From NCBI GenBank assembly GCA_034521495.1, contig JAXHMK010000010.1, forward strand, positions 124,001 through 188,000: 64,000 nucleotides of DNA, read 5' to 3'. Origin of the DNA: Balneolaceae bacterium (GTDB taxonomy: Bacteria > Bacteroidota > Rhodothermia > Balneolales > Balneolaceae). The number at the start of each line of letters is the position of its first letter. Position 1 is the first letter of the stretch. A program made the translations under genes and the position numbers. Positions 1 to 64,000 of the stretch are shown here, piece after piece. The notes beneath the pieces are model-generated. The model was not told the origin of the DNA. It made no database searches and saw nothing but the letters and a program-made list of their open reading frames with translations.

Positions 1-620
1 TATTCGGGCAACGTGTGCGAAAAATTATTCGTCCTGTTTTGATCGGACGTGACATATGGCGTATCCCGTTCAACCTGTCGCAGAAGATCAATGTTCACTT
101 CATTCCAATCTTTATTCACATTAAATGAAGCTTCAGTATTTCCAAGCATCTGTCTGAGGTCATCAATGTGAGGATTATCCAATCCATTTTGTTCATGATA
201 CTGAACAAGCCAGTTGGAATACTGAACCACACTCCAGTTCCTGTTGGCATATTTTTCGTAATCTCTTTCGCCTATTCTCGCATCGTTTCTATTATCAACA
301 AACAGGTAAACGGAGGTGGCTTCGATAGCAAAAAATAGTCCTGCTTTCCACCAGCTCCTGTTTTTAATCTGGCCTGAACCCGGAATGATTAACGAACTGA
401 AAAATGATTGGAATATATTTCCATTACGAATAGCATATTCCTCCTGGTAATTAAGAGTTGAAGATTCACGCATAAGGACAGGAGTTATCAAATGATAGTT
501 TTCTTGTCCACTCTGAAAATTCTTAATAACCGGTGATGATACATTGGCCGAAATTTCTTCTTGACCGTGAACAGAAAGTGGTATTAAAAAGAAAAGTGTG
601 CCTATAAATAAAAATTTCAC
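1..620 (-). CDS. DUF5683-like envelope protein, 3' part beyond the window
   Basis: The reading frame is open from a GTG at 618-620 down to base 1, about 206 residues, so the C-terminus lies outside the window. The N-terminus is a signal peptide (MKFLFIGTLFFLIPLSVHG, then Q). Around residues 75-105 is a stretch with IIPGSGQ followed by a WWKAGLFF-type hydrophobic segment, which resembles DUF5683 proteins of Bacteroidota; that assignment is from memory of the family and is tentative. The start is set by translational coupling: the TGA stop of the upstream gene (617-619) overlaps this GTG in the tetranucleotide GTGA. It is therefore the fourth gene of the PorV operon. Function unknown; envelope location inferred from the signal peptide. 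Confidence 0.7.
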   Translation of the reverse strand, partial: MKFLFIGTLFFLIPLSVHGQEEISANVSSPVIKNFQSGQENYHLITPVLMRESSTLNYQEEYAIRNGNIFQSFFSSLIIPGSGQIKNRSWWKAGLFFAIEATSVYLFVDNRNDARIGERDYEKYANRNWSVVQYSNWLVQYHEQNGLDNPHIDDLRQMLGNTEASFNVNKDWNEVNIDLLRQVERDTPYVTSDQNRTNNFSHTLPE

Positions 621-3600
621 AACGAATTGAAATCAAAAGTTAAACCAAAGTAAAAGAGCAACTCTTTGCCGTAGGTAATGGAATTCTGCGATGATGAAGT
701 TATAAATTGCTCTGGTAATGTAACGTTAAATCGATTGAAACCATACGTAGTAGTCGCAAAAAATTTTAACGGGAAAATATAATAACTATTTAAGGCAAAC
801 CTTAATTCTGCACCTATTCCTGTTTTCAGATTGTCTCCAATATTTAAAGGACCACCCCAGCCATTACCTGCTTCAAGAAATATATTAGCATACATTTTGT
901 CGAGCGTGTAGGCGCCAATTTGTTGATTGATATTCCTTTTAAGAGGTGTGAGAATGGAAAATCGTCCCCAAATTGTACGTTGCCCTCCAATGGCAAAATA
1001 TGGATAAGATTTCATTCCGGTTAAACCTCCTGTATAATCCAGGTAAAAATAATCTTCGGGATTGCTGAAATAACTAAATATTCTGGAAGTAAGTAATCCA
1101 TTGACGTTACCCGTAATTTCACCTCCAAGCTGGCTTTTTAATTCCAGTGAATAGTTGGTTGTTTGATCATAAATGGGAGATAATGTGCCCTCTTCAATTT
1201 CAAATTCTTGTAGTAAGCGCCCGTTATCTAATTGGAATGTTGCACTGGCACGGGCTCCTTCAGGGGCGATGTCTGAATGCCGTGTGGGCATAATGGTATT
1301 GACAATATATGAGACTGAATATGATGTCCCTTTGAAATATTCTGTGGTCGATCCCGGGATAAACTCATTGATTTCATCGGAGAAGAAACCGTCTGTTGCA
1401 ACACTGTAAGGAGAATAGGAAGCTCCCAGTTCCAGCAGACTCCACCGGTTTAATTTACTTCTCAGATACAAGTTTGCTTCCCAAACGTTATACCGAATAT
1501 CAATTGATTTTTGAGATGGCAGACATGAGGTACATGGGAATTCTTCAATTGATGCGCCATTGCTAACATTTCGTTTTAGATTATAGAGTTCTACACTAAC
1601 TGTTGGGGACCAACTTCTTTTTATGAAAGGAATGCCCTGGTGATCAATGATGAAAAACAGGTCGCGGTCCAGGTTGTTAAGCCGGTTTGGAGAGAAGAAA
1701 TCAGCAAAACTATCGGTTCCAGTAGATCCCAATCCGAAGAGAGCACCCGCAAAAATACTGAGTCGTTCAGTAACATCACGAGATGTAAAATAAGCTCCCG
1801 TTTTTATGTCTCGAATAAGATTTTTGCCAAGATTACCAAATTTTCCATTCGCAATAAGCCTTGAGTTACTGCCTTTAAGCTTGGAATAGTTGTCAAAACG
1901 GATAACAGGTATGACACTTAAACCTGTGGTTGTTTGGCTGTATGGCCTCCATAGAAAAGATTCTTCATCATTCTCCACGGTCAATGTAATCTCTTCTTCC
2001 ACATTGCCAAGAGTTCTCAAAGAATCGTGCATCGTTGTGAAATGTTGAGCATTATAAAAACGCTCTTTCTCATCAAGCTGGTTTTTGGAGAGCATTTTTT
2101 GTGGATACTGAGCATTCCCGTACAATTCGTTCGCATCTTCAGGATGCTTGAATTCAGGAAGTTTCATCGCAGAAATTTTGTAACCATCTGCTTTGTATTC
2201 GGAGAAGAAAAGGGAATCTCCTGTTGCAAAGGGCATAAACGCACCACCTTTCAGATCGGTAATTTTTTGAACAAACTGCCCATCTAATTCAGATCGATAA
2301 ATATTAAAAATGCCATCTTGGTCAGATGAGAAGTATAGAAACTCGTTGTTTTGATCTACCCAAGGGTCTCTGAAATCAATCATTTTTTCTTCAAATACCG
2401 CATAAACCTGTTTTGATTCGATATTAAAGCGATAGATGTTGCGTTTGTCGATATCTGCCGATGCAAAGAAAATATTCTGGCCATCAGTAGACCAAACAGG
2501 GGTGTAGATTGTTTCACCATTTGAATAATTGGTGAGTCTTGTTTTTTCTTTTGATTGCGTATCAATCAGAACCAGGTTTTGAGTTCCGTTTTGAAGTTCA
2601 ACTGCGGCTATTACTTCTTTTGATGGGTGCCAGGCCGGATCTTGAGTTCGGGCATCTGTTGTGATTTTTTTCTCTTCAAACGTTTCAATATCAAAGATGA
2701 AGATATCATTGTACTCCTCTCCATATCGATTCCGATCGGCTTTGCTGTAAGTTACTTTTTTTCCATCGGGAGAAAATGAGAAGCGATTTCCAATGTAATC
2801 AATCGTTATGTCCGAGAAGGAGGAGTGCTGATAAGAATCCGATTTACCTGTTTTAGATTCGGGAGTCTTGAGTTCGTTAACAACGAATGTAGAATCAGGC
2901 GTTTCCAGGATTAGAAAGGTTGTGGCATAGTCCCGGTCACGGTTTGTCAGGTAGCCAAAGGTTTTACCCTGTTTGTCGTACTGTGGATAGAAGTTAAAAA
3001 ATCCTTTATCTATTACTGAATTGATTTCATTTTCGGCTAAGCCCTGAACCTGACGAGTATATTTTTGTTTTCTATCTTCAATCCAGGAATCATATAAATC
3101 CTCTCCATTTTTGCCGGTTACTGACTCCAAGACCCTGCTGAAGTTGCTTGATCCATTAGCAGATTCTTCAGATAAATCTGCAATCACATCTTCTCCAAAA
3201 TGTTCTGTCAGGTATCGGGTAAAATCGAATCCCTGGTTATACACCATTTCGCGTTCAAGACTATTTTTTGAACTGAAATCACCCATCTCCTCAAAACTCA
3301 GGGCTTTCTCATTAAGAATGTTCATGCGAAGTATCATGTCCCGATGGGTGTCCCAATAATCAAAATAGATATTATTTCTCATAAACTGAGCCGTACCCTC
3401 CGAAAACCAAGCCGGAATACTTACCGTGGAAAATGGATGTGTAATGATTCCTTTAGGCGATCCATATAGAACATCCGGCCTGCGCACATCCTCGTATGAT
3501 AACCATTGAAAATAGATAGATTGAATCGTTGGTGAACGTTTCATGGATGCTCCCATCTGCACGATATGGGTGAACTCATGCGTGATTACATTTCGTAACC

Positions 3601-3973
3601 ATTGATGAGTTCCGCGAAGAGGAGTATCGAGTGGAGGGATCCAGATCTCAATTTTGTCATCAAAAAAGTAAGCTGCACCGTTGGCATAATCTTCCCTGTC
3701 TCGAAGTATAATGCTTACTTTTCGATCCGGTTCATAATCATATAGCTCAGTAATAGGGCGATAAATTTCATTGGCGATTATAGAAGCTTCGCCGGCTGTT
3801 TTCTCACTGCCTTCCTGGTAGTGGATAAGAAAATACTCTCCCTCAAGAGTGTACCAGGGAAGGTGATTATGGGGAAAATTTACCGTTGAAGGAGAAACCT
3901 GCGCCATAGAAACAGTGGGACAGAGCATCATCAGCAGGATGCCAAAAAAACAATATTTGTTCATCTGCTTCAT
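617..3973 (-). CDS. Gluzincin-like peptidase / TolB-type propeller / outer-membrane barrel fusion protein
   Basis: This 1118-residue secreted protein has a signal peptide (cleavage near MAQ, residues 23-25). Residues 40-310 form a zinc-peptidase domain of the gluzincin (MA) type: HEFTH at 132-136, with the likely third ligand Glu192 in SEGTA, so both parts of the zinc site are present. Residues about 320-640 carry PD40/TolB-like propeller blades with repeated F-SPDG-K and PVWSTDG patterns. Residues about 680-1118 are rich in alternating aromatic strands and end in a hydrophobic-aromatic segment like a surface-antigen/BamA-type barrel. I infer an outer-membrane-anchored protein with a periplasmic or surface metallohydrolase head; the substrate is unknown. 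It starts exactly at the base after the stop of the M6-like gene (TAAATG). An alternative start is Met4. Confidence 0.8.
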   Translation of the reverse strand: MKQMNKYCFFGILLMMLCPTVSMAQVSPSTVNFPHNHLPWYTLEGEYFLIHYQEGSEKTAGEASIIANEIYRPITELYDYEPDRKVSIILRDREDYANGAAYFFDDKIEIWIPPLDTPLRGTHQWLRNVITHEFTHIVQMGASMKRSPTIQSIYFQWLSYEDVRRPDVLYGSPKGIITHPFSTVSIPAWFSEGTAQFMRNNIYFDYWDTHRDMILRMNILNEKALSFEEMGDFSSKNSLEREMVYNQGFDFTRYLTEHFGEDVIADLSEESANGSSNFSRVLESVTGKNGEDLYDSWIEDRKQKYTRQVQGLAENEINSVIDKGFFNFYPQYDKQGKTFGYLTNRDRDYATTFLILETPDSTFVVNELKTPESKTGKSDSYQHSSFSDITIDYIGNRFSFSPDGKKVTYSKADRNRYGEEYNDIFIFDIETFEEKKITTDARTQDPAWHPSKEVIAAVELQNGTQNLVLIDTQSKEKTRLTNYSNGETIYTPVWSTDGQNIFFASADIDKRNIYRFNIESKQVYAVFEEKMIDFRDPWVDQNNEFLYFSSDQDGIFNIYRSELDGQFVQKITDLKGGAFMPFATGDSLFFSEYKADGYKISAMKLPEFKHPEDANELYGNAQYPQKMLSKNQLDEKERFYNAQHFTTMHDSLRTLGNVEEEITLTVENDEESFLWRPYSQTTTGLSVIPVIRFDNYSKLKGSNSRLIANGKFGNLGKNLIRDIKTGAYFTSRDVTERLSIFAGALFGLGSTGTDSFADFFSPNRLNNLDRDLFFIIDHQGIPFIKRSWSPTVSVELYNLKRNVSNGASIEEFPCTSCLPSQKSIDIRYNVWEANLYLRSKLNRWSLLELGASYSPYSVATDGFFSDEINEFIPGSTTEYFKGTSYSVSYIVNTIMPTRHSDIAPEGARASATFQLDNGRLLQEFEIEEGTLSPIYDQTTNYSLELKSQLGGEITGNVNGLLTSRIFSYFSNPEDYFYLDYTGGLTGMKSYPYFAIGGQRTIWGRFSILTPLKRNINQQIGAYTLDKMYANIFLEAGNGWGGPLNIGDNLKTGIGAELRFALNSYYIFPLKFFATTTYGFNRFNVTLPEQFITSSSQNSITYGKELLFYFGLTFDFNSL

Positions 3974-6900
3974 TTATCGGGCAATGGCAATTTTAACAAG
4001 TTTATGTTCCTTTTTACCGCCGGCCTTTGCCTCAACAAGAGCATAGTAACCACCACTGGCCCAGCTTGATGTATCCAATAAGATCTCTTCCGATACATTG
4101 CCTTTGCTTTGAAGTGTTTGATCGGAAATGATGCGTCCACTCATTGTTAATACTTTGATTCGTACTTCGGCGGGCTCCCTGGTTTGGAAACGGATTTGGG
4201 TTTCATCACGCGCTGGGTTCGGCCAGTTGTAAGTTTCTTCACCATTAAGTAAAGATAGAGCAGGATTGGACGGTTCTTCTATTTTTAAAAATCCTGAGAC
4301 TTTATTTGTGGTTTGATTTCCATACTTCGATCTCCATTGGATGTTCTGAATTTGTAAAAATTCCCATACTTTGAGTTCTCCAAAATGACTTACTGCAAAT
4401 AATTTATCACCGAAAATGAGAGGATGAATGGGGTGGCTGTAACTTTGTTTTATACCGCCAACTAATAAGGGAAATCCTTCGGTTGGATTGCCTTCTTCGT
4501 CGAAAGCATACAGGTTCATAGAAGACTGATCGTATCCCGTAATAATTAGTTCATTATTATCATCGCCATTAATGTCTGCAACGAGTGGTGTTCCGGTAAA
4601 TCTAACGTTTTGAGGGGCAGACAGCGGAAATGAAGAGAGAAAAGCACCATTCACATTTTTTGCAATCAGTTGATTGGCTGAATAATCAATAAACAGGAAA
4701 TCGGGACTTCCATCCCGGTTAAAATCGGCAATTGCGGGCCATTCTATTTTTTCAGAGTCGTGGATAAAGGTTCGGGACTTGTAATCGTCATCTGGCTTAA
4801 AAAGCGATAGTTTGTCATCCTCAAATAGATAGAATAGAATTCTATTTTGAGAAGATTGTACAATCCCGGTGTATTTGCGCGAGTATTCGTCACCTTGATT
4901 TAATACATAAGTTTCAGACCCGCCCGGATATTCAATGATAAGAGAACCACTTTCAATCCTGGATTGGTAACTTCCTATTCGGTCGGAATATTGGATTGAC
5001 TGATTATCCTGTAAAATCTCTTCATTCGTCAGATCGATTCGAAATGGAGTATCATCTATATCTAAAATGTTATTCTGGAATGAACTGATAAAGTCTCCGT
5101 TTGGCTGAACCTCATACGTTAAATTTTTGGTGATCTCCTGGTTCTCAAAACTGTATGTTTGAACGGTGAGTGAATTGTTTGAAAAAAATGGATTTTCAGC
5201 AATTGCAAGCCGGGTTTCATTCAAAAAAGGTTGCTGGAGAGATGAACGTTCAATGTTTGTATCGATCAATTCTCTATCACCTGGACTGTAAAACCGGATT
5301 CCATTGTATCCAGGAATCATGATCCATCCATTTTTCATGGGTTGGACAGCTAATGGGTATCGTTGCCAATATGGATCATCGGGGATGGAAGCTGTCTCTA
5401 TCTGTAAATTTGATTGAGTGTCCCACAATTCATAAAGATCAGAAAACGGATTTACCGGACGGATACTGAAGTGTGCTACAGGCAGATTCTCAGAAAAATT
5501 AAAGAGTTCAAAATTTGTCGGGGAACCTGAATTACTGTTGTTAGCGGGTTTTGTGTTAGGTCCAAATCGATTTTCATAAAATTGGATGGTATCGCTCTGT
5601 GTGACAACACGGGCATTATTTCCCAACCACCAAAAATCAAAGGGGGAGCCGTTAACCTCATTTTGGGATAAACCAATCGAAGTCGGAAGGCCGATATCCT
5701 GGGCGCCGTCGGCTTCTTCAAGATCCACGCCCTTACGATCAGGGTTATTGTTGATTCCACCTTCTTCAATTTTACTATCAATAATTCCTTCATCAATGTG
5801 CCAAACTAAAATTCCTCCATTCAGCTCTCTTTCAGATCCGTCATTCTCTGTTATAATTCCGCCGGGAAGCGAAAAATCGTAGTTACTCACATCAACTACC
5901 ACTCCCGGTTCCAGTAGGTTATCGAATCCAGATTCCTGGTTTATAATTGCCCCATCCTGATTTGTAAATGTTTGATTGACATAGGTACCATCCGGGCGTT
6001 TAATTGTAAAAGTTACACCATTGTTATCCGGTTCACGATGACGATTTTCAACTAAATAATATTCTTTTGCAGATATGGGGATTTTTGCAATGCTTTTATT
6101 ATTGTGATTAGAAACCGCCGGAAGTGAAATCGTCGATTCTATATCTGATTCTACTAAAAATGGTGTTTCCCATCCAAGAAATGATTTTTCCCATGCTGAG
6201 ATCTCAGGAGGGAAAAGGCCATTATAGGAAAAGATTCCTGCTCCGTCCATCAATCCAAAACGACCGATTCCAGATCGGCCGGTTTCTGTATTAAAAAGAT
6301 CCGGCAGTCCCAGGTGGCTGCCAATTTGAGCGGTTAGCAATCCATTTATTGACAACGGCAGTATAAACTGGTTTCCAACAGCATCCGTGCCGGCCCTTGT
6401 TAAAGTTCGCGGAACAATCAACGAGTTGTCGACTAACAGATCTCCATTTTTTATTGGGAAACCACTGAAGGAGGGATCATCTAAAAAATCAGATAATGTT
6501 TGTTTACTTAGGTAGAAGGAGGGAAGATCCTGTGGAGTTTTGTCGAGGTTCGTTCCTGTTAACTCTACATCTCTGCCAATTCCAGCGTGAAAAATGACAA
6601 AGGCGATGTTATCTCCGGAATCAAATTCAGTTGATATCGTATGATTCTGTCCAACAAGTGCCCAAACATCAGAGATAAGATTTTTCATCTCAGATAGGTC
6701 TGGGTTTTCTCCAATCGGGGAATATTCAGCCATTTTTTTATTCAATATGTAGATGTCGGGTAATACTTGATAATCGACAGAAATCTGGCTGTCAGATACT
6801 TTTTCAAAGTAATTTTTAACAAACTCCAGGTGCGCTTCAAAATAGTTTTGATCATGTGGCAAAGCGTCAATATTGGTACCCGGATTTTCAAGATAGGGAA

Positions 6901-7150
6901 TGCTGCCGGGGCTAAATGTTCCATTGCCAGATGTAAATCGATTTGTATCCGGCTGAAATTCAACCATCACACCAAGAATTTTCAGCTCACTCGGAGGTGT
7001 TTTTTTATCCGTTGATGGAAAGGAGGGGGAAAGAGAATTGAGTTTTGGTTTTACCGGATGCTGGGCCGATGATACATCAAAACAAACAAGAAATAAAAAA
7101 AGCAGTGATAAAATTAATATACCACTGCTTCTTGAAGTTAAATATGTCAT
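3974..7150 (-). CDS. M6-peptidase-like T9SS cargo protein with degenerate catalytic motif
   Basis: The protein has 1058 residues with a signal peptide ending near residue 29 (SSAQ). Residues 55-470 resemble the M6 (immune inhibitor A-like) metalloprotease fold, with the landmark LGLPDLF at 280-286 and G-FGLMDG at 297-303. The expected HEFGH directly before LGLPD reads AQIGS (274-278), so both zinc histidines and the catalytic glutamate are absent. Residues about 800-875 contain VCBS/FG-GAP-like DxNxDGxxD repeats. The last ~90 residues start at NWPNPA and match a type A T9SS C-terminal sorting domain. It is probably exported by T9SS and surface-attached, but not an active M6 protease of the usual kind. 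It lies 15 nt after the PorV-like gene and directly abuts the next gene. Confidence 0.82.
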   Translation of the reverse strand: MTYLTSRSSGILILSLLFLFLVCFDVSSAQHPVKPKLNSLSPSFPSTDKKTPPSELKILGVMVEFQPDTNRFTSGNGTFSPGSIPYLENPGTNIDALPHDQNYFEAHLEFVKNYFEKVSDSQISVDYQVLPDIYILNKKMAEYSPIGENPDLSEMKNLISDVWALVGQNHTISTEFDSGDNIAFVIFHAGIGRDVELTGTNLDKTPQDLPSFYLSKQTLSDFLDDPSFSGFPIKNGDLLVDNSLIVPRTLTRAGTDAVGNQFILPLSINGLLTAQIGSHLGLPDLFNTETGRSGIGRFGLMDGAGIFSYNGLFPPEISAWEKSFLGWETPFLVESDIESTISLPAVSNHNNKSIAKIPISAKEYYLVENRHREPDNNGVTFTIKRPDGTYVNQTFTNQDGAIINQESGFDNLLEPGVVVDVSNYDFSLPGGIITENDGSERELNGGILVWHIDEGIIDSKIEEGGINNNPDRKGVDLEEADGAQDIGLPTSIGLSQNEVNGSPFDFWWLGNNARVVTQSDTIQFYENRFGPNTKPANNSNSGSPTNFELFNFSENLPVAHFSIRPVNPFSDLYELWDTQSNLQIETASIPDDPYWQRYPLAVQPMKNGWIMIPGYNGIRFYSPGDRELIDTNIERSSLQQPFLNETRLAIAENPFFSNNSLTVQTYSFENQEITKNLTYEVQPNGDFISSFQNNILDIDDTPFRIDLTNEEILQDNQSIQYSDRIGSYQSRIESGSLIIEYPGGSETYVLNQGDEYSRKYTGIVQSSQNRILFYLFEDDKLSLFKPDDDYKSRTFIHDSEKIEWPAIADFNRDGSPDFLFIDYSANQLIAKNVNGAFLSSFPLSAPQNVRFTGTPLVADINGDDNNELIITGYDQSSMNLYAFDEEGNPTEGFPLLVGGIKQSYSHPIHPLIFGDKLFAVSHFGELKVWEFLQIQNIQWRSKYGNQTTNKVSGFLKIEEPSNPALSLLNGEETYNWPNPARDETQIRFQTREPAEVRIKVLTMSGRIISDQTLQSKGNVSEEILLDTSSWASGGYYALVEAKAGGKKEHKLVKIAIAR

Positions 7151-7165
7151 TAAGAAAAGTAGATC

Positions 7166-8293
7166 TTACCTGAAGTTCATCAGAACGCTTAGCCGAATTG
7201 TATTGGCAAGTGGGTGATCGTCTTCGAGCGTATAGATATAACTAAAGTCAACGCCAAAAATATTGTATCTGAGGCCGGCACCCAATGTAATAAATTCACG
7301 GTTTCCATTTTCGGGATGCTCGTAATAATAGCCAGAACGCAAGGCAAAGAGTTCATCGTACCAGTATTCAAGACCAAAACCGTACATGAGTTGTTGGCCA
7401 AGAGTTACATCAACGGTTTCTGAACCATTAAATCTCTCATAAGATCCCCAGGAGTTGAATAGAGCTTCCATCACACCCATTGTTTCATATTCAGGGCTAT
7501 CGGGATCGCTTCCTACGTTTTCATTACGAGCCATGATTTTTGAAATATCGTTTGAGAGAGTAAGAGTGTTGATACCGTTTGCATCAATATCCATTGTATA
7601 TGCCCATCCCAAACGCATGATTGTGGGCAGAGGATCTTTTTGTGCATTATCGGTATACTGAATTCCAGGCCCGATATTCGAGAGGTTAAAACCGGCATTA
7701 AAAGATGCCTGACGGTTTCCAACCTGAAAAGGATCAGTTTTATAAAGTGCAGCTAAATCGATACCAACGCTTGATCCGGGACTTATGTCCTGACCACTTA
7801 CGCTGCCGTCAGCTAATGAGCTGTAGATATAACGAAGACCTGTACCAACTGAAAAATTATCTGAAATTCTGAATCCGTAGGAAAGACCCGCCGAGATTTC
7901 GAAACTGTTAAATCTGCCAAGTTCTAAACCTGTTTCATCTGTTCGAATCTGTTCGCCAAGATTCAGGAATGTGATGTGACCGCCAATAGTGCCGATTCCT
8001 TCTACATAATAGGTTCCCACAAGGTAATCGTAAAATAGATCGGCATTAAATGCAGGTAACCAGTTTGCATGTGTTACGCTAATTTGGTTTTGATTTTGGA
8101 ATGCAAGTCCTGCCGGGTTCCAAAATATTGCCGATGCGTTATCTGCCACAGCTACTCCGGTGTTGCCCATTCCGGTTGCCCTTGAATCGGGTTCTATTTG
8201 AAGAAAAGGAACAGCTGTAATGCCTACTTGTGCCTGTACCGCAACTATTGGCAATAATATAATTGCTGCGAGAGATAAGAAGAACTTTTTCAT
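7166..8293 (-). CDS. PorV/PorQ-family outer-membrane beta-barrel protein
   Basis: A 375-residue protein with a signal peptide (cleavage near VQAQ, residue 22). Residues 36-66 contain the family hallmark: RATGMGNTGVA, then FWNPAGLA, typical of PorV/UPF0164 outer-membrane proteins. The remainder alternates short beta strands and turns and ends with a strand finishing in F-R. PorV is the T9SS component that receives cargo after translocation and hands it to the attachment complex. Here it is the first gene of an operon whose next product carries a T9SS sorting domain, which fits a dedicated cargo-shuttle role, although PorV-like paralogues with other functions exist. The start codon at 8293 gives a clean signal peptide with two lysines. 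Confidence 0.85.
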   Translation of the reverse strand: MKKFFLSLAAIILLPIVAVQAQVGITAVPFLQIEPDSRATGMGNTGVAVADNASAIFWNPAGLAFQNQNQISVTHANWLPAFNADLFYDYLVGTYYVEGIGTIGGHITFLNLGEQIRTDETGLELGRFNSFEISAGLSYGFRISDNFSVGTGLRYIYSSLADGSVSGQDISPGSSVGIDLAALYKTDPFQVGNRQASFNAGFNLSNIGPGIQYTDNAQKDPLPTIMRLGWAYTMDIDANGINTLTLSNDISKIMARNENVGSDPDSPEYETMGVMEALFNSWGSYERFNGSETVDVTLGQQLMYGFGLEYWYDELFALRSGYYYEHPENGNREFITLGAGLRYNIFGVDFSYIYTLEDDHPLANTIRLSVLMNFR

Positions 8294-8633
8294 AACGTGG
8301 AAAACTAAATGTTAAATGAATCTAAAACTCTACCAAAGTATAAGAATAACTCAGGTAAAAATTGTCTGTTGTTTCTCTTAATAATCAACTGAAAGATTGA
8401 AAACTATTGGATTAAACGTAATTAGAATTTTCTTATGATATACGATATATATCGGCTTAATCCGGCACAGATTATAATCTGTTATTAAATAGTGAAACTG
8501 TAACGTTTTTCAATAAGATATAGTAGAGTTTATTTAGTTTTAATAATATGAGTAGCAAGAATCGATCAGAATTCAGACACCAAATAATACATTCACCCCT
8601 CAAAAAAGTCAAGCAGAGTTATAACTGATTTCT
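8294..8633. other. Intergenic region with two perfect palindromes
   Basis: No gene is visible in these 340 bases between the thiolase stop and the start of the PorV-like gene (both minus strand). They probably hold the promoter of the PorV operon. A TATACTTTG on the minus strand at 8334-8342 resembles, but does not exactly match, the Bacteroidota -7 element. Two perfect palindromes are 12 nt apart: CGATATATATCG at 8443-8454 and ACAGATTATAATCTGT at 8467-8482. The 16-bp one is a plausible operator. Confidence 0.45.
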
Positions 8634-9812
8634 TCAGATCATTTCCACTACAAGGGCAGAAGCGCCACCGCCTCCATTACAAATACCTGCGCATCCCAAA
8701 GTTCCATTTGTTCGTTTTAAAGCATGCAGAAGAGTAACAACAATTCGGGCTCCCGAGCAGCCAATAGGGTGACCAATGCTTACGGCACCTCCGTGGATGT
8801 TAACTTTTTCAGGGTCAATTTCAAGGATCTGGTTGTTAGCCAGCGAAACAACTGAAAATGCTTCATTGATTTCAAACAAGTCTACATCTTCTTTTTCAAT
8901 ACCGGCTCTTTTTAAGGCGATGGGAATGGCATCTGCCGGGGCAGTTGTGAACCATTCAGGAGCTTTAGCAGCACTGGCAGAACTTCTAATCCTGGCAATT
9001 GGCTCAAGGCCTAATTCTTTTGCTTTATCTTCACTCATCAAAAGAACAGCCGCTGCACCATCATTTATACTGCTTGCATTAGCTGCTGTAATAGTGCCTT
9101 CTTTATCAAATACTGGATTGAGTTGAGCTATCTTATCAAAATTAACACGCTCTAACTCTTCGTCCATTTCTACTTTTGTGATATCTCCTTTACGGCCGGT
9201 TACCTTTATCTCTATAATTTCGTCTTTAAAATATCCCTTTTCGTGTGCATTCAGAGCTCTTTTGTATGATTCAATAGCAAATTCGTCTTGTTGTTCTCGT
9301 GAGATATTACACTCTTTCGCACAAATTTCACCGGCGTTACCCATATGAAAATCATTGTAAAAATCCCATAAGCCATCCACAAGAATGCCATCTTCTGTTT
9401 TTGAATGCCCCAGTTTCGATCCAAAACGATGTTTTTTAAGGTAATATGGTACATTGCTCATGCTTTCCATTCCGCCTGCAATCATTACTTGGTTTTGCCC
9501 TAAAGAAATTTGATCGGCGGCAATCATAATGGCTTTTGTGCCGGATGCACATACTTTGTTAACAGTTGTTGAAGGGGTTTTTTCGGAGAGCCCGGCTTTA
9601 ATGGCAGCCTGCCTTGCCGGGGCCTGACCGATTCCAGCTGTGAGTACATTGCCCATAACAACTTCCTGAACATCATTAGATTGCATTCCGGCCGATTTAA
9701 TCAGTTCATAAATTACAGAAGCCCCCAGTTCGGGAGCAGTGAGCGATGATAAACTCCCGCCAAAAGATCCGACCGGAGTCCGTTTTGCTTCAACAATAAC
9801 TACATCAGACAT
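8634..9812 (-). CDS. Acetyl-CoA C-acetyltransferase (thiolase)
   Basis: This is a biosynthetic or degradative type II thiolase joining or cleaving acetoacetyl-CoA. From the Met at 9812 it has 392 residues, the usual length. All three catalytic residues are at family positions: Cys88 in NKVCASG, His348 in GHPIGCSG and Cys378 in GICNGGGG. A longer frame reaches 9836, but that start would overlap the upstream gene, whereas the ATG at 9812 is preceded by AGGA at good spacing and begins with the typical MSDVVIVEAKRTPVG. The gene lies 13 nt after the trans-sulfuration enzyme in the same operon. It could serve ketogenesis, polyhydroxyalkanoate or fatty acid metabolism; the window does not decide. 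Confidence 0.93.
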   Translation of the reverse strand: MSDVVIVEAKRTPVGSFGGSLSSLTAPELGASVIYELIKSAGMQSNDVQEVVMGNVLTAGIGQAPARQAAIKAGLSEKTPSTTVNKVCASGTKAIMIAADQISLGQNQVMIAGGMESMSNVPYYLKKHRFGSKLGHSKTEDGILVDGLWDFYNDFHMGNAGEICAKECNISREQQDEFAIESYKRALNAHEKGYFKDEIIEIKVTGRKGDITKVEMDEELERVNFDKIAQLNPVFDKEGTITAANASSINDGAAAVLLMSEDKAKELGLEPIARIRSSASAAKAPEWFTTAPADAIPIALKRAGIEKEDVDLFEINEAFSVVSLANNQILEIDPEKVNIHGGAVSIGHPIGCSGARIVVTLLHALKRTNGTLGCAGICNGGGGASALVVEMI

Positions 9813-9825
9813 AAAATTCCTGTGT

Positions 9826-10968
9826 TTATGATTCAATTGCCTGTTTCAAATCATCAACCAAATCTTCAGCATCTTCAACACCCAGGGATAATCGAATCAG
9901 GGAATCTGTTAAACCTGCTTTGAGCCGAACTTCTCTGGGGATGGAACCATGTGTCATCGATGCAGGATGACTGATTAATGACTCTACACCTCCTAAACTC
10001 TCAGCTAACGTAAATATTTCAGTGTTAGACATGACTTCAGTTGCGCGTTGAATAGTATCATCTTTAAGTGTAAAAGAGACCATCGCACCGAAATCATTCA
10101 TCTGTTTGGAGGCAACACTGTGTTGGGCATGTGATTTTAGCCCCGGGTAGAAAACATTCTCAACGTTTGGGTGTGATTCTAAGAGGTCCACGATCTCTTT
10201 TGCATTTTCGACCGATCGCTGCACCCGCAAATGAAGTGTTTTTATTCCTCTCAATACAAGGTAACAATCCATAGGACCGGGTACGGCTCCGGACGCTTTT
10301 ATCTGGAAACGGATTTTTTCCATAAACTCTTTATTTGAAGATGCTACGGCACCTCCGATAATATCGGAATGACCACCAAGATATTTTGTGGTTGAGTGCA
10401 TGGTTACATCTGCTCCGAGAAGGAGAGGTTGCTGCAAATAGGGGGAGGCAAATGTGTTGTCAACTACAGAAAGTGCACCTGCATCAGAAGCAATTTCAGA
10501 AACTTTTTCGATATCAATTACGCGAAGCATCGGATTTGTAGGTGTTTCAATCCAAACCAGTTGTGTTGAATCTTTTATGGAAGATTTTACTTCTTCGATA
10601 TTCGTCATATCAACAAACGAAAACTCAATTCCATAGGGTTCAAAAACCTGCCGGAAAAGTCTGTAAGTACCTCCGTAAAGATCATTGGTAGAGAGTACAT
10701 GGTCACCCGGTCTCAGGGATTTAATAATGGCGTCGATAGCTGCTACACCACTTGCAAAACATGCACATGCATCAGCCTCTTCAAGACCGGCAATCATTTT
10801 TTCAAGTGCTGTACGTGTTGGGTTCCCTACCCGTGCATAATCATATCCCTGGTGATCATTTGGTGCTTTTTGAGCGTATGTTGAGGTTTGAAAAATTGGA
10901 GGCATAACAGCACCCGAAGTTTTCTCAGGTTCCTGCCCTGCGTGAATTGCTTTTGTATTAAACTTCAT
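9826..10968 (-). CDS. Trans-sulfuration PLP enzyme (cystathionine gamma-synthase/lyase family)
   Basis: A 380-residue enzyme of the Cys/Met metabolism PLP family. The pyridoxal lysine is Lys195 in HSTTKYLGGHSD. YDYARVGNPTR (residues 42-52) and the end-of-domain segment SLGGVESLISHPASMTH are family signatures. Members catalyse cystathionine synthesis or cleavage, or sulfhydrylation of activated homoserine. Sequence reading alone does not separate cystathionine gamma-synthase from gamma-lyase, so no symbol is given. It sits 8 nt after a TPR lipoprotein gene and 13 nt before the thiolase, so it is probably cotranscribed with both, although no metabolic link is obvious. Confidence 0.92.
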   Translation of the reverse strand: MKFNTKAIHAGQEPEKTSGAVMPPIFQTSTYAQKAPNDHQGYDYARVGNPTRTALEKMIAGLEEADACACFASGVAAIDAIIKSLRPGDHVLSTNDLYGGTYRLFRQVFEPYGIEFSFVDMTNIEEVKSSIKDSTQLVWIETPTNPMLRVIDIEKVSEIASDAGALSVVDNTFASPYLQQPLLLGADVTMHSTTKYLGGHSDIIGGAVASSNKEFMEKIRFQIKASGAVPGPMDCYLVLRGIKTLHLRVQRSVENAKEIVDLLESHPNVENVFYPGLKSHAQHSVASKQMNDFGAMVSFTLKDDTIQRATEVMSNTEIFTLAESLGGVESLISHPASMTHGSIPREVRLKAGLTDSLIRLSLGVEDAEDLVDDLKQAIES

Positions 10969-10976
10969 AAATAGAT

Positions 10977-12176
10977 TTAAAAATTATATGATCGTTCGAT
11001 CGATTCGGCCTCTTCATGCATTTCTAAATCCGTATAAACCTGGTAGAGATTACTGATATACCCAAGATTATCGGAATTAATTTCAACAAGTCTTTCCCAA
11101 AGAGGTAAAGAGTACTCCATAAAATTCTGTTCCAACTCTGCAAGATCACCTTCGATGTTCGGAAGTTGACTGAGCCTTGTGGAGGCTTTTTTGTAAAATG
11201 AAGCCATCCTGAACAGGTTCTCTTCTGATGTTGGAAGGGACTCCTGTATCGTTTCAAATATTGAATGCACTGAAGCGAGAAGATTTGTTAACTCTTCCTG
11301 TTCTTCCTTTGTTAACTCACTGTCTGTATCTGAATTTGCTAAAGAATCGGTTCTGTTTTTAAACAGATAGTAAAGCTCTGTTGCAAGTGATTCCTGGTAT
11401 GCATACCGGGTTGGATATTCTCCTGAAAGTTGTTCCAGAAGATCAATGGCTTCTTGGTGTTTATCGCTTAGAATAAGCACATTAATCAAACCATGTTTGA
11501 AAAGAAGCTTGTCGGGGTTGAGCTCAACGAGGCCTTCATATATCCTTTCTGCTTCTGCTAAATCACCAGATTCCAGGTACAAATAGGCCAGTTTCTCGCT
11601 GATTGAAGGGGTGTCTTCATCTTGCTGCTCTTCTGCCTGTTCTAAGGTTTCAATGGCCTGGTTTAAATTTCCATGCTGGTAGTGAGTGGTTGCCAGTAAA
11701 CTATATGTTTGCAAGCTATCCGGGATAAGAGTTATAGCATTTTGGAAATGAGCTACACTCTTTGAATAATTCTCCGTTTGATCTGATTCATTTTTTTGGA
11801 TCAGACGCATTCCACTCTGTTGCTCGGAATGCCAGGCTTGAGACAGAACTTCATCCAATTGTTCTGAGGTACTTGCATCTGCAGAGTAGCTATCGGCAAT
11901 ATCTCTGATATTCATATAAACCGGGTTTCTATTACCGGGATCAGAAATGTTCTGAGAATATTGATATAAAAGATGTGCCTTTTCAGTCTGCAAATCAGTA
12001 TTTCCAGGTTCTTCTGAAATTTGTTGGTTTAAATTACTGATCTGTTCCTGAAGTGATGTCTCTTCGTTATTAGAGGATTTCGAAGTTCCCGTATCACGGA
12101 CGGTGCTGCACGAGAGGGTAAAAAAAATCCCGAATGCAAGCACAAGGCTCAGCATTCGGGGAGTTTGATATATCAT
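10977..12176 (-). CDS. TPR-repeat lipoprotein (second of a tandem pair)
   Basis: A 399-residue lipoprotein with an N-terminal lipobox (FTLSC, Cys23). The body is helical, with several TPR-like units between about residues 130 and 260 (for example YSLLATTHYQHGNLNQAIETLEQA) and one near the C-terminus. It is clearly paralogous to the gene immediately upstream: both have a central region with a proline/aspartate turn before a TPR block, and both end with an AEIN-DN-type TPR followed by QVYT-L-M-EEAE. The genes are only 6 nt apart, which suggests a tandem duplication. Periplasmic or outer-membrane scaffolding is the likely role; no partner can be named. Confidence 0.8.
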   Translation of the reverse strand: MIYQTPRMLSLVLAFGIFFTLSCSTVRDTGTSKSSNNEETSLQEQISNLNQQISEEPGNTDLQTEKAHLLYQYSQNISDPGNRNPVYMNIRDIADSYSADASTSEQLDEVLSQAWHSEQQSGMRLIQKNESDQTENYSKSVAHFQNAITLIPDSLQTYSLLATTHYQHGNLNQAIETLEQAEEQQDEDTPSISEKLAYLYLESGDLAEAERIYEGLVELNPDKLLFKHGLINVLILSDKHQEAIDLLEQLSGEYPTRYAYQESLATELYYLFKNRTDSLANSDTDSELTKEEQEELTNLLASVHSIFETIQESLPTSEENLFRMASFYKKASTRLSQLPNIEGDLAELEQNFMEYSLPLWERLVEINSDNLGYISNLYQVYTDLEMHEEAESIERSYNF

Positions 12177-12182
12177 ATAAAA

Positions 12183-13508
12183 TTAGTTGGAGTTATTAAT
12201 ACCGGCTTTTTCCATTGCTGCTTCAGCTTCCTCTTCCATACCAAGGGCTGTATAGACCTGGAAAAGAGACTGCCAATTTTCTGGGTTATCCGGGTTAATT
12301 TCAGCAGCTCGTTCGTAATATTGTCTTGCTTTTTCCAGATTTTCTTTAGCTCGCTGGTCGTATTCAGCTGCTAATTCGTTGTCCATCGTGTTATTCCGTC
12401 GCTCAAAGAGATTGGCTGCACGGTTTTGATAGATGATACCAAGAATGAAATTCGCAGATTCATCATCAGGAACAAGTTCAACTACTTTAGACATCTCACG
12501 AATGGAGATTTTCGAAAGTTCATCTATTTCTTGTTCTTTAGCATCAATTTCTGATTGGAGCTCTTCAATTTCGGACTGAGTTTGTTCTAACTCTTGTCCC
12601 CGCTGATCTCTTGCTGCTTGTCTTAGTTCAAACAGCTCTTCATAAAGATCTGAAACTTCGTTTGATATCCGTTCAACACTCTGATATATCTGAGTACCCA
12701 GTACGCGTCTGTATTGCGGATTTTCAGGGTCCTTTTCTATTAGCTGTTCTACAAGAGATATAGCTCTGTCCCGTTCACCGGCTTGGATATATGCATCAGC
12801 AAGAAATTGAACGAACATTGATTCATCAGGATATAAATCGCGACCTTCTTGAGCAAACTCAATAGCTTTCTCATACTGGTTATCGAACAAATAAAGACTA
12901 ATCAGGTATTCGTAATCTTCCGGTGCGGGTTGATCAAGCAGCTCCATAGCTTTCTCATAACTTTGGATTGCATCATCAACTTGATTTAACTGATAATATG
13001 TTGAAGACAACACCTGGTAGGTCATTGCACTATCAGGATTGATAACAACAGCATTTTGCAAGTGTTCGAGTGATGTTTCATATGGATTTTCAGTAGCATT
13101 AAAAAGGCTGTCATCATTCTGAATGTTTACACCCATATTGTATTCATCCGCCCAAAAAGAAACTACAGAATTATTTAACTGTTCAAGTTCTTCGGGAGTT
13201 TCGGGTTGTTCCTGCATCAGTGATTTTGCAGTATCGAATGAGGATCTTGCATTTTCATAGACAGGCTGTCGGGTGCTTGGTGGTTCCATTTCATATGCCT
13301 GAGAAGCTAAAACAATCCCTTTATAATAGTGCGCTACATAGTTTGATGAATCTTCTTTAAGGGCTGAATTAACTGTTTCGAGTGCAGCATCAAAATTACC
13401 TGTAACCAGGTTTACCTGCACGTCATTAACCAAGGGATCAGTGGTCTCGCAAGCCCAAAAAAGCAGTAGGGGAGCAAGAATTAGAAAGAGTAGTTTGAAT
13501 CTTTTCAT
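12183..13508 (-). CDS. TPR-repeat lipoprotein (first of a tandem pair)
   Basis: The frame extends up to 13661, but the start is placed at the ATG at 13508. That yields MKRFKLLFLILAPLLLFWAC, a clean lipoprotein signal with the lipid-modified Cys at residue 20; the upstream extension lacks coding character. The 441-residue product contains TPR units around residues 150-265 and a final TPR at about 400-430. A charged coiled-coil segment sits in between at roughly residues 290-340 (EELFELRQAARDQRG, then Glu/Gln-rich heptads). It is a paralogue of the downstream TPR lipoprotein. It is probably the first gene of a four-gene operon with that paralogue, the trans-sulfuration enzyme and the thiolase. 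Confidence 0.8.
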   Translation of the reverse strand: MKRFKLLFLILAPLLLFWACETTDPLVNDVQVNLVTGNFDAALETVNSALKEDSSNYVAHYYKGIVLASQAYEMEPPSTRQPVYENARSSFDTAKSLMQEQPETPEELEQLNNSVVSFWADEYNMGVNIQNDDSLFNATENPYETSLEHLQNAVVINPDSAMTYQVLSSTYYQLNQVDDAIQSYEKAMELLDQPAPEDYEYLISLYLFDNQYEKAIEFAQEGRDLYPDESMFVQFLADAYIQAGERDRAISLVEQLIEKDPENPQYRRVLGTQIYQSVERISNEVSDLYEELFELRQAARDQRGQELEQTQSEIEELQSEIDAKEQEIDELSKISIREMSKVVELVPDDESANFILGIIYQNRAANLFERRNNTMDNELAAEYDQRAKENLEKARQYYERAAEINPDNPENWQSLFQVYTALGMEEEAEAAMEKAGINNSN

Positions 13509-13685
13509 TTTAATATGAGTGATGTTTTTCAGAATTAGTTTAATACTTAGAAAGTAACCATATATAGAGGATTCCGCAATATTAGGTTCCTCTTTTAAAC
13601 AGTTACTGTGGGTTGATTTACTTAAATAATTGGATTTTCTTTCAATTGAATCGGGTTTCAAATCTTATAAGAATAAATAATTGAT

Positions 13686-14066
13686 ATGGTGAAAAAAATT
13701 GTAAAGACAGATAAAGCTCCGGCAGCTATTGGCCCTTACAGTCAGGCTGTTGTTCATCAGAATACACTCTATTGTTCCGGTCAAATTGCACTCGATCCGA
13801 AATCTATGGAATTGGTTAGCAACAATGTTGGCGAACAAACCGAACAGGTAATGAAAAATATTGAACAAGTGCTGCGGGAAGCGGGGAGCAGTTTTGATAA
13901 AGTTTTAAAATGTTCAATTTTTTTGGCAGATATGGATGATTTTTCGGAAGTCAATGAAATTTATGGTAGTTATTTTTCAGATAATCCCCCGGCGAGAGAA
14001 ACTGTAGAAGTCAGCCGGCTGCCAAAAAATGTAAAAATTGAGATTAGCTGTACTGCGTATGTTTAA
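13686..14066 (+). CDS. RidA family enamine/imine deaminase
   Basis: This 126-residue protein matches the YjgF/YER057c/UK114 (RidA) family over its full length. RidA hydrolyses reactive enamine/imine intermediates released by PLP enzymes. The conserved residues are present: GPYSQA near the N-terminus (16-21), Arg104 in PPARETVEVS, which binds the substrate carboxylate in RidA, and Glu119 near the C-terminus. It is a lone plus-strand gene, divergent from the TPR operon and convergent with the M23 peptidase gene. The two convergent stops share the four bases TTAA at 14063-14066. Confidence 0.93.
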   Translation: MVKKIVKTDKAPAAIGPYSQAVVHQNTLYCSGQIALDPKSMELVSNNVGEQTEQVMKNIEQVLREAGSSFDKVLKCSIFLADMDDFSEVNEIYGSYFSDNPPARETVEVSRLPKNVKIEISCTAYV

Positions 14067-15946
14067 TTTGTGAAAGAAAAAGAGGCTGTTTTTGATGTGT
14101 GATTGCCCATTCCGTCAAAAACTTCAACCTCAATGTAGTTTTGATTTGCAGGAACATACCCCGGAACGTAATAAAAGAGAGATTTTCTGTCGGGATCGTA
14201 TTCTGTAATTCCCGGTTTGCCATTTACAGTAATAGTAGATGATTGATAATCAATACCGGTATCGCGATCAACTGCTGGCACTCTTATGATATAATTACCC
14301 GCCAGGTTTTTTTCAAGCTGAGGATTACCAACCCAGGGTGGTGTACTGTCTTCCATAATTACCAGGCTGCTGATTTCTCTCAATGAAGATCTAATTATTC
14401 CGCCTTCATTAACCGCTCCCATGAAGTAGAATCGATTTCTGAATTTATCAACCGAAAACAATCCCAGGCGCTCATTGTCTTTTAGATCTTCGGGAAGAAT
14501 GTAGTTAAAATAGATCTGCTCCTCAATGGGTAAACGATCAGGGGAGAAATTGAATTGAATTTCATCACCAATCCTGGATATGTCCAGGTGTAAATGTAAG
14601 GAGTCATACAGGGCCTTTTTGGGGAATTCAATCCACATTCGTTGGTCAGGTGTACTAAATACCTGTTTATTATCAGGAATCAGTTTTTTTTCGATCGATG
14701 AATTTGAACTGAACCGAATGGATTCCTGGTTGTTTGATACTTGAAACGCAACTGATTCCGAACTTGCAAGCAGGGGAGTGTTATTATTAAATATAACCTG
14801 TCTTCTGTTTACAGTAAATGGTTTTCTGGTTTTAGGCGGAGCAGGATAAGTTGGTACATCTGTGATTTTATCTATTCTGTTGGAGCTTGTTACATTAAGT
14901 GTTACTGAAGCTTCGGCCGTATTTCCAAAGATATCAGAAGCGATGATGCGCAGGGGGTATCTCCCTTCATCAAAAGCAAGTATTCCTCTGTTCTTCAAAA
15001 TTTTATAAATGGGGAGTTGATTCCCATTAACCTTATAAAGCCGTTGAAATCCTCGCCGGGTCTCTGCAAGAATCTGGTATGATCTATCCAGGAACATGTG
15101 ACTACTTTCTGCAAACGAAAATTGGTCAGAGCTGGAATGGTATAGAGTATCTGATTGATGGACTAATGTTAAGGTATGAACGGCATATACATTGGGTGTA
15201 TAATTTGCTTTGTCGTGCACATTTATTGCTAAACCCACAGGTTGATTGACAGTAATATCCCCAAAATCATATCGTTTGCCATCTTTTTTGGCATTTTTTA
15301 TTTGAAACCCTTCATGTTTTAAAGAGGCAGGATTTAAAAATTCGATAGCTAACTGACGGAAAACCGGCTCTAAATTATCTCTGATGCTGATATTAGTAAG
15401 AAGCGGGTTGAAGGGTTTATTTTCTGGATTTCTGAGCTCAAAATGAAGATGAGGTGGACCTACTCCTGACGAACCGGTAAATGCTATTACTTCCCCTTTT
15501 TCATAATAGAGAGAATCCTCTTCAATAATTCTATTAAGAACAAATGAGTAATCCTGCATCCTGATAGAGTCCGTATAAGATTGTAAATCTGGCTCAAATC
15601 TGTTCAGATGGGCATATACAGAATAGGAACCGTCGTTATGTTTCATGTAAATTACATTCCCATATCCATTGGGGCCGGTTCCAATTCTATGAATAATTCC
15701 ATTGCGGGTGGCGAAAACTTTGTAGCCTTCCTGGCCCCAGGTGCGAATATCTAAACCGGCATGAAGATGGGCAGACCGTGTCTCTCCAAAAGTTGAGGAG
15801 ATCTGGTTTGTTGCATCGGTAGGCCACGCATACTCAACAGAATCTGCCATGAAAGGTAGTGGTTGGGAAGAAAGACAACCCTGAGGTAAAACAAATCCAC
15901 AAATCCCGAAAAACAGGATTATATATTTAAATACTGGACTGAACAT
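14063..15946 (-). CDS. M23 (LytM-type) metallopeptidase with long C-terminal extension
   Basis: A 627-residue exported protein with a hydrophobic N-terminus; a Cys at residue 24 (PQGC) could be a lipobox. The M23 domain spans about residues 38-190. Zinc and catalytic residues are visible: His62 and Asp66 (HLHAGLD), His113 (YAHL) and His166/His168 (PPHLHFE). M23 enzymes cleave peptidoglycan cross-bridges, or act as activators when inactive; here the site looks complete. Residues 190-627 are beta-rich, of Ig-like character, without a family I recognise. The start lies 20 nt inside the FAH-hydrolase gene, implying translational coupling. Confidence 0.88.
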   Translation of the reverse strand: MFSPVFKYIILFFGICGFVLPQGCLSSQPLPFMADSVEYAWPTDATNQISSTFGETRSAHLHAGLDIRTWGQEGYKVFATRNGIIHRIGTGPNGYGNVIYMKHNDGSYSVYAHLNRFEPDLQSYTDSIRMQDYSFVLNRIIEEDSLYYEKGEVIAFTGSSGVGPPHLHFELRNPENKPFNPLLTNISIRDNLEPVFRQLAIEFLNPASLKHEGFQIKNAKKDGKRYDFGDITVNQPVGLAINVHDKANYTPNVYAVHTLTLVHQSDTLYHSSSDQFSFAESSHMFLDRSYQILAETRRGFQRLYKVNGNQLPIYKILKNRGILAFDEGRYPLRIIASDIFGNTAEASVTLNVTSSNRIDKITDVPTYPAPPKTRKPFTVNRRQVIFNNNTPLLASSESVAFQVSNNQESIRFSSNSSIEKKLIPDNKQVFSTPDQRMWIEFPKKALYDSLHLHLDISRIGDEIQFNFSPDRLPIEEQIYFNYILPEDLKDNERLGLFSVDKFRNRFYFMGAVNEGGIIRSSLREISSLVIMEDSTPPWVGNPQLEKNLAGNYIIRVPAVDRDTGIDYQSSTITVNGKPGITEYDPDRKSLFYYVPGYVPANQNYIEVEVFDGMGNHTSKTASFSFTN

Positions 15947-16589
15947 ATACTTTTAAGGTTGAAAGTTGATTTCCAATGGATGCTTCCACAACATCCCCAT
16001 CAACAATGGGGCTTACACCATCAGGAGTTCCTGTAAAAATTAGATCCCCCGGATTAAGGGTAAAATGATGTGACAGATAAGATATAATATCAGACGGAGA
16101 AAAAAGCATATTTAAGGTATTTCCATCCTGGCGAACTTCACCATTTACATGTATCCGAATATTTAGATTTTGCAGATCTATTGATGAGTTGAATTCAACA
16201 AAATTTCCAACAGGAGCAAATGTGTTAAGACCTTTTGAGAGAGTCCAGGGCAAGCCGTTACTCTTTGCAGCAGATTGAATATCCCGGGCAGTTACATCAA
16301 TGCCAACCGCTATCGCCCGGATAAACTTGAGTGCATCGGCAACAGTACAATTTTTAACCTCCTGACCAATAAGCAATACCAGCTCTACTTCATGGTGAAC
16401 AGTTGATGAACGACGGGGTAATTGAATGGTTTCTTCATTAAAAAGAAGGCTGCTTCTCGGTTTTAGAAAAACAACTGGTTCCTCCGTTTGCCTGCTTTTC
16501 ATCTCTTTGATATGTCTGGCATAATTTCGGCCAATACAATATACAGAGCCGAATTGAAGTTGGGGATATTCTTTTATTGTATAATCCAT
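15927..16589 (-). CDS. Fumarylacetoacetate hydrolase (FAH) family protein, acylpyruvase-like
   Basis: A 220-residue protein covering the catalytic FAH domain, the size of FAHD1-like acylpyruvases or oxaloacetate decarboxylases. The metal ligands are seen in HHEVEL (Glu67, Glu69) and GIDVTARD (Asp98). GRNYARH near the N-terminus and FTGTPDGV near the C-terminus are further family marks. It cleaves or decarboxylates small 2,4-dioxo or oxaloacetate-like substrates; the exact substrate cannot be told. The gene starts 17 nt beyond the L21-L27 terminator and overlaps the M23 gene by 20 nt, so expression needs its own promoter or readthrough. Confidence 0.88.
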   Translation of the reverse strand: MDYTIKEYPQLQFGSVYCIGRNYARHIKEMKSRQTEEPVVFLKPRSSLLFNEETIQLPRRSSTVHHEVELVLLIGQEVKNCTVADALKFIRAIAVGIDVTARDIQSAAKSNGLPWTLSKGLNTFAPVGNFVEFNSSIDLQNLNIRIHVNGEVRQDGNTLNMLFSPSDIISYLSHHFTLNPGDLIFTGTPDGVSPIVDGDVVEASIGNQLSTLKVYVQSSI

Positions 16590-16599
16590 AACCCCAAAA

Positions 16600-16633
16600 T
16601 AAAAAAAGCCCTGACAACATTGTTATCAGGGCT
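16600..16633 (-). terminator. Intrinsic terminator of the rplU-rpmA operon
   Basis: A hairpin with stem AGCCCTGA/TCAGGGCT, extended by CAACA/TGTT, occupies 16607-16633. On the minus strand it is followed by a run of seven T (16606-16600). It lies 17 nt after the rpmA stop. The A-run on the other side means it cannot work as a T-tailed terminator for the plus strand. Confidence 0.85.
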
Positions 16634-16650
16634 GTAAAAAAAATAAAATT

Positions 16651-16905
16651 TTATGCTTCCTCTACAGAGATGTATTTGCGTCCATTACCTCTGGTTCGGA
16701 AAGTAACCTGGCCGTCAACAAGGGCGAAGAGAGTGTCATCGCCGCCGCGGCCTACATTTTCACCGGGATGGAATTTAGTGCCTCGCTGCCGTACGATAAT
16801 ATTTCCGGCACGCACAACTTCACCACCATATTTCTTTACTCCCAGTCGTTTCGATTCTGAATCTCGTCCGTTTCTTGTCGATCCTTGACCTTTCTTATGC
16901 GCCAT
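16651..16905 (-). CDS. rpmA: 50S ribosomal protein L27
   Basis: An 84-residue protein beginning [20 protein letters not shown], the canonical L27 N-terminus that reaches toward the peptidyl-transferase centre. Unlike Firmicutes L27 there is no N-terminal extension needing cleavage. The central [11 protein letters not shown] and [11 protein letters not shown] motifs are conserved, and the length is normal. It lies 13 nt after rplU and is followed by a strong intrinsic terminator, giving a two-gene operon. Confidence 0.98.
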
Positions 16906-16918
16906 AATTTACCTCGTA

Positions 16919-17227
16919 TTAAGAAATTTTTTCGATTTGAAGTTGAGTTATAGGCTGTCTGTGCCCGTTCTTAACTCGATATCCTTTTCTTCGTTTCTTT
17001 TTGAAAACCATTACTTTATCGGCTTTCAGGTGTTCTACGATTTTTGCTTCTACTTTAGCACCTTTTACAGTGGGTTTGCCGATTTTAACTTTTCCTTTCT
17101 CATCTTTCACCAGAAGAACTTCATCCAGTGTGATATTTTCATCGTCAGAGGAAAGTCTGTTAACAAAAATTGTTTGGTCTTCAGCAACCTTATATTGATG
17201 CCCGCCAATTTTTACGATAGCGTACAT
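16919..17227 (-). CDS. rplU: 50S ribosomal protein L21
   Basis: A 102-residue protein of normal length. It starts MYAIVKIGGHQYKV and carries the C-terminal KRRKGYRVKNGHRQP segment typical of bacterial L21, which binds 23S rRNA. It is the first gene of the rplU-rpmA operon. A TATCTTTG element 43-50 nt upstream of the start is a plausible promoter. An antisense frame of similar length covers the same bases but has no protein-like features. Confidence 0.98.
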   Translation of the reverse strand: MYAIVKIGGHQYKVAEDQTIFVNRLSSDDENITLDEVLLVKDEKGKVKIGKPTVKGAKVEAKIVEHLKADKVMVFKKKRRKGYRVKNGHRQPITQLQIEKIS

Positions 17228-17270
17228 ATGAGTTAATTTCTTATTGTTTGTTCAAATTTTGAATAGACTC

Positions 17271-17278
17271 CAAAGATA
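17271..17278 (-). promoter_or_regulatory. Candidate promoter -7 element for rplU
   Basis: The minus strand reads TATCTTTG, an exact match to the TAnnTTTG -7 consensus known for the Bacteroidota primary sigma factor. The upstream -33 region (GTTTCA about 23 nt away) only partly matches TTTG. It lies 43-50 nt before the rplU ATG. No transcript evidence is available here. Confidence 0.4.
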
Positions 17279-17419
17279 GTAGTTTTAAAAGTGAATTGAA
17301 ACTACTATTAGTTATGTTTTTCAACCTGCACGGATTGTTGAAATTTTTTTTGAGTGTGAGGAATGAAGAGTGTAATTTCATTTTAAACTATCATTTACTG
17401 ATCTACGCAAATTAATACT

Positions 17420-17587
17420 ATGGGTAAATTACCAGATCTGCATAAACAAGCATTTAAATACAAGAACACTAAGAAACTTCAACATGATGGCGGTCGCGCC
17501 TGGATTAAAGATTCACAACTTTTTGAGTCCAGAAAAGATGCTAATGGGCGGCTCATCACAAAGAAAGATCAAAAAGAGAAAAGCTGA
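17420..17587 (+). CDS. Small basic hypothetical protein (55 aa)
   Basis: An ATG at 17420 opens a 55-residue frame ending in TGA at 17587. The product begins MGKLPDLHKQAFKYKN and is rich in Lys, Asp and Gln, with one Trp and no hydrophobic core segment. It looks like a soluble, basic, possibly nucleic-acid-binding peptide, but I do not recognise a family. Support for coding is moderate: the composition is protein-like and the frame fills a space otherwise lacking a gene between divergent rplU and convergent lexA. There is no clear Shine-Dalgarno sequence, as for most genes in this window. Confidence 0.5.
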   Translation: MGKLPDLHKQAFKYKNTKKLQHDGGRAWIKDSQLFESRKDANGRLITKKDQKEKS

Positions 17588-17617
17588 CATTCTCTCATTA
17601 CTCAAGACTGTTCTGAT

Positions 17618-17678
17618 GATGGCGCAAGTGTCTCGCTTGTGCCTGATGTAAGGAGCACGAGCGAGACGATCGCGCTAT
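17618..17678. repeat. BIME-like palindromic repeat, copy 1
   Basis: Two inverted arms: GGCGCAAGTGTCTCGCTTGTG and, 10-15 nt further, GCACGAGCGAGACGATCGCG. Each arm is itself a small hairpin with a TCT or AGA loop (CAAGTG/CGCTTG with one G-T wobble; CGAGCG/CGATCG with one mismatch). It ends 14 nt before the lexA stop codon. Related copies are at 31767-31832, 51959-52031 and 52179-52204. Confidence 0.75.
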
Positions 17679-17692
17679 TCTCATGATTAACA

Positions 17693-18352
17693 TTAGCTCG
17701 CTTTCTTGGTCGGAATTCCTTTGTGAATCCCCGTTCGGTTCACGTGACCAATGTATTTACCGATAATTCGCACCTCCTCAAATACATCCGGTTCTATCAC
17801 AATATCATCAAACTCTTCATTAGCGGGTTCTAATCTCAAACCGTCATTATCAGAGTAGATGCGTTTCAAACTGGTCTCACCATTGTATAAAACAGCGCCA
17901 ATATCTCCATCTTTCACATCTTTATCCATCAGAAGGACGAAATCTCCATCATAAATGCCAGCATCTTTCATACTCATGCCGGAAACCCGCAATGCAAACA
18001 TATCATCCATGTTGGGAAAAAGAGTTTCAAGGGTTATTGTACCAAGATCGGCCTCTACAGCCTCCTGCAGATATCCGGCTGCAATCAGTCCGCGAACCGG
18101 AATGCCGGTGCTTTTCTTAATTCCAAGATTACCCTCGTAATCCGGATGAATATCATATTCATCGTCATCTGTTTTAATCAGGTATCCTTTTTTGAGAAGA
18201 GCCTGTATATTTTGGGTTACGCTATTAGGGGATTTATAGTTAAATGCTTCGGCTATTTCCCTGTAGGTTGGCCAAACATCGTGCTCTTTTTTATAGTCGA
18301 TGATGAAATCAAAAAACTCCTTCTGTTTTCGGGTAAGTTGGGCATTATCCAT
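17693..18352 (-). CDS. lexA: LexA SOS repressor
   Basis: A 219-residue protein with the LexA architecture. It has an N-terminal winged helix (residues 5-65, LTRKQKEFFDFI through PTYREIAEAF and SPNSVTQNIQALLKKGYL) and a C-terminal S24 autoprotease domain. The self-cleavage site is Ala92-Gly93 in LIAAGYLQEA, with the catalytic dyad Ser127 in SGMSMKDAGI and Lys163 in ETSLKRIY. RecA-stimulated self-cleavage derepresses the SOS regulon. No classic SOS box is recognisable upstream; an imperfect dyad around ACATGT (18370s) lies in the leader. It is monocistronic, flanked downstream by a palindromic repeat. Confidence 0.95.
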   Translation of the reverse strand: MDNAQLTRKQKEFFDFIIDYKKEHDVWPTYREIAEAFNYKSPNSVTQNIQALLKKGYLIKTDDDEYDIHPDYEGNLGIKKSTGIPVRGLIAAGYLQEAVEADLGTITLETLFPNMDDMFALRVSGMSMKDAGIYDGDFVLLMDKDVKDGDIGAVLYNGETSLKRIYSDNDGLRLEPANEEFDDIVIEPDVFEEVRIIGKYIGHVNRTGIHKGIPTKKAS

Positions 18353-18568
18353 AGTGACAATTTAGATTATGTGCAATACATGTGTAATAAACAAAGAACT
18401 TTTATTAAATACAATGGCATGATTTTTAATTTTTCCTGAAAGGTATCTTTAGGTTAATGTTTTGAAATGGCAGATCAGATACAGATTGGGATAAGGCTTT
18501 GGAGGCTCATATTGAATGAAGATAGATCTGAGAAATTCCAAATTATCATCTGTATTCATTGGTAGAAA

Positions 18569-18628
18569 AGTAGGCAGTTGACAGTTGGCAATATAACTTT
18601 GCCTACTGCCTACTGCCTACTGCCTATT
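18569..18628. repeat. Heptanucleotide tandem repeat with internal inverted repeat
   Basis: The heptamer GCCTACT is repeated three times in full at 18601-18621, with a fourth variant copy (GCCTATT) to 18628. Twenty-six nt upstream, AGTAGGCAGT (18569-18578) is the exact reverse complement of ACTGCCTACT inside the array, so the region can fold back. It lies 13 nt beyond the stop of the glutaryl-CoA dehydrogenase-like gene. Confidence 0.85.
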
Positions 18629-18641
18629 TCATTTTTGAATT

Positions 18642-19850
18642 TCACTCATTTCCCTTCGGCGTAAACGCTTGGATACCGGTAATCTCTCTTCCCAAAATCA
18701 GACCGTGAATATCATACGTTCCCTCGTAGGTGTTGACCGATTCAAGGTTCATCATGTGGTGAATGACGCGGTATTCTCCGGATATTCCATTACCGCCATG
18801 CATATCTCTTGAGGTCCGTGCTATGTCCAATGCCTTGCTTACATTATTTCTTTTGGCGAGAGATACCATGCTTGGATGCAGTCGCCCTGAATCCTTTAAT
18901 TGACCTAAACGCCAGGCGAGCATCTGCATGGACGTAATATCGGTCAACATATTTGCCAGTTTGGTTTGCGGTAATTGATTGGCGGCGATCGGTTTCCCGA
19001 ATTGAGTTCGGTCTGAGACATACTGACGAGCTTTGTGATAACAAAATTCAGCCGCTCCCACAGCTCCCCAGGCAATTCCATAACGGGCACTGTTAAGACA
19101 CATAAATGGTCCCTTTAATCCTCTAATATCAGGAAAAACATTTTTATCAGGCACGAATACATCTTCAAAAACCAGTTCTCCTGTGGATGAAGCTCTCAAA
19201 CTCATCTTGTGTTTGGTGGGCGGAGCTGAAAATCCCTCCATTCCTTTTTCAACCAAAAATCCACGAATGACTGGTTCATCGTTTTTATTCTCTTTTGCCT
19301 TTGCCCAGACCACGGCAACATCGGCAATCGGCGAGTTGGTGATCCACATTTTAGCACCGTTCAATGTCCAGCCACCCTCGGTTTTTAATGCTGTTGTGCT
19401 CATGGAAGCTGGATCAGAACCGTGATCGGGCTCCGTCAACCCGAAGCATCCGATAATCTCGCCGGTTGCCAACCTTGGAAGAAAACGTTCTTTCTGCTCT
19501 TCAGTGCCAAAAATGGAGATCGGGTACATCACCAAAGATGATTGAACGGACATAAACGACCGATATCCCGAGTCCACCCGTTCCACTTCACGGGCGATTA
19601 AACCATAAGCCGTTTCGCTCACACCGGCTCCCCCATATTTAGGATCGATGGTTGAGCCGAGAAGCCCAATTTCACCCATCTCTTTAGCGATGGACAGATC
19701 AAATACCTCATCCTGATTTCCCTCTAAAGCACGTGGTTCCAGTTTTGATTGTGCATACTCGCGGGCAGTCTCCATCACCATTCGATTATCTTCCGTGAGT
19801 TCAGATTCGAAGAGGTAGGCGTCATCGATGTTGAAGTTATTCTTAGACAT
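18642..19850 (-). CDS. Acyl-CoA dehydrogenase, glutaryl-CoA dehydrogenase-like
   Basis: A 402-residue flavoprotein of the acyl-CoA dehydrogenase family. Several stretches match the glutaryl-CoA dehydrogenase subgroup: [12 protein letters not shown] (252-263), [14 protein letters not shown] (280-293) and the end [20 protein letters not shown]. Glu376 in TYEGT is the expected catalytic base. These enzymes oxidise and decarboxylate glutaryl-CoA to crotonyl-CoA in lysine/tryptophan degradation, with electrons going to ETF, and ETF genes occur 13 kb away in this window. It is the nearest downstream gene of the PD40-amidohydrolase (52 nt), possibly cotranscribed. The subgroup call is from motif memory, so substrate is fairly but not fully sure. 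Confidence 0.88.
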
Positions 19851-19902
19851 AAAGTTTTTTGATTTTTTGCGTTATGGAAGCTGAAGTCTGACAGCTAAAA
19901 AT

Positions 19903-22900
19903 CTAATGCTTCGTTTGGCAACTGCACTGAATCACGTTATCCGATTCGATGATGGCATGCCAGTCGAATTGCTCATCATAATCGAGCTGTTCCCACCAAA
20001 AGGGGAGACGCTCATCAGGATGATTTCCAATCTCATTCATGGTTGATGCATCATACAACCGGCCGTTGACCATCGTATAAACAACGTTTTCGGTATCACG
20101 TAAATTTTCAAGCGGATTTCCGTCAATCACAATCAGGTCGGCAAGTTTACCTTCTTCAAGTGAACCGAGATGTTCTCCTACTCCAATATAATTTGCACCA
20201 TTAATTGTTGCTACCTTCAGTGCTTCGTGATTGCTCATTCCACCTTGCTCAAACATCCAGGTTTCCCAATGGGCACCGAGTCCCTGTAGCTGACCATGAG
20301 CACCAATATTGACTGTGACTCCAAGATCATGCAGGTCATTAGCCGAGGCGGCGCTGAACATATGCCCCATTTCATATTCCTCTTCGGGAACCATGGTTCT
20401 GTGTCTGGATCGCGAATCAATAATAGCACGAGGGGTGAAGTTCAGCAGCCGTTCTTTCTCCCAAACATTGGAGTGTTGATACCAATAATATTCACCGCTC
20501 ATGCTTCCATAATTCACAACAAGTGTTGGTGTATATCCAACTTCTGTATTCGACCATAGCGTCAAAACATCATTATAAAGCGGATAGATCGGTACATTAT
20601 GTTCAATTCCGGTGTGCCCGTCAATAATCATGCTCATATTATGGGTAAAAGTTGATCCGCCTTCCGGCATCACATTAATGCCGATTTCACGAGCGGCCTG
20701 AAGGACCTGCTGACGCTGATCACGTCGCGGCTGATTGTAACTTTTTACGGAGGTAGCTCCAAACGCTTTTGTTCGCCGAACAGCCGAGCGAGCATCCTCA
20801 AGATTGTTGACAACAGCTTTATATTCTGCATCGGCTCCGTACAGAATTCGTCCGGTAGAGAAGATACGCGGCCCCACCATATTTCCGGCTTTCACCATCT
20901 CGGATTGAGAGAAAATCATCTCGGTATCTGAGGACGGGTCATGTGCAGTTGTAACCCCATACGCCAGGTTTGCAAAATATTCCCACTGCTGATTCGGACT
21001 CAACCCTTGTCGAAAATTTCCGATGTGAGCATGTGCATCTACAAATCCCGGCATGATGGTTTTTCCTTCTGCATCAATCACATGCGCTTCCGCAGGGATT
21101 TCTACCTCATCCACAGTTCCGACAGATTCAATTCGGTTTCGATTGATAATGATTGTTCCGTTTTCAATCACCTCATCACCATTCATTGTGATGATATGGA
21201 CATTTGTGAAAGCGACCGTTCCTGAGGGAATATCCATCTCCAGTTCAAGACCAATATCGATTCCTTCATTGGTTCCAAGCGGAAGTTCTTCATCCGTTTC
21301 ACCATTCAGAAAGTCAAACGCTTCCTGAAGTTCAACCGAATAATAATTCTCCCCGAGTGTCCAGTGAAGTTGGTTCCCGTCATTCGACCAATTCAGGCTG
21401 ATTCCGGCATCTTTCGCTACATGGGTTACCGGAATGGCTTTTGTATCGGCATTCAGCTCAATTCCACTGCCAACTTCGGGCATTGGGGCGATGTACACTT
21501 TGAATAGCTCGTTAAACGCAACCCACTCATTATTTGGGCTTGGTACAAAATTATTCGCATATTTGGATGAGAAATGAGTCTTATGATCTTCTCCATTCAG
21601 ATTCATCGATCTGAATTCATTTTCCAGGTAGGAGCCACCGAGGTAGAAAATCCGTGATCCGTCTGCGTTAAACATCGGGTTTTCACCATCATCATGAATC
21701 AACGTTTGTTCGCCGCCTGTTACCGGCATTGTATAAATTCCGGGATTGACGGTATAAGCATGTCCCTGGTGATTATTGCCGTCTTCTCTTCTGAAGAGGA
21801 TGGTTTCGCCGTCCGGAGAAAATGAGGGTTCCCGATAGATTCCTTTTCGATCTGTGATGGTTTCCGGTATGGCATTCTCCTGCGTCATATCCAACACTTT
21901 AATTTTTCCCATCTCCACATCATGCCAGGTTACATACACAAGTTTGCTTCCGTCAGCAGAAAATGAGGGTTCAAATTCCAGGTTTGATTCGTTCGTCAGC
22001 CGTTCAGGAGTTCCGTTTGGCAGATCCTTTTTCCAGAGATATCCGGCTGCGTTGAACACCACTGTTTCACCATCGGGAGAGGTAACGGCATGGCGAATTG
22101 CTTTCGCTGTAAATTTTTCGGGAGCGGGATCAAATTCGTATTGTACGGCATCGGCTACTTCATAATTGATTTTAGCTTCAAACGGAATTTCTTCAACCGC
22201 TAATGTCTCCACATTCAATTTGTTGATTTTTCCCTGCGCCCAGAACACAAGATGGTTGCCATCCGGCGTCCAGTCGATATTGGTATAGGGTCCAAAAATT
22301 GCCCACGCCTGCTGTTGATCGGGACTCATATTATCATAAACCGGCCGTTCAATTCCGGTTTCCAAATCCCGGATATACAGAACAGATTTGGTACGTACTC
22401 GTTTGATAAAAGCCAATTTTGTACCATCCGGTGAGATGGTAGGAGAGATCGCTCCACCCGGTCCGCCGGTCACTCGCTCAATGTCGCCTTCCTCTCGGTC
22501 ATACCGGTTGATCGCATAAATCTGGCTGTTTGGGTCTTTGTTGTATTGAAAATAACCGCCCGGGTACACATCCTGGCTGTAGTACACATATCGTCCGTCG
22601 GGAGATACGACCGGTTGTCCCACATCCTGCTGATCATTCGGCCGTTCCGTTAATTGAATTCCCGAGCCCCCGGTCATATGAAACATCCAGATCTCTCCGG
22701 CACCCAAAGATCTTGTGGAAGTGAAATGTTTACGCGCGACCAAGTAATTTCCATCGGGTGTCCAATCCGCATTATTCAGTAATCTGAAATCTTCTTCCGA
22801 CACTTGCCGGGCATTTGATCCGTCCCGGTTCATCACCCAAATATTATCGCCACCGCCGGCATCGCTTGTGAATGAAATTTTAGATCCGTCCGGACTAAAT

Positions 22901-23181
22901 CGCGGCTGAACTTCATAGGCGATACTTTCTCTGATTACTTCCGCTTCACCGCCCTCAATCGGCATCACATAAATATTTCCAAGAAGATCAAAAACAACCT
23001 CTTCGCCATCAGGACTCACATCAAGATTCATCCATGTGCCTTCAGTTGTTTCAAAACTAACTTGTTCAGTCTCAGCTCGATGTTCGGTGACATCCCAATC
23101 TTCTTCTCCATTTTCATCCTGTGCGGATAGGAGAGAGGAGTAACAAAAGATCAGGGTAAATAATAGGAGGAGGCGTTTCAT
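19903..23181 (-). CDS. Secreted PD40/TolB-propeller amidohydrolase fusion
   Basis: A 1092-residue exported protein with a signal peptide ending LLSA (residue 20). Residues 40-620 hold about ten WD40-like PD40 blades (repeats of FSPDGS-I-F, TPDGN-L, SPDG-Y-YYS), as in TolB and the tricorn protease. Residues 655-1080 form an amidohydrolase domain: metal ligands His717 and His719 in VDAHAHIGNF, later GIEHNVPIYP and NIGAHGQ, and the C-terminal ADLIVIDGNPLENL beta-sandwich return. This two-part layout is known in Bacteroidota as a periplasmic amidohydrolase, probably acting on peptides or N-acylated compounds. Odd: it ends in an unexplained Cys-Ser-Cys (1086-1088) tail. Confidence 0.88.
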   Translation of the reverse strand: MKRLLLLFTLIFCYSSLLSAQDENGEEDWDVTEHRAETEQVSFETTEGTWMNLDVSPDGEEVVFDLLGNIYVMPIEGGEAEVIRESIAYEVQPRFSPDGSKISFTSDAGGGDNIWVMNRDGSNARQVSEEDFRLLNNADWTPDGNYLVARKHFTSTRSLGAGEIWMFHMTGGSGIQLTERPNDQQDVGQPVVSPDGRYVYYSQDVYPGGYFQYNKDPNSQIYAINRYDREEGDIERVTGGPGGAISPTISPDGTKLAFIKRVRTKSVLYIRDLETGIERPVYDNMSPDQQQAWAIFGPYTNIDWTPDGNHLVFWAQGKINKLNVETLAVEEIPFEAKINYEVADAVQYEFDPAPEKFTAKAIRHAVTSPDGETVVFNAAGYLWKKDLPNGTPERLTNESNLEFEPSFSADGSKLVYVTWHDVEMGKIKVLDMTQENAIPETITDRKGIYREPSFSPDGETILFRREDGNNHQGHAYTVNPGIYTMPVTGGEQTLIHDDGENPMFNADGSRIFYLGGSYLENEFRSMNLNGEDHKTHFSSKYANNFVPSPNNEWVAFNELFKVYIAPMPEVGSGIELNADTKAIPVTHVAKDAGISLNWSNDGNQLHWTLGENYYSVELQEAFDFLNGETDEELPLGTNEGIDIGLELEMDIPSGTVAFTNVHIITMNGDEVIENGTIIINRNRIESVGTVDEVEIPAEAHVIDAEGKTIMPGFVDAHAHIGNFRQGLSPNQQWEYFANLAYGVTTAHDPSSDTEMIFSQSEMVKAGNMVGPRIFSTGRILYGADAEYKAVVNNLEDARSAVRRTKAFGATSVKSYNQPRRDQRQQVLQAAREIGINVMPEGGSTFTHNMSMIIDGHTGIEHNVPIYPLYNDVLTLWSNTEVGYTPTLVVNYGSMSGEYYWYQHSNVWEKERLLNFTPRAIIDSRSRHRTMVPEEEYEMGHMFSAASANDLHDLGVTVNIGAHGQLQGLGAHWETWMFEQGGMSNHEALKVATINGANYIGVGEHLGSLEEGKLADLIVIDGNPLENLRDTENVVYTMVNGRLYDASTMNEIGNHPDERLPFWWEQLDYDEQFDWHAIIESDNVIQCSCQTKH

Positions 23182-23377
23182 AATAACAGACTTTTCTTTT
23201 TGATTGAATTTGCTTGGATGTTAATAAAAGTTCAGGAGAAACGTAGAAAAGACATTGTATTTTTTAAGAGTGGCAAAACATTCAATATTGGCAATTGAAT
23301 TGGATCTGTCTACAAGTTTTATGAGGGTAAGAAAAATACAATGTCTGGACTGGTTAACGTTGACTGAAACAAAGAAG

Positions 23378-23474
23378 AAACATGGTATTTTTCGATTCAA
23401 CTCAAATATTTGAAAGATTTCCAACACTTCGAGTATTTCAAACAAATGGGATGGCAAGAAAAAATACCATGTTT
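23378..23474. repeat. 97-bp element with AAACATGGTATTTTT inverted termini
   Basis: AAACATGGTATTTTT at 23378-23392 is the exact reverse complement of AAAAATACCATGTTT at 23460-23474. Inside is a perfect 12-bp palindrome TCAAATATTTGA (23402-23413). The CATGGTAT core and spacing resemble the pair of AGACATGGTATGTCT dyads at 33771-33873, suggesting one dispersed family. Confidence 0.7.
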
Positions 23475-23572
23475 AACAAGTAAAAAGACGACCAGTTCAG
23501 GGTCGCCACTTTAAGATGTGCATATGGAATAAAACCGTCTGAATTTGAAAATACCGGTTGAGCCTAAAGTAA

Positions 23573-23601
23573 CCGTCAGACCGCTCAAAGCGGTCAGACG
23601 G
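23573..23601 (-). terminator. Hairpin after the collagen-like lipoprotein gene
   Basis: CCGTCAGACCGCT and AGCGGTCAGACGG face each other across a 3-nt loop with a single mismatch. It begins 11 nt beyond the stop at 23612 in the transcribed direction. There is no strong T-run after it, so it may be a transcript-stabilising hairpin rather than a true intrinsic terminator. Confidence 0.5.
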
Positions 23602-23611
23602 ATGGGTAAAA

Positions 23612-24151
23612 TCATAACTTCCGTATCTCAACTCCCAAAAATTGCTCCAGTTCATCCGGAGATTGGATGTTTTTCAAAGCATCTGTTTTCATTTTTGAAG
23701 CGAAATTTGCCGGGATATGCACGGCCCGAATTAACATATCCTGGTAGCCGTCTGAGGCTGTAAGGGGATAATTTGCATCAAGGAAAACTCGAACATCAAC
23801 CATTGTGAAATCGAAATCAAGAAGGATAGTACCTTTTGAATTGAATTCCGTAATGGGGATTTGTCGCCAGACGTCCAGATCGTCTTCTTCGATATAATCT
23901 TCAAACACAAAAGCGATGACTACATCCGAATCAATAATATCAATATCACCAGGTATCTCATTGAAAAATTCAAAGTTATTTTCCGGTGATAACGTTGCGT
24001 TGAATTCAAAGGATGTGGGTAAAATTTCAGCTCCGTCCTGCCCGGGTGGTCCTGGAGGTCCTTCGGGTCCAACGGGTCCGCGTTCGCCGCAAGAGATCAG
24101 GACAACCGTCATAAACAAGAGAGCCGCGATAGTCTTAATTATTTTTTTCAT
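23612..24151 (-). CDS. Collagen-like lipoprotein
   Basis: A 179-residue lipoprotein with the lipobox LISC (Cys21). Directly after it comes a short collagen-like tract of Gly-X-Y triplets (GERGPVGPEGPPGPPGQDG, residues 22-40). The rest is an acidic, beta-rich domain of unknown function. Small lipoproteins with this layout are common in Bacteroidota; the Gly-X-Y tract is probably a spacer holding the C-terminal domain away from the membrane. It stands alone, with 430 bases on one side and 260 on the other without a gene, followed by a hairpin. Confidence 0.8.
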   Translation of the reverse strand: MKKIIKTIAALLFMTVVLISCGERGPVGPEGPPGPPGQDGAEILPTSFEFNATLSPENNFEFFNEIPGDIDIIDSDVVIAFVFEDYIEEDDLDVWRQIPITEFNSKGTILLDFDFTMVDVRVFLDANYPLTASDGYQDMLIRAVHIPANFASKMKTDALKNIQSPDELEQFLGVEIRKL

Positions 24152-24417
24152 AGTCGTGATGATTTATGTTCAGGTTATATGATATCTAACGGATTACAAT
24201 GATTTAGTTGCACATAAAATATTGATTTTTAAAGAAGACTTATATATATTGATAATTAATAACTTAACGACCCTATAGTATTATCACATATTCATGTGAG
24301 AGATGAGATTATTCTGAGAGTGAAAGGTGAGTTGGATAAAAAATCACTCTCGTATATCTATGATTGAATCGTCGGCTGTTTTTACGTGATCTGGAGATTT
24401 GTGATATTTAATGAGTA

Positions 24418-24738
24418 CTATAATCGTTTATACAAATCGTCCAGAATAGATCTTTTTCTGTAAACGCTGTAGATGGCAGCGATCCAAATGGCACCATGAA
24501 TAAGAGGAGCAATCCAGTTTATATTGATGTCTAAAAACCCGATGGCAATACCAAAATTAAACATGAATACCCAATGCGCTAAGTAGAACAAAAAATAGAG
24601 TGGACCAAGCGTCCCGAAAAAGATAATCGCTGCTTCAGCATACTTATTGTAATTTTCTCCAAAATGTCTGTTTAACGCTCGTTTCCTCTCTTCCGCCTGA
24701 AGCTTCTCCCGAAGTTCTCGTTCTGTATTCTTATCCAT
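24418..24738 (-). CDS. Small 2TM-domain membrane protein
   Basis: A 106-residue protein with a charged N-terminal helix (residues 1-32), two to three membrane segments (about 36-58, 62-75 and 80-98) and a short basic tail (YRKRSILDDLYKRL). It resembles the 2TM-domain family found in Bacteroidota, where it occurs alone or fused to other domains. The frame can be read from a TTG at 24747, but the ATG at 24738 is the natural start. Function unknown; no neighbour suggests a role. Confidence 0.7.
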   Translation of the reverse strand: MDKNTERELREKLQAEERKRALNRHFGENYNKYAEAAIIFFGTLGPLYFLFYLAHWVFMFNFGIAIGFLDININWIAPLIHGAIWIAAIYSVYRKRSILDDLYKRL

Positions 24739-24948
24739 TTTGTGCAATGTACGGTAATGTAAAAATCATCAGATTTGTCAGGTATTAAAAATTTTCTCAA
24801 TAACAATCAGAAAATAGATCAAGCACTTCATCTTTCATAGCATGAGTTAAGCATTAAACTTATTTTTTTGAACGTTTTTACCATTATGAACTCCAACGAT
24901 TCGTGACAGGCTTTGATTCAGGATCACCGTTTTGATTCGAGCTTGGAG

Positions 24949-24969
24949 ATTCTGAGTCAAGCTCAGAAT
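24949..24969. repeat. Hairpin of the GTCATTCTGA type
   Basis: ATTCTGAG and CTCAGAAT form a perfect 8-bp stem around TCAAG; the flanks continue as GTCATTCTGAG on the minus strand. It lies about 40 nt after the stop of the minus-strand T9SS cargo gene, where it may end or stabilise the transcript. From general experience such GTCATTCTGAnCTTGA hairpins are dispersed in Bacteroidota genomes; only this one copy is seen here. Confidence 0.6.
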
Positions 24970-25008
24970 GACCTTATTGACGTTTGCTTCTGCCGCATAA
25001 AATTCACG

Positions 25009-27378
25009 TTACTTTATCAACGTCATCTGACGATTGAATACCACACCACCAGCTCTGAGCCTGTAATAATAAATGCCACTCGCCATCTCTTGTGCATCCC
25101 AGGCGATTTCGTATGTGCCGGGAGCTTTGACCTCATTCACAAGCGTGGCAACTCGTTGGCCCATTACGTTGTAAATGTTTAACGTAACATCGCTGGTCTC
25201 TGCGATTTCAAACTTGATGTTGGTGGTTGGATTGAATGGATTTGGATAGTTTTGTTCAAGAGTGAATTGGTCCGGGATATTATCGTCAATCAGTCCATCT
25301 GGTACATTCGGATTGATGGTAATCAGGAACCGGGCATCACTGACAGCTTTCTCTTTTTGAAATGGTTTGGGATTGAATGGACTAAAAGGTTCTTTGTTGG
25401 CAATTTTCGCCCGACTTCCTTCCGCTTCAAACACATAATTGTTTGTGTTTTTTAGGTCAACTGTTCTGTTCAGTTTTGTATCGGTCAGCGTAATTTCCCA
25501 ATCAGAAGGAATATTATTCATTTCCGGCCAGGAGAGTGTAACCTCGCCGCCCATCAGTGACCAACCAGATTCAACGGCCTCAAACGCCTGTACGTGCAGT
25601 GGAATCTCAACTGGATTATACAATTCAACCGGCAAATTGTTGATATCCATCTGGGTGCCTTCAACTTCGGTGGAGAGGGAGATGTAATTGCCGTGATCGA
25701 GGGGTGTTAGTTCGTAACCATCTGCAGAGTCTTTTCCAATCAATCCATCAATATTGAAAGAAATATATGCTTCATTGAACATATACTTGTTTTCAGCTCG
25801 TAACTGTATTTTTGGAATGTCATTTTTATTTTTTTTATAAAAAGAACCACCTTTAACGGATGCGTTTCTACTCATTTTTAGATCTGGAGAAGGAGTGCTA
25901 CTACTGTTTATGACCCAAAAAGCCTGAAGCGGAGCTATTAAACCATCACTAAGTGAACCTGTTTGTGGTGAACTGCTCCATGCCCTGTAACTGCCGCTTA
26001 CTCCTGAGGCCTCTTCATCAGGTGAACCACTGATAGTTCCATAAGAATGATCGTAAACATAAGCTGTACCAGTTAGGTCAGTTTTTGTCAGATCGTCCCA
26101 GTCAATAGGCACCAGAAAAGGATTGCCAACCAATGTAGCCGCATCGGAACCTGCATTTAGAGGAGGATCTATGATTCCATTATTTTCTGTTCCAAACATT
26201 TCAAGAGTTTTTGGGAATCCATCTGCTGAGCCATCAAAATCATCATCAGAATAGACATATACGATAAAACCTTGTCCGGGAGTCATCTCTCCGATTGTGC
26301 CAGTACCATCTAAATCACTGACCCCTTCAAATTGATCAGTACTAACATTATAGAATTGCACATTCGGTTCATCTGTAGAGCTACAACTGGATCCATTATA
26401 ATCGGCACCACCAGAGCACTGTGTCCAGATATTATTCAACAGATCATGGTATTTATTATCTGATGTAGGAGTAGATAGCATGCGCCAGCCTTCATTTCCT
26501 GTAATTTCAACTCTGGGGTGGAAAGCAAATCCGTCGATTCTTGTACCGGGTGAAAACTCAGAAGCATCCTCAGTATCAGCCGTGGTGTGATCTTCGAAAG
26601 TTCCAGTTAGATCTGGGCTCCTGGTTTCGGATTCTTGGGTTGCTCCGGCATATATCTCTTCAATGAGTAAATTCCCGGCACCATCCGTTACAGTAATTTT
26701 TTCACCACCATTATTTAAACTCAGATTTCCAGCTGTTTGGATAATTGATCCTCCAAAATCACCCGTTGGAGTTCCACCATCAAAAATGACAATTGCCTGA
26801 TTAGGTTTTAAAATTGTTCCGGCTGGAAACGTGTGTCTATCGGCTGTTTCATCAGATAGTACCCAATTAGAAATATCAATATCTGAACTCCCAATATTTA
26901 CAAACTCCAAAAATTCATCATCGAATGTATCTACAGTCCCGTCGCCATTTGCATCGCCATCCGGATCGGATAGTATTTCATTCAATACTAAATCTGGTTT
27001 TTCAAGAGTCGAAACATTTGCTGAAGGAATTGTACCATCTGTTTTGTAATCTATATTTGATCCCAAATTGGTGTAGGGATAGATTTCAAAATAATACTGT
27101 GTATTCGAATCCAATCCCGAAATTGTAGCAGATTCAACTCCTTGTGCTATATTTAAAACCCCACTTCCGTCTGAAAGATCGGTGTCATCTGATTGTTCTG
27201 TTCCATCTGAGGGAGCTGTGAATGAACCTGATTCATTAATCAAAATGAGATAATTTTCAGGAGGTGTGGAACCGGAAGCATCGGTCCAGCTTAAATCAAT
27301 TTCAGATATGCTGGATGAACTTGCACTGAAATTTGTAACATGGTTTGATGGTTCAGGTGTTATATTAGATTCTATCAC
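25009..27378 (-). CDS. T9SS cargo with fibronectin III and lamin-tail domains (C-terminal fragment of a broken gene)
   Basis: A 789-residue frame. Residues 8-110 look like a fibronectin type III unit, residues 130-250 like a lamin-tail (LTD) domain (LVLNEILSDPDGDANGDG, then DEFLEFVNIG and ISNWVLSDE), and residues 290-700 are beta-rich. The last ~85 residues (LEQNYPNPFNPTTNIKFEI to MTLIK) are a clear type A T9SS sorting domain. It lacks a signal peptide, and its first codon sits in decayed sequence. The signal peptide and start of the same protein are found upstream in another frame at 27671-27979, with several frameshifts between. The fragment is probably not made as a secreted protein unless the damage is an assembly error. 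Confidence 0.7.
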   Translation of the reverse strand: MIESNITPEPSNHVTNFSASSSSISEIDLSWTDASGSTPPENYLILINESGSFTAPSDGTEQSDDTDLSDGSGVLNIAQGVESATISGLDSNTQYYFEIYPYTNLGSNIDYKTDGTIPSANVSTLEKPDLVLNEILSDPDGDANGDGTVDTFDDEFLEFVNIGSSDIDISNWVLSDETADRHTFPAGTILKPNQAIVIFDGGTPTGDFGGSIIQTAGNLSLNNGGEKITVTDGAGNLLIEEIYAGATQESETRSPDLTGTFEDHTTADTEDASEFSPGTRIDGFAFHPRVEITGNEGWRMLSTPTSDNKYHDLLNNIWTQCSGGADYNGSSCSSTDEPNVQFYNVSTDQFEGVSDLDGTGTIGEMTPGQGFIVYVYSDDDFDGSADGFPKTLEMFGTENNGIIDPPLNAGSDAATLVGNPFLVPIDWDDLTKTDLTGTAYVYDHSYGTISGSPDEEASGVSGSYRAWSSSPQTGSLSDGLIAPLQAFWVINSSSTPSPDLKMSRNASVKGGSFYKKNKNDIPKIQLRAENKYMFNEAYISFNIDGLIGKDSADGYELTPLDHGNYISLSTEVEGTQMDINNLPVELYNPVEIPLHVQAFEAVESGWSLMGGEVTLSWPEMNNIPSDWEITLTDTKLNRTVDLKNTNNYVFEAEGSRAKIANKEPFSPFNPKPFQKEKAVSDARFLITINPNVPDGLIDDNIPDQFTLEQNYPNPFNPTTNIKFEIAETSDVTLNIYNVMGQRVATLVNEVKAPGTYEIAWDAQEMASGIYYYRLRAGGVVFNRQMTLIK

Positions 27379-27670
27379 ACTCAGATTGTCAAACCTAAAA
27401 ATTTCAGATCCTGCATTATTGTCTAATTGTTATACTGACTATATGCATTTGATCCTGAACCTGTAATTCGGTAGTAAAATTTTGGAGTTGAACTTGCTAA
27501 TCATCGTGTGATTCCATAAAACATCTGGATATCAACTAACACTTGTCATCGACTGTTCCATCATGAAAATGCTTCAGATCTTCCATCGTCATTAATTGCA
27601 TTATCAACTTCAACATGATAATCAGATGAAGCTTCAAAATCATCTGTCAGCTGCACTGACGTCAATTGCA
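27379..27670 (-). pseudogene. Frameshifted middle segment of the T9SS cargo gene
   Basis: Translating all minus frames gives short protein-like pieces that belong together but lie in different frames and are broken by stops: DFEASSDYHVEVDNAIND, then FYYRITGSGSNAYSQYN, then DNNAGSEIFRFDNLSVIE, which runs into the 789-residue frame. At least three indels within about 290 bases are needed to explain this. The pieces fit the usual beta-sandwich domain that follows the signal peptide in such secreted proteins. Confidence 0.65.
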
Positions 27671-27979
27671 TCAAATGTCAATATTGGTATATCCACTGAT
27701 ACTAAATGATTCGCTTTCCCAAATCACATCTCCACCTACATCTTGAGCTTCAAAAATTTTGTTTTTAACGGCAAAAAAATCATCATTATCAGAAAACTCA
27801 CCATTTGAAACATCTACATTCCAATCAACTCCAGTTAAATCTAAAGTTGAACCGATTTGTCCTTTACCATTTTCTCCCGAATCAAAATCATCGTTAATAA
27901 GTGTAGTCTGCCCGCTCGCACTCCCCAAAAAAGTAAATACCAATAGAAATGAAAATAGAATCGTAGCGATCTGTTTCAT
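27671..27979 (-). pseudogene. N-terminal fragment of the broken T9SS cargo gene
   Basis: A 102-residue frame starting with a normal signal peptide (MKQIATILFSFLLVFTFLGSASGQ) and continuing into a beta-rich domain with DDFDSGENGKG. It ends at a premature TGA right after SGYTNIDI, and the homologous continuation is found in other frames downstream. It is the original start of the gene whose C-terminal part is 25009-27378. The fragment alone lacks the sorting domain needed for T9SS export. Confidence 0.7.
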
Positions 27980-28170
27980 AAAGCACCCAGTTAATAGTTA
28001 GTCGATGTCCCCTTGATGAGTGGGGATTTCATGCGTGATTTTGTACCCCTACAAATACATGAAATGAAGTCAATCTTAAAAAAATTACAGAAGCACAATA
28101 AATTTCATCTCTTAATAAATCAACTCAAATGCTACGATATGCTTAAAAATTAAGAGATTTTAACGGAGTC

Positions 28171-29358
28171 TTAGCTGTATCCCATCTCTTTTTTGATCTC
28201 TCTCGCCAAAATAAGCCGCTGGATTTCGGATGTACCCTCGCCAATCGTCATCAGTTTCACATCCCGAAGAAATCGCTCTACATGATATTCTTTTGTGTAG
28301 CCGTATCCCCCGTGGATTTGTATCGCTTCAAGAGCAGCCCGTTCAGCCATTTCGGATGCAAACAGTTTGGCCATCGAAGCTTCTTTGGTAAATGGTTTCT
28401 CAAGATCTTTGCTTTTTGCTGCACGGTGAACTAATAATCTTGCTGCGTCAATCTCGGTGGCCATATTTACAATTTTATGCTCAATGGCCTGGAAATCTCC
28501 AATGGGTTTGCCAAACTGCTTTCTCTCTTTGGCATATTTCATCGATTCTTCCAGGGCGCCACGGGCTATTCCCACAGAGATCGCACCGATTCCAATTCGT
28601 CCGCCGTCCAGCACTTTCATTGTGTCAATAAAGCCTTGGTTCAACTCACCCAAAAGATTCTCTTCCGGCACTTTCACATTATCAAATACAATTTCAGCCG
28701 TATCAGAGGTGTTCATTCCCAATTTGTGGATCGGTTCCCCGGGCTGCACGCCGTCCCACTCACGCTCAACAATAAATGCACTGATTCCTTTTGTACCTTT
28801 CTCGGGATCGGTTTTGGCAAGTACTATATAGATTTTCCCCACAGATCCCTGTGTAATAAATGTTTTTGTCCCATTCAGAATCCAGTGATTGCCCTCTTTG
28901 GTGGCTGTAGTTGATAGATTAGAAGAATCACTACCACTACCGGGCTCGGTCAGACACCATCCACCCAGTTTTTCGCCTTTGGCAAGAGGAGTGAGGTACT
29001 TCTTTTTTTGTTGATGGTTTCCAGCCAGGGCGATATGTCCGCTGGCAAGGGACGTGTGAGATGCTACGGTCAAGGCAATGGACGCATCCCACCGGGCAAT
29101 TTCTTCCAGCGCCAGGCAAAAGCTAACCGTATCAAACCCCGCGCCTCCATATTCCTCGCTGTGATAAATTCCCAGAAGTCCCTGGTCGGCCAGCATTTTG
29201 ATGATATCGTGGGGAAACTCTTTTTTTTGATCTCTTTCGATTACATCCGGGGCAATATGACGCTCAGTAAAATCACGGACAGAATCGCGAATCATTTGAT
29301 GATCTTGAGACAGCTCGAATGATAAATCGTTCTTCTTTTCTAATAAATTCAGATTCAT
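28171..29358 (-). CDS. Acyl-CoA dehydrogenase (short/medium-chain type)
   Basis: A 395-residue FAD enzyme oxidising acyl-CoA to enoyl-CoA and passing electrons to ETF. Family marks are [10 protein letters not shown] (substrate/FAD loop), [12 protein letters not shown] and the C-terminal [18 protein letters not shown]. Glu374 in GEGTSE is the expected catalytic base. The frame is open to 29412, but the start is taken as the ATG at 29358 ([10 protein letters not shown]), which gives the family's normal length. It lies downstream of fixX, fixC, etfA and etfB on the same strand, so the cluster can route electrons from this dehydrogenase via ETF and the FixCX-type oxidoreductase to quinone. A palindromic element separates it from fixX. 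Confidence 0.92.
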
Positions 29359-29496
29359 GAATAGAGTTATTTTATAGTTTTGGAAACGCTTCCAAAAGAT
29401 AACGATTTCCAAGTGGAATTCATTTATAAATCCTTAAGGAAATTTCGTTTTGTGAAGGAAAAAATGTGATGGTTCGTTGAAGCTGAAATCAAACTA

Positions 29497-29559
29497 AGTC
29501 ATCCGATGAGTGGCTGATCGAAGAATGGGAAACCTGCCGGGTACACTCATCAGATGACT
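29497..29559. repeat. 16-bp inverted repeat between fixX and the acyl-CoA dehydrogenase
   Basis: AGTCATCCGATGAGTG (29497-29512) and CACTCATCAGATGACT (29544-29559) are reverse complements with a single mismatch, separated by 31 nt. Each arm is itself partly palindromic (CATC-GATG; CATCAGATG). The element ends 20 nt past the fixX stop. Confidence 0.75.
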
Positions 29560-29579
29560 CTTACCATCAGCCTGATTGA

Positions 29580-29882
29580 CTATCCAAAATTCCAGTTGAC
29601 TCCACGGCCAATCTCCGGATCGGGATATTCCCAACTCACGGCTCCCTGATCACAGGCATACATGCACGTGCCGCACTCAATGCAATCTTCTACCTGGAAA
29701 TGCACGATACCTTCATCGTCCACAGTATAGCAATTAGCGGGACAGGTATAGGTCGTCGCCTTATGCGGACACGTTGAGTTACAGATATCCGTATCTACCT
29801 TAATGTGTGCTTTGATATCCGATTTTGCCTGATTTCGGTAGTTGACGAGGCCGAGCCGTTCGGGGAGATTTAGTAATTTCAT
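29580..29882 (-). CDS. fixX: FixX-type ferredoxin-like protein
   Basis: A 100-residue protein of the FixX family. The C-terminal half carries the cluster motif CIECGTCMYAC (about residues 74-84), and upstream are further cysteines in CNSTCPH and TCPANC. FixX supplies the iron-sulfur part that eukaryotic ETF-quinone oxidoreductase has fused at its C-terminus. This fits the adjacent FixC-like flavoprotein, which lacks such a domain. The gene is separated from fixC by an inserted four-helix-bundle gene flanked by inverted repeats, unusual for this normally tight pair. Confidence 0.9.
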   Translation of the reverse strand: MKLLNLPERLGLVNYRNQAKSDIKAHIKVDTDICNSTCPHKATTYTCPANCYTVDDEGIVHFQVEDCIECGTCMYACDQGAVSWEYPDPEIGRGVNWNFG

Positions 29883-29925
29883 AGTTTGCGAATGTGTTTC
29901 TATTCAATTAAAGAATGAGTGAAAA

Positions 29926-30389
29926 GGCAAAACGCAAAGGGCAAAAGTAGTTCCTAAACCATCTTCGAAAGCATTGCAAATACTTCATTAGCTCTACTTT
30001 CAAGCTTTTTGATTTCATGAACAGATAAATATTCAAGATTAATAGAAATTTCAACCTGTGAATCTAATTCCACCAAAGACGATCTTGCGATCTGATAAAA
30101 TCGTTTTCGGTCATTTTCTGATTTTCTTGAAGCTCCTTCAGCAATATTTGATGGAATAGAAACTGCCGATCTTCTAAGTTGAGAGATCAAGCCAAATCGT
30201 TCATCATTCGGAAATTTTTCGGTTAAGCGGTAGATCTCTGAAACGAGTTCAATACTTTTCTTATAAACATTTAACTTTTTGTGATTCAGAACTAACATAA
30301 TTTTAATTTTTTGATTAATGGTTATCTGTATGAACCGATTAATCAATTTTCCTTACAGAACTTTTCACTTTTGCCTTTTGCGTTCTGCC
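29926..30389. mobile_element. Inverted-repeat-bounded unit carrying a four-helix-bundle gene
   Basis: A 23-bp sequence at 29926-29948 and its reverse complement at 30367-30389 (21 of 23 matches; core CGCAAA-GGCAAAAGT) enclose one gene. The right end directly abuts the fixC stop codon (30390-30392). No transposase is present, so if mobile it is non-autonomous. The same CACTTTTGCCTTTTGCGTTTT core occurs without the gene at 52222-52242. Confidence 0.5.
29954..30298 (-). CDS. Four-helix-bundle (S23/23S-IVS-type) protein
   Basis: A 114-residue all-helical protein of the family first noted in intervening sequences of 23S rRNA genes (four helix bundle, TIGR02436-like). Signatures are LNVYKKSIELV near the N-terminus, FGLISQLRRSAVSIPSNIAEG (split as FGLISQLRRSA and SIPSNIAEGASR) and a C-terminal helical half. 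Related proteins include Avd of diversity-generating retroelements, which binds nucleic acid. The frame extends to 30346, but the ATG at 30298 gives the family start. Sitting between fixC and fixX, within an inverted repeat, it appears inserted rather than functionally linked to ETF. Confidence 0.9.
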   Translation of the reverse strand: MLVLNHKKLNVYKKSIELVSEIYRLTEKFPNDERFGLISQLRRSAVSIPSNIAEGASRKSENDRKRFYQIARSSLVELDSQVEISINLEYLSVHEIKKLESRANEVFAMLSKMV

Positions 30390-31712
30390 TCATAAAGCTT
30401 TCCCACCTTTTATTCCCACTTTCACCAAATCCCACCACGATGCGTGCTTCTTCACTGATTTATTCAATATCGTTCGGGCTTTTTTTGTGGGTTGATTTTT
30501 GATGGTGAAGAAATTTCGTCCGAAATCGCAGATCAGATTTGGCATTTTTTGAGTCATAATGGGATCGTGTAGCAGATGAACCGCATCCTGGAAGTTGTTG
30601 ATGTCTTTCATCACGTAACTGTCATTCAGCGCCTTTTCATATTGTTGCATCGATTGCTCACTGAAATCATTCTTTTCTTTGGATTCTACAATCGTTTCGG
30701 CCGCCAGAATTCCGGATCGCATCGCGTAGTCCATTCCTTGAATCGCTTTACCGGCATTCATCAAGAGGTTGGCTGCTTCACCACAAATCAGGAGACCATC
30801 TTTGTACAGCTTTTTCGGCATCACTCGCTTATCGCCGGAGGAAACAACATGTGCGGAATACTCCACAACTTCGCCGTCTTTGATAATGTCTGAGATCACC
30901 GGGTGTGTTTTAAACTTATTGAGAATGTCGTGCGGTTTTTTCTCCTTTTCTCTCAGATCTTTCACTCCGAGAACCAATCCGAGCGAGATGGTTTCTTTGT
31001 TTGTATACAAGAATCCGCCTCCTTCAACTCCATCGGTTGCAAAACCGACAAACTCGTTGCTCATCCCACTTTTGCCGTTCAATTGGAACCGATCTTCAAG
31101 CTTTTGTTGATCAAACCGAATAATCTCTTTGATGCCTGTCAGCATGTGATCGGCGGGAACGTAATCATCCTGAAGTCCAACCTGGCGTGTTAACAAATTA
31201 TTGACTCCCTCTGCGATAATCACTGAATCGGCATAAAACTTCTCATCACCGGTTCGGATTCCGACGGCTTTATCATCCTCCATCAAAATCTCTTCAACCA
31301 GAATATTTGTGGCGATGAACGACTCCATTGCAAAATCACTCTCATCAATCGCTTCCTGGACTTTGTCAGCCAACCACCGGTCAAATTTTGATCGCAAAAC
31401 CACAACGCCGCTGTAGGGAGGCTCGTTGAAATGGGAGGATTTAAAATCAACGGTGAAGCAAGATTTTTCATCCATAAAACTCAATCGCCGGTGATTGATG
31501 TACCGCTCCCATCCTCCATCTTCCTTCCAGTATTCGGGAACCAATTTGGCGAGATCATTTCCCCACAACACACCACCGGATACATTTTTGGCACCGGCAA
31601 ACTCCCCGCGTTCAATCAGCAGGAATTTCATGTTGTTTCGGGCCAGCGTCATCGCAGCCGCCAAGCCGGCAACTCCTGCGCCAACGATGATACAATCAAA
31701 TTTTTCGTCCAT
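30390..31712 (-). CDS. fixC: FixC / ETF-quinone oxidoreductase-like flavoprotein
   Basis: A 440-residue FAD protein. The N-terminal Rossmann motif GAGVAG (11-16) is followed by an acidic strand end (IERGEFAG) and NVSGG. GGGFLYTN and the C-terminal region with CGEAANLLMNAGKAIQGMDYA (residues around 310-330) are typical of the FixC/ETF-QO family. It takes electrons from ETF to quinone, membrane-associated, together with FixX. The C-terminal 4Fe-4S domain of mitochondrial ETF-QO is absent, as expected where fixX is separate. It lies downstream of etfB and etfA in the same direction; a 136-bp nested palindrome separates it from etfA. Confidence 0.92.
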   Translation of the reverse strand: MDEKFDCIIVGAGVAGLAAAMTLARNNMKFLLIERGEFAGAKNVSGGVLWGNDLAKLVPEYWKEDGGWERYINHRRLSFMDEKSCFTVDFKSSHFNEPPYSGVVVLRSKFDRWLADKVQEAIDESDFAMESFIATNILVEEILMEDDKAVGIRTGDEKFYADSVIIAEGVNNLLTRQVGLQDDYVPADHMLTGIKEIIRFDQQKLEDRFQLNGKSGMSNEFVGFATDGVEGGGFLYTNKETISLGLVLGVKDLREKEKKPHDILNKFKTHPVISDIIKDGEVVEYSAHVVSSGDKRVMPKKLYKDGLLICGEAANLLMNAGKAIQGMDYAMRSGILAAETIVESKEKNDFSEQSMQQYEKALNDSYVMKDINNFQDAVHLLHDPIMTQKMPNLICDFGRNFFTIKNQPTKKARTILNKSVKKHASWWDLVKVGIKGGKAL

Positions 31713-31735
31713 AGGTTTTTAGTTTTTGAGTCTAT

Positions 31736-31871
31736 GAGTTTGTGAGTTGGTGAGTTCCGAATTTTATGATAGCGCGAGCGTCTCGCTCGTGTCTTGAGTA
31801 ATATTGTCACAAGCGAGACGCTTGCGCCATCTCGATTCCATGTTTTTGAAAACTCACCAACTCACAAACTC
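31736..31871. repeat. Nested palindrome: 21-bp inverted repeat around BIME-like copy 2
   Basis: A perfect 21-bp inverted repeat (31736-31756 and 31851-31871; core GTGAGTTGGTGAGTT) encloses a BIME-like pair of arms at about 31767-31832. Within the inner pair, the left arm has stem CGAGCG/CGCTCG and the right arm CAAGCG/CGCTTG, both fully paired. The right outer arm ends one base before the etfA stop codon (31873-31875). Confidence 0.85.
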
Positions 31872-31872
31872 C

Positions 31873-32853
31873 TCAACTATTCCCCTTTATTTTTTTCAAC
31901 TCTTCAATAAACGGCGGTAAAACTTTATACAAATCACCAACAATTCCGTAATCGGCAATATCAAAAATGGGGGCATCGGGGTCTTTATTAATGGCCACAA
32001 TTACCTTGCTGTTTGCCATTCCGGCCACGTGCTGAATCGCCCCGGAAATTCCAACGGCAATATACAGTTGAGGGGAAACCACTTTTCCGGTCTGGCCAAT
32101 TTGCAAACTTGGATCATAAATCCCAGCTTCAGTTAGAGCTCTGGACGCACCAATCGCTCCATTCAGGAGGGATGCCAACTCTTCGACCAATTTCTGACCT
32201 TCTTCATCTTTTGCACCTCGGCCCGCAGCTACAACAGTTTCCGCTTCAGAGAGATCAATCTTATCTCCGGTCGCACCGATAATCTCTTTCAGTGTGATTT
32301 TCAGATCGCCTTCATCAAACGAAAATGGAATCTCCTTGATTTCTGAATCGCCGGATTTTTCAACTACATCATACGAACCGGATCGGACTGTTAAAATGGT
32401 GGGATATCCTGCTGATTCAACGGAAGAGATAATTTTTGCAGCCATCACAGGCCGCTTGGCTTTTACACCATCATTGGTAAGATCAAACTCAGAAACGTCC
32501 GCCAATGCCGCCGCATTTTGATTTGCAGCCAATGCTCCCAAAATATCTTTCGAACTTTCGGTGGAGGCAAAGGCCAGAACATCTGGATTAACCTGATCAA
32601 CAGCCGTAGCCAGCGCCTTCAAAAGAGGAGTATTCAGATGATTTTTAAAGATGGGATCCTCAATCGTGTAGATCGTAGAGGGTCCGTAGGCTTTTACTTT
32701 TTCAGCAACTTCGCTTGCGTTAGGATCAATTATCAGAGCGTCTGATTGGTGTCCGTGCTCTTCAGCAAGCTCATTACACCGGGACAAAACTTCCAGTGAG
32801 GATCGTTTCAGTTTTCCGTCGTTAACAGAGATATATGTTAGAAGTGTACTCAT
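31873..32853 (-). CDS. etfA: Electron transfer flavoprotein subunit alpha
   Basis: A 326-residue protein with the two-domain EtfA layout: an N-terminal region that packs on EtfB and a C-terminal FAD-binding domain. The latter shows AAGRGAKDEEG, GASRALTEAG, then GQTGKVVSPQLYIAVGISG and INKDPDAPIFDIADYGIVGD, the family signature. It is the electron carrier between acyl-CoA dehydrogenases and the FixCX-type quinone oxidoreductase. The gene is 30 nt after etfB and followed, immediately past its stop, by a nested palindromic element before fixC. Confidence 0.96.
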   Translation of the reverse strand: MSTLLTYISVNDGKLKRSSLEVLSRCNELAEEHGHQSDALIIDPNASEVAEKVKAYGPSTIYTIEDPIFKNHLNTPLLKALATAVDQVNPDVLAFASTESSKDILGALAANQNAAALADVSEFDLTNDGVKAKRPVMAAKIISSVESAGYPTILTVRSGSYDVVEKSGDSEIKEIPFSFDEGDLKITLKEIIGATGDKIDLSEAETVVAAGRGAKDEEGQKLVEELASLLNGAIGASRALTEAGIYDPSLQIGQTGKVVSPQLYIAVGISGAIQHVAGMANSKVIVAINKDPDAPIFDIADYGIVGDLYKVLPPFIEELKKIKGNS

Positions 32854-32883
32854 TCTTAATTCTTTTAAATTCGTTGAATCTGT

Positions 32884-33657
32884 TTAGATGACGTTCGCTT
32901 CCGTATCAAGGAGTTGTGCAACTTTTCGGGCGATCTCATCTGGTTCTCCCTCAAATTTTTCACCAGCTTTTCGTTCCGGTTTCTCTTCGTAGGATGTGAT
33001 CTTTGTTTTAATTGATTCATCCGAGAGATCAATATCCATATCCGAAACAGAGACTGTGTCAACCGGTTTTCGTTTCGATTGCATAATTCCTTTCAGGCTG
33101 GGAATCCGCGGATCGTTCATATCATTGGAGCATGTTACAAGACCGGGGGAGGGAACTTCAATCACTTCCTGTCCGGCATCTCCCTGGCGTTTCACAGTTA
33201 ATGTGCCGTCAGCCATCTCGAGTCCAACAGCATTCGTGGAGTAGGGGAGGCTTAGAAATTCAGCCAGCATCGAGCCGGTTAACCCGGAGTCTGTATCCTG
33301 GGACTGTTTTCCGCAAAAAATGTAATCGTATTCGTTCTCTTTAAAATATGCAGCCAGTAGTTGAGCATATGCGAATGAATCATATGAAATGCCATCTTCG
33401 GTGATGATATGAGTGCCCTTATCGGCACCCATCGCCAGCGCTTTTCGAATCGTCTCTTTTGCTTTCTCGGGACCAATCAAAACAACTTCAATTTCATCGA
33501 TTTCGTGCTCCTCTTGCAGAACCAGAGCAGCCTCCACCGCAGAAGCATCATAGGCGTTTAAAATGTTGCGATCTGAATCCTGAATCAGCCGTCCTTCTTT
33601 GATTTGAATGGGTGCATTAACATCGGGTACCTGCTTAATACAAACCGAAATTTTCAT
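32884..33657 (-). CDS. etfB: Electron transfer flavoprotein subunit beta
   Basis: A 257-residue EtfB. It begins MKISVCIKQVPDVNAPIQI, has ALAMGADKG and FCGKQSQDTDSG for the nucleotide (AMP) pocket, and carries the partner-docking LPYSTNAVG segment. The C-terminal ~50 residues are charged and helical, a variable tail. It is the first gene of the etfB-etfA-fixC-(insert)-fixX-acyl-CoA dehydrogenase run on the minus strand. Two AGACATnnnATGTCT dyads lie 114 and 202 nt upstream of its start, in the region shared with a divergent ABC permease gene. Confidence 0.96.
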   Translation of the reverse strand: MKISVCIKQVPDVNAPIQIKEGRLIQDSDRNILNAYDASAVEAALVLQEEHEIDEIEVVLIGPEKAKETIRKALAMGADKGTHIITEDGISYDSFAYAQLLAAYFKENEYDYIFCGKQSQDTDSGLTGSMLAEFLSLPYSTNAVGLEMADGTLTVKRQGDAGQEVIEVPSPGLVTCSNDMNDPRIPSLKGIMQSKRKPVDTVSVSDMDIDLSDESIKTKITSYEEKPERKAGEKFEGEPDEIARKVAQLLDTEANVI

Positions 33658-33770
33658 ACTTGATGTTTCTTTTTAAAAATTGCCGTGGAAACGCTTTTTT
33701 GACGTATCAAGAAATATACAAAACAGGATTCAAAATATTTTAGTTTGGATGGAGATTCTATGTAACCATT

Positions 33771-33873
33771 AGACATGGTATGTCTGAGAAACATATAGAG
33801 TTTCATTTACAAGATTAAGTTTGATTTAGTTGATTTATCATTTTAGGCTTATGAGAAAAGACATACCATGTCT
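33771..33873. promoter_or_regulatory. Two AGACATnnnATGTCT dyads in the divergent etfB/ABC intergenic region
   Basis: AGACATGGTATGTCT (33771-33785) and AGACATACCATGTCT (33859-33873) are exact reverse complements, and each is by itself a palindrome (AGACAT, 3 nt, ATGTCT). Centre-to-centre distance is 88 bp. They could be paired operators for a dimeric regulator, or the ends of a dispersed repeat, since a related CATGGTAT/ATACCATG pair occurs at 23378-23474. Confidence 0.6.
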
Positions 33874-33944
33874 CTTTTCAAATATTTAATCCAGACACTC
33901 TTATATTACCGCTCAATTTTTAATTGATTATTTAACCATCGCCA

Positions 33945-35177
33945 GTGAATAACATTTCCATCCAGCAGGGACTCTCCAAATACTGGCTAATTTTTATCCT
34001 GGTACTAACGGTTTGCCTTGCACTTTTTTGGACCGGAACCAGTGGATTGGATGAGCGGGTTGTCACGAATCGTTTTTTTCTGTTCTCACTAACCGCTTTG
34101 ATAGCTTTTTTAACACCATACATTCTTTTTCCGGATCATAATCTTGCGGTCATCCAATTGGGAAATTTTTCTTCCCTCTCATTACGAAATTATTTCTTTA
34201 AGAAAATTCTAAGGCTGGTTTGGCCGGTCTATTTATTGATATTTTTGATTTTCTTTGGTGATCTTCATACTCCATTCTCTTTTCTGTTCGAGAAATTTAT
34301 TCTTTTTGCAGGAAGCCTGTTTCTTTTAAATGGCGTGATTATGGTTTCAATCGTCAGATATTCAAAGAGCGGTAAATCATCTCAATATTGGAAGGAATCG
34401 GCCAAAGGAGAGAGACAACAACTATTTTCTGAGTATCTGAAGTATCAGCAAGTTGATCCCAGCTCATTACCAAGTCTGATTAATACAATCATCGTTTTTT
34501 CTTTGGGGGCTCTATCGATCGTGATCGGGGCAGTAATACAGCAAAACTTCAGCCTCTATTTCGAGCTGATGTTTTTCCTCATCATATTTATGTACGGAAT
34601 CTATTTTTTGAAGAAACACTCCTATTCACTTGATCAAAATTTTTATGCATCAGACGCCTTTTTCCGTGAGTTTTTTGGAGATACCGCCGGAGATGATATG
34701 GTAATCAGTAAACGTGAAGTTGATCAACTTTGGTGGGTACCTGCCCGGTTAAAAATGCATGTGTGGCAATTTCTTCTGCAGATCGATCGAAAAATTCCGG
34801 CGGGAAGAGCGGTTGCCGCAGGTCATGCCGCGGTTTGGTTTATTGCCTATCAAAGACCAGATCCACAATTTTTAACCATCATCTGGATTCTCTTCGCCCT
34901 TGCACATCAATTGTTCACCATAATGAGTATTCAACAAGATATGGCCCCTCATTGGATATTACGTTGGATTGATAAGCAATCAATCTGGACACTGAGCCGA
35001 TTCTGGATGCAACTCCGCTGGCTTGTTCCGCTTTTGTTGAGTATGAACGTCCAATATTTTCTCTTTGGAGTTCCGGGGTTTGCTGAGCAATCTGTTGTCC
35101 TGCTGGTTTATCTCCTTAGCGCACTGTTGGTATCTTTTGCAGGAACTGTAAAATTAAAGCAAGATCTCAAAACCTAA
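33945..35177 (+). CDS. Polytopic membrane protein, probable ABC transporter membrane subunit
   Basis: A 410-residue integral membrane protein with roughly nine to ten hydrophobic segments and few recognisable motifs. It starts at a GTG (33945), with no better in-frame ATG nearby. The ATPase gene follows after 3 nt, which makes it the likely permease of an ABC-2-type exporter or similar. I do not recognise its family from sequence, and the substrate cannot be inferred. It is divergent from the etfB operon. Confidence 0.75.
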   Translation: MNNISIQQGLSKYWLIFILVLTVCLALFWTGTSGLDERVVTNRFFLFSLTALIAFLTPYILFPDHNLAVIQLGNFSSLSLRNYFFKKILRLVWPVYLLIFLIFFGDLHTPFSFLFEKFILFAGSLFLLNGVIMVSIVRYSKSGKSSQYWKESAKGERQQLFSEYLKYQQVDPSSLPSLINTIIVFSLGALSIVIGAVIQQNFSLYFELMFFLIIFMYGIYFLKKHSYSLDQNFYASDAFFREFFGDTAGDDMVISKREVDQLWWVPARLKMHVWQFLLQIDRKIPAGRAVAAGHAAVWFIAYQRPDPQFLTIIWILFALAHQLFTIMSIQQDMAPHWILRWIDKQSIWTLSRFWMQLRWLVPLLLSMNVQYFLFGVPGFAEQSVVLLVYLLSALLVSFAGTVKLKQDLKT

Positions 35178-35180
35178 CGA

Positions 35181-35807
35181 ATGCTTGAACTCAAGAATCT
35201 AACGAAGCAATATAAACCCGGCCAGCCGATATTTTCTGATATCTCCCGTACGTTTTCAAAGAGCAAAATTGTAGGCTTGATTGGTCCCAACGGATCAGGA
35301 AAAACGACCTTTCTGAGAATTTTATCGGTTAACTCTTTTCCAACATCTGGAGAGGTTCTGTTTGGCAGGCTGAATATTCACGACTCCCCCCATCAATATT
35401 TGCAGCATGTTGGGTTAGTTCACGATGAAGAATCTCTGCCGAAACATCTGAGTGCGAGGGAGTTGTTGGAATGGGTGATGAGAAGCCGATCCATTTGGGA
35501 TGATGATTCCGAAGATAAGATCAACCAAATCTTCGATAAACTTGCTCTTGTTGAACGAAATGAGCCGATTGGAACCTTTTCAACCGGTATGAAAAAGAAA
35601 ACTCAGATAGCGGCTGCATTTATTGTAGAGCCAAAACTGATGATTTTAGATGAACCACTCCGCGGATTGGACGCCTCTACCCGTGAGATAGTGTTTGATC
35701 TCCTGGGCGATGCAAAACAGAATGATAAACTCGTACTTATGTCCTCTCATTCCATGGGTTCTGATCCTGATTTCTTTGATGAGATTATTGAATTTCCATT
35801 GAAATAA
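35181..35807 (+). CDS. ABC transporter ATP-binding protein
   Basis: A 208-residue ATPase with the full set of motifs. Walker A is GPNGSGKT (35-42), the signature is FSTGMKKK (133-140, the STGM variant common in ABC-2 exporters), Walker B is LMILDEP (153-159), the D-loop is GLDAS and the switch is His190. It is shorter than many ABC-2 ATPases, which have C-terminal extensions. Three bases separate it from the membrane protein upstream, so the two form one module. A response regulator gene follows after 71 nt and may be a separate unit. Confidence 0.93.
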   Translation: MLELKNLTKQYKPGQPIFSDISRTFSKSKIVGLIGPNGSGKTTFLRILSVNSFPTSGEVLFGRLNIHDSPHQYLQHVGLVHDEESLPKHLSARELLEWVMRSRSIWDDDSEDKINQIFDKLALVERNEPIGTFSTGMKKKTQIAAAFIVEPKLMILDEPLRGLDASTREIVFDLLGDAKQNDKLVLMSSHSMGSDPDFFDEIIEFPLK

Positions 35808-35878
35808 ATAATTTCTTAAAAGAAACAATTATTCATGTTCACGGAATGTTCAAATGCATTTAATCGCTTTAGAAAAAT

Positions 35879-36565
35879 ATGAGAGCACTTATTGTTGAGG
35901 ATGAATCTTTGATGGCCGATGAGTTGGAGGAACAGCTCCTGGATGAACAATTTATAGTTGATCGTGCTGAAACCTTCAAAAAGGGAAAAGAATGCCTGAT
36001 AGCGGAAGAATATGATTTATTTCTTTTGGACTTAAGCCTGCCGGATGGAGATGGTCTCGATCTATTGAGATTCGTGAAAAAACTATCAGAAGATACGGCT
36101 GTAATCATTTTAACCGCCAGGGGAGAGATCGAAGATAAAGTTGCCGGTTTAGAACTTGGCAGTGACGATTATCTTGCAAAACCATTTTCAATGGCTGAAT
36201 TGAGAGCCAGAATTCATGCGGTATTACGAAGAAAGTTTAAAATCAACGAAAATGAAATATCAGCTGGAAACCTTCTTCTAAATCTGGATCAAATAGGTGT
36301 TTCGTATGAGGGAAAGGCACTGGATATTACCGAAACAGAGTATAAGATACTTCGGTATCTGATGCTAAATAAAAATAAGATTATAACCCGTATTTCGCTT
36401 GCCGAACACATTTGGGGAAGTAAGGTGGATGATCGATTCTCACTGGATTTTATTAATTCTCACATGAAAAATATCCGCCAAAAATTGTCGAAAGTAAACG
36501 CTGATTACCTCATTGAAACGGTTTACGGGGTTGGATATAAACTGGTTGAAAATGAAGCTCAATAA
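35879..36565 (+). CDS. OmpR-family response regulator
   Basis: A 228-residue two-domain regulator. The receiver (1-120) has the acidic pair Glu8/Asp9, phosphoacceptor Asp51 in FLLDLSLPDGDGLD, Thr79 and Lys101 in YLAKPF. The C-terminal half is an OmpR winged helix (about 130-225: LDITETEYKILRYLM and the ETVYGVGYKL end). It overlaps its cognate histidine kinase by 14 nt and precedes a CusCBA/CzcCBA-like efflux system, so it probably controls that metal-efflux operon as CusR/CzcR do. No binding site was identified. Confidence 0.93.
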   Translation: MRALIVEDESLMADELEEQLLDEQFIVDRAETFKKGKECLIAEEYDLFLLDLSLPDGDGLDLLRFVKKLSEDTAVIILTARGEIEDKVAGLELGSDDYLAKPFSMAELRARIHAVLRRKFKINENEISAGNLLLNLDQIGVSYEGKALDITETEYKILRYLMLNKNKIITRISLAEHIWGSKVDDRFSLDFINSHMKNIRQKLSKVNADYLIETVYGVGYKLVENEAQ

Positions 36566-37877
36566 TAAAATACTTCTCAGCAATATTCTGTTGTCTGTTA
36601 TTGTGTTTTTGATAACAAGTATTGGCATGTATTTCCTGATTAAGCAGACAGTTTATGATGAATTGGATAATCATCTTCTTCAACACAAATATGACATCAA
36701 TACTCAAATCGATGAAAATCCGGCAAGTATGGAGATGCTTGAGCAACTGGGGAATATTATTTCTAATGAATGGATTGAAATAGAACACTACAATGGGACA
36801 ATTGAACCCAATAAAAATGTATTTAGCACCATAGATACGTTGAGAACAGATCTGGAAAATGCTTCAAGAGAAGAATACCGAAGACTTGTGACTACTGTAT
36901 CTATGGGAGAAGATATTTACCGTCTAACGCTATATGAAGAGGTTGCTGCCTGGAACCGAATTAGTTCAACGATTCTGTTCACCATTCTTGCTGCACTACT
37001 CATCTGGATATTACTTCTCTATTTGATGAACCAAGCTGTTATTAATAGAATATTGTTTCCTTTTTATGAAACAGTTGACACTTTGGAAACCATAAAAAAT
37101 CCAACACAATTTAACGAGACATTTCCACATTCAGATACCTACGAAATTGATGTACTTAACAATGCATTGAATAGCATGATGATGCAGGTAAAACGATCGT
37201 TTGAAGATCAAAAGATGTTCATTCAAAATGCATCCCATGAACTGTTAACCCCCCTTTCTATCATTCGCCAAAAAGCCGAAAAAATATTAACCAACTCAGA
37301 AAAAATTGACGAAGAAATTACATCTTCAGCCAGTGAGATTCAACAGACTGCCGTTCGCCTGAGCCGCTTAAGCAATGCATTACTAATGATCAGCCGAATT
37401 GAAAATAGGCAGTTCCATTTAAATGATCAGGTGAATATTCGGGGAATTGTTGATGATGTATTAAGAGAACTTGATGATTTTATACTTTTAAAGAACATCA
37501 GCATTAACAAAAATATTCAAGGCAATATAATTGTATCAGGAAATCGGGAATTAATTCACTCTGCTATATTTAATGTTGTGCAAAATGCTATCAAATTTTC
37601 ACCAGACTCGGCTGAGGTATCTATATCTTTTATGAAAGTTGACAACCAACGACCGCATGTAACTATTCGGGACAATGGACCCGGAATTCCCGATTCGTTA
37701 CTCAGTACCGTGTTTGATCGATTCAAAAAGGGAAAACCGGTTAAAAATAATAACATCGTAGAAAAAGGGAATGGCCTTGGCATGTCGATTGTAAAGAGTA
37801 TCTGCGATCTGCATGGGTTTGATTGTAGGGCAGAAAACAGTAAAAATAATGGTGCGATAATTACTATTTACTTCTAA
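36552..37877 (+). CDS. Sensor histidine kinase (CusS/CzcS-like)
   Basis: A 441-residue kinase. Start at ATG 36552 (MKLNNKILLSN), 14 nt inside the regulator gene; the longer frame from 36513 duplicates regulator coding sequence and is unlikely. Two membrane helices (about 8-32 and 140-165) flank a ~105-residue periplasmic sensor region. HisKA has His229 in NASHELLTPLS. The ATPase domain shows the N box (NVVQNAIKF), G1 (DNGPGIPDS) and G2 (GNGLGMSIV). Position before an RND metal-efflux system suggests it senses periplasmic metal; no obvious metal-binding cluster is seen in the sensor region. Confidence 0.9.
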   Translation: MKLNNKILLSNILLSVIVFLITSIGMYFLIKQTVYDELDNHLLQHKYDINTQIDENPASMEMLEQLGNIISNEWIEIEHYNGTIEPNKNVFSTIDTLRTDLENASREEYRRLVTTVSMGEDIYRLTLYEEVAAWNRISSTILFTILAALLIWILLLYLMNQAVINRILFPFYETVDTLETIKNPTQFNETFPHSDTYEIDVLNNALNSMMMQVKRSFEDQKMFIQNASHELLTPLSIIRQKAEKILTNSEKIDEEITSSASEIQQTAVRLSRLSNALLMISRIENRQFHLNDQVNIRGIVDDVLRELDDFILLKNISINKNIQGNIIVSGNRELIHSAIFNVVQNAIKFSPDSAEVSISFMKVDNQRPHVTIRDNGPGIPDSLLSTVFDRFKKGKPVKNNNIVEKGNGLGMSIVKSICDLHGFDCRAENSKNNGAIITIYF

Positions 37878-37948
37878 ATCCATTTTCTCTACAGATTTGC
37901 TTTTTAACTTTGATTAATAACTGCTAATGATCAAAGCGAATAAGCAAT

Positions 37949-39190
37949 ATGACTCTTTTAGTATTTTTATCTCTTCTCATCTCTCTTCAAATGCAGAGTG
38001 CAGATTCGGTAGATGTAAATGATCTTGGTGTTCAAGGTGCACTTGAGATTGCCTATCAGCAGAATCCAAAAATTAACCAGCTGACCTATCAAATCAGAGC
38101 CCAGGAACAAAATGAAACTTTAACCATTGGGCTGGATAAACCTGAAATTTCTTACTTCAGAGAGGGTATAGGTGAGGGAATGTTTACTGAACAGAGATGG
38201 TCTGTATCTCAGCAAATTCAGTTTCCGTTAACGAGTATTTATCAACACAGGGTAGAACGTTCAACGACGTCATCACTCCGCGAACAGTTAAATGCACTCC
38301 AAATATCTGTAAAAGCTGATGTAAAGTCTGCTTATACCAAACTTGCATATGCTATCCGAATTCTGTCTTTAGCTCAGGAGAGGGTCGATCTCTTTGAAGA
38401 CCTGAGAAGAGCTGCAAGGGCCAGGTCAGATATTGGTGAATCATCCCAAATCGATGCTATTCAAGCGGATCTGCAATTGAGGGAATCTCAAAACAATTTA
38501 GAACTGGCAAGTCTGCAATTTATGGATGCCAGGTATAACCTATTTCAAACCATTGGCCTTGGCGAAGATGAACAAACGTACGACATCTCATTTCCTGATA
38601 CGCTCCAATATACCGAGGTGAATATAGACCAGGAGCTGGTAATGCAGCGACTAAACGAGCATCCAAGAATTAAGATGGTTGAATTGGAACGGGAAGCAAC
38701 AGAGTATCAAAAAAAGGCAGCAAAAAGTAGTTACCTGCCCGATTTGAACTTAAGCTATTATAGACAGGATTTCGGAAACCAATATGATTTTTACGGATTT
38801 GAAGTAGGTGTACAAATTCCTTTGTGGTTTGGAATCGATCAGTCGAAACAGGTTAAGAGAGCGAATGCCAATATTCGGAAAGCCGAATGGAAGTTAAGAG
38901 ACATCTCTCTTTTGCTGAAAAAACAAGCTGAACAATCTTGGCATGGTTATCAATCGAGCCGAGAGAATATACTGCGTTTTCGTGAGACAATTCAATCACA
39001 GTCGGTAGACCTCATCAATATGACACAAACCGGTTACCGAATGGGCGAGTTGGGCTTACTTACCCTTTTAGAAGCTCAGCGAACCTATCTGAGAACACAG
39101 GAAGCTTACTACCAAACGCTACGCGATTACTACCTGAGAATTATCGAATTAGAAAGATACTTGCAGGAAGATATCATTTTTAAACAATGA
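37949..39190 (+). CDS. TolC-family outer-membrane channel (CusC/CzcC-like)
   Basis: A 413-residue outer-membrane efflux protein with a signal peptide (hydrophobic residues 1-15). Two long helical repeats typical of the TolC family are seen (AYQQNPKINQLTYQIRAQEQ and GLGTLLEAQRTYL-like, with LLTLLEAQRTYLRTQEAYYQ near the C-terminus). It forms the exit duct of the tripartite pump. Its TGA overlaps the ATG of the adaptor gene in ATGA (39187-39190). Confidence 0.9.
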   Translation: MTLLVFLSLLISLQMQSADSVDVNDLGVQGALEIAYQQNPKINQLTYQIRAQEQNETLTIGLDKPEISYFREGIGEGMFTEQRWSVSQQIQFPLTSIYQHRVERSTTSSLREQLNALQISVKADVKSAYTKLAYAIRILSLAQERVDLFEDLRRAARARSDIGESSQIDAIQADLQLRESQNNLELASLQFMDARYNLFQTIGLGEDEQTYDISFPDTLQYTEVNIDQELVMQRLNEHPRIKMVELEREATEYQKKAAKSSYLPDLNLSYYRQDFGNQYDFYGFEVGVQIPLWFGIDQSKQVKRANANIRKAEWKLRDISLLLKKQAEQSWHGYQSSRENILRFRETIQSQSVDLINMTQTGYRMGELGLLTLLEAQRTYLRTQEAYYQTLRDYYLRIIELERYLQEDIIFKQ

Positions 39191-40440
39191 ACCTATTATT
39201 GCACATCATCATGTTTTCTACGTCCAAATATCATTTACAAAAAACCAAGTTTTCTAATTTATTCTTCATCATGATCCCATTATTACTACTATCAGCTTGT
39301 GGGGAAAATACCGGTGGAGATACAGCATCTGTAGATCCGGGAGCCCCTCCGTCACTGACCGGTGGAGAGGGAAAAATTATTGTAGAGCTTACAGATCAAC
39401 AGGCCGAAATGCTTGATATCAATCATTATACGGTCTCACTTGAAAATTTTTCTTTTGAAATAGGAGCACCGGGCCAGGTTTATGGTGCACCGGAAAGAAT
39501 ATCTGTAGTGAGTGCTCCAATAAATGGAAGAATAGCAAGGATCTATGTTCATGAAGGTGAGCGTGTTGAAAAAGGAGAGCCGCTTCTTGAGTTAGAAAGT
39601 CTTGAGTTTGCAAATCTGGTAGCTGATTACCTGGAGGCTAAAGCCGAAATTGCTTACCAGGAACAACAGGTCGAACGTCTGCAATTTTTAACAGAAGAGA
39701 AAATAAGTCCTCAAAGAACCTTAGAACGGGCACAGGCAGATCTTTTTAGAGCTCAAACAACACTCAGTGCTTCCATTGCCAGGTTAAGAGCGGTTGGGTT
39801 AACTGATAATGTGATGGAGAAGTGGAATCCCCGAACTTCAGCTCCAAATTCCAGGCTCACTGTTTATGCGCCGATCTCCGGTGTACTAAACAGACATCTC
39901 ATTGAACTGGGTGAATCGGTAAATGCATATGAAGAACTTCTTGATATCATTGATAATACAGAGGTGTTGGTGAGAGGTTTTGTATCACCGGCGGACGCCC
40001 CATTTATCAGAGAAGGAAGTAGATTGATGATTGCTGAACGATCGGAAGGGGAGGGTTATGGTGCACAACGGATTGAAGCGGAGGTTACGACAGTAAATCC
40101 TGCATTAGATGAGACCAATAAATCCATCGTATTAAATACAATTGTAGAAACACAGAATGGCTGGCCAATTGTTGGACAAAATGTACGCTTGAGATACACT
40201 GCCGAGCTTAAAGGAAATATGATAAGCATACCACTGAGTGCCGTTCAATACGAAGGTTCAGATGCAACGGTGTTTGTTCAAACTTCTCCACTTATTTACG
40301 AAAAACGAACCATACTTATCACTCGCTTAACAGATGATAAAGCGATCATCGAATCAGGTTTGAAAGAGGGAGAACGAATAGCTACAACTCAGGTTTTTAG
40401 CCTGAAGGCACTTGAACGCTTTGAAAAATATGCAGACTAA
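39187..40440 (+). CDS. RND efflux periplasmic adaptor lipoprotein (CusB/CzcB-like)
   Basis: A 417-residue membrane-fusion protein. A hydrophobic segment ending in the lipobox LLSAC at about residues 34-38 marks it as a lipoprotein, although an unusually long hydrophilic stretch precedes it; an internal Met (residue 9 or 29) may be the true start. Biotinyl-lipoyl halves (GRIARIYVHEGERVEKGEPLLEL and APISGVLNRHLIELGESV) flank a helical hairpin at 120-175. The C-terminal part ends with the usual GLKEGERI-V loop. No His/Met-rich metal-binding extension is visible. The ATGA overlap with the TolC gene favours 39187. Confidence 0.9.
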   Translation: MNLLLHIIMFSTSKYHLQKTKFSNLFFIMIPLLLLSACGENTGGDTASVDPGAPPSLTGGEGKIIVELTDQQAEMLDINHYTVSLENFSFEIGAPGQVYGAPERISVVSAPINGRIARIYVHEGERVEKGEPLLELESLEFANLVADYLEAKAEIAYQEQQVERLQFLTEEKISPQRTLERAQADLFRAQTTLSASIARLRAVGLTDNVMEKWNPRTSAPNSRLTVYAPISGVLNRHLIELGESVNAYEELLDIIDNTEVLVRGFVSPADAPFIREGSRLMIAERSEGEGYGAQRIEAEVTTVNPALDETNKSIVLNTIVETQNGWPIVGQNVRLRYTAELKGNMISIPLSAVQYEGSDATVFVQTSPLIYEKRTILITRLTDDKAIIESGLKEGERIATTQVFSLKALERFEKYAD

Positions 40441-40458
40441 CGTCAGGGAGTAGAAATT

Positions 40459-43400
40459 ATGTTAAACAGTATTATAGATTTTAGTTTAAGGCAGAAATTT
40501 GTTGCGATCTCACTGGTGATATTGATGGCCGCCGGTGGCATATTTTCACTATCGGATATTCCTATTAATTCCCAGCCGGATGTCACACCGGTTCAGGTAC
40601 TGGTTATAACGAAAGCCGGACGATATTCACCATATGATGTTGAACGATTGGTAAGTTATCCCATAGAAACGGCTATGAATGGGTTGCCGGATATCAAAGA
40701 AGTACGGTCGATATCACAATTTGGTTTGTCTGCAGTAACGATTGAATTTGAAGAGGGGACCGATATCTATTTTGCACGGCAACTGGTTAGCCAGCGTGTT
40801 CAAAGCATTGCAGGAGATCTGCCGGGAGGAGTATCTACTCCTCAATTGGGACCCATTTCAACAGCTTTGGGAGAGATTGTTCAGTATGTGGTACGGGGCA
40901 ATAATCACACACTAACAGAGCTGCGTACAATCCAGGACTGGCTGATTGCACCTCAGTTAAAAACCATTCAGGGTGTAACAGAAATTAACTCATTTGGCGG
41001 ATTTGTAAAGCAATATGAAGTATCTGTTGACCCGGCCAAACTTCGAAATTTTGGCATTGGGTTAAGAGATCTTACCGATGCGATTGAAAATAATAACAGT
41101 GTATCTGGGGGTAACTACCTGGAGCATAACAGGGAACAGTATATAATCAGGGGGTTTGGCCAGATCGGAAGTGTTAAAAACATTGAAGATATTATTGTAC
41201 AAGAATTAGACAGCCGCCCTATCTATGTTCGCGATGTAGCGACCGTTCAGCTTGGAAGACAACTTCGCCAGGGAGCTGTTACAAAAGATGGCAATGGCGA
41301 AATAGTGACCGGAATTGTAATGATGCTTCGCGGTGGGAATGGAAGAGAAGTGATTGCAAACATTGATGAAAAAATTAATGAGGTAAATTCCAGTCTTCCC
41401 GAGGGAGTGAGAATCGAAAAATTTTATGATCAATCAGATCTTGTAGATCGAACCACAGATACAATAATTACTAACCTTGTAGAGGGTGGATTCTTTGTAA
41501 TTGCAGTTTTACTTTTGCTGCTTGGTGAAATTACGGGTGCTTTAATTGTTGCTTCTGTAATTCCACTATCTATGCTCTTTGCCTTTATAGGGATGGACCA
41601 ATTGGGACTGGCAGCTAACTTGATGAGTCTTGGCGCTATTGACTTTGGAATGGTTGTTGATGGCTCCGTAGTAATGGTTGAAAATATAGTAGACAAACTC
41701 AATCATGACAGATCTGATAAATCCAGGTTGCTTGTGATACGTGAGGCAGCACATGAAGTAGCTCGTCCTATCTTTTTTGGTGTGTTAATTATTTTGATGG
41801 TTTATGTACCCATTATGACATTTTCAGGCATGGAAGGAATACTATATCGCCCCATGGCTATAACTGTATCAACAGCAGTATTTGGTTCTCTGATTTTAGC
41901 ACTGGTTTACATTCCGGCCATGACAGCAATTGTATTTAGTAAAGGTATAAAAGTTCGGAAAAATTATGTTATCAACTGGCTCAAACCGGTCTACGAGAAA
42001 TTTCTTAAAAAAAGTCTGAACAAAAAAGCGATAACCGTCAGCTCGGCCATCGTGGTATTTATTGCATCAATGATAGTGATGCCTTTCCTTGGAACTGAAT
42101 TCTTACCTGAACTGGATGAAGGCTCTATTTTAATTGAACAAGTTCGTATGCCTTCAGTCACCTTAGACGAATCCGTAGAAAATGCCAATTGGCTTGCAGG
42201 AAATCTGACTGATAAAATTCCTGAAATTAAATCAGTTGTTCCAAAAACGGGTCGATCAGACTTAGCAAATGATTGGATGGGTGTGCATCAAACAGATGTA
42301 TGGGTCATTTTAAACCCCCGGGAAGAATGGCGGGATGGCATAACAAAAGAGGATATTATAGACGAGATTAGGCCCTATCTCGAGACAGAACCGGGACTTT
42401 CATATAACTTTACCCAGCCGATTGCAATGCGGGTAGATGAACTTACAAGCGGAGTAAAATCGGATATAGCAGTGAAAATATTCGGTGAAAACCTGGACAC
42501 TCTCAACTCTATTGGTGCAGAAATATCAGGGGTTTTGAACTCAGTTGAGGGCACGGATAATTTTTATTTGGAGCAGAGCAGTGGGCAGCCATATTTCAAT
42601 ATAGAAATTGACAGGGAAGCCGTAGCATCATACGGTTTGAACGTCAATAATATCCAGCACACTATTGAAACCGGAATCGGAGGAAGTTCAGCCGGACAGA
42701 TTTTTGAAGGACAAAGGAGGTTTGATATTATTGTTCGGCTTCCTGAAAATCTTCGTAATCGATTTCAGGATATTATGGACGTGCCCATTCAATTGCGGGA
42801 TGGTGGATATATACCGTTAAAGCAAGTTGCAAATATTTATGCTGAAGAAGGACCAAGAGAAATTGCACGTGAAAATGGTTGGAGACGTACTATTCTTGGA
42901 ATCAATATAATTGATATTGACACAGGTACTTATGTGGCTAACCTAAGGGAAACAATCAATAAAAATGTTCATATCCCCGCCGGGTATTTTATACAATATG
43001 GAGGTGCGTTTGAAGATCAGCAGCGCGCAATGAATCACCTGTTAATTGTAGTTCCAATTTCACTGTTAATCATTCTGGGATTACTCTATATGATGTTTGG
43101 TAAATTCAGGTTCACCATGCTCATTTTCTTAAATCTGCCGATTGCACTTTCTGGAGGCGTTTTTATACTTTGGATTCGCGGATTGTATCTATCTGTATCA
43201 GCAAGTATAGGTTTTGTTGCACTCTTTGGCGTTGCAGTTTTAAATGGCATTGTGCTTATCTCACACTTAAATGATTTACGTAAAGAGGGAGTTGGTTTGA
43301 AACAAGCCGTAATTAAAGGATCAAGTGACAGGTTACGCCCGGTTCTGATGACAGCACTTGTAGCAGGCCTGGGTTTTATCCCTATGGCCTTTAATGTCGG

Positions 43401-43548
43401 ACCCGGATCTGAAGTACAAAGGCCCCTGGCTTCTGTAGTTATTGGAGGCTTAATTACATCTACATTATTAACACTTCTGGTTCTGCCAACAATCTATCAC
43501 TGGATGGAAAAGGGGAAAGAGCTTGTACATGAAAAGGAACTGTTCTAA
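40459..43548 (+). CDS. CusA/CzcA-family RND heavy-metal efflux permease
   Basis: A 1029-residue inner-membrane proton-driven pump with the 12-helix RND layout and two large periplasmic loops. The heavy-metal subgroup signature IDFGMVVDGSVVMVEN in helix 4 retains Asp395, Asp401 and Glu408, corresponding to the proton-relay residues of CzcA. NSQPDVTPVQV near residue 35 is also typical of this subgroup. It forms a pump with the preceding TolC and adaptor proteins. Whether the substrate is Cu/Ag, Zn/Co/Cd or another cation cannot be read from sequence with confidence. Confidence 0.94.
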   Translation: MLNSIIDFSLRQKFVAISLVILMAAGGIFSLSDIPINSQPDVTPVQVLVITKAGRYSPYDVERLVSYPIETAMNGLPDIKEVRSISQFGLSAVTIEFEEGTDIYFARQLVSQRVQSIAGDLPGGVSTPQLGPISTALGEIVQYVVRGNNHTLTELRTIQDWLIAPQLKTIQGVTEINSFGGFVKQYEVSVDPAKLRNFGIGLRDLTDAIENNNSVSGGNYLEHNREQYIIRGFGQIGSVKNIEDIIVQELDSRPIYVRDVATVQLGRQLRQGAVTKDGNGEIVTGIVMMLRGGNGREVIANIDEKINEVNSSLPEGVRIEKFYDQSDLVDRTTDTIITNLVEGGFFVIAVLLLLLGEITGALIVASVIPLSMLFAFIGMDQLGLAANLMSLGAIDFGMVVDGSVVMVENIVDKLNHDRSDKSRLLVIREAAHEVARPIFFGVLIILMVYVPIMTFSGMEGILYRPMAITVSTAVFGSLILALVYIPAMTAIVFSKGIKVRKNYVINWLKPVYEKFLKKSLNKKAITVSSAIVVFIASMIVMPFLGTEFLPELDEGSILIEQVRMPSVTLDESVENANWLAGNLTDKIPEIKSVVPKTGRSDLANDWMGVHQTDVWVILNPREEWRDGITKEDIIDEIRPYLETEPGLSYNFTQPIAMRVDELTSGVKSDIAVKIFGENLDTLNSIGAEISGVLNSVEGTDNFYLEQSSGQPYFNIEIDREAVASYGLNVNNIQHTIETGIGGSSAGQIFEGQRRFDIIVRLPENLRNRFQDIMDVPIQLRDGGYIPLKQVANIYAEEGPREIARENGWRRTILGINIIDIDTGTYVANLRETINKNVHIPAGYFIQYGGAFEDQQRAMNHLLIVVPISLLIILGLLYMMFGKFRFTMLIFLNLPIALSGGVFILWIRGLYLSVSASIGFVALFGVAVLNGIVLISHLNDLRKEGVGLKQAVIKGSSDRLRPVLMTALVAGLGFIPMAFNVGPGSEVQRPLASVVIGGLITSTLLTLLVLPTIYHWMEKGKELVHEKELF

Positions 43549-43561
43549 ATCAGCCTGAAAA

Positions 43562-44038
43562 ATGAATGGAGCTCATTTACATCTTGTCTTAAATCACTTT
43601 CCAATATTTAGTACACTATTTGGAATTGTAATTATTTCATGGGGTTTGCTTAAAAAATTACCACAAGTTCGAAAGGTAGGTCTTGTACTTTTAATACTTG
43701 GAGCAATGATGAGTTATGTTGCTATAGAAAGTGGGGAAGCAGCTGAAGAACAGATAGAGGAGAGTTCTATATCCATTTCTCATGAAAGTATTCATGATCA
43801 TGAAGAAGCCGCAGAAATAGCCTTTTGGTTCTCCATTATTATGGGTGGATTGGGAATCATTATCCTTGTATCAACCAATGTAAATATTCGTTTAGAAAAA
43901 ACATTGTATGGGGTCTTAATAATAACTGCTGTTCTTACGCTCCTCATTCTGATCTTTACAGCTTACAAAGGAGGGGAAATTCGCCATAACATAGAGTTAA
44001 GTAATATTGAATTATTTGACTCAAATATTGGCTTTTAA
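43562..44038 (+). CDS. Four-helix membrane protein, DUF2231-like
   Basis: A 158-residue membrane protein with four hydrophobic helices (about 12-27, 38-55, 85-106, 115-135). It starts MNGAHLHLVLNHFPI, a histidine-rich opening seen in DUF2231-like proteins, and has the GGEIRH motif after the last helix. It follows the RND pump by 13 nt and so probably belongs to the efflux operon. Histidine residues at both membrane faces (His5, His7, His12, and the EESSISISHESIHDHEE loop) could bind metal or haem; this is inference. Its stop shares the bases TTAA with the convergent YihY gene. Confidence 0.75.
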   Translation: MNGAHLHLVLNHFPIFSTLFGIVIISWGLLKKLPQVRKVGLVLLILGAMMSYVAIESGEAAEEQIEESSISISHESIHDHEEAAEIAFWFSIIMGGLGIIILVSTNVNIRLEKTLYGVLIITAVLTLLILIFTAYKGGEIRHNIELSNIELFDSNIGF

Positions 44039-44943
44039 TCCCGTTTGTGAATGTTAGGCACTTCCTCAAGGTAACTAAACCGGTAAGGCAGAATTTTTTC
44101 GCCATAACGCTCTGTATAAATTTGTGTAAATACAGCTCCGATCAGTACCACAAGAATATTATAATAAACCCAAATGATGAAAATGATAAGAGAGCCGGCC
44201 GCTTTATAGGCCGTGGCAATTCCTGCCGATGTGAAATAGTAAGAGATCAGGTATTTACCTATCAGAAAAAGAATGGTGGTTACCAGGCCACCAACTACAA
44301 CATCTTTTAATTTTGCCTGAATGTCCGGAAGAATACTGAAAATCGCTGTGAATGCGATGGTAGCTATAACAATTGTTGAGATTTGAGAAATCACCTTATA
44401 GTAATCGAGTCCAAAGCTGGGTAAAAAATCAACTAACCAGGTACCAATTGTTCCAAGCGCCGCTTCTGCAATAAGAGAGAGGACTAAAAGAATACTAAAA
44501 AGTAAAATCATTCCGAATGAGAGGAGCCTGTTAAACAGAAAATTCCAGACCGAATTCATTTTTACCTCTTTTACATTCCAGATTCTGTTGAGGGCCATTT
44601 TTAGTTCCCCCACTACGGTCGTTGCACCAAAAATTATGGCAAGTATTGCAAGAATTGTTGTAAATAAACCGCCCTCTCCCAAATTTAGTTGCGAGAGATA
44701 TTGATTCATGTTGTTAATAACCGATTTATCCAGAAAATCACCACCCAGGTATTGAATCTGTTCGATAATCATCTGTTCACTTAAGAAAATTCCACCGAGA
44801 TAGAGAAGCAAAATCAAAATGGGAGCGAAAGAGAAGATGGTGTAAAAAGCGATTGCGGCACTAAAGGTGAAAATCTCATCCTCAACAGCTTTGTTTATTG
44901 TAGCGACAATCAGACGCCAGGTATCTCTCAATAATATTTTCAT
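44035..44943 (-). CDS. YihY/BrkB family membrane protein
   Basis: A 302-residue inner-membrane protein with six predicted helices, matching the YihY (formerly 'ribonuclease BN') family. Signatures are the N-terminal FSAAIAFYTIFSFAPILILLL segment (split FSAAIAFYTIFSF and APILILLL), the central GATTVVGELKMALNRIW and the later YKAAGSLIIFIIWVYY. Function is uncertain; RNase activity attributed earlier to this family was an error. It lies 1 nt after the class V aminotransferase gene and converges with the efflux operon over a 4-nt stop overlap. Confidence 0.92.
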   Translation of the reverse strand: MKILLRDTWRLIVATINKAVEDEIFTFSAAIAFYTIFSFAPILILLLYLGGIFLSEQMIIEQIQYLGGDFLDKSVINNMNQYLSQLNLGEGGLFTTILAILAIIFGATTVVGELKMALNRIWNVKEVKMNSVWNFLFNRLLSFGMILLFSILLVLSLIAEAALGTIGTWLVDFLPSFGLDYYKVISQISTIVIATIAFTAIFSILPDIQAKLKDVVVGGLVTTILFLIGKYLISYYFTSAGIATAYKAAGSLIIFIIWVYYNILVVLIGAVFTQIYTERYGEKILPYRFSYLEEVPNIHKRD

Positions 44944-44944
44944 T

Positions 44945-46081
44945 TCAAAAAATAGAATTTAAAACTGTTTCAAGTTCTTCCTCTGTATTATAGTAGTGAG
45001 GTGAAATTCTTATAAAACCCTGACGGGCAGAAATTGTAATATTTTTTGTTTTGAGTTTTGCCACGATATCCTCCGCCGATTGGCGATTGCAAATTTTAAA
45101 AGTAAATATTCCCGCATGATTTTTAACTGATGTGGGTGTTAAAATTTCAACATCATTCCTGTGCGACACATTCGAGAATAAAAAATCCGTGTGTTGTAAA
45201 ATCTCAACCTCAATCGTTTCAATTCCTGTTTCCAGGAGATTTTTGAGGGATGCATGTAACCCAACGATTCCTGCTGTATTATAGGTTCCGGTTTCTAAAT
45301 GTCTGGATATTGGCTGCCATTGCTGGTCAAAATTGGAAAGTTCCCAGGGCACCTCTACTGATAACCAACCGGTTTTGGCCGGTCGGAGTTGTTTTGCGAG
45401 ATTTTCAGAGAGATATAAAAATCCAATCCCCATCGGGCTCATCAGCCATTTGTGGCAGCCGCTTGCTAACGCATCGATATGGAAATCCTGAACATCAATC
45501 GGGCAGGCACCCAGTCCCTGGATTCCATCCACAACGAAGAAGAGATCATTAGCATTACAAATTTCTCCGATTGATTTTAGATCAGCCCTGAAACCATTCA
45601 GGTACTGAACAAAACTGATTGATACCATTCTTGTATTGGGTGTGATGGCATCCTCAATCATTTCCGGTGTAATTTGCCCGGCCTCATCTGGTTCGAGGTA
45701 GATTATTTTTACACCACGGTTTTCAAGAATTCGAAAAGGCTGAATATTGGATGGAAATTCCATTGTGTTGAGGATGATTTGATCACCATCACTCCATTCA
45801 ATTCCTTCGGCAACAGCGGAGAGTGCATCTGAGGTGTTCCCCATAAAGGTGATGCGATCTGATGCGCATGAACTAATCAACTCAGAAATCAACTCCCTGG
45901 TTTCCTCGGTCAATTCCATCCATTGCTCAAAATTATCGATACCGCCGCTGTTTCTGTCTGCCAGGAATGACTCCAGTGCCAGTTTTACTTTGTCCGACAT
46001 AGGAGAGATGGCGGCATGATTCAGGTAGATGTGACCTTTTTCAATATGAGGAAATAGCGTTCGAATCTCAGTTTTGTCCAT
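44945..46081 (-). CDS. Class V aminotransferase-fold PLP enzyme
   Basis: A 378-residue enzyme of the cysteine desulfurase/isopenicillin-N epimerase-like group. The pyridoxal lysine is Lys211 in ASGCHKWLMSP, with Asp185 and Gln188 in VVDGIQGLGA supporting the ring. YLNHAAISPMS near the N-terminus is typical. It lacks the conserved Cys loop needed for an IscS- or SufS-type desulfurase as far as I can see, so another activity (epimerase, lyase or kynureninase-like) is possible. It is flanked closely by DUF502 (9 nt) and YihY (1 nt) genes, both membrane proteins, with no clear metabolic partner. Confidence 0.85.
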   Translation of the reverse strand: MDKTEIRTLFPHIEKGHIYLNHAAISPMSDKVKLALESFLADRNSGGIDNFEQWMELTEETRELISELISSCASDRITFMGNTSDALSAVAEGIEWSDGDQIILNTMEFPSNIQPFRILENRGVKIIYLEPDEAGQITPEMIEDAITPNTRMVSISFVQYLNGFRADLKSIGEICNANDLFFVVDGIQGLGACPIDVQDFHIDALASGCHKWLMSPMGIGFLYLSENLAKQLRPAKTGWLSVEVPWELSNFDQQWQPISRHLETGTYNTAGIVGLHASLKNLLETGIETIEVEILQHTDFLFSNVSHRNDVEILTPTSVKNHAGIFTFKICNRQSAEDIVAKLKTKNITISARQGFIRISPHYYNTEEELETVLNSIF

Positions 46082-46090
46082 TATTTACTT

Positions 46091-46657
46091 TTATTGTTCG
46101 ATTTGAGTTACACCTGCACTGACGGCAAACTTCATCGCTTCGGCTGGATTCATATCAAGTGGAGTAACCTTGGCCGGATCAACAAAAAAAAGATTCCCGG
46201 AAAAGGTATAAGAATGAGGAAAATAGACGGCAACACGGTTTTCTAAATTAAAAAGATCGAGGTTTGATTCTGTGATGAAGCCGATTCGATCCACCCCATC
46301 CACCAGATTTACAACGACTGGTTTATTGAATTTTTTCTTATTCCCAACAAAGGCTTCCGTAAAATCCTTGAAAGCAGTGTAGATTATTTTTACGAAAGGA
46401 GTTTTGGAGATCAGCTTTTCGAAGTATGAAAAGATTGGACGTGAAATAGTCCAGGAAACCGCCAGGCCAAGTAATACAATCAATATGAAGGCACTGAGAA
46501 TACCCAATCCCGGAATTTGGAAAGGCAGCCATGAAAATAAAAGTGAATTCAGAGTGGCATTCGCCCAGTTAACAATGACAATAATTACATAAAATGTGGC
46601 AAATGCCGGGAGGACAAAAAGCAGACCGCGAAAGAAGTAGTTTAATATCTGTTTCAT
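46091..46657 (-). CDS. DUF502 family membrane protein
   Basis: A 188-residue protein with two N-terminal membrane helices (about 8-33 and 48-72). The DUF502 core then follows: FEKLISKTPFVKIIYTAFKDF, GFITE and VAVYFPHSYTFSGNLFFV. DUF502 proteins are widespread inner-membrane proteins of unknown function, in plants related to LCV/COV1. It is the first gene of a probable three-gene unit with the aminotransferase and YihY. It is divergent from alaS across a region holding a strongly structured palindromic element. Confidence 0.9.
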   Translation of the reverse strand: MKQILNYFFRGLLFVLPAFATFYVIIVIVNWANATLNSLLFSWLPFQIPGLGILSAFILIVLLGLAVSWTISRPIFSYFEKLISKTPFVKIIYTAFKDFTEAFVGNKKKFNKPVVVNLVDGVDRIGFITESNLDLFNLENRVAVYFPHSYTFSGNLFFVDPAKVTPLDMNPAEAMKFAVSAGVTQIEQ

Positions 46658-47049
46658 ACATTAAATTTTAATGAATAGATGAATATAAGATACAGAACGA
46701 ATTCCAGTCATGAGAGCTGTAGTTCGGGAATATTGAATATCCAATATAAGAAAGGAATGTTGAAGAGGGCTTTGCATTACTGCCCGTCTGCACGCTGTAT
46801 GTGCGGGCTGACGGGTTGGGGACACCCATCAGCCGGTAAAACCAACCGACAGATGGGTATTTCAAAGCCTCCTTGAAGTGAGAGTTGTTCAAGATTAGTG
46901 ATCAATTATTCAGTGTTCGATATTTGTTTGAGTCACCCTTTTTAGGATTTTTAAAACCATATTTTCATGTAATTCGGATGAGGTTAAGCGCAAAATTTTC
47001 TATTTTATGAAGCTTTAGAAATAATCTGTACGACCTTTATAATATTTAT
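46658..47049. other. Divergent intergenic region (DUF502 / alaS)
   Basis: These 392 bases contain no convincing gene; 65-84 codon frames on both strands are shadows of the palindromic element. They hold the promoters of two divergent units. The strongest structure is the nested hairpin element at 46763-46874, starting about 105 nt from the DUF502 start and ending about 175 nt before alaS. Confidence 0.5.
46763..46874. repeat. 112-bp nested palindrome with two internal hairpins
   Basis: Outer arms AAGAGGGCTTTG (46763-46774) and CAAAGCCTCCTT (46863-46874) are inverted with one mismatched step. Inside are two hairpins: CCCGTCTGCAC with GTGCGGGCTGACGGG (46783-46815) and ACCCATCAGCCGGT with ACCGACAGATGGGT (46824-46858). 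The fold is three-way-junction-like. It may be a repeat element or a structured RNA in the alaS leader. Confidence 0.65.
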
Positions 47050-49710
47050 ATGTCCACAAAGTCATCCACAGAAATAAGAAACGAGTTTTTTGAATTTTTC
47101 AAAGAGAAAGAGCATCTGATTGTAAACAGTGCCCCGGTGGTGCCGAAAGACGATCCCTCGCTGCTTTTTACCAATGCGGGAATGAACCAATTTAAACCGA
47201 TTTTCCTGGATGAAGAGGAGGGGATTGAAGAAAAAGGAAAACTCTGGAAACGAGCGGCCAATACCCAGCGCTGTATTCGTGTGAGCGGAAAGCACAACGA
47301 TCTCGAAGAAGTTGGTCATGATACCTACCACCACACGCTTTTCGAGATGCTGGGCAACTGGTCCTTTGGAGATTATTTTAAAGAGGAAGCGATTGAATGG
47401 GCCTGGGAACTATTGGTTAACCGATGGGGAATGGAACCGGATCGATTATACGCTACCGTTTTTGGCGGAGATGAGAAAGATGGCCTGCCGGTGGATGAAG
47501 AATCAATAGAGCTTTGGAAATCCAAAACATCTATTTCGCCCGATCATATCCTGAAGTTTGGCAAAAAGGATAATTTCTGGGAGATGGGTGAGACCGGACC
47601 ATGCGGCCCCTGCTCAGAAGTTCATATTGACTTGCGCCCGGATGAAGAGCGCAAAAAGAAACCTGGTTCAGAGATCGTAAATATGGACGACCCGAGGGTG
47701 ATGGAGATCTGGAATCTCGTATTTATCCAGTATAATCGGCAGGAAGACAGCTCACTCGAAAAACTACCCGCCCGACATGTGGATACCGGAATGGGTTTTG
47801 AGCGATTATGTGCCGTTTTACAGGGAAAAAAATCTAATTACGATACCGATATTTTTACACCGATCCTGGACAAAATCTCTGTGCTTTCAGGGGAAAAATA
47901 TGGTGATGACGAAGAGATAGATATCGCCATGCGGGTGATTGCCGATCACATTCGGGCAGTCAGTTTTTCCATTGCGGATGGGGCTTCGCCATCGAATGAA
48001 GGCAGAGGATATGTCGTCCGGCGAATTTTGAGACGTGCTGTTCGATACGGCTGGGACCGGTTGAATTTTGATGCACCATTTATGGGTAAACTTGTTCCCG
48101 TTTTAGCTGAGGAGTTTAAGAGTGTATTCCCTGAGCTCCATGCGCAGCAAGAATATGTGCAAAATGTAGTTGTGGCTGAAGAGAAAAGTTTCCTGAATAC
48201 TCTCGGCCAGGGTATTGAATTGTTTAATGAGATGATTGAGGGGACCGACACACTTTCCGGAGAGGATGCTTTTAAACTACACGATACGTATGGATTTCCA
48301 ATCGATCTGACTGAGTTGATGGCCCGGGAACAGGGAATTGATGTGGATGTTGAGGGGTTTGATCAGCTTATGAATGAGCAGAAAAAACGAGCTCGGGAAG
48401 CCGGTAAATTTTCTTCATCGGAATCAAGTGAAATTGAGTGGAAAGAAATAGCTGATGAAGAGTTTGAATTCGTTGGGTATGATAATCTTGAAGCCGACGT
48501 ACAGATTACAGCTTGGGCTGAAGATGGAGATGATAAATTACTTCTTCTGAATAAGAGTCCTTTTTATGCTGAATCAGGTGGACAAATTTCTGATTCCGGT
48601 GTTCTTGAAAAGAATGGAGCATCAATTAAAGTTTTAGATGTTCAGAAAACATTAGATGGTCATGTTCATTATGTTGATCAACTTCCAAAAGATCTGGGTG
48701 GAACCTGGACCGCAAAAGTAGATACGGATCGGCGACAAGAAACGGAAAAACATCACACCGCAACCCACCTGATGCATGCCGCTCTTCGTGAAAACCTCGG
48801 CAAGCATGTGGTTCAGAAAGGATCTTTGGTTGAACCGGGCAGGCTCCGGTTTGACTTCTCTCACTTTGAAGCAGTTACAAAAGATGAGTTAAATGAGATT
48901 GAGGAGCGAATCAATCAAAAAATACAGGAAAATATTCCGCTTCGGGAGGAACGAGCCGTACCGATTGATGAGGCAAAAAAACGTGGTGCTATGATGCTCT
49001 TCGGTGAAAAATATGGCGAAAAAGTTCGCGTGATTACGTTTGATCCGGAATATTCCGTTGAACTTTGCGGTGGAACTCATGTGGACGCAACAGGGAAAAT
49101 AGGCTATTTTCGGTTTACAAATGAAACATCCGTAGCTGCCGGTATTCGTAGGGTAGAGGCTGTTGTTGGCCAAAGTGCAGATAAATTACTTCGTGAAGAG
49201 CATTTACTTGTTGAAAGCCTGAAAGGACTTTTGGGAGATCAAGCTGATCCAAAACAAAGCGTTGAGGAACTTCTGGAAGAAAAAAAGAGATTGGAAAAAG
49301 AACTCAAAAAACTTCAGCATCAAAAAGCAGCCGGAAGACTTGACGAAATTCTTGAAAACGGCCAAGGTGTAAATGGCATTAAACTGTTTACTGGACAGCT
49401 GGATGGCGGTTCAATGGACCAGCTCAAACAGTCTGGCTATGATGCTCTAAATAAACAGGATGAAAATAGTGTAATCGTTCTGGCTACCGTCAACGAGGAA
49501 GAAAACAAGGTTTATCTGCTGGCTGCAATTACGGATGATCTTGTCAGTAAGGGAATGAAAGCCGGGGAATTGGTGTCTGTTTTAGGCAGAACCGTTGGCG
49601 GAGGGGGTGGTGGACAACCGAATCTTGCCACCGCCGGAGGGCGTTTTCCTGAAAAAATCTCAGAAGCTTTAAAGGCAGCAAAAGAGTGGATAGAAGATCA
49701 GAATTTGTAA
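47050..49710 (+). CDS. alaS: Alanyl-tRNA synthetase
   Basis: An 886-residue AlaRS with all domains. The class II core (1-240) shows FTNAGMNQFKPIFLD and CGPCSEVHIDLRPDE. The tRNA-recognition helices follow. The editing domain has His569 and His573 in HHTATHLMHAAL and Cys673/His677 in CGGTHVD, which coordinate zinc and deacylate mischarged Ser/Gly-tRNA. A coiled coil (about 735-760) and the C-terminal DHHA1 domain with GGGGGGQPNLATAGG complete it. Length is normal. It is upstream of the pdhA-pdhB genes (91 nt), possibly a separate transcript. Confidence 0.98.
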   Translation: MSTKSSTEIRNEFFEFFKEKEHLIVNSAPVVPKDDPSLLFTNAGMNQFKPIFLDEEEGIEEKGKLWKRAANTQRCIRVSGKHNDLEEVGHDTYHHTLFEMLGNWSFGDYFKEEAIEWAWELLVNRWGMEPDRLYATVFGGDEKDGLPVDEESIELWKSKTSISPDHILKFGKKDNFWEMGETGPCGPCSEVHIDLRPDEERKKKPGSEIVNMDDPRVMEIWNLVFIQYNRQEDSSLEKLPARHVDTGMGFERLCAVLQGKKSNYDTDIFTPILDKISVLSGEKYGDDEEIDIAMRVIADHIRAVSFSIADGASPSNEGRGYVVRRILRRAVRYGWDRLNFDAPFMGKLVPVLAEEFKSVFPELHAQQEYVQNVVVAEEKSFLNTLGQGIELFNEMIEGTDTLSGEDAFKLHDTYGFPIDLTELMAREQGIDVDVEGFDQLMNEQKKRAREAGKFSSSESSEIEWKEIADEEFEFVGYDNLEADVQITAWAEDGDDKLLLLNKSPFYAESGGQISDSGVLEKNGASIKVLDVQKTLDGHVHYVDQLPKDLGGTWTAKVDTDRRQETEKHHTATHLMHAALRENLGKHVVQKGSLVEPGRLRFDFSHFEAVTKDELNEIEERINQKIQENIPLREERAVPIDEAKKRGAMMLFGEKYGEKVRVITFDPEYSVELCGGTHVDATGKIGYFRFTNETSVAAGIRRVEAVVGQSADKLLREEHLLVESLKGLLGDQADPKQSVEELLEEKKRLEKELKKLQHQKAAGRLDEILENGQGVNGIKLFTGQLDGGSMDQLKQSGYDALNKQDENSVIVLATVNEEENKVYLLAAITDDLVSKGMKAGELVSVLGRTVGGGGGGQPNLATAGGRFPEKISEALKAAKEWIEDQNL

Positions 49711-49801
49711 AAACCTGTATCAACGAGTCTGTAAACTTCTGAAATTTTGGGTATATTTTGCAACTAATAGAAATTAGAACAGGACATTTTTAGCGAACGT
49801 T

Positions 49802-50902
49802 ATGGCGAAGAAAGAAAAGGAAGCTATTTTTGCGCCCGTAGGCCTGAAGAATAGTAACAACGGTAAAATAGACAAGTCAGTAGATCTGCCGGATGTCACA
49901 AAGAAAAAGCATGATGATTTAGGTCTATCTGATGACGATGTCGTAGAGATGTTCGAATTGATGTATTTGCAGCGTCGGTTTGAAGAACGGGCAATGCAGA
50001 TGTATCAGAAGGGTAAGTTTGGAGGATTCCTTCACCTATATATAGGACAGGAAGCGGTTTCCACTGGAACTGTGTTTGCTTTGAATGACGATGACGATAT
50101 TATCACCGCTTATAGAGATCATGGATGGGGACTTGTCCGGGGTGTGACAGCGAAAGAGGGTATGGCCGAATTGTATGGTAAAACAACAGGTTGTTCGAAA
50201 GGTAAAGGCGGATCGATGCACTTTGCCAAAGCTGAAAATCATTTCTGGGGTGGCTACGGAATTGTAGGAGGACATATTCCCATAGGTGGTGGAATTGCTT
50301 TTGCAAATAAATTCCAGGAAAACGACCGCGTAACTGCTTGTTTCCTTGGAGATGGCGCCGTTGACCAGGGTTCACTGCATGAAACGCTGAATATCAGTCA
50401 GCTGTGGAAATTACCTTGCATCTATGTTGTGGAAAATAATGGATATTCGATGGGAACAGCCGCCCGAAGACATACAGTGGGTGAGATTCATGAACGGGCT
50501 AAAGGTTATGGAATGAAAAGTGCTGTCTTTAACGGAATGGATGCCTTTACTGTATATGAAAATATAAAAGAGATAGCTGAAAATGTTCGAAAAGAGGGCG
50601 AACCATATTTTGTAGAGATCAGAACCTACCGATATCGCGGGCACTCTATGTCTGATCCCGGCACATATCGAACCAAAGAAGAGTTGCAGGAGTACCAAAA
50701 TGTGGATCCGATTGAACGAATGAAATCTTATCTATTGGATGAAAAAATCGTAAAGCAGAAAAAAATTGATGAAATCCAGGATCGAATAGAAGACGAAGTT
50801 CTTGAAGCGATTGATTTTGCCGAGGAATCAGATCTTCCTGAAGATGAGGCACTTTATGAGGATATGTTTACGGGTACGCCTTACATTCATGACAGACAGT
50901 AA
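49802..50902 (+). CDS. pdhA: Pyruvate dehydrogenase E1 component, alpha subunit
   Basis: A 366-residue thiamine-diphosphate enzyme subunit. It shows the ThDP/Mg motif beginning GDGAVDQG (about residue 183) and ending VVENNGYSMG. YIGQEAVSTG, YRDHGWGLVRG, GKGGSMHF and the phosphorylation-loop-like YRYRGHSMSDPGTYR are typical of E1 alpha. With E1 beta and E2 it decarboxylates pyruvate and forms acetyl-CoA. A branched-chain 2-oxoacid role is less likely given these motifs. pdhB follows after 53 nt; E3 is not in the window. The first ~35 residues are a variable charged leader. Confidence 0.95.
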   Translation: MAKKEKEAIFAPVGLKNSNNGKIDKSVDLPDVTKKKHDDLGLSDDDVVEMFELMYLQRRFEERAMQMYQKGKFGGFLHLYIGQEAVSTGTVFALNDDDDIITAYRDHGWGLVRGVTAKEGMAELYGKTTGCSKGKGGSMHFAKAENHFWGGYGIVGGHIPIGGGIAFANKFQENDRVTACFLGDGAVDQGSLHETLNISQLWKLPCIYVVENNGYSMGTAARRHTVGEIHERAKGYGMKSAVFNGMDAFTVYENIKEIAENVRKEGEPYFVEIRTYRYRGHSMSDPGTYRTKEELQEYQNVDPIERMKSYLLDEKIVKQKKIDEIQDRIEDEVLEAIDFAEESDLPEDEALYEDMFTGTPYIHDRQ

Positions 50903-50955
50903 TGTTCATTAATTAATTGACAGCTAACCAACGATAATTATTAAGAAATAACAGA

Positions 50956-51939
50956 ATGGCCGAGTTACAATTTAGAGAAGCAATCCGTGAAGCAATTGAT
51001 GAAGAGATGTCTCAGGATGAAAATGTATTCATCATGGGAGAAGAAGTTGCTGAGTACGATGGCGCGTATAAAGTTACGGAAGGCCTTCTCGATAAATATG
51101 GTTTAAAAAGAGTGATTGATACCCCTATTTCTGAACTTGGATTTTCAGGAATCGGAATTGGGGCAGCTATGAATGGTTTACGCCCTATTGTTGAGTTTAT
51201 GACATGGAATTTTGCTGTACTTGCTGCCGATCAAATTTTAAATCACGCCTCAAAAGTAAAATATATGCTGGGTGGACAGGTGAGTGTTCCAATTGTTTTC
51301 AGAGGGCCTAATGCATCCGCCGGACAGCTTGGTGCCACTCACTCTGTAGCGTATGACTCCATGTATGCTCAATTTCCCGGATTAGCCGTGATCTATCCCT
51401 CTGAGCCTGATGATGCAAAAGGATTGCTGAAATCAGCTATTCGAAGTGATGATCCCGTAATTTTTATGGAATCAGAACAGATGTATGGTTTGAAAGGGGA
51501 GGTTTCCGAGGAGGATGATTACACCATTGAAATTGGGAAGGCAAAAGTGAAGCGTGAAGGTGATGACGTTACTGTAGTTGCCACCGGAAAGATGTACCAC
51601 ATTGCAAAACAGGCAGCAAATGAGTTGTCAAAAGATGGTGTGGAGATGGAGATCATCGATCCGAGAACAATCAAGCCGTTCGATATTGAAACGATTATTC
51701 AATCTGTTAAAAAAACCAACCGGTGTGTAGTTGTAGATGAAGCACATCCATTTGGCGGAATGGCATCAGAAGCTGGATTTTTGATCCAGCGCGAAGCCTT
51801 TGATTACCTGGATGCACCAGTACAACGAGTAACATTACCAGATGTAAGTGCCCCGTTTTCTAAAAAACTGTTTGATCTCTGGTTACCTGATGCCAAGCAA
51901 GTGATTGATGCCGTAAATGCAGTTACGTATCGGAATTAA
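50956..51939 (+). CDS. pdhB: Pyruvate dehydrogenase E1 component, beta subunit
   Basis: A 327-residue E1 beta subunit of normal length. It begins AELQFREAIREAIDEEM, with MGEEVAEYDGAYKVT, DTPISELGFSGIGIGAAM and the C-terminal VVVDEAHPFGGMASEAGF and RVTLPDVSAPFS, all matching the family. It completes the E1 heterotetramer with PdhA. Between it and pdhC lie 377 bases filled with several repeats, the first starting 20 nt past this stop. Confidence 0.96.
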   Translation: MAELQFREAIREAIDEEMSQDENVFIMGEEVAEYDGAYKVTEGLLDKYGLKRVIDTPISELGFSGIGIGAAMNGLRPIVEFMTWNFAVLAADQILNHASKVKYMLGGQVSVPIVFRGPNASAGQLGATHSVAYDSMYAQFPGLAVIYPSEPDDAKGLLKSAIRSDDPVIFMESEQMYGLKGEVSEEDDYTIEIGKAKVKREGDDVTVVATGKMYHIAKQAANELSKDGVEMEIIDPRTIKPFDIETIIQSVKKTNRCVVVDEAHPFGGMASEAGFLIQREAFDYLDAPVQRVTLPDVSAPFSKKLFDLWLPDAKQVIDAVNAVTYRN

Positions 51940-51958
51940 ATTTATCATATACTTAAAG

Positions 51959-52031
51959 GATAGCGCAAGCGTCTCGCTTGTGCTCCTTTCCAACTTTTTG
52001 TTTGGCAACAAGCGGGACGCTTACGCCATCA
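51959..52031. repeat. BIME-like palindromic repeat, copy 3
   Basis: Left arm GATAGCGCAAGCGTCTCGC (stem CAAGCG/CGCTTG, loop TCT) and right arm CAAGCGGGACGCTTACGCCATC in inverted orientation, about 25 nt apart. The left arm begins 20 nt beyond the pdhB stop. Same family as copies at 17618 and 31767. Confidence 0.8.
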
Positions 52032-52075
52032 AGAAATAAATTTTGGGATATTATGCAATCATTCATACTCTTTTT

Positions 52076-52117
52076 GAGATTTGAGATTTGAGATTTGAGA
52101 TTTGAGATTTGAGATTT
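52076..52117. repeat. GAGATTT heptanucleotide tandem repeat, six copies
   Basis: Six perfect consecutive copies of GAGATTT, followed by a T-run. Such pure short-period arrays are prone to slippage and may vary between strains. Confidence 0.95.
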
Positions 52118-52178
52118 TTTTCGTGTTTTGGTGTTTTCGTGGCTATAAAGTAAGCGATATGTGATTCCACTTATAAAT

Positions 52179-52204
52179 TGGCACAAGCGGGACGCTCGCG
52201 CCAT
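52179..52204. repeat. Solitary arm of the BIME-like repeat
   Basis: TTGGCACAAGCGGGACGCTC followed by GCGCCATT matches the right arm of copy 3 (stem CAAGCG/CGCTCG with one mismatch). No partner arm is nearby, so it is a single REP-like unit. Confidence 0.7.
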
Positions 52205-52221
52205 TAATAATTAACACTTTT

Positions 52222-52242
52222 CACTTTTGCCTTTTGCGTTTT
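52222..52242. repeat. Copy of the CACTTTTGCCTTTTGCG repeat
   Basis: This sequence matches the right inverted repeat of the four-helix-bundle unit at 30367-30389 nearly base for base (CACTTTTGCCTTTTGCGTT), but no such gene accompanies it here. It contains two CTTTTGC heptamers. It lies 75 nt upstream of the pdhC start. Confidence 0.75.
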
Positions 52243-52316
52243 CACTTAATATTGTACCAGAAGAATTTAACACTGAGTTTAAATCGATACTAAACCAAAT
52301 TTGAAGAACGAATACT

Positions 52317-53558
52317 ATGGCTGTAAAAATTGAGATGCCTAAACTTAGCGATACCATGGAAGAAGGGGTTATCGCAAAATGGAATGTTGAAGAAGGGGAC
52401 GAAGTAAGTTCCGGGGATGTAATTGCCGAGGTAGAAACGGACAAAGCCACGATGGAAGTGGAAGTGTTCGATGATGGCACAATTCTCAAAATTCTTGCCA
52501 AAGAGGGGGATGCTATTCCGTTGGGCGGATTGATAGCCGTAGTGGGTGAAGAAGGTGAAGATATCAGCGATATTCTTGACGAGGCAGAAGGTGATAAAGA
52601 GCCTGAAAAAGCTGAAGTTGAAGAGGAGAAAGAAGAAGTAGATGAGAAGGAAGAAAAATCAGAGAAAAAAGAAGCACAGAAAGAAGAAAAAGCACCACCG
52701 GCACCTACAGGGAATGGACGAATTAAAGCCTCTCCGCTTGCACGAAAAATGGCTGAAGATAAAGGTATTGATCTAAATCGTGTGGAGGGATCAGGTCCCG
52801 AAGGGCGAATCATCAAACGAGATATTGAAGATTTTAAGCCGGCTGCTGCTCCTGCTACTCAGATACAGTATACATCAGAGGAGGATGAGGACGTGAAGAT
52901 CTCTCAGATGAGGAAGACCATTGCTCGTCGTCTTGCTGAGAGCAAATTTACAAATCCGCATTTCTATGAGACAGTTGATATCGACATGGAGCATGCCATT
53001 CAGGCCCGGGATCGTCTGAATGAGATCAGTGAAGTGAAGATCAGTTTCAATGATATCGTTGTGAAAGCCTGTGCAGCTGCCCTTCGAAAACATCCATATG
53101 TAAACTCATCATGGATGGATGATGTAATTCGACAGCACGGCGATGTAAATATAGCCGTTGCCGTTGCAATCGAAGAGGGCTTAATGACTCCGGTGATCAA
53201 TCATGCAGATAAGAAAAATCTGCGTCAGATCTCAACCGAAACACGAGAGCTTGCCGGCCTTGCAAAAGAGAAAAAATTGCAGCCTGAGCAGATGGAAGGA
53301 AGCACATTTACTGTAAGTAATCTCGGAATGTTTGGAATTGAAGAGTTTACTGCGATTATCAATCCACCGAATGTTTGCATTCTGGCTGTTGGAGCGATTC
53401 GGGATGTTCCCGTTGTGAAAGATGGAGAAGTGGTTCCCGGAAAACGAATGAAGGTTACCCTTTCAAGTGATCACCGGGTTGTGGATGGAGCCAAAGCGGC
53501 CGACTTTCTGAATACATTACGGGAGCTTCTTGAGAATCCGTTGAGTATGCTGCTCTAA
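52317..53558 (+). CDS. pdhC: Pyruvate dehydrogenase E2 component (dihydrolipoamide acetyltransferase)
   Basis: A 413-residue E2 with three parts. One lipoyl domain (1-80) has Lys43 in VETDKATMEVE. An acidic, Glu/Lys-rich linker (about 85-130) precedes a peripheral subunit-binding domain at 137-175 (IKASPLARKMAEDKGIDL and GSGPEGRIIKRDIE). The catalytic domain to the end has His386 and Asp390 in DHRVVDG. It transfers the acetyl group to CoA. The single lipoyl domain and pdhA/pdhB upstream support pyruvate as substrate. The stop is followed at once by a fourfold 145-bp repeat array. Confidence 0.95.
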   Translation: MAVKIEMPKLSDTMEEGVIAKWNVEEGDEVSSGDVIAEVETDKATMEVEVFDDGTILKILAKEGDAIPLGGLIAVVGEEGEDISDILDEAEGDKEPEKAEVEEEKEEVDEKEEKSEKKEAQKEEKAPPAPTGNGRIKASPLARKMAEDKGIDLNRVEGSGPEGRIIKRDIEDFKPAAAPATQIQYTSEEDEDVKISQMRKTIARRLAESKFTNPHFYETVDIDMEHAIQARDRLNEISEVKISFNDIVVKACAAALRKHPYVNSSWMDDVIRQHGDVNIAVAVAIEEGLMTPVINHADKKNLRQISTETRELAGLAKEKKLQPEQMEGSTFTVSNLGMFGIEEFTAIINPPNVCILAVGAIRDVPVVKDGEVVPGKRMKVTLSSDHRVVDGAKAADFLNTLRELLENPLSMLL

Positions 53559-54133
53559 TGTACGCCGGACAGCCTGTCCGGCACCACATCTGTTGTTCTG
53601 GCAAAGAAGGAAGTTTGAGGGTTGATTGATATTCGGCCATCCTGATTCACACCCATCAATAGGCATGAGTTAATCAGTAACGGGCAAGCTGCCCGTTGTA
53701 CATTGTACGCCGGACAGCCTGTCCGGCACCACGATCTGTTGTTCTGGCGAAGAAGGAAGTTTGAGGGTTGATTGATATTCGGCCATCCTGATTCACACCT
53801 ATCAACAGGCATGAGTTAATCAGTAACGGGCAAGCTGCCCGTTGTACATTGTACGCCGGACAGCCTGTCCGGCATCACGATCTGTTGTTCTGGCGAAGAA
53901 GGAAGTTTGAGGGTTGATTGATATTCGGCCATCCTGATTCATACCCATCAACAGGCATGAGTTAATCAGTAACGGGCAAGCTGCCCGTTGTACGTACGGA
54001 CAGCCTGTCCGGCACCACCATTTGTTGTTCTGGCGAAGAAGGAAGTTTGAGGGTTGATTGATATTCGGCTATCCTGATTTACACCTATCAACAGGCATGA
54101 GTTAAACAGTAACGGGCAAGCTGCCCGTTGTAC
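53559..54133. repeat. Tandem array of four ~145-bp units, each with two hairpins
   Basis: Units start near 53559, 53704, 53850 and 53994. Each begins with palindrome GCCGGACAGCCTGTCCGGC (53564-53582 in unit 1) and ends with AACGGGCAAGCTGCCCGTT (53679-53697 in unit 1). At junctions 1/2 and 2/3 these are joined by GTACATTGTAC, also palindromic. The middle ~95 bp is conserved with a few substitutions. Unit 4 begins with a short deletion that shortens the first stem. The array fills the whole space between the pdhC stop (ends 53558) and the DUF4249 stop (54138). Unit lengths are not all multiples of three, so it is not a coding repeat. Confidence 0.95.
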
Positions 54134-54137
54134 TTTA

Positions 54138-55025
54138 TTAAAACGGATTTAAAATAATTGTTGAAACCGTATCCGTGGCTAAACTTCCGAAAACTCCAAT
54201 CCCCCCTTCAACATTATAGATCAGGTTGGGAATTTCTCCGGGGGAGAGGGTGGAGCCACCCAGTTGAACGTTCTGCGATCTCACGAGATCAGCAATATTT
54301 TTATCGACGGATTGTGTGACAATTCGGGTTTCGCCATAAAAGGCAACTCCTATCCATGGGAACTTCAGTCGTATTGTTTCATCATCATTTCGGGAAAAAC
54401 TCTCTTCATTGATCAAACCGGAAGAATTTACCTGGAAATCTGAAAGTTCAACATTATCATCATCTAAAGCTGCAAAATAAAAAGGTGTCATGTTATCCAA
54501 TCTTGCATGGAGAGCTATAGCAGTAAACACAAATATATTCTGTGGTTGTGTTTTTTCAGTGGGTGAGAGTACTAATTCGAACTGACTACCCTGATAGACG
54601 ATCGTTTCGGGAATCTCATTGATCACCTCAAAATCATCCGGTATAGTTGTTGATGTCTGGATGACTTCAGGCCGGTCATCAAAACTAACATCCAGCCGAT
54701 AGGTTCGGGTTGGCAACATTCTGTGATTCTGATTTAACGGTACATACTTTTCCTTTTCATTATTAAAGTTATATCCAAAAACCTCTTCATCTGAATCACT
54801 ATCATCAAGCAGAACAATTTGAACATCGGCATTATTGAGTACCAATTCGGATGCATTATACTCTTGATCAGTTCGGGCGGTAGTTCGCACAAATACATCC
54901 GGCAGTGAGTCATTCGCCACTGCATAACTTTCTACCACCACATACTCTTTAAAAGAGTCCTGTTCGTACTGTTCACAGGCAGAAATAAGTAAAAGTAATG
55001 GTAGGAGTAAGTAAAGCTTTTTCAT
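54138..55025 (-). CDS. DUF4249 family lipoprotein
   Basis: A 295-residue lipoprotein with lipobox LISAC (Cys17). The layout matches DUF4249 proteins of Bacteroidota: an early VVESYAVANDSLPDVFVRTT strand pair, a YVPLNQNHRMLPTRTYRLDVSF region and a beta-rich remainder. Such proteins are usually encoded next to a TonB-dependent receptor, as here (4 nt after it), and probably form an outer-membrane partner of it. Substrate unknown. Its 3' end abuts the 145-bp repeat array. Confidence 0.85.
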   Translation of the reverse strand: MKKLYLLLPLLLLISACEQYEQDSFKEYVVVESYAVANDSLPDVFVRTTARTDQEYNASELVLNNADVQIVLLDDSDSDEEVFGYNFNNEKEKYVPLNQNHRMLPTRTYRLDVSFDDRPEVIQTSTTIPDDFEVINEIPETIVYQGSQFELVLSPTEKTQPQNIFVFTAIALHARLDNMTPFYFAALDDDNVELSDFQVNSSGLINEESFSRNDDETIRLKFPWIGVAFYGETRIVTQSVDKNIADLVRSQNVQLGGSTLSPGEIPNLIYNVEGGIGVFGSLATDTVSTIILNPF

Positions 55026-55029
55026 TTGT

Positions 55030-57297
55030 TTAAAAATTTACAGTGTATGAAATGGAGGGTAAAATAGGTAACAGGGTAACCTCTGTTCGTTCAAGTGGAT
55101 TCTCATCAAAATCGTAATTGTAAAACCACACATTTCGTCTTGAGTAGACATTTATCACCTGGAATTGCCACTCTGCTTCTCCAAGATTAAAAAATGTTCC
55201 CTGCCGGCTGAATGAAAGATCGAGCCGATGGTAGGATGGGAGTCGCGACGCATTAATTTTTCCAACCACAAAAGCATCTCTGTCTGAATTATCCCAGGGG
55301 AGATTTGCAAATTGTGTTCTGCCGGTCGGTTCGGTATAAGCCTGTCCGGTTGCATAGCTAAATACCGCTGTTGCTTTCCATCTCGAAGAGAGTTTCATCG
55401 ATCCTGATATATTCAGATCGTGCGTTCGATCGTATTTCGGTGGATAAAATCGGGCATTTGTCGGATCATCCAGCACGGGTGCATTAAATCCCGGAAATTT
55501 GCGTCTTGTAATTCCATACGTATAGCCCAGGAAACCGGTAAAACGGCCCACTTTCTTTTCGAAAAACAGCTCGGCACCATATGCATATCCATCACCAAAT
55601 CGGAACAGGTCGGGATAATCCTGACCGGCTGCATCATTCAAAAAAGGATCCAGTTCAAAAAGATCCCGCATGGTCCGGTAATAAAGTTCTACATCCAGTC
55701 CATAGCCTTCAAACGGAATGGTTTTGGCACCCAGCACAAATTGATCACCATAAGCGGGTGCCACGTCATCGTCGGAGGTTAACCACAGATCAAACCCGGA
55801 AAATGCTTCATTGGTAATAAGCGTGAGATATTGATTGTATCGGCCATAGGCTGCCTGAAGTCGAATTCGTGATGTGGGTCTGTATTCTGCGGAAAGACGG
55901 GGTTCAAGCCGAACATAATCACCTTCTGAAAACGCATTGAGTCGCACCCCGCCATTAAATATCAACTGGTCTGAAGGCCTCCATTCATCCTGTATAAATG
56001 CAGACAGGTAATTCGATTCAATTCGTTCCCGAAAGGTATCCACATTGTCGAACCTGTCACGGAATTTCAGAGTCAGGTTACCGGCCCAAATTCCTGTTTT
56101 AAATGTATGTTTTTCATTTGGAAGATATTCCAGGTCTGCTTTAAGGGATAAGTCATTGATATTGTTATTTCGTTCAAAGGGTGTTCCGGCAATTTTAAAT
56201 TCAGGTTGATTAAAATATCGTGAACCGGTTGCTGTGAAGGAGCCAAACAACTTGTCGTTAAAAATACGGCGCCATTTTGTAGTAAGTGTTTGATTTCCAT
56301 ACTTGAGAAAAATCTTAGCATCTTCCTGAAAGGGAATCGTAACATTGTCATTTCCCGTGTAGAAAGCCAGTGATAGCCGATCGTTTGGAGTAGCATCAAA
56401 GTTGATCTTTCCATTTATATCGTAGAAGTAAAATTTATCAGGAACATTATCTACGGTTTGCCGAAGAGCAGCTAACAGCGGCTCCAGTGTAGATCTTCGA
56501 ACGGCCAGCATCCATGATCCCTTACTGTATGGACCCTCAATCGATGCCCTGGAAGAGAGCAGGCCCAGGCTGACCGATCCCTCCGTTTCATTTCTATTTC
56601 CATCTTTGTTGAAAATTGTCAGAACCGAACCGATTCTGCCTCCATACTCAGCCGGATAACCTCCTTTGTAGAGTCGAACATCTTTTACGGCGTCGGGATT
56701 GAAGGTTGAGAAAAAGCCAAAAAAGTGAGAGGGGTTATAAACGGTGGTTTCGTCTAACAAAATTAAGGTTTGATCGGGACTTCCGCCGCGAATGTACAAA
56801 CCGCTTGAAAAGTCTGATGCCGCTTTCACACCGGGCAGGAGTTGCACGGAACGAAAAACATCCGGCTGCAGTACCGAGGGCAGTTCTTTTACCATCTCAA
56901 TATCCACTTGTGCTGTACCGATATTGCGTTGTTCCTCCTGCTCTGCATCGGATTCTACATAGATCGCTTCCATTTCCACACCTTCGGGAATGAGTTCAAT
57001 ATCCAGTCGAAGGCTTTCTCCCGCTTCAAGTTCAATCTCCCGGTTAAAACGCCGGTACCCGATGTAGCTGGCCGATAGAGTATAGACGCCGGGCGGAATA
57101 TTGGTAATTGTGTAATAACCGGAGGTATTTGAAGAAGTACCTCGATTGACCTCCATCAGAGCAACATTTGCCATGAGCAGTGTTTCACCGGTTTCGCTAT
57201 CGGTAATATATCCGTTCACAGAAGCTGTTTCTTGTGCAGATGCAAATGCACACGGAATAAATAAAAATGTGATGAATAGCAGTGCTTTTAACTTCAC
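55030..57297 (-). CDS. TonB-dependent receptor with carboxypeptidase-like N-terminal domain
   Basis: A 755-residue outer-membrane receptor with a signal peptide (cleavage near ASAQ, residue 21). Residues 24-110 form a carboxypeptidase-regulatory-like domain (GYITDSETGETLLMANVAL, then SGYYTITNIPPGVYTLSASYIGY). The plug is at about 125-240 (IGTAQVDIEMVKELPSVLQPD, YIRGGSPDQTLILLDET, YPAEYGGRIGSVL), and a barrel follows to the aromatic end (SISYTVNF). No TonB box stands out. The gene is upstream of the DUF4249 lipoprotein by 4 nt. It imports an unidentified ligand in a TonB/ExbBD-dependent way. Confidence 0.92.
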   Translation of the reverse strand: MKLKALLFITFLFIPCAFASAQETASVNGYITDSETGETLLMANVALMEVNRGTSSNTSGYYTITNIPPGVYTLSASYIGYRRFNREIELEAGESLRLDIELIPEGVEMEAIYVESDAEQEEQRNIGTAQVDIEMVKELPSVLQPDVFRSVQLLPGVKAASDFSSGLYIRGGSPDQTLILLDETTVYNPSHFFGFFSTFNPDAVKDVRLYKGGYPAEYGGRIGSVLTIFNKDGNRNETEGSVSLGLLSSRASIEGPYSKGSWMLAVRRSTLEPLLAALRQTVDNVPDKFYFYDINGKINFDATPNDRLSLAFYTGNDNVTIPFQEDAKIFLKYGNQTLTTKWRRIFNDKLFGSFTATGSRYFNQPEFKIAGTPFERNNNINDLSLKADLEYLPNEKHTFKTGIWAGNLTLKFRDRFDNVDTFRERIESNYLSAFIQDEWRPSDQLIFNGGVRLNAFSEGDYVRLEPRLSAEYRPTSRIRLQAAYGRYNQYLTLITNEAFSGFDLWLTSDDDVAPAYGDQFVLGAKTIPFEGYGLDVELYYRTMRDLFELDPFLNDAAGQDYPDLFRFGDGYAYGAELFFEKKVGRFTGFLGYTYGITRRKFPGFNAPVLDDPTNARFYPPKYDRTHDLNISGSMKLSSRWKATAVFSYATGQAYTEPTGRTQFANLPWDNSDRDAFVVGKINASRLPSYHRLDLSFSRQGTFFNLGEAEWQFQVINVYSRRNVWFYNYDFDENPLERTEVTLLPILPSISYTVNF

Positions 57298-57628
57298 GAA
57301 GGGTATTTATATTTAATTTAGATCAATTCTCTCACACGTTTTACAACATAAAAAGTTTTTAGATAGTATCTGATTATTGGAATATTAATATCAGCGATTT
57401 CGTTTCCTTTTTTAGGATTTGGTTAATGGTTATTGGTATAATTGTTAATTGGGAAGAAGATGTAGATCATTAAAAAAATACGAATATTCTATGATACGAT
57501 TAACGATTACACTACTACACAAATAACCAAATTTCTGAATACGATTCTCCATTAAAAACCGTTATATTGTGCTATGTCAGAAAGGAAAATGAAGTATTCC
57601 GATTTCTGATATTGTTCATTGACATTTT
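57298..57628. other. Intergenic region between TonB receptor and ssrA, no gene seen
   Basis: AT-rich 331 bases between divergent units. They must hold the ssrA promoter and the receptor promoter, but no convincing TAnnTTTG element, repeat or small gene was recognised. Confidence 0.4.
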
Positions 57629-57992
57629 GGGGGTGTACCGGATTCGACGGGTTGAGTACAATTGCAGGCTGCATGCCGAGATTGACCGATGAATCTCGTA
57701 AAACATTCATCATGGATAAAAAGTAGTTGACAACAATTACTCATATAGATTAGCTGCGTAAGCAGCTTTTCCGTTCCTTTGGGGACTTGCCAGTAGGACC
57801 CATCGCGAGCGCCGATAAAACTGGCTTTTCCGAAGCGCATGTCTGTTGCGTGGCTGGAGAAACTTAATACAGAATAGGTTGAAGTTGCTTTGCTATTGAG
57901 CATTGCTTCATCCGAAACCTAATCAATAGCTAAGCATGTAGATGCTTGACGATTTACCTTCCCGGACCGGGGTTCGACTCCCCGCACCTCCA
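57629..57992 (+). ncRNA. ssrA: Transfer-messenger RNA (tmRNA)
   Basis: Single-chain tmRNA of about 364 nt. The 5' end GGGGGTGTACCGGATTCGACGGG and the 3' end GGGGTTCGACTCCCCGCACCTCC form the alanine-tRNA-like domain: the 7-bp acceptor stem pairs GGGGGTG with CACCTCC (one G-U), and the T-arm is GGACCGGGGTTCGACTCCCC. The G-U third pair is the alanyl-tRNA synthetase identity element. CCA is not encoded. The tag reading frame is at 57729-57761, and pseudoknot-forming segments follow (for example GGGGACTTGCCAGTAGGACCC). It frees stalled ribosomes and tags the nascent chain for degradation. A strong terminator follows 9 nt downstream. Confidence 0.97.
57729..57761 (+). other. tmRNA tag-peptide reading frame (DNNYSYRLAA)
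   Basis: By alignment with the AGUAGUC-resume context of E. coli tmRNA, here AGTAGTT, translation resumes at GAC and reads ten codons D-N-N-Y-S-Y-R-L-A-A to TAA. The end LAA fits the ClpXP-recognised degron. The resume codon GAC (Asp) and the Arg in place of the common Ala before LAA are unusual. The resume position is inferred from alignment. Confidence 0.75.
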
Positions 57993-58000
57993 CTCATTTA

Positions 58001-58033
58001 AAAAGCCCTCGCCAATAGTGAGGGCTTTTTTTA
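58001..58033 (+). terminator. Intrinsic terminator of ssrA, bidirectional
   Basis: AAAAGCCCTC, a 9-10-nt loop and GAGGGCTTTTTTT form a stem with a T-run on the right and an A-run on the left. It ends ssrA on the plus strand and could also end the minus-strand toxin-antitoxin transcript that runs toward it (toxin stop at 58060). Confidence 0.92.
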
Positions 58034-58059
58034 TATAAAAAATTTTTGAAGAAGGCTTT

Positions 58060-58410
58060 TTATATTCTACGCATCCGAATTTTTTCCTTTGTTATCGTAA
58101 AAAAAATCAAAGGGTTATTATCTCTTTCGTACATTTTTAATGCTTTTCTAATATTTTTAAAAATCTCCTTATAATCGTTTTTATGATATCTTAATAGTAT
58201 CACGGAACAACTGCGAATGTTATGTGCGAATACCAACTCTCCGAAGTCTTTATCTTCAGTTAGTAAAATGGCTTTATTTTTTTCCACAACTTCAATGACT
58301 TCTCTGTCATTGATACCGGGACTGTGATCTCTGATTGAATAGAATTCGTACTCAAGTCCATTAAGCATATTAATGAGTACCTGATCAACATTTTCATCAA
58401 TCACAATCAT
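58060..58410 (-). CDS. DUF5615 PIN-like toxin
   Basis: A 116-residue protein of the DUF5615/Mut7-C-like PIN family. Acidic residues expected in the active site are visible: Asp5 in VIDENVD, and Glu52, Asp53 and Asp55 in LLTEDKDFGELV. SIRDHSPGINDREVIEVV is also typical. PIN-like toxins of this sort are probable ribonucleases. The gene is preceded by a DUF433 gene 21 nt upstream, a known pairing in which DUF433 is the antitoxin. It faces the ssrA terminator. Confidence 0.9.
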   Translation of the reverse strand: MIVIDENVDQVLINMLNGLEYEFYSIRDHSPGINDREVIEVVEKNKAILLTEDKDFGELVFAHNIRSCSVILLRYHKNDYKEIFKNIRKALKMYERDNNPLIFFTITKEKIRMRRI

Positions 58411-58431
58411 AGTTCATGAATAAAATAATGA

Positions 58432-58674
58432 CTATGATACAAGAGTATCCTCATTGGCAATAATTTCTGCTGCGTACTCCAAGGCTGCTAATATTTGCTC
58501 TCTTTTTAGATGTGGATAGCTTTTGAGAAGTTCTTCAATATTGTATCCTTTAGCCAATTTTCTCATGATAAGCTCAACAGTAATACGGCTTCCCCTGATG
58601 GTGGGTTTTCCCAACATCACTTCAGGATCTCTGACTATGTATTTTTTATAATTCATGGCAAGAATATTTTTCAT
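58432..58674 (-). CDS. DUF433 antitoxin
   Basis: An 80-residue protein from the ATG at 58674 (a TTG one codon further upstream is possible, and an inner ATG at 58656 would give 74 residues). It contains the DUF433 signature: YIVRDPEVMLGKPTIRGSRI, then a helix-turn-helix-like VELIMRKLAKGYNIEELLKSYPHL. DUF433 proteins pair with DUF5615 toxins, bind the operator and neutralise the toxin. Both genes lie downstream of a short AT-rich leader and are likely a two-gene operon. Confidence 0.9.
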   Translation of the reverse strand: MKNILAMNYKKYIVRDPEVMLGKPTIRGSRITVELIMRKLAKGYNIEELLKSYPHLKREQILAALEYAAEIIANEDTLVS

Positions 58675-59002
58675 CAAAGGATCAAGTAGTCAAAATATAC
58701 ATAATCATTATCTGAATACAACAAAAGCTCAACGAGAAGTTACACCGAAATAACTGTGTTCTGTTCTATAAAATATATGAAATCAACTATTTATATAAAT
58801 TAACAAGTGGAAATTGATAAAACAGATTTAATCTTTTGGTCCATTTTGGGTCAAGCCAAAAGAACAAAGAACATGCAATAAGTTTATATCAAAAAAATGG
58901 TGTAAGTCCACCATCTGAGAACTGTTGGATACGAATTTAAAAAACGTTAATTTATTTTAATTATTTATCAAAAATCCCTCTCTATAATAATACAACGTTG
59001 GC
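58675..59002. other. Intergenic region between the toxin-antitoxin pair and the kinase gene
   Basis: No gene in these ~330 AT-rich bases. It holds the promoters of two divergent units. Small dyads seen: CTTTTGG/CCAAAAG around 58832-58862 and ATGGTG/CACCAT at 58897-58914. Neither has a T-run or a recognisable riboswitch fold. Confidence 0.4.
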
Positions 59003-60199
59003 ATGGACAATGTATCTTTAAAAAAACTGAATGCTATTTTTTCAGCTTTTCCAACGGCTCTGGTTATACTCAGAGCTGACGATCCTGATTTTACGGTTGT
59101 GGAAGTAAACAATGCCTTTCTTGAAATGACCGGAATGGAGAGGAATACACTTTTGAATAATCCTTTTCTCGAAACAGTTAACAATTATTCAGAAGGAAGA
59201 TTTGAACCAAATCTGGGTGAACTTTCATCGGCAGTAAAAAAAGTAGTTACAGAAAAGAAACTGATTGAGACTGATATTTTTGAATTCAAATGGGATGGAA
59301 CGCAAGATTCTGCGAAGAAAAATATCTATTTACAGTTTAAATGTTCTCCCGTTAAGGATGAATATGGGGCCATTGATTCTGTACTTCTGGTTGTTGACGA
59401 TGTGACCGGTCTGCTCACGGATAGCGAAAAGAGAGTTTCCGATACTGGAAAAATTAAAACCCGGAAAGAGCTGCAGAATCAGAGTGAAGATCTGGAAAAG
59501 AAAGCTGCTGTAAACAAAGCTCAATACAAATCGGCCAGCGAGGAACTGGATGATTTCGTGTACTCCGTCTCGCACGATTTACGCGCTCCGTTAAGAAGAA
59601 TTGATGGCTTCAGTCAAGAGATATTGAATGAGTATGCGGACAAACTGGATGAAACTGGTGCTCACTATCTAAATCGTATTCGACAAGGGGCGCAGGATAT
59701 GGGTCAGTTAATTGACGACCTGCTCAAACTTTCACGGATTTCCCGTAAAAGCGTTGAAAGAGAAGAAATTGATCTGGGAAATATTGCAAAATCTGTTTTT
59801 GAAGAATTGATGGAGTTGGAGCCAGAGCGAAATGTTGATCTTAAGATTGATGATGATTTGATAATCAATGCAGATAAGGGACTGATTAAAGCGATGCTTT
59901 CAAACCTGATATCAAACGCTTTGAAATTTACTTCAAACAGGGAAGTTGCCGAGATTCAGATTGGGTCTAAAATGTTAGATGGAGATAAAGTTTTTTATAT
60001 TTCAGACAACGGTGTCGGGTTTGATCCGTCCTATAAACATAAGCTTTTTAAAGCATTCAGCAGACTTCATTCTCAAAATCAGTTTAGCGGAACAGGAATT
60101 GGTTTAGCTACTGTAAAACGAATTATGACACTTCACGGTGGGATGGTTTGGGCTGAAAGTCCTGATGAGAATGGAGCCATATTCTATCTAAAATTTTAA
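59003..60199 (+). CDS. PAS sensor histidine kinase (soluble)
   Basis: A 398-residue kinase without membrane helices. A PAS domain covers about residues 8-138 (FPTALVILRADDPDF, NNAFLEMTGM, and a VVDDVTGLL end). A coiled-coil linker (150-185) precedes HisKA with His191 in YSVSHDLRAPLRRIDGFS. The ATPase domain shows NLISNALKFTSN, ISDNGVGFDP and GTGIGLATVKRIM. The HisKA subtype resembles that of bacteriophytochrome-like kinases. A receiver protein gene follows after 12 nt and is the likely partner. Signal unknown; a cytoplasmic cue is suggested by the lack of membrane segments. Confidence 0.9.
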   Translation: MDNVSLKKLNAIFSAFPTALVILRADDPDFTVVEVNNAFLEMTGMERNTLLNNPFLETVNNYSEGRFEPNLGELSSAVKKVVTEKKLIETDIFEFKWDGTQDSAKKNIYLQFKCSPVKDEYGAIDSVLLVVDDVTGLLTDSEKRVSDTGKIKTRKELQNQSEDLEKKAAVNKAQYKSASEELDDFVYSVSHDLRAPLRRIDGFSQEILNEYADKLDETGAHYLNRIRQGAQDMGQLIDDLLKLSRISRKSVEREEIDLGNIAKSVFEELMELEPERNVDLKIDDDLIINADKGLIKAMLSNLISNALKFTSNREVAEIQIGSKMLDGDKVFYISDNGVGFDPSYKHKLFKAFSRLHSQNQFSGTGIGLATVKRIMTLHGGMVWAESPDENGAIFYLKF

Positions 60200-60211
60200 T
60201 ACGTATGTAAC

Positions 60212-60649
60212 ATGAAAAAAAGAGAGAACTACATTTTATTGGTCGAAGATAATCCCGATGACGTGGAATTAACTCTCCTCGCATTCAAAAAGAATAATTT
60301 TGCGAACGAGATAAAAGTTGTTGAAGATGGTGAGGAAGCAATCGATTTTTTACTTAATGAAAATGAGGAGGGAGTTTCAAAATTTGGCTATCCGGAATTG
60401 ATTTTACTTGATTTGAAGCTTCCAAAAAAAAATGGCCACGAAGTTTTAAAAGAGATTAAAAGTGAAGATAAAACAAAAAGGATACCCGTCGTTATTTTAA
60501 CATCGTCTCAGGAAGAGGAAGATATTATAAAAGGGTATGATTTGGGGGCAAACAGTTATGTACGCAAGCCGGTTGACTACAAGGATTTTGTGGATGTAGT
60601 CAATAATCTTGGGGTGTACTGGCTTGCTGTTAATAAGAATACACCGTAG
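60212..60649 (+). CDS. Single-domain response regulator (Rcp1-like)
   Basis: A 145-residue receiver without output domain. Acidic residues Glu12/Asp13 are in LLVEDNPDDVELTLLAF, phosphoacceptor Asp67 in LILLDLKLPKKNG, a Thr in VVILTSSQEEEDI and Lys in YVRKPVDYKDF. The DNPDDVELT opening and the NNF insert are typical of Rcp1-type regulators that partner phytochrome-like kinases. It lies between two kinases of the same subtype and may relay phosphate between them. Confidence 0.93.
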   Translation: MKKRENYILLVEDNPDDVELTLLAFKKNNFANEIKVVEDGEEAIDFLLNENEEGVSKFGYPELILLDLKLPKKNGHEVLKEIKSEDKTKRIPVVILTSSQEEEDIIKGYDLGANSYVRKPVDYKDFVDVVNNLGVYWLAVNKNTP

Positions 60650-60690
60650 AGTTTGTATTCTTTTTTTTGAATATCGGTCACAATGTAAGT

Positions 60691-63600
60691 ATGGAACAAC
60701 CTTTTCAAATTTTGCTGGTTGAGGACAACCGGGATGACGTGGAATTACTGCAGCTTCAGTTGAAAAAGATGGAGTTGGAGTTTAGTCTTGATGTCGTTGA
60801 TCAAAAAGCAGATTTTATAACCTACTTCGAAAATAATGAGCCAGATTTAATAATCTGCGATTACAACCTTCCGGGGTTTACAGGAGTAGAAGCACTGGAA
60901 TATGTGCGGAAACAGAATTTCGAACTGCCTTTCATTTTAATCTCCGGTTATATTGGCGAGGAGAAAGCCGTAGATGCCATGCTAAAGGGTGCGTCTGACT
61001 ATGTACTCAAAGATAATATTAAAAGGCTGGCCCCGGCAGTAAAACGTGAGATTATACATTTTTGGGAACATAAAAAAACCGAAACAGAACGCGACCAGGC
61101 AATTCAGAATCTCAAAGAGCGTGTAAAAGAGCAGAAATGTCTTTATAATATTTCAAGCCTGGACGAGCAAAAGTTGAGCATCAGCGATTTACTTCAAAAG
61201 GCCGTTCGCTATCTTCCCGAAGGCTTCACATTTCCGGAGATTACGGAGGCTTCCATTGAGTATGATGGCAAATCTTTTCAAACCCCAAATTATTCAGAAA
61301 CAGAGTGGTTTTTTTCAGAAACAACCGATAAAACTCAAAATATTTCTCTTACCATAAAAGTTGTTTACCTGGAGGATAAACCGGAATCTGATATCGGTCC
61401 TTTTATCGGTGAGGAGCAGAATTTAATCAATTCTATCATTGAAATTCTCTCTTTGAAAATCAATCGGATTCTCGACGAGCAGAAGCTTGACAGAAAACAG
61501 GATCTTCTCGAAAAAACATACAATCTGGCCCAAATGGGGAACTGGGAAGTAGATTTGGTTCATTCAGAAATACATTGGTCATTTACAACTAAAAGAATTC
61601 ATGAAGTTCCGGAAGATTTCGAACCTGACTTAGAAACCGGTATTAACTTTTACAAGGAAGGAAAAGACAGAAAAAAGATTCGGCATTTGATAAACCGTGC
61701 AATCGAGAAGGGAGAATCTTTCGATACCGAGCTGAGAATTATTACGGCAAAGAATAATGAAAAATGGATTCGGGTAATCGGTGAATCTGAATTTAAAGAT
61801 GGCAAGTGTATCCGAATTTTTGGGAGCTTCCAGGATATTGATAATAGAAAACGGGCGGAAATAGCACTACAAGAGAGCGAACAGCGTTTTAAATCACTTG
61901 TTCAGGAAGGGCTTGACCTGATTGCAATTATTGATATTGATGGAAACTATAAATATGTAGCACCAACCAGGTACCGCATAGATGAAATGGGCATGCAGCC
62001 TGAGGAATACAGAGGAAAAAATGCATTCGAAATTTTCCATGAAGATGATCATGAAAGGCTCAAAAGAGCACTTCGATCGATTCAGCCCTATGAAAGCACA
62101 GATTTGGCACCATTCAGGTATAAAACCGATGAGGGAGAGTGGCGATGGATGGAATCAACAATTACAAATTTGACAGAGAATCCAGCCGTAAATGGATTTG
62201 TTACCAATTCCAGGGATGTAACGGATCGTATTGAACAGGAAAGAAAACTGCGTGATATTGTAGAACACAGCACGAACATGTTCTACCAGCATGATACAGA
62301 GGGCGTTTTAACATATGTAAGTCCGCAATCCAGTGATTTTTTGGGATATTCACCAGAGGAGGCGATTCGGAAATGGACAGATTTTATTACTGATCATCCG
62401 CTCAATAAAAAAGGGGAGCAGATAACTCAGCGGGCTATCGATACAGGCGAAATTCAGGAACCTTACGAATTACAATTAAAAACAGCTGATGGGCGGATTA
62501 TATGGGTTGAAGTAAATGAAGCGCCATTGATTAAAGAGGGAAAAGTTCAGGGTATTGTTGGATCACTGACGGATATTACGGAAAGAAAAGCAGCTGAAGA
62601 ACTGATTAAAAAGTCAAATGAGAAGTTGAACACGGCCCAGGAGATCGCCAAACTTGGATATTTTGAATTTTATTTTGAATCGGATGAGATCTACTGGTCT
62701 GATCAGTCGTACAAGATTTGGGAGTACGACCCCAATGAGATTGAACTCACACTGGATCTTATTTTTGAGAGAATGCATCCTGAGGACAGGGACTATTTTA
62801 TTAAGCAGCATGAACAAACCGTGAAAACCGGTAAAACATTAAATCTGGAACACCGAATTCAATTTCCGGATGGAAGAATAAAATGGGTTCGGGTGATTGG
62901 TGATTTGAAGAGGTCTTCGGAAGGAAAACCTGTTGCAGTAGAAGGAACCGCACAGGATATTACAGATAAAAAATTAGCCGATCTGGAACTCGAAGAGGCA
63001 TACAATGAGATAGAAACCATTCTTGAAAGTATCGGTGAGGCATTTTTTGCTGTGGATAAAAACTGGACTGTGACCTATTGGAATAATGTAGCCGAAGAGG
63101 TATTGCATAGACCCCGAAAAGAAATTCTCGGAAAAAATCTTTGGGATGTATATGAAGATGCCACGGAACTGGAATTTTATACCCAATATCATAAGGCTGT
63201 AAACGAAAAAATTACCGTACACTTTGAGGAATTTTATCCAACTCTTGGAAAATGGTTTGAAGTAAGTGCATATCCTTCCGAAAATGGATTGTCTGTCTTT
63301 TTCAGAGATATCACAGAGCAAAAGGAAAACCGTGAAAAAATAGAGCGTATTAATGAACGGTTTGAAAAAGTTACGGAAGCCACCAATGATGCGATCTGGG
63401 ATTTTGATGTTATAGATGATAATCTCTATTGGGGCCGGGGATTTGAGACACTTTTTGGATATGACCTGGATGAAATTTCACCGGATATGGAATTTCTCAT
63501 TAGCCTGATTCATCCGGAAGATCGTGAGCGAATTTCCCATAAAATTCAGAATTATATGAAGCCGGGTGGAGAACAGGACTGGTTTGAAGAATATCGATTT

Positions 63601-64000
63601 CAAAAAGCCGATGGAACCTATGCCTATGTGATGGACCGCGCCGTATTTATACGTAATAAAAACGGTAAGGTCACTCGTGTTGTAGGTGCCATGACCGACC
63701 TGACCCGTCAAAAAGAGATTGAAGAATCGCTCAAGCAACTCAATATTGAGTTGGAACAACGTGCTGAGGAACTGACTGCCTCGAATGCCGAATTGGAGCA
63801 GTTCGCCTATGTAGCTTCCCACGATCTCCAGGAGCCGCTGCGAATGGTTACCAGTTTCCTCACTCAGCTTGATAAAAAGTACAGTGGACAGCTCGATGAA
63901 AAAGCTAATCAATATATCCATTACGCCGTAGATGGTGCGCAGAGAATGAGGCAGATTATTTTAGATCTGCTGAACTATTCGCGTTTGAACAGAGATCAGC
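60691..64000 (+). CDS. Receiver/GAF-like/six-PAS/HisKA hybrid kinase, 3' end beyond window
   Basis: The frame opens at ATG 60691 and stays open to the window end (1103 codons), so the ATPase domain is outside. Order: receiver (1-125; acidic Glu11/Asp12, Asp57 in IICDYNLPGFTG); GAF-like module (144-264; YLPEGFTFPEIT, FIGEEQNLINSI); then six PAS/PAC units at about 271-387, 394-513, 515-633, 639-757, 771-877 and 887-1009, each ending in a D-I/V/L-T-(D/E)-(R/K)-like PAC tail; a coiled coil; and HisKA with His1044 in YVASHDLQEPLRMV. No membrane helices. The receiver at the front suggests it is controlled by an upstream kinase, plausibly the one at 59003. Confidence 0.92.
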   Translation, partial: MEQPFQILLVEDNRDDVELLQLQLKKMELEFSLDVVDQKADFITYFENNEPDLIICDYNLPGFTGVEALEYVRKQNFELPFILISGYIGEEKAVDAMLKGASDYVLKDNIKRLAPAVKREIIHFWEHKKTETERDQAIQNLKERVKEQKCLYNISSLDEQKLSISDLLQKAVRYLPEGFTFPEITEASIEYDGKSFQTPNYSETEWFFSETTDKTQNISLTIKVVYLEDKPESDIGPFIGEEQNLINSIIEILSLKINRILDEQKLDRKQDLLEKTYNLAQMGNWEVDLVHSEIHWSFTTKRIHEVPEDFEPDLETGINFYKEGKDRKKIRHLINRAIEKGESFDTELRIITAKNNEKWIRVIGESEFKDGKCIRIFGSFQDIDNRKRAEIALQESEQRFKSLVQEGLDLIAIIDIDGNYKYVAPTRYRIDEMGMQPEEYRGKNAFEIFHEDDHERLKRALRSIQPYESTDLAPFRYKTDEGEWRWMESTITNLTENPAVNGFVTNSRDVTDRIEQERKLRDIVEHSTNMFYQHDTEGVLTYVSPQSSDFLGYSPEEAIRKWTDFITDHPLNKKGEQITQRAIDTGEIQEPYELQLKTADGRIIWVEVNEAPLIKEGKVQGIVGSLTDITERKAAEELIKKSNEKLNTAQEIAKLGYFEFYFESDEIYWSDQSYKIWEYDPNEIELTLDLIFERMHPEDRDYFIKQHEQTVKTGKTLNLEHRIQFPDGRIKWVRVIGDLKRSSEGKPVAVEGTAQDITDKKLADLELEEAYNEIETILESIGEAFFAVDKNWTVTYWNNVAEEVLHRPRKEILGKNLWDVYEDATELEFYTQYHKAVNEKITVHFEEFYPTLGKWFEVSAYPSENGLSVFFRDITEQKENREKIERINERFEKVTEATNDAIWDFDVIDDNLYWGRGFETLFGYDLDEISPDMEFLISLIHPEDRERISHKIQNYMKPGGEQDWFEEYRFQKADGTYAYVMDRAVFIRNKNGKVTRVVGAMTDLTRQKEIEESLKQLNIELEQRAEELTASNAELEQFAYVASHDLQEPLRMVTSFLTQLDKKYSGQLDEKANQYIHYAVDGAQRMRQIILDLLNYSRLNRDQ

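Follow-up and report, generated by a model that had tools for sequence, protein, structure and literature searches.

The DNA behind pdhC in the window analysed here (the whole stretch of 64,000 nucleotides) was found to hold four repeat units that are very probably REPINs, presumably moved by a single cognate RAYT; one of them would have landed behind pdhC in an ancestor and later multiplied in place. The units are arranged head to tail, measure 140–143 bp each and occupy positions 53560–54133 between two convergent stop codons. On the plus strand, unit 1 lies at 53560..53701 (142 bp; GTAC-REP(L) ... inverted REP(R)-GTAC), unit 2 at 53705..53847 (143 bp), unit 3 at 53851..53993 (143 bp) and unit 4 at 53994..54133 (140 bp). 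Copy starts in the array at 53565, 53711, 53857 and 53997 gave spacings of 146, 146 and 140, and TRF on the window reported a repeat at 53559–54133 with a period of 146, 4.0 copies and 95% matches. The upstream neighbour is pdhC (2-oxoacid dehydrogenase acyltransferase; 52317..53558, plus strand), and a DUF4249 gene (54138..55025, minus strand) converges on it. With the last base of the pdhC stop at 53558 and the first base of the DUF4249 stop at 54138, only 1 bp and 4 bp are left beside the array. An earlier note on this DNA had described a fourfold array that fills the gap between the two stops and is neither a CRISPR nor coding, and our results agree with it in each of these respects; short repeats with unique spacers were not found in the array, the whole 146-bp period being repeated at 95%. 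TRF also reported two perfect heptamer repeats in the window, TTTGAGA (6.4 copies) at 52073–52117 between pdhB and pdhC, and TGCCTAC (3.9 copies) at 18600–18626.

Each unit carries two hairpins, each once per unit, compared with a chance expectation of 0.05–0.07 for the whole window. The L hairpin (REP, GC foot; plus strand) was located at 53564..53582 in unit 1 and at 53709–53727, 53855–53873 and 53997–54013 in the other units; in unit 4 its stem is 17 bp instead of 19 bp, because three bases (GCC) are missing at the start of that unit. The R hairpin (REP inverted, AA foot; minus strand) was located at 53679..53697 in unit 1 and at 53825–53843, 53971–53989 and 54111–54129 in the others. From outside inwards, the left unit end reads GTAC-GC-CGGACAG-C-CTGTCCG-GC, and the right end, when read along the opposite strand, gives GTAC-AA-CGGGCAGCTTGCCCG-TT. 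The reverse complement of AACGGGCAAGCTGCCCGTT-GTAC is GTAC-AACGGGCAGCTTGCCCGTT, which, when compared with GTAC-GCCGGACAGCCTGTCCGGC, represents a single hairpin in two orientations. Since L and R are one tagged hairpin inverted, each unit is an inverted REP pair, that is, a REPIN. The two near-perfect dyads per unit of the earlier note were indeed present, but they were not independent motifs. The feet of the two REPs are distinct (GC in L, AA in R), so the unit has a direction. The third palindrome claimed for the first two junctions, GTACATTGTAC, was observed at both (53698..53708 and 53844–53854) and consists of two neighbouring GTAC tags flanking 3 bp (GTAC-ATT-GTAC), whereas the third junction (53990–53997) reads GTACGTAC. 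In a census of this genome, the junctions were mostly GTACGTAC (7), one shared GTAC (4), or two tags 1–3 bases apart.

The unit is dispersed over the genome, a Balneolaceae-related draft assembly of 4.57 Mb. A blastn search with one unit gave 96 matches, and it was also present in relatives, so that the unit is not unique to this locus. The hairpin core CGGRCAGCYTGYCCG occurred in 121 exact copies at more than 30 loci and the reversed control pattern in none, REP counts per genome varying with the search pattern used. In 32 stretches examined, 52 L-to-R units were found, 33 of which measured 139–147 bp, and many of their interiors were unrelated. The GTAC tag was observed on 103 of 114 REPs of this genome and GTAG on one. 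Of the 32 array loci, 31 were intergenic, with 21 in co-directional, 8 in convergent and 2 in divergent gaps, and one overlapped a predicted ORF. The orientation of the units showed no bias with respect to local GC skew at these loci (13 same, 19 opposite).

A gene for a Y1/HUH protein was found on the opposite strand within a unit of 926 bp that shares these REP ends (L048:4253–5178; contig C9:732252–733177). The enclosed transposase matched REP_Tyr_transpos (NF047646) with E = 2e-21 and 76.5 bits, just below the 80-bit cut-off, and Y1_Tnp weakly; its HUH motif (NHVH) and tyrosine motif (YTIYNP) were intact, and the gene was single-copy in the genome. The earlier note had suggested a search for a tyrosine transposase gene whose flanks share the hairpins, and this RAYT answers to that description. 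Together with the dispersal of the unit and its presence in relatives, it lends good support to one of the readings offered there, a non-autonomous palindromic element amplified in place. Homologues with 54–62% identity were found in five other species of the genus, two of them with internal stops, and all five have related REP cores alongside. More distant homologues were scattered over Bacteroidota, Chloroflexi, Poribacteria and others, with Balneolaceae MAGs as the nearest named records. A search of solved structures by sequence gave no match. The same genome encodes five more RAYT-like Y1 proteins of 183–200 aa (C18:29529, C9:95744, C10:276448, C9:354973 and C19:122955; L039–L043); these further proteins apparently belong to other groups, and two flanks (L082, L083) contained no GTAC REPs.

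The stems and the interior of the unit behaved differently. In 44 distinct stem sequences from the sampled genomes, collected by a search that favours paired cores, 94.9% of the pair cells held standard pairs, and 48 two-sided changes were observed versus 13.9 in shuffles, none of 500 shuffles being as high. The two outermost pairs lie outside the search pattern, and they still switch, one among G-C, A-T and C-G and the other among C-G, A-T and T-A. By this strong covariation the hairpins are maintained as secondary structure and the stems, judged from their sequences, are under selection. When 16 units belonging to the window's subfamily were aligned, covariation was seen in the two hairpins and none in the interior, and the interior found at the same place in the closest relative, G015, is unrelated. 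The functional conservation implied earlier for the middle of ∼95 bp could thus not be upheld, and this interior is probably expendable DNA.

The 3′ flank of pdhC could be read in 20 relatives, and among these, REPs behind pdhC were found only in G015, which is 98% identical in the C-terminal part of PdhC and in which the REPs begin at the same base after the stop. It is the first unit there that has the unrelated interior, and the DUF4249 side is found on a second G015 contig, where the REP end resembles the unit of the window. The two contigs hold different units, which means that G015 has at least two units at the locus, with the contig breaks inside the array. A single unit at this place was considered and dropped, as the one contig ends 72 bp past it and the other starts in a different unit beside DUF4249. 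No REPs were found behind pdhC in G011 (95%) or G010, and a pattern search of the G011 genome gave zero REP cores. The distance from the pdhC stop to the DUF4249 motif was 654 bp here, compared with 96 bp in G011 and 86 bp in G010, a difference of about the size of the array. These comparisons show gain or loss at the pdhC locus between species. Elsewhere, 14 of 17 G015 REPIN stretches examined were syntenic with REPIN loci of this genome, so inheritance at existing sites accounts for most of the family. Neither G015 nor G011 has the REPtron at the syntenic position, and the site there is not a clean empty one, ∼115 bp of other DNA being present. The ∼115 bp replacing the REPtron (L262, L264) contain a hairpin-like repeat, GAAATACCATG(TTTACG), which was also observed inside a REPIN (L055/L158) and may represent a further family of small repeats. 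The interiors of two REPINs (L062:3445–3717 and L045:4615–4932) contain a second, nested palindromic repeat (TTTTGCAAAACTCTGACCGT.ATCCTGAACT...); the nested repeat of L062 is absent from the orthologous G015 REPIN (L150), so its gain or loss must postdate the split.

From draft assemblies and sequence comparison between species, the following course may be proposed. A REPIN of ∼143 bp, made of two inverted 19-bp REPs with GTAC at the outer feet and ∼95 bp between them, would be moved by the cognate RAYT of the HUH Y1 type, which presumably cuts and joins single-stranded DNA at the tagged hairpins. One REPIN was probably acquired just behind pdhC in an ancestor shared with G015, before the split, and a later head-to-tail duplication in the window's lineage would have given the four near-identical copies. 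The interiors are near-identical in the array and mixed in G015, which favours duplication over repeated independent insertion; the duplication might have proceeded by slippage, by unequal exchange among near-identical units, or by a unit re-inserting at its neighbour's tag. The array probably persists because a site between two gene ends does little harm.

Three other explanations were weighed against this REPIN origin. The array could be kept for a local function, as a structured 3′ UTR or a two-way transcription barrier that ends or stabilises the pdh mRNA and shields it from the DUF4249/TonB-receptor genes converging on it. Its exact position between two convergent genes would fit such a role, and many REPIN loci abut a stop codon, with 8 convergent and 2 divergent among the 32 loci compared with 1 convergent and 4 divergent among 26 gaps of the window; gene-end placement would, however, equally result from the purging of insertions close to promoters. 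One unit folds better than its shuffles (z = −3.3 as RNA, −2.8 as DNA), but an Rfam covariance-model search gave no match up to E = 1. An ordinary hairpin-plus-T-run follows pdhC in several relatives and was not seen here, where a weak T-rich tail was observed on the last R hairpin only and terminator-like matches were not above shuffles. Most relatives moreover have no REP at the pdhC locus, and the G015 interior is unrelated, which makes a retained local function unlikely.

A BIME-like role as a binding array for DNA gyrase or a nucleoid protein appears considerably less probable still: the anatomy resembles REP/BIME, sequences that are reported to bind several proteins (PMC2817692), but the interiors are not conserved, so that only the hairpins could be bound. 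Such binding and an mRNA 3′-UTR role would be side effects of the array and not its origin. Equally improbable is an IS200/IS605-type transposon with non-autonomous, PATE-like derivatives that form the array. Terminal hairpins, a Y1 transposase and no obvious target duplication are shared with such elements; the enclosed transposase, in contrast, is of the RAYT type (Y-x-x-x-NP, here YTIYNP) and single-copy, not of the multi-copy IS200 type with Y-x-x-x-Q, and the stretches around seven IS200-like genes of the genome (L075–L081) contained no such REP.

Compared with known systems, the features are by sequence those of a REPIN/RAYT system (PMC3116915; PMC6006769), except for the canonical GTAG tag (PMC3733652). 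This kind of element is already known, and the unusual part is the GTAC recognition tag in place of GTAG. The REPINs and RAYTs of P. fluorescens SBW25 (Bertels and Rainey 2011, PMC3116915) likewise show the inverted REP doublet, intergenic dispersal, a cognate RAYT located next to the REPINs that belong to it, and ordered tandem arrays in which the REPINs are almost identical, one of these arrays having four copies over 700 bp. Unlike those, the units here have the tag GTAC instead of GTAG, a length of ∼143 bp versus doublet peaks at 71 and 110 bp (PMC3116915), distinct feet (GC, AA) and a RAYT gene inside a unit. The GTAG- and CGTC-tagged REP superfamilies (Di Nocera et al. 2013, PMC3733652) are similar in their tagged stem-loops, often HH dimers, with spacers of conserved length and linked RAYT genes; GTAC was not found in the text of that paper. 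TnpA-REP subclass 2.4 (Quentin et al. 2018, PMC6006769), which is spread over Bacteroidetes, Cyanobacteria and scattered phyla, shares motifs of the NH[IFV]H and YIxNNP type and REP flanks, and the assignment of our transposase to it is by motif resemblance only. That survey looked for GT[AG]G feet automatically (PMC6006769), whereas members here also carry GTAC, GTAT or GTAA. E. coli REP/BIME has palindromes in alternating orientation between genes and a RAYT in the genome, but here there is no stem bulge, the tag is palindromic and the phylum is different. No report of REPIN arrays in Balneolota was found in the open-licence literature, and the present array documents them.

The tag varies among related systems. 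In the congener G010, which has the same hairpin and a homologous RAYT, GTAG was found in 9 of 14 REPs, implying that the tag and the hairpin can evolve independently of each other. In other phyla, the feet read by eye beside homologous RAYTs were GTAC, GTAG, GTAT and GTAA. These differences represent natural variation in the presumed cleavage guide. REP tags have so far been described as GTAG/GTGG (or CGTC), and the tag may guide cleavage. It was reported that changing GTAG to GTAC shifted cleavage by the Marinomonas enzyme to GA and GT in vitro and that the Stenotrophomonas enzyme no longer cleaved after this change (PMC8266576). By analogy, we tentatively suggest that the fourth tag base might be free in this transposase clade (GTAG, GTAC, GTAT, GTAA) and that the tag might act as a guide determining where the DNA is cut. 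With GTAC, the dinucleotide predicted to be cut (GT) is part of the tag itself, so that each end would combine the roles of guide, cut site and landing site; if true, such one-piece ends would favour head-to-tail arrays like that of the window.

A search by mutual information in 30 proteins for a residue of the transposase that specifies the tag gave no convincing candidate. At the position following the conserved W (E. coli Q95), Q was present in 8 of 10 GTAG members versus 6 of 20 others (Fisher p = 0.019; p = 0.09 for GTAG versus GTAC alone), in tests that ignore relatedness and with tags assigned by eye. The clade offers natural tag variants on one hairpin (GTAC here, mostly GTAG in G010) with transposases that are ∼60% identical, which makes the guide idea testable by swapping tags and enzymes. 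In Bacterium UASB270, seven GTAC-footed CCGCGAACC...GGTTCGCGG hairpins surround a distant homologous RAYT (L208:3001–3597), a locus that represents a clean example for tag experiments.
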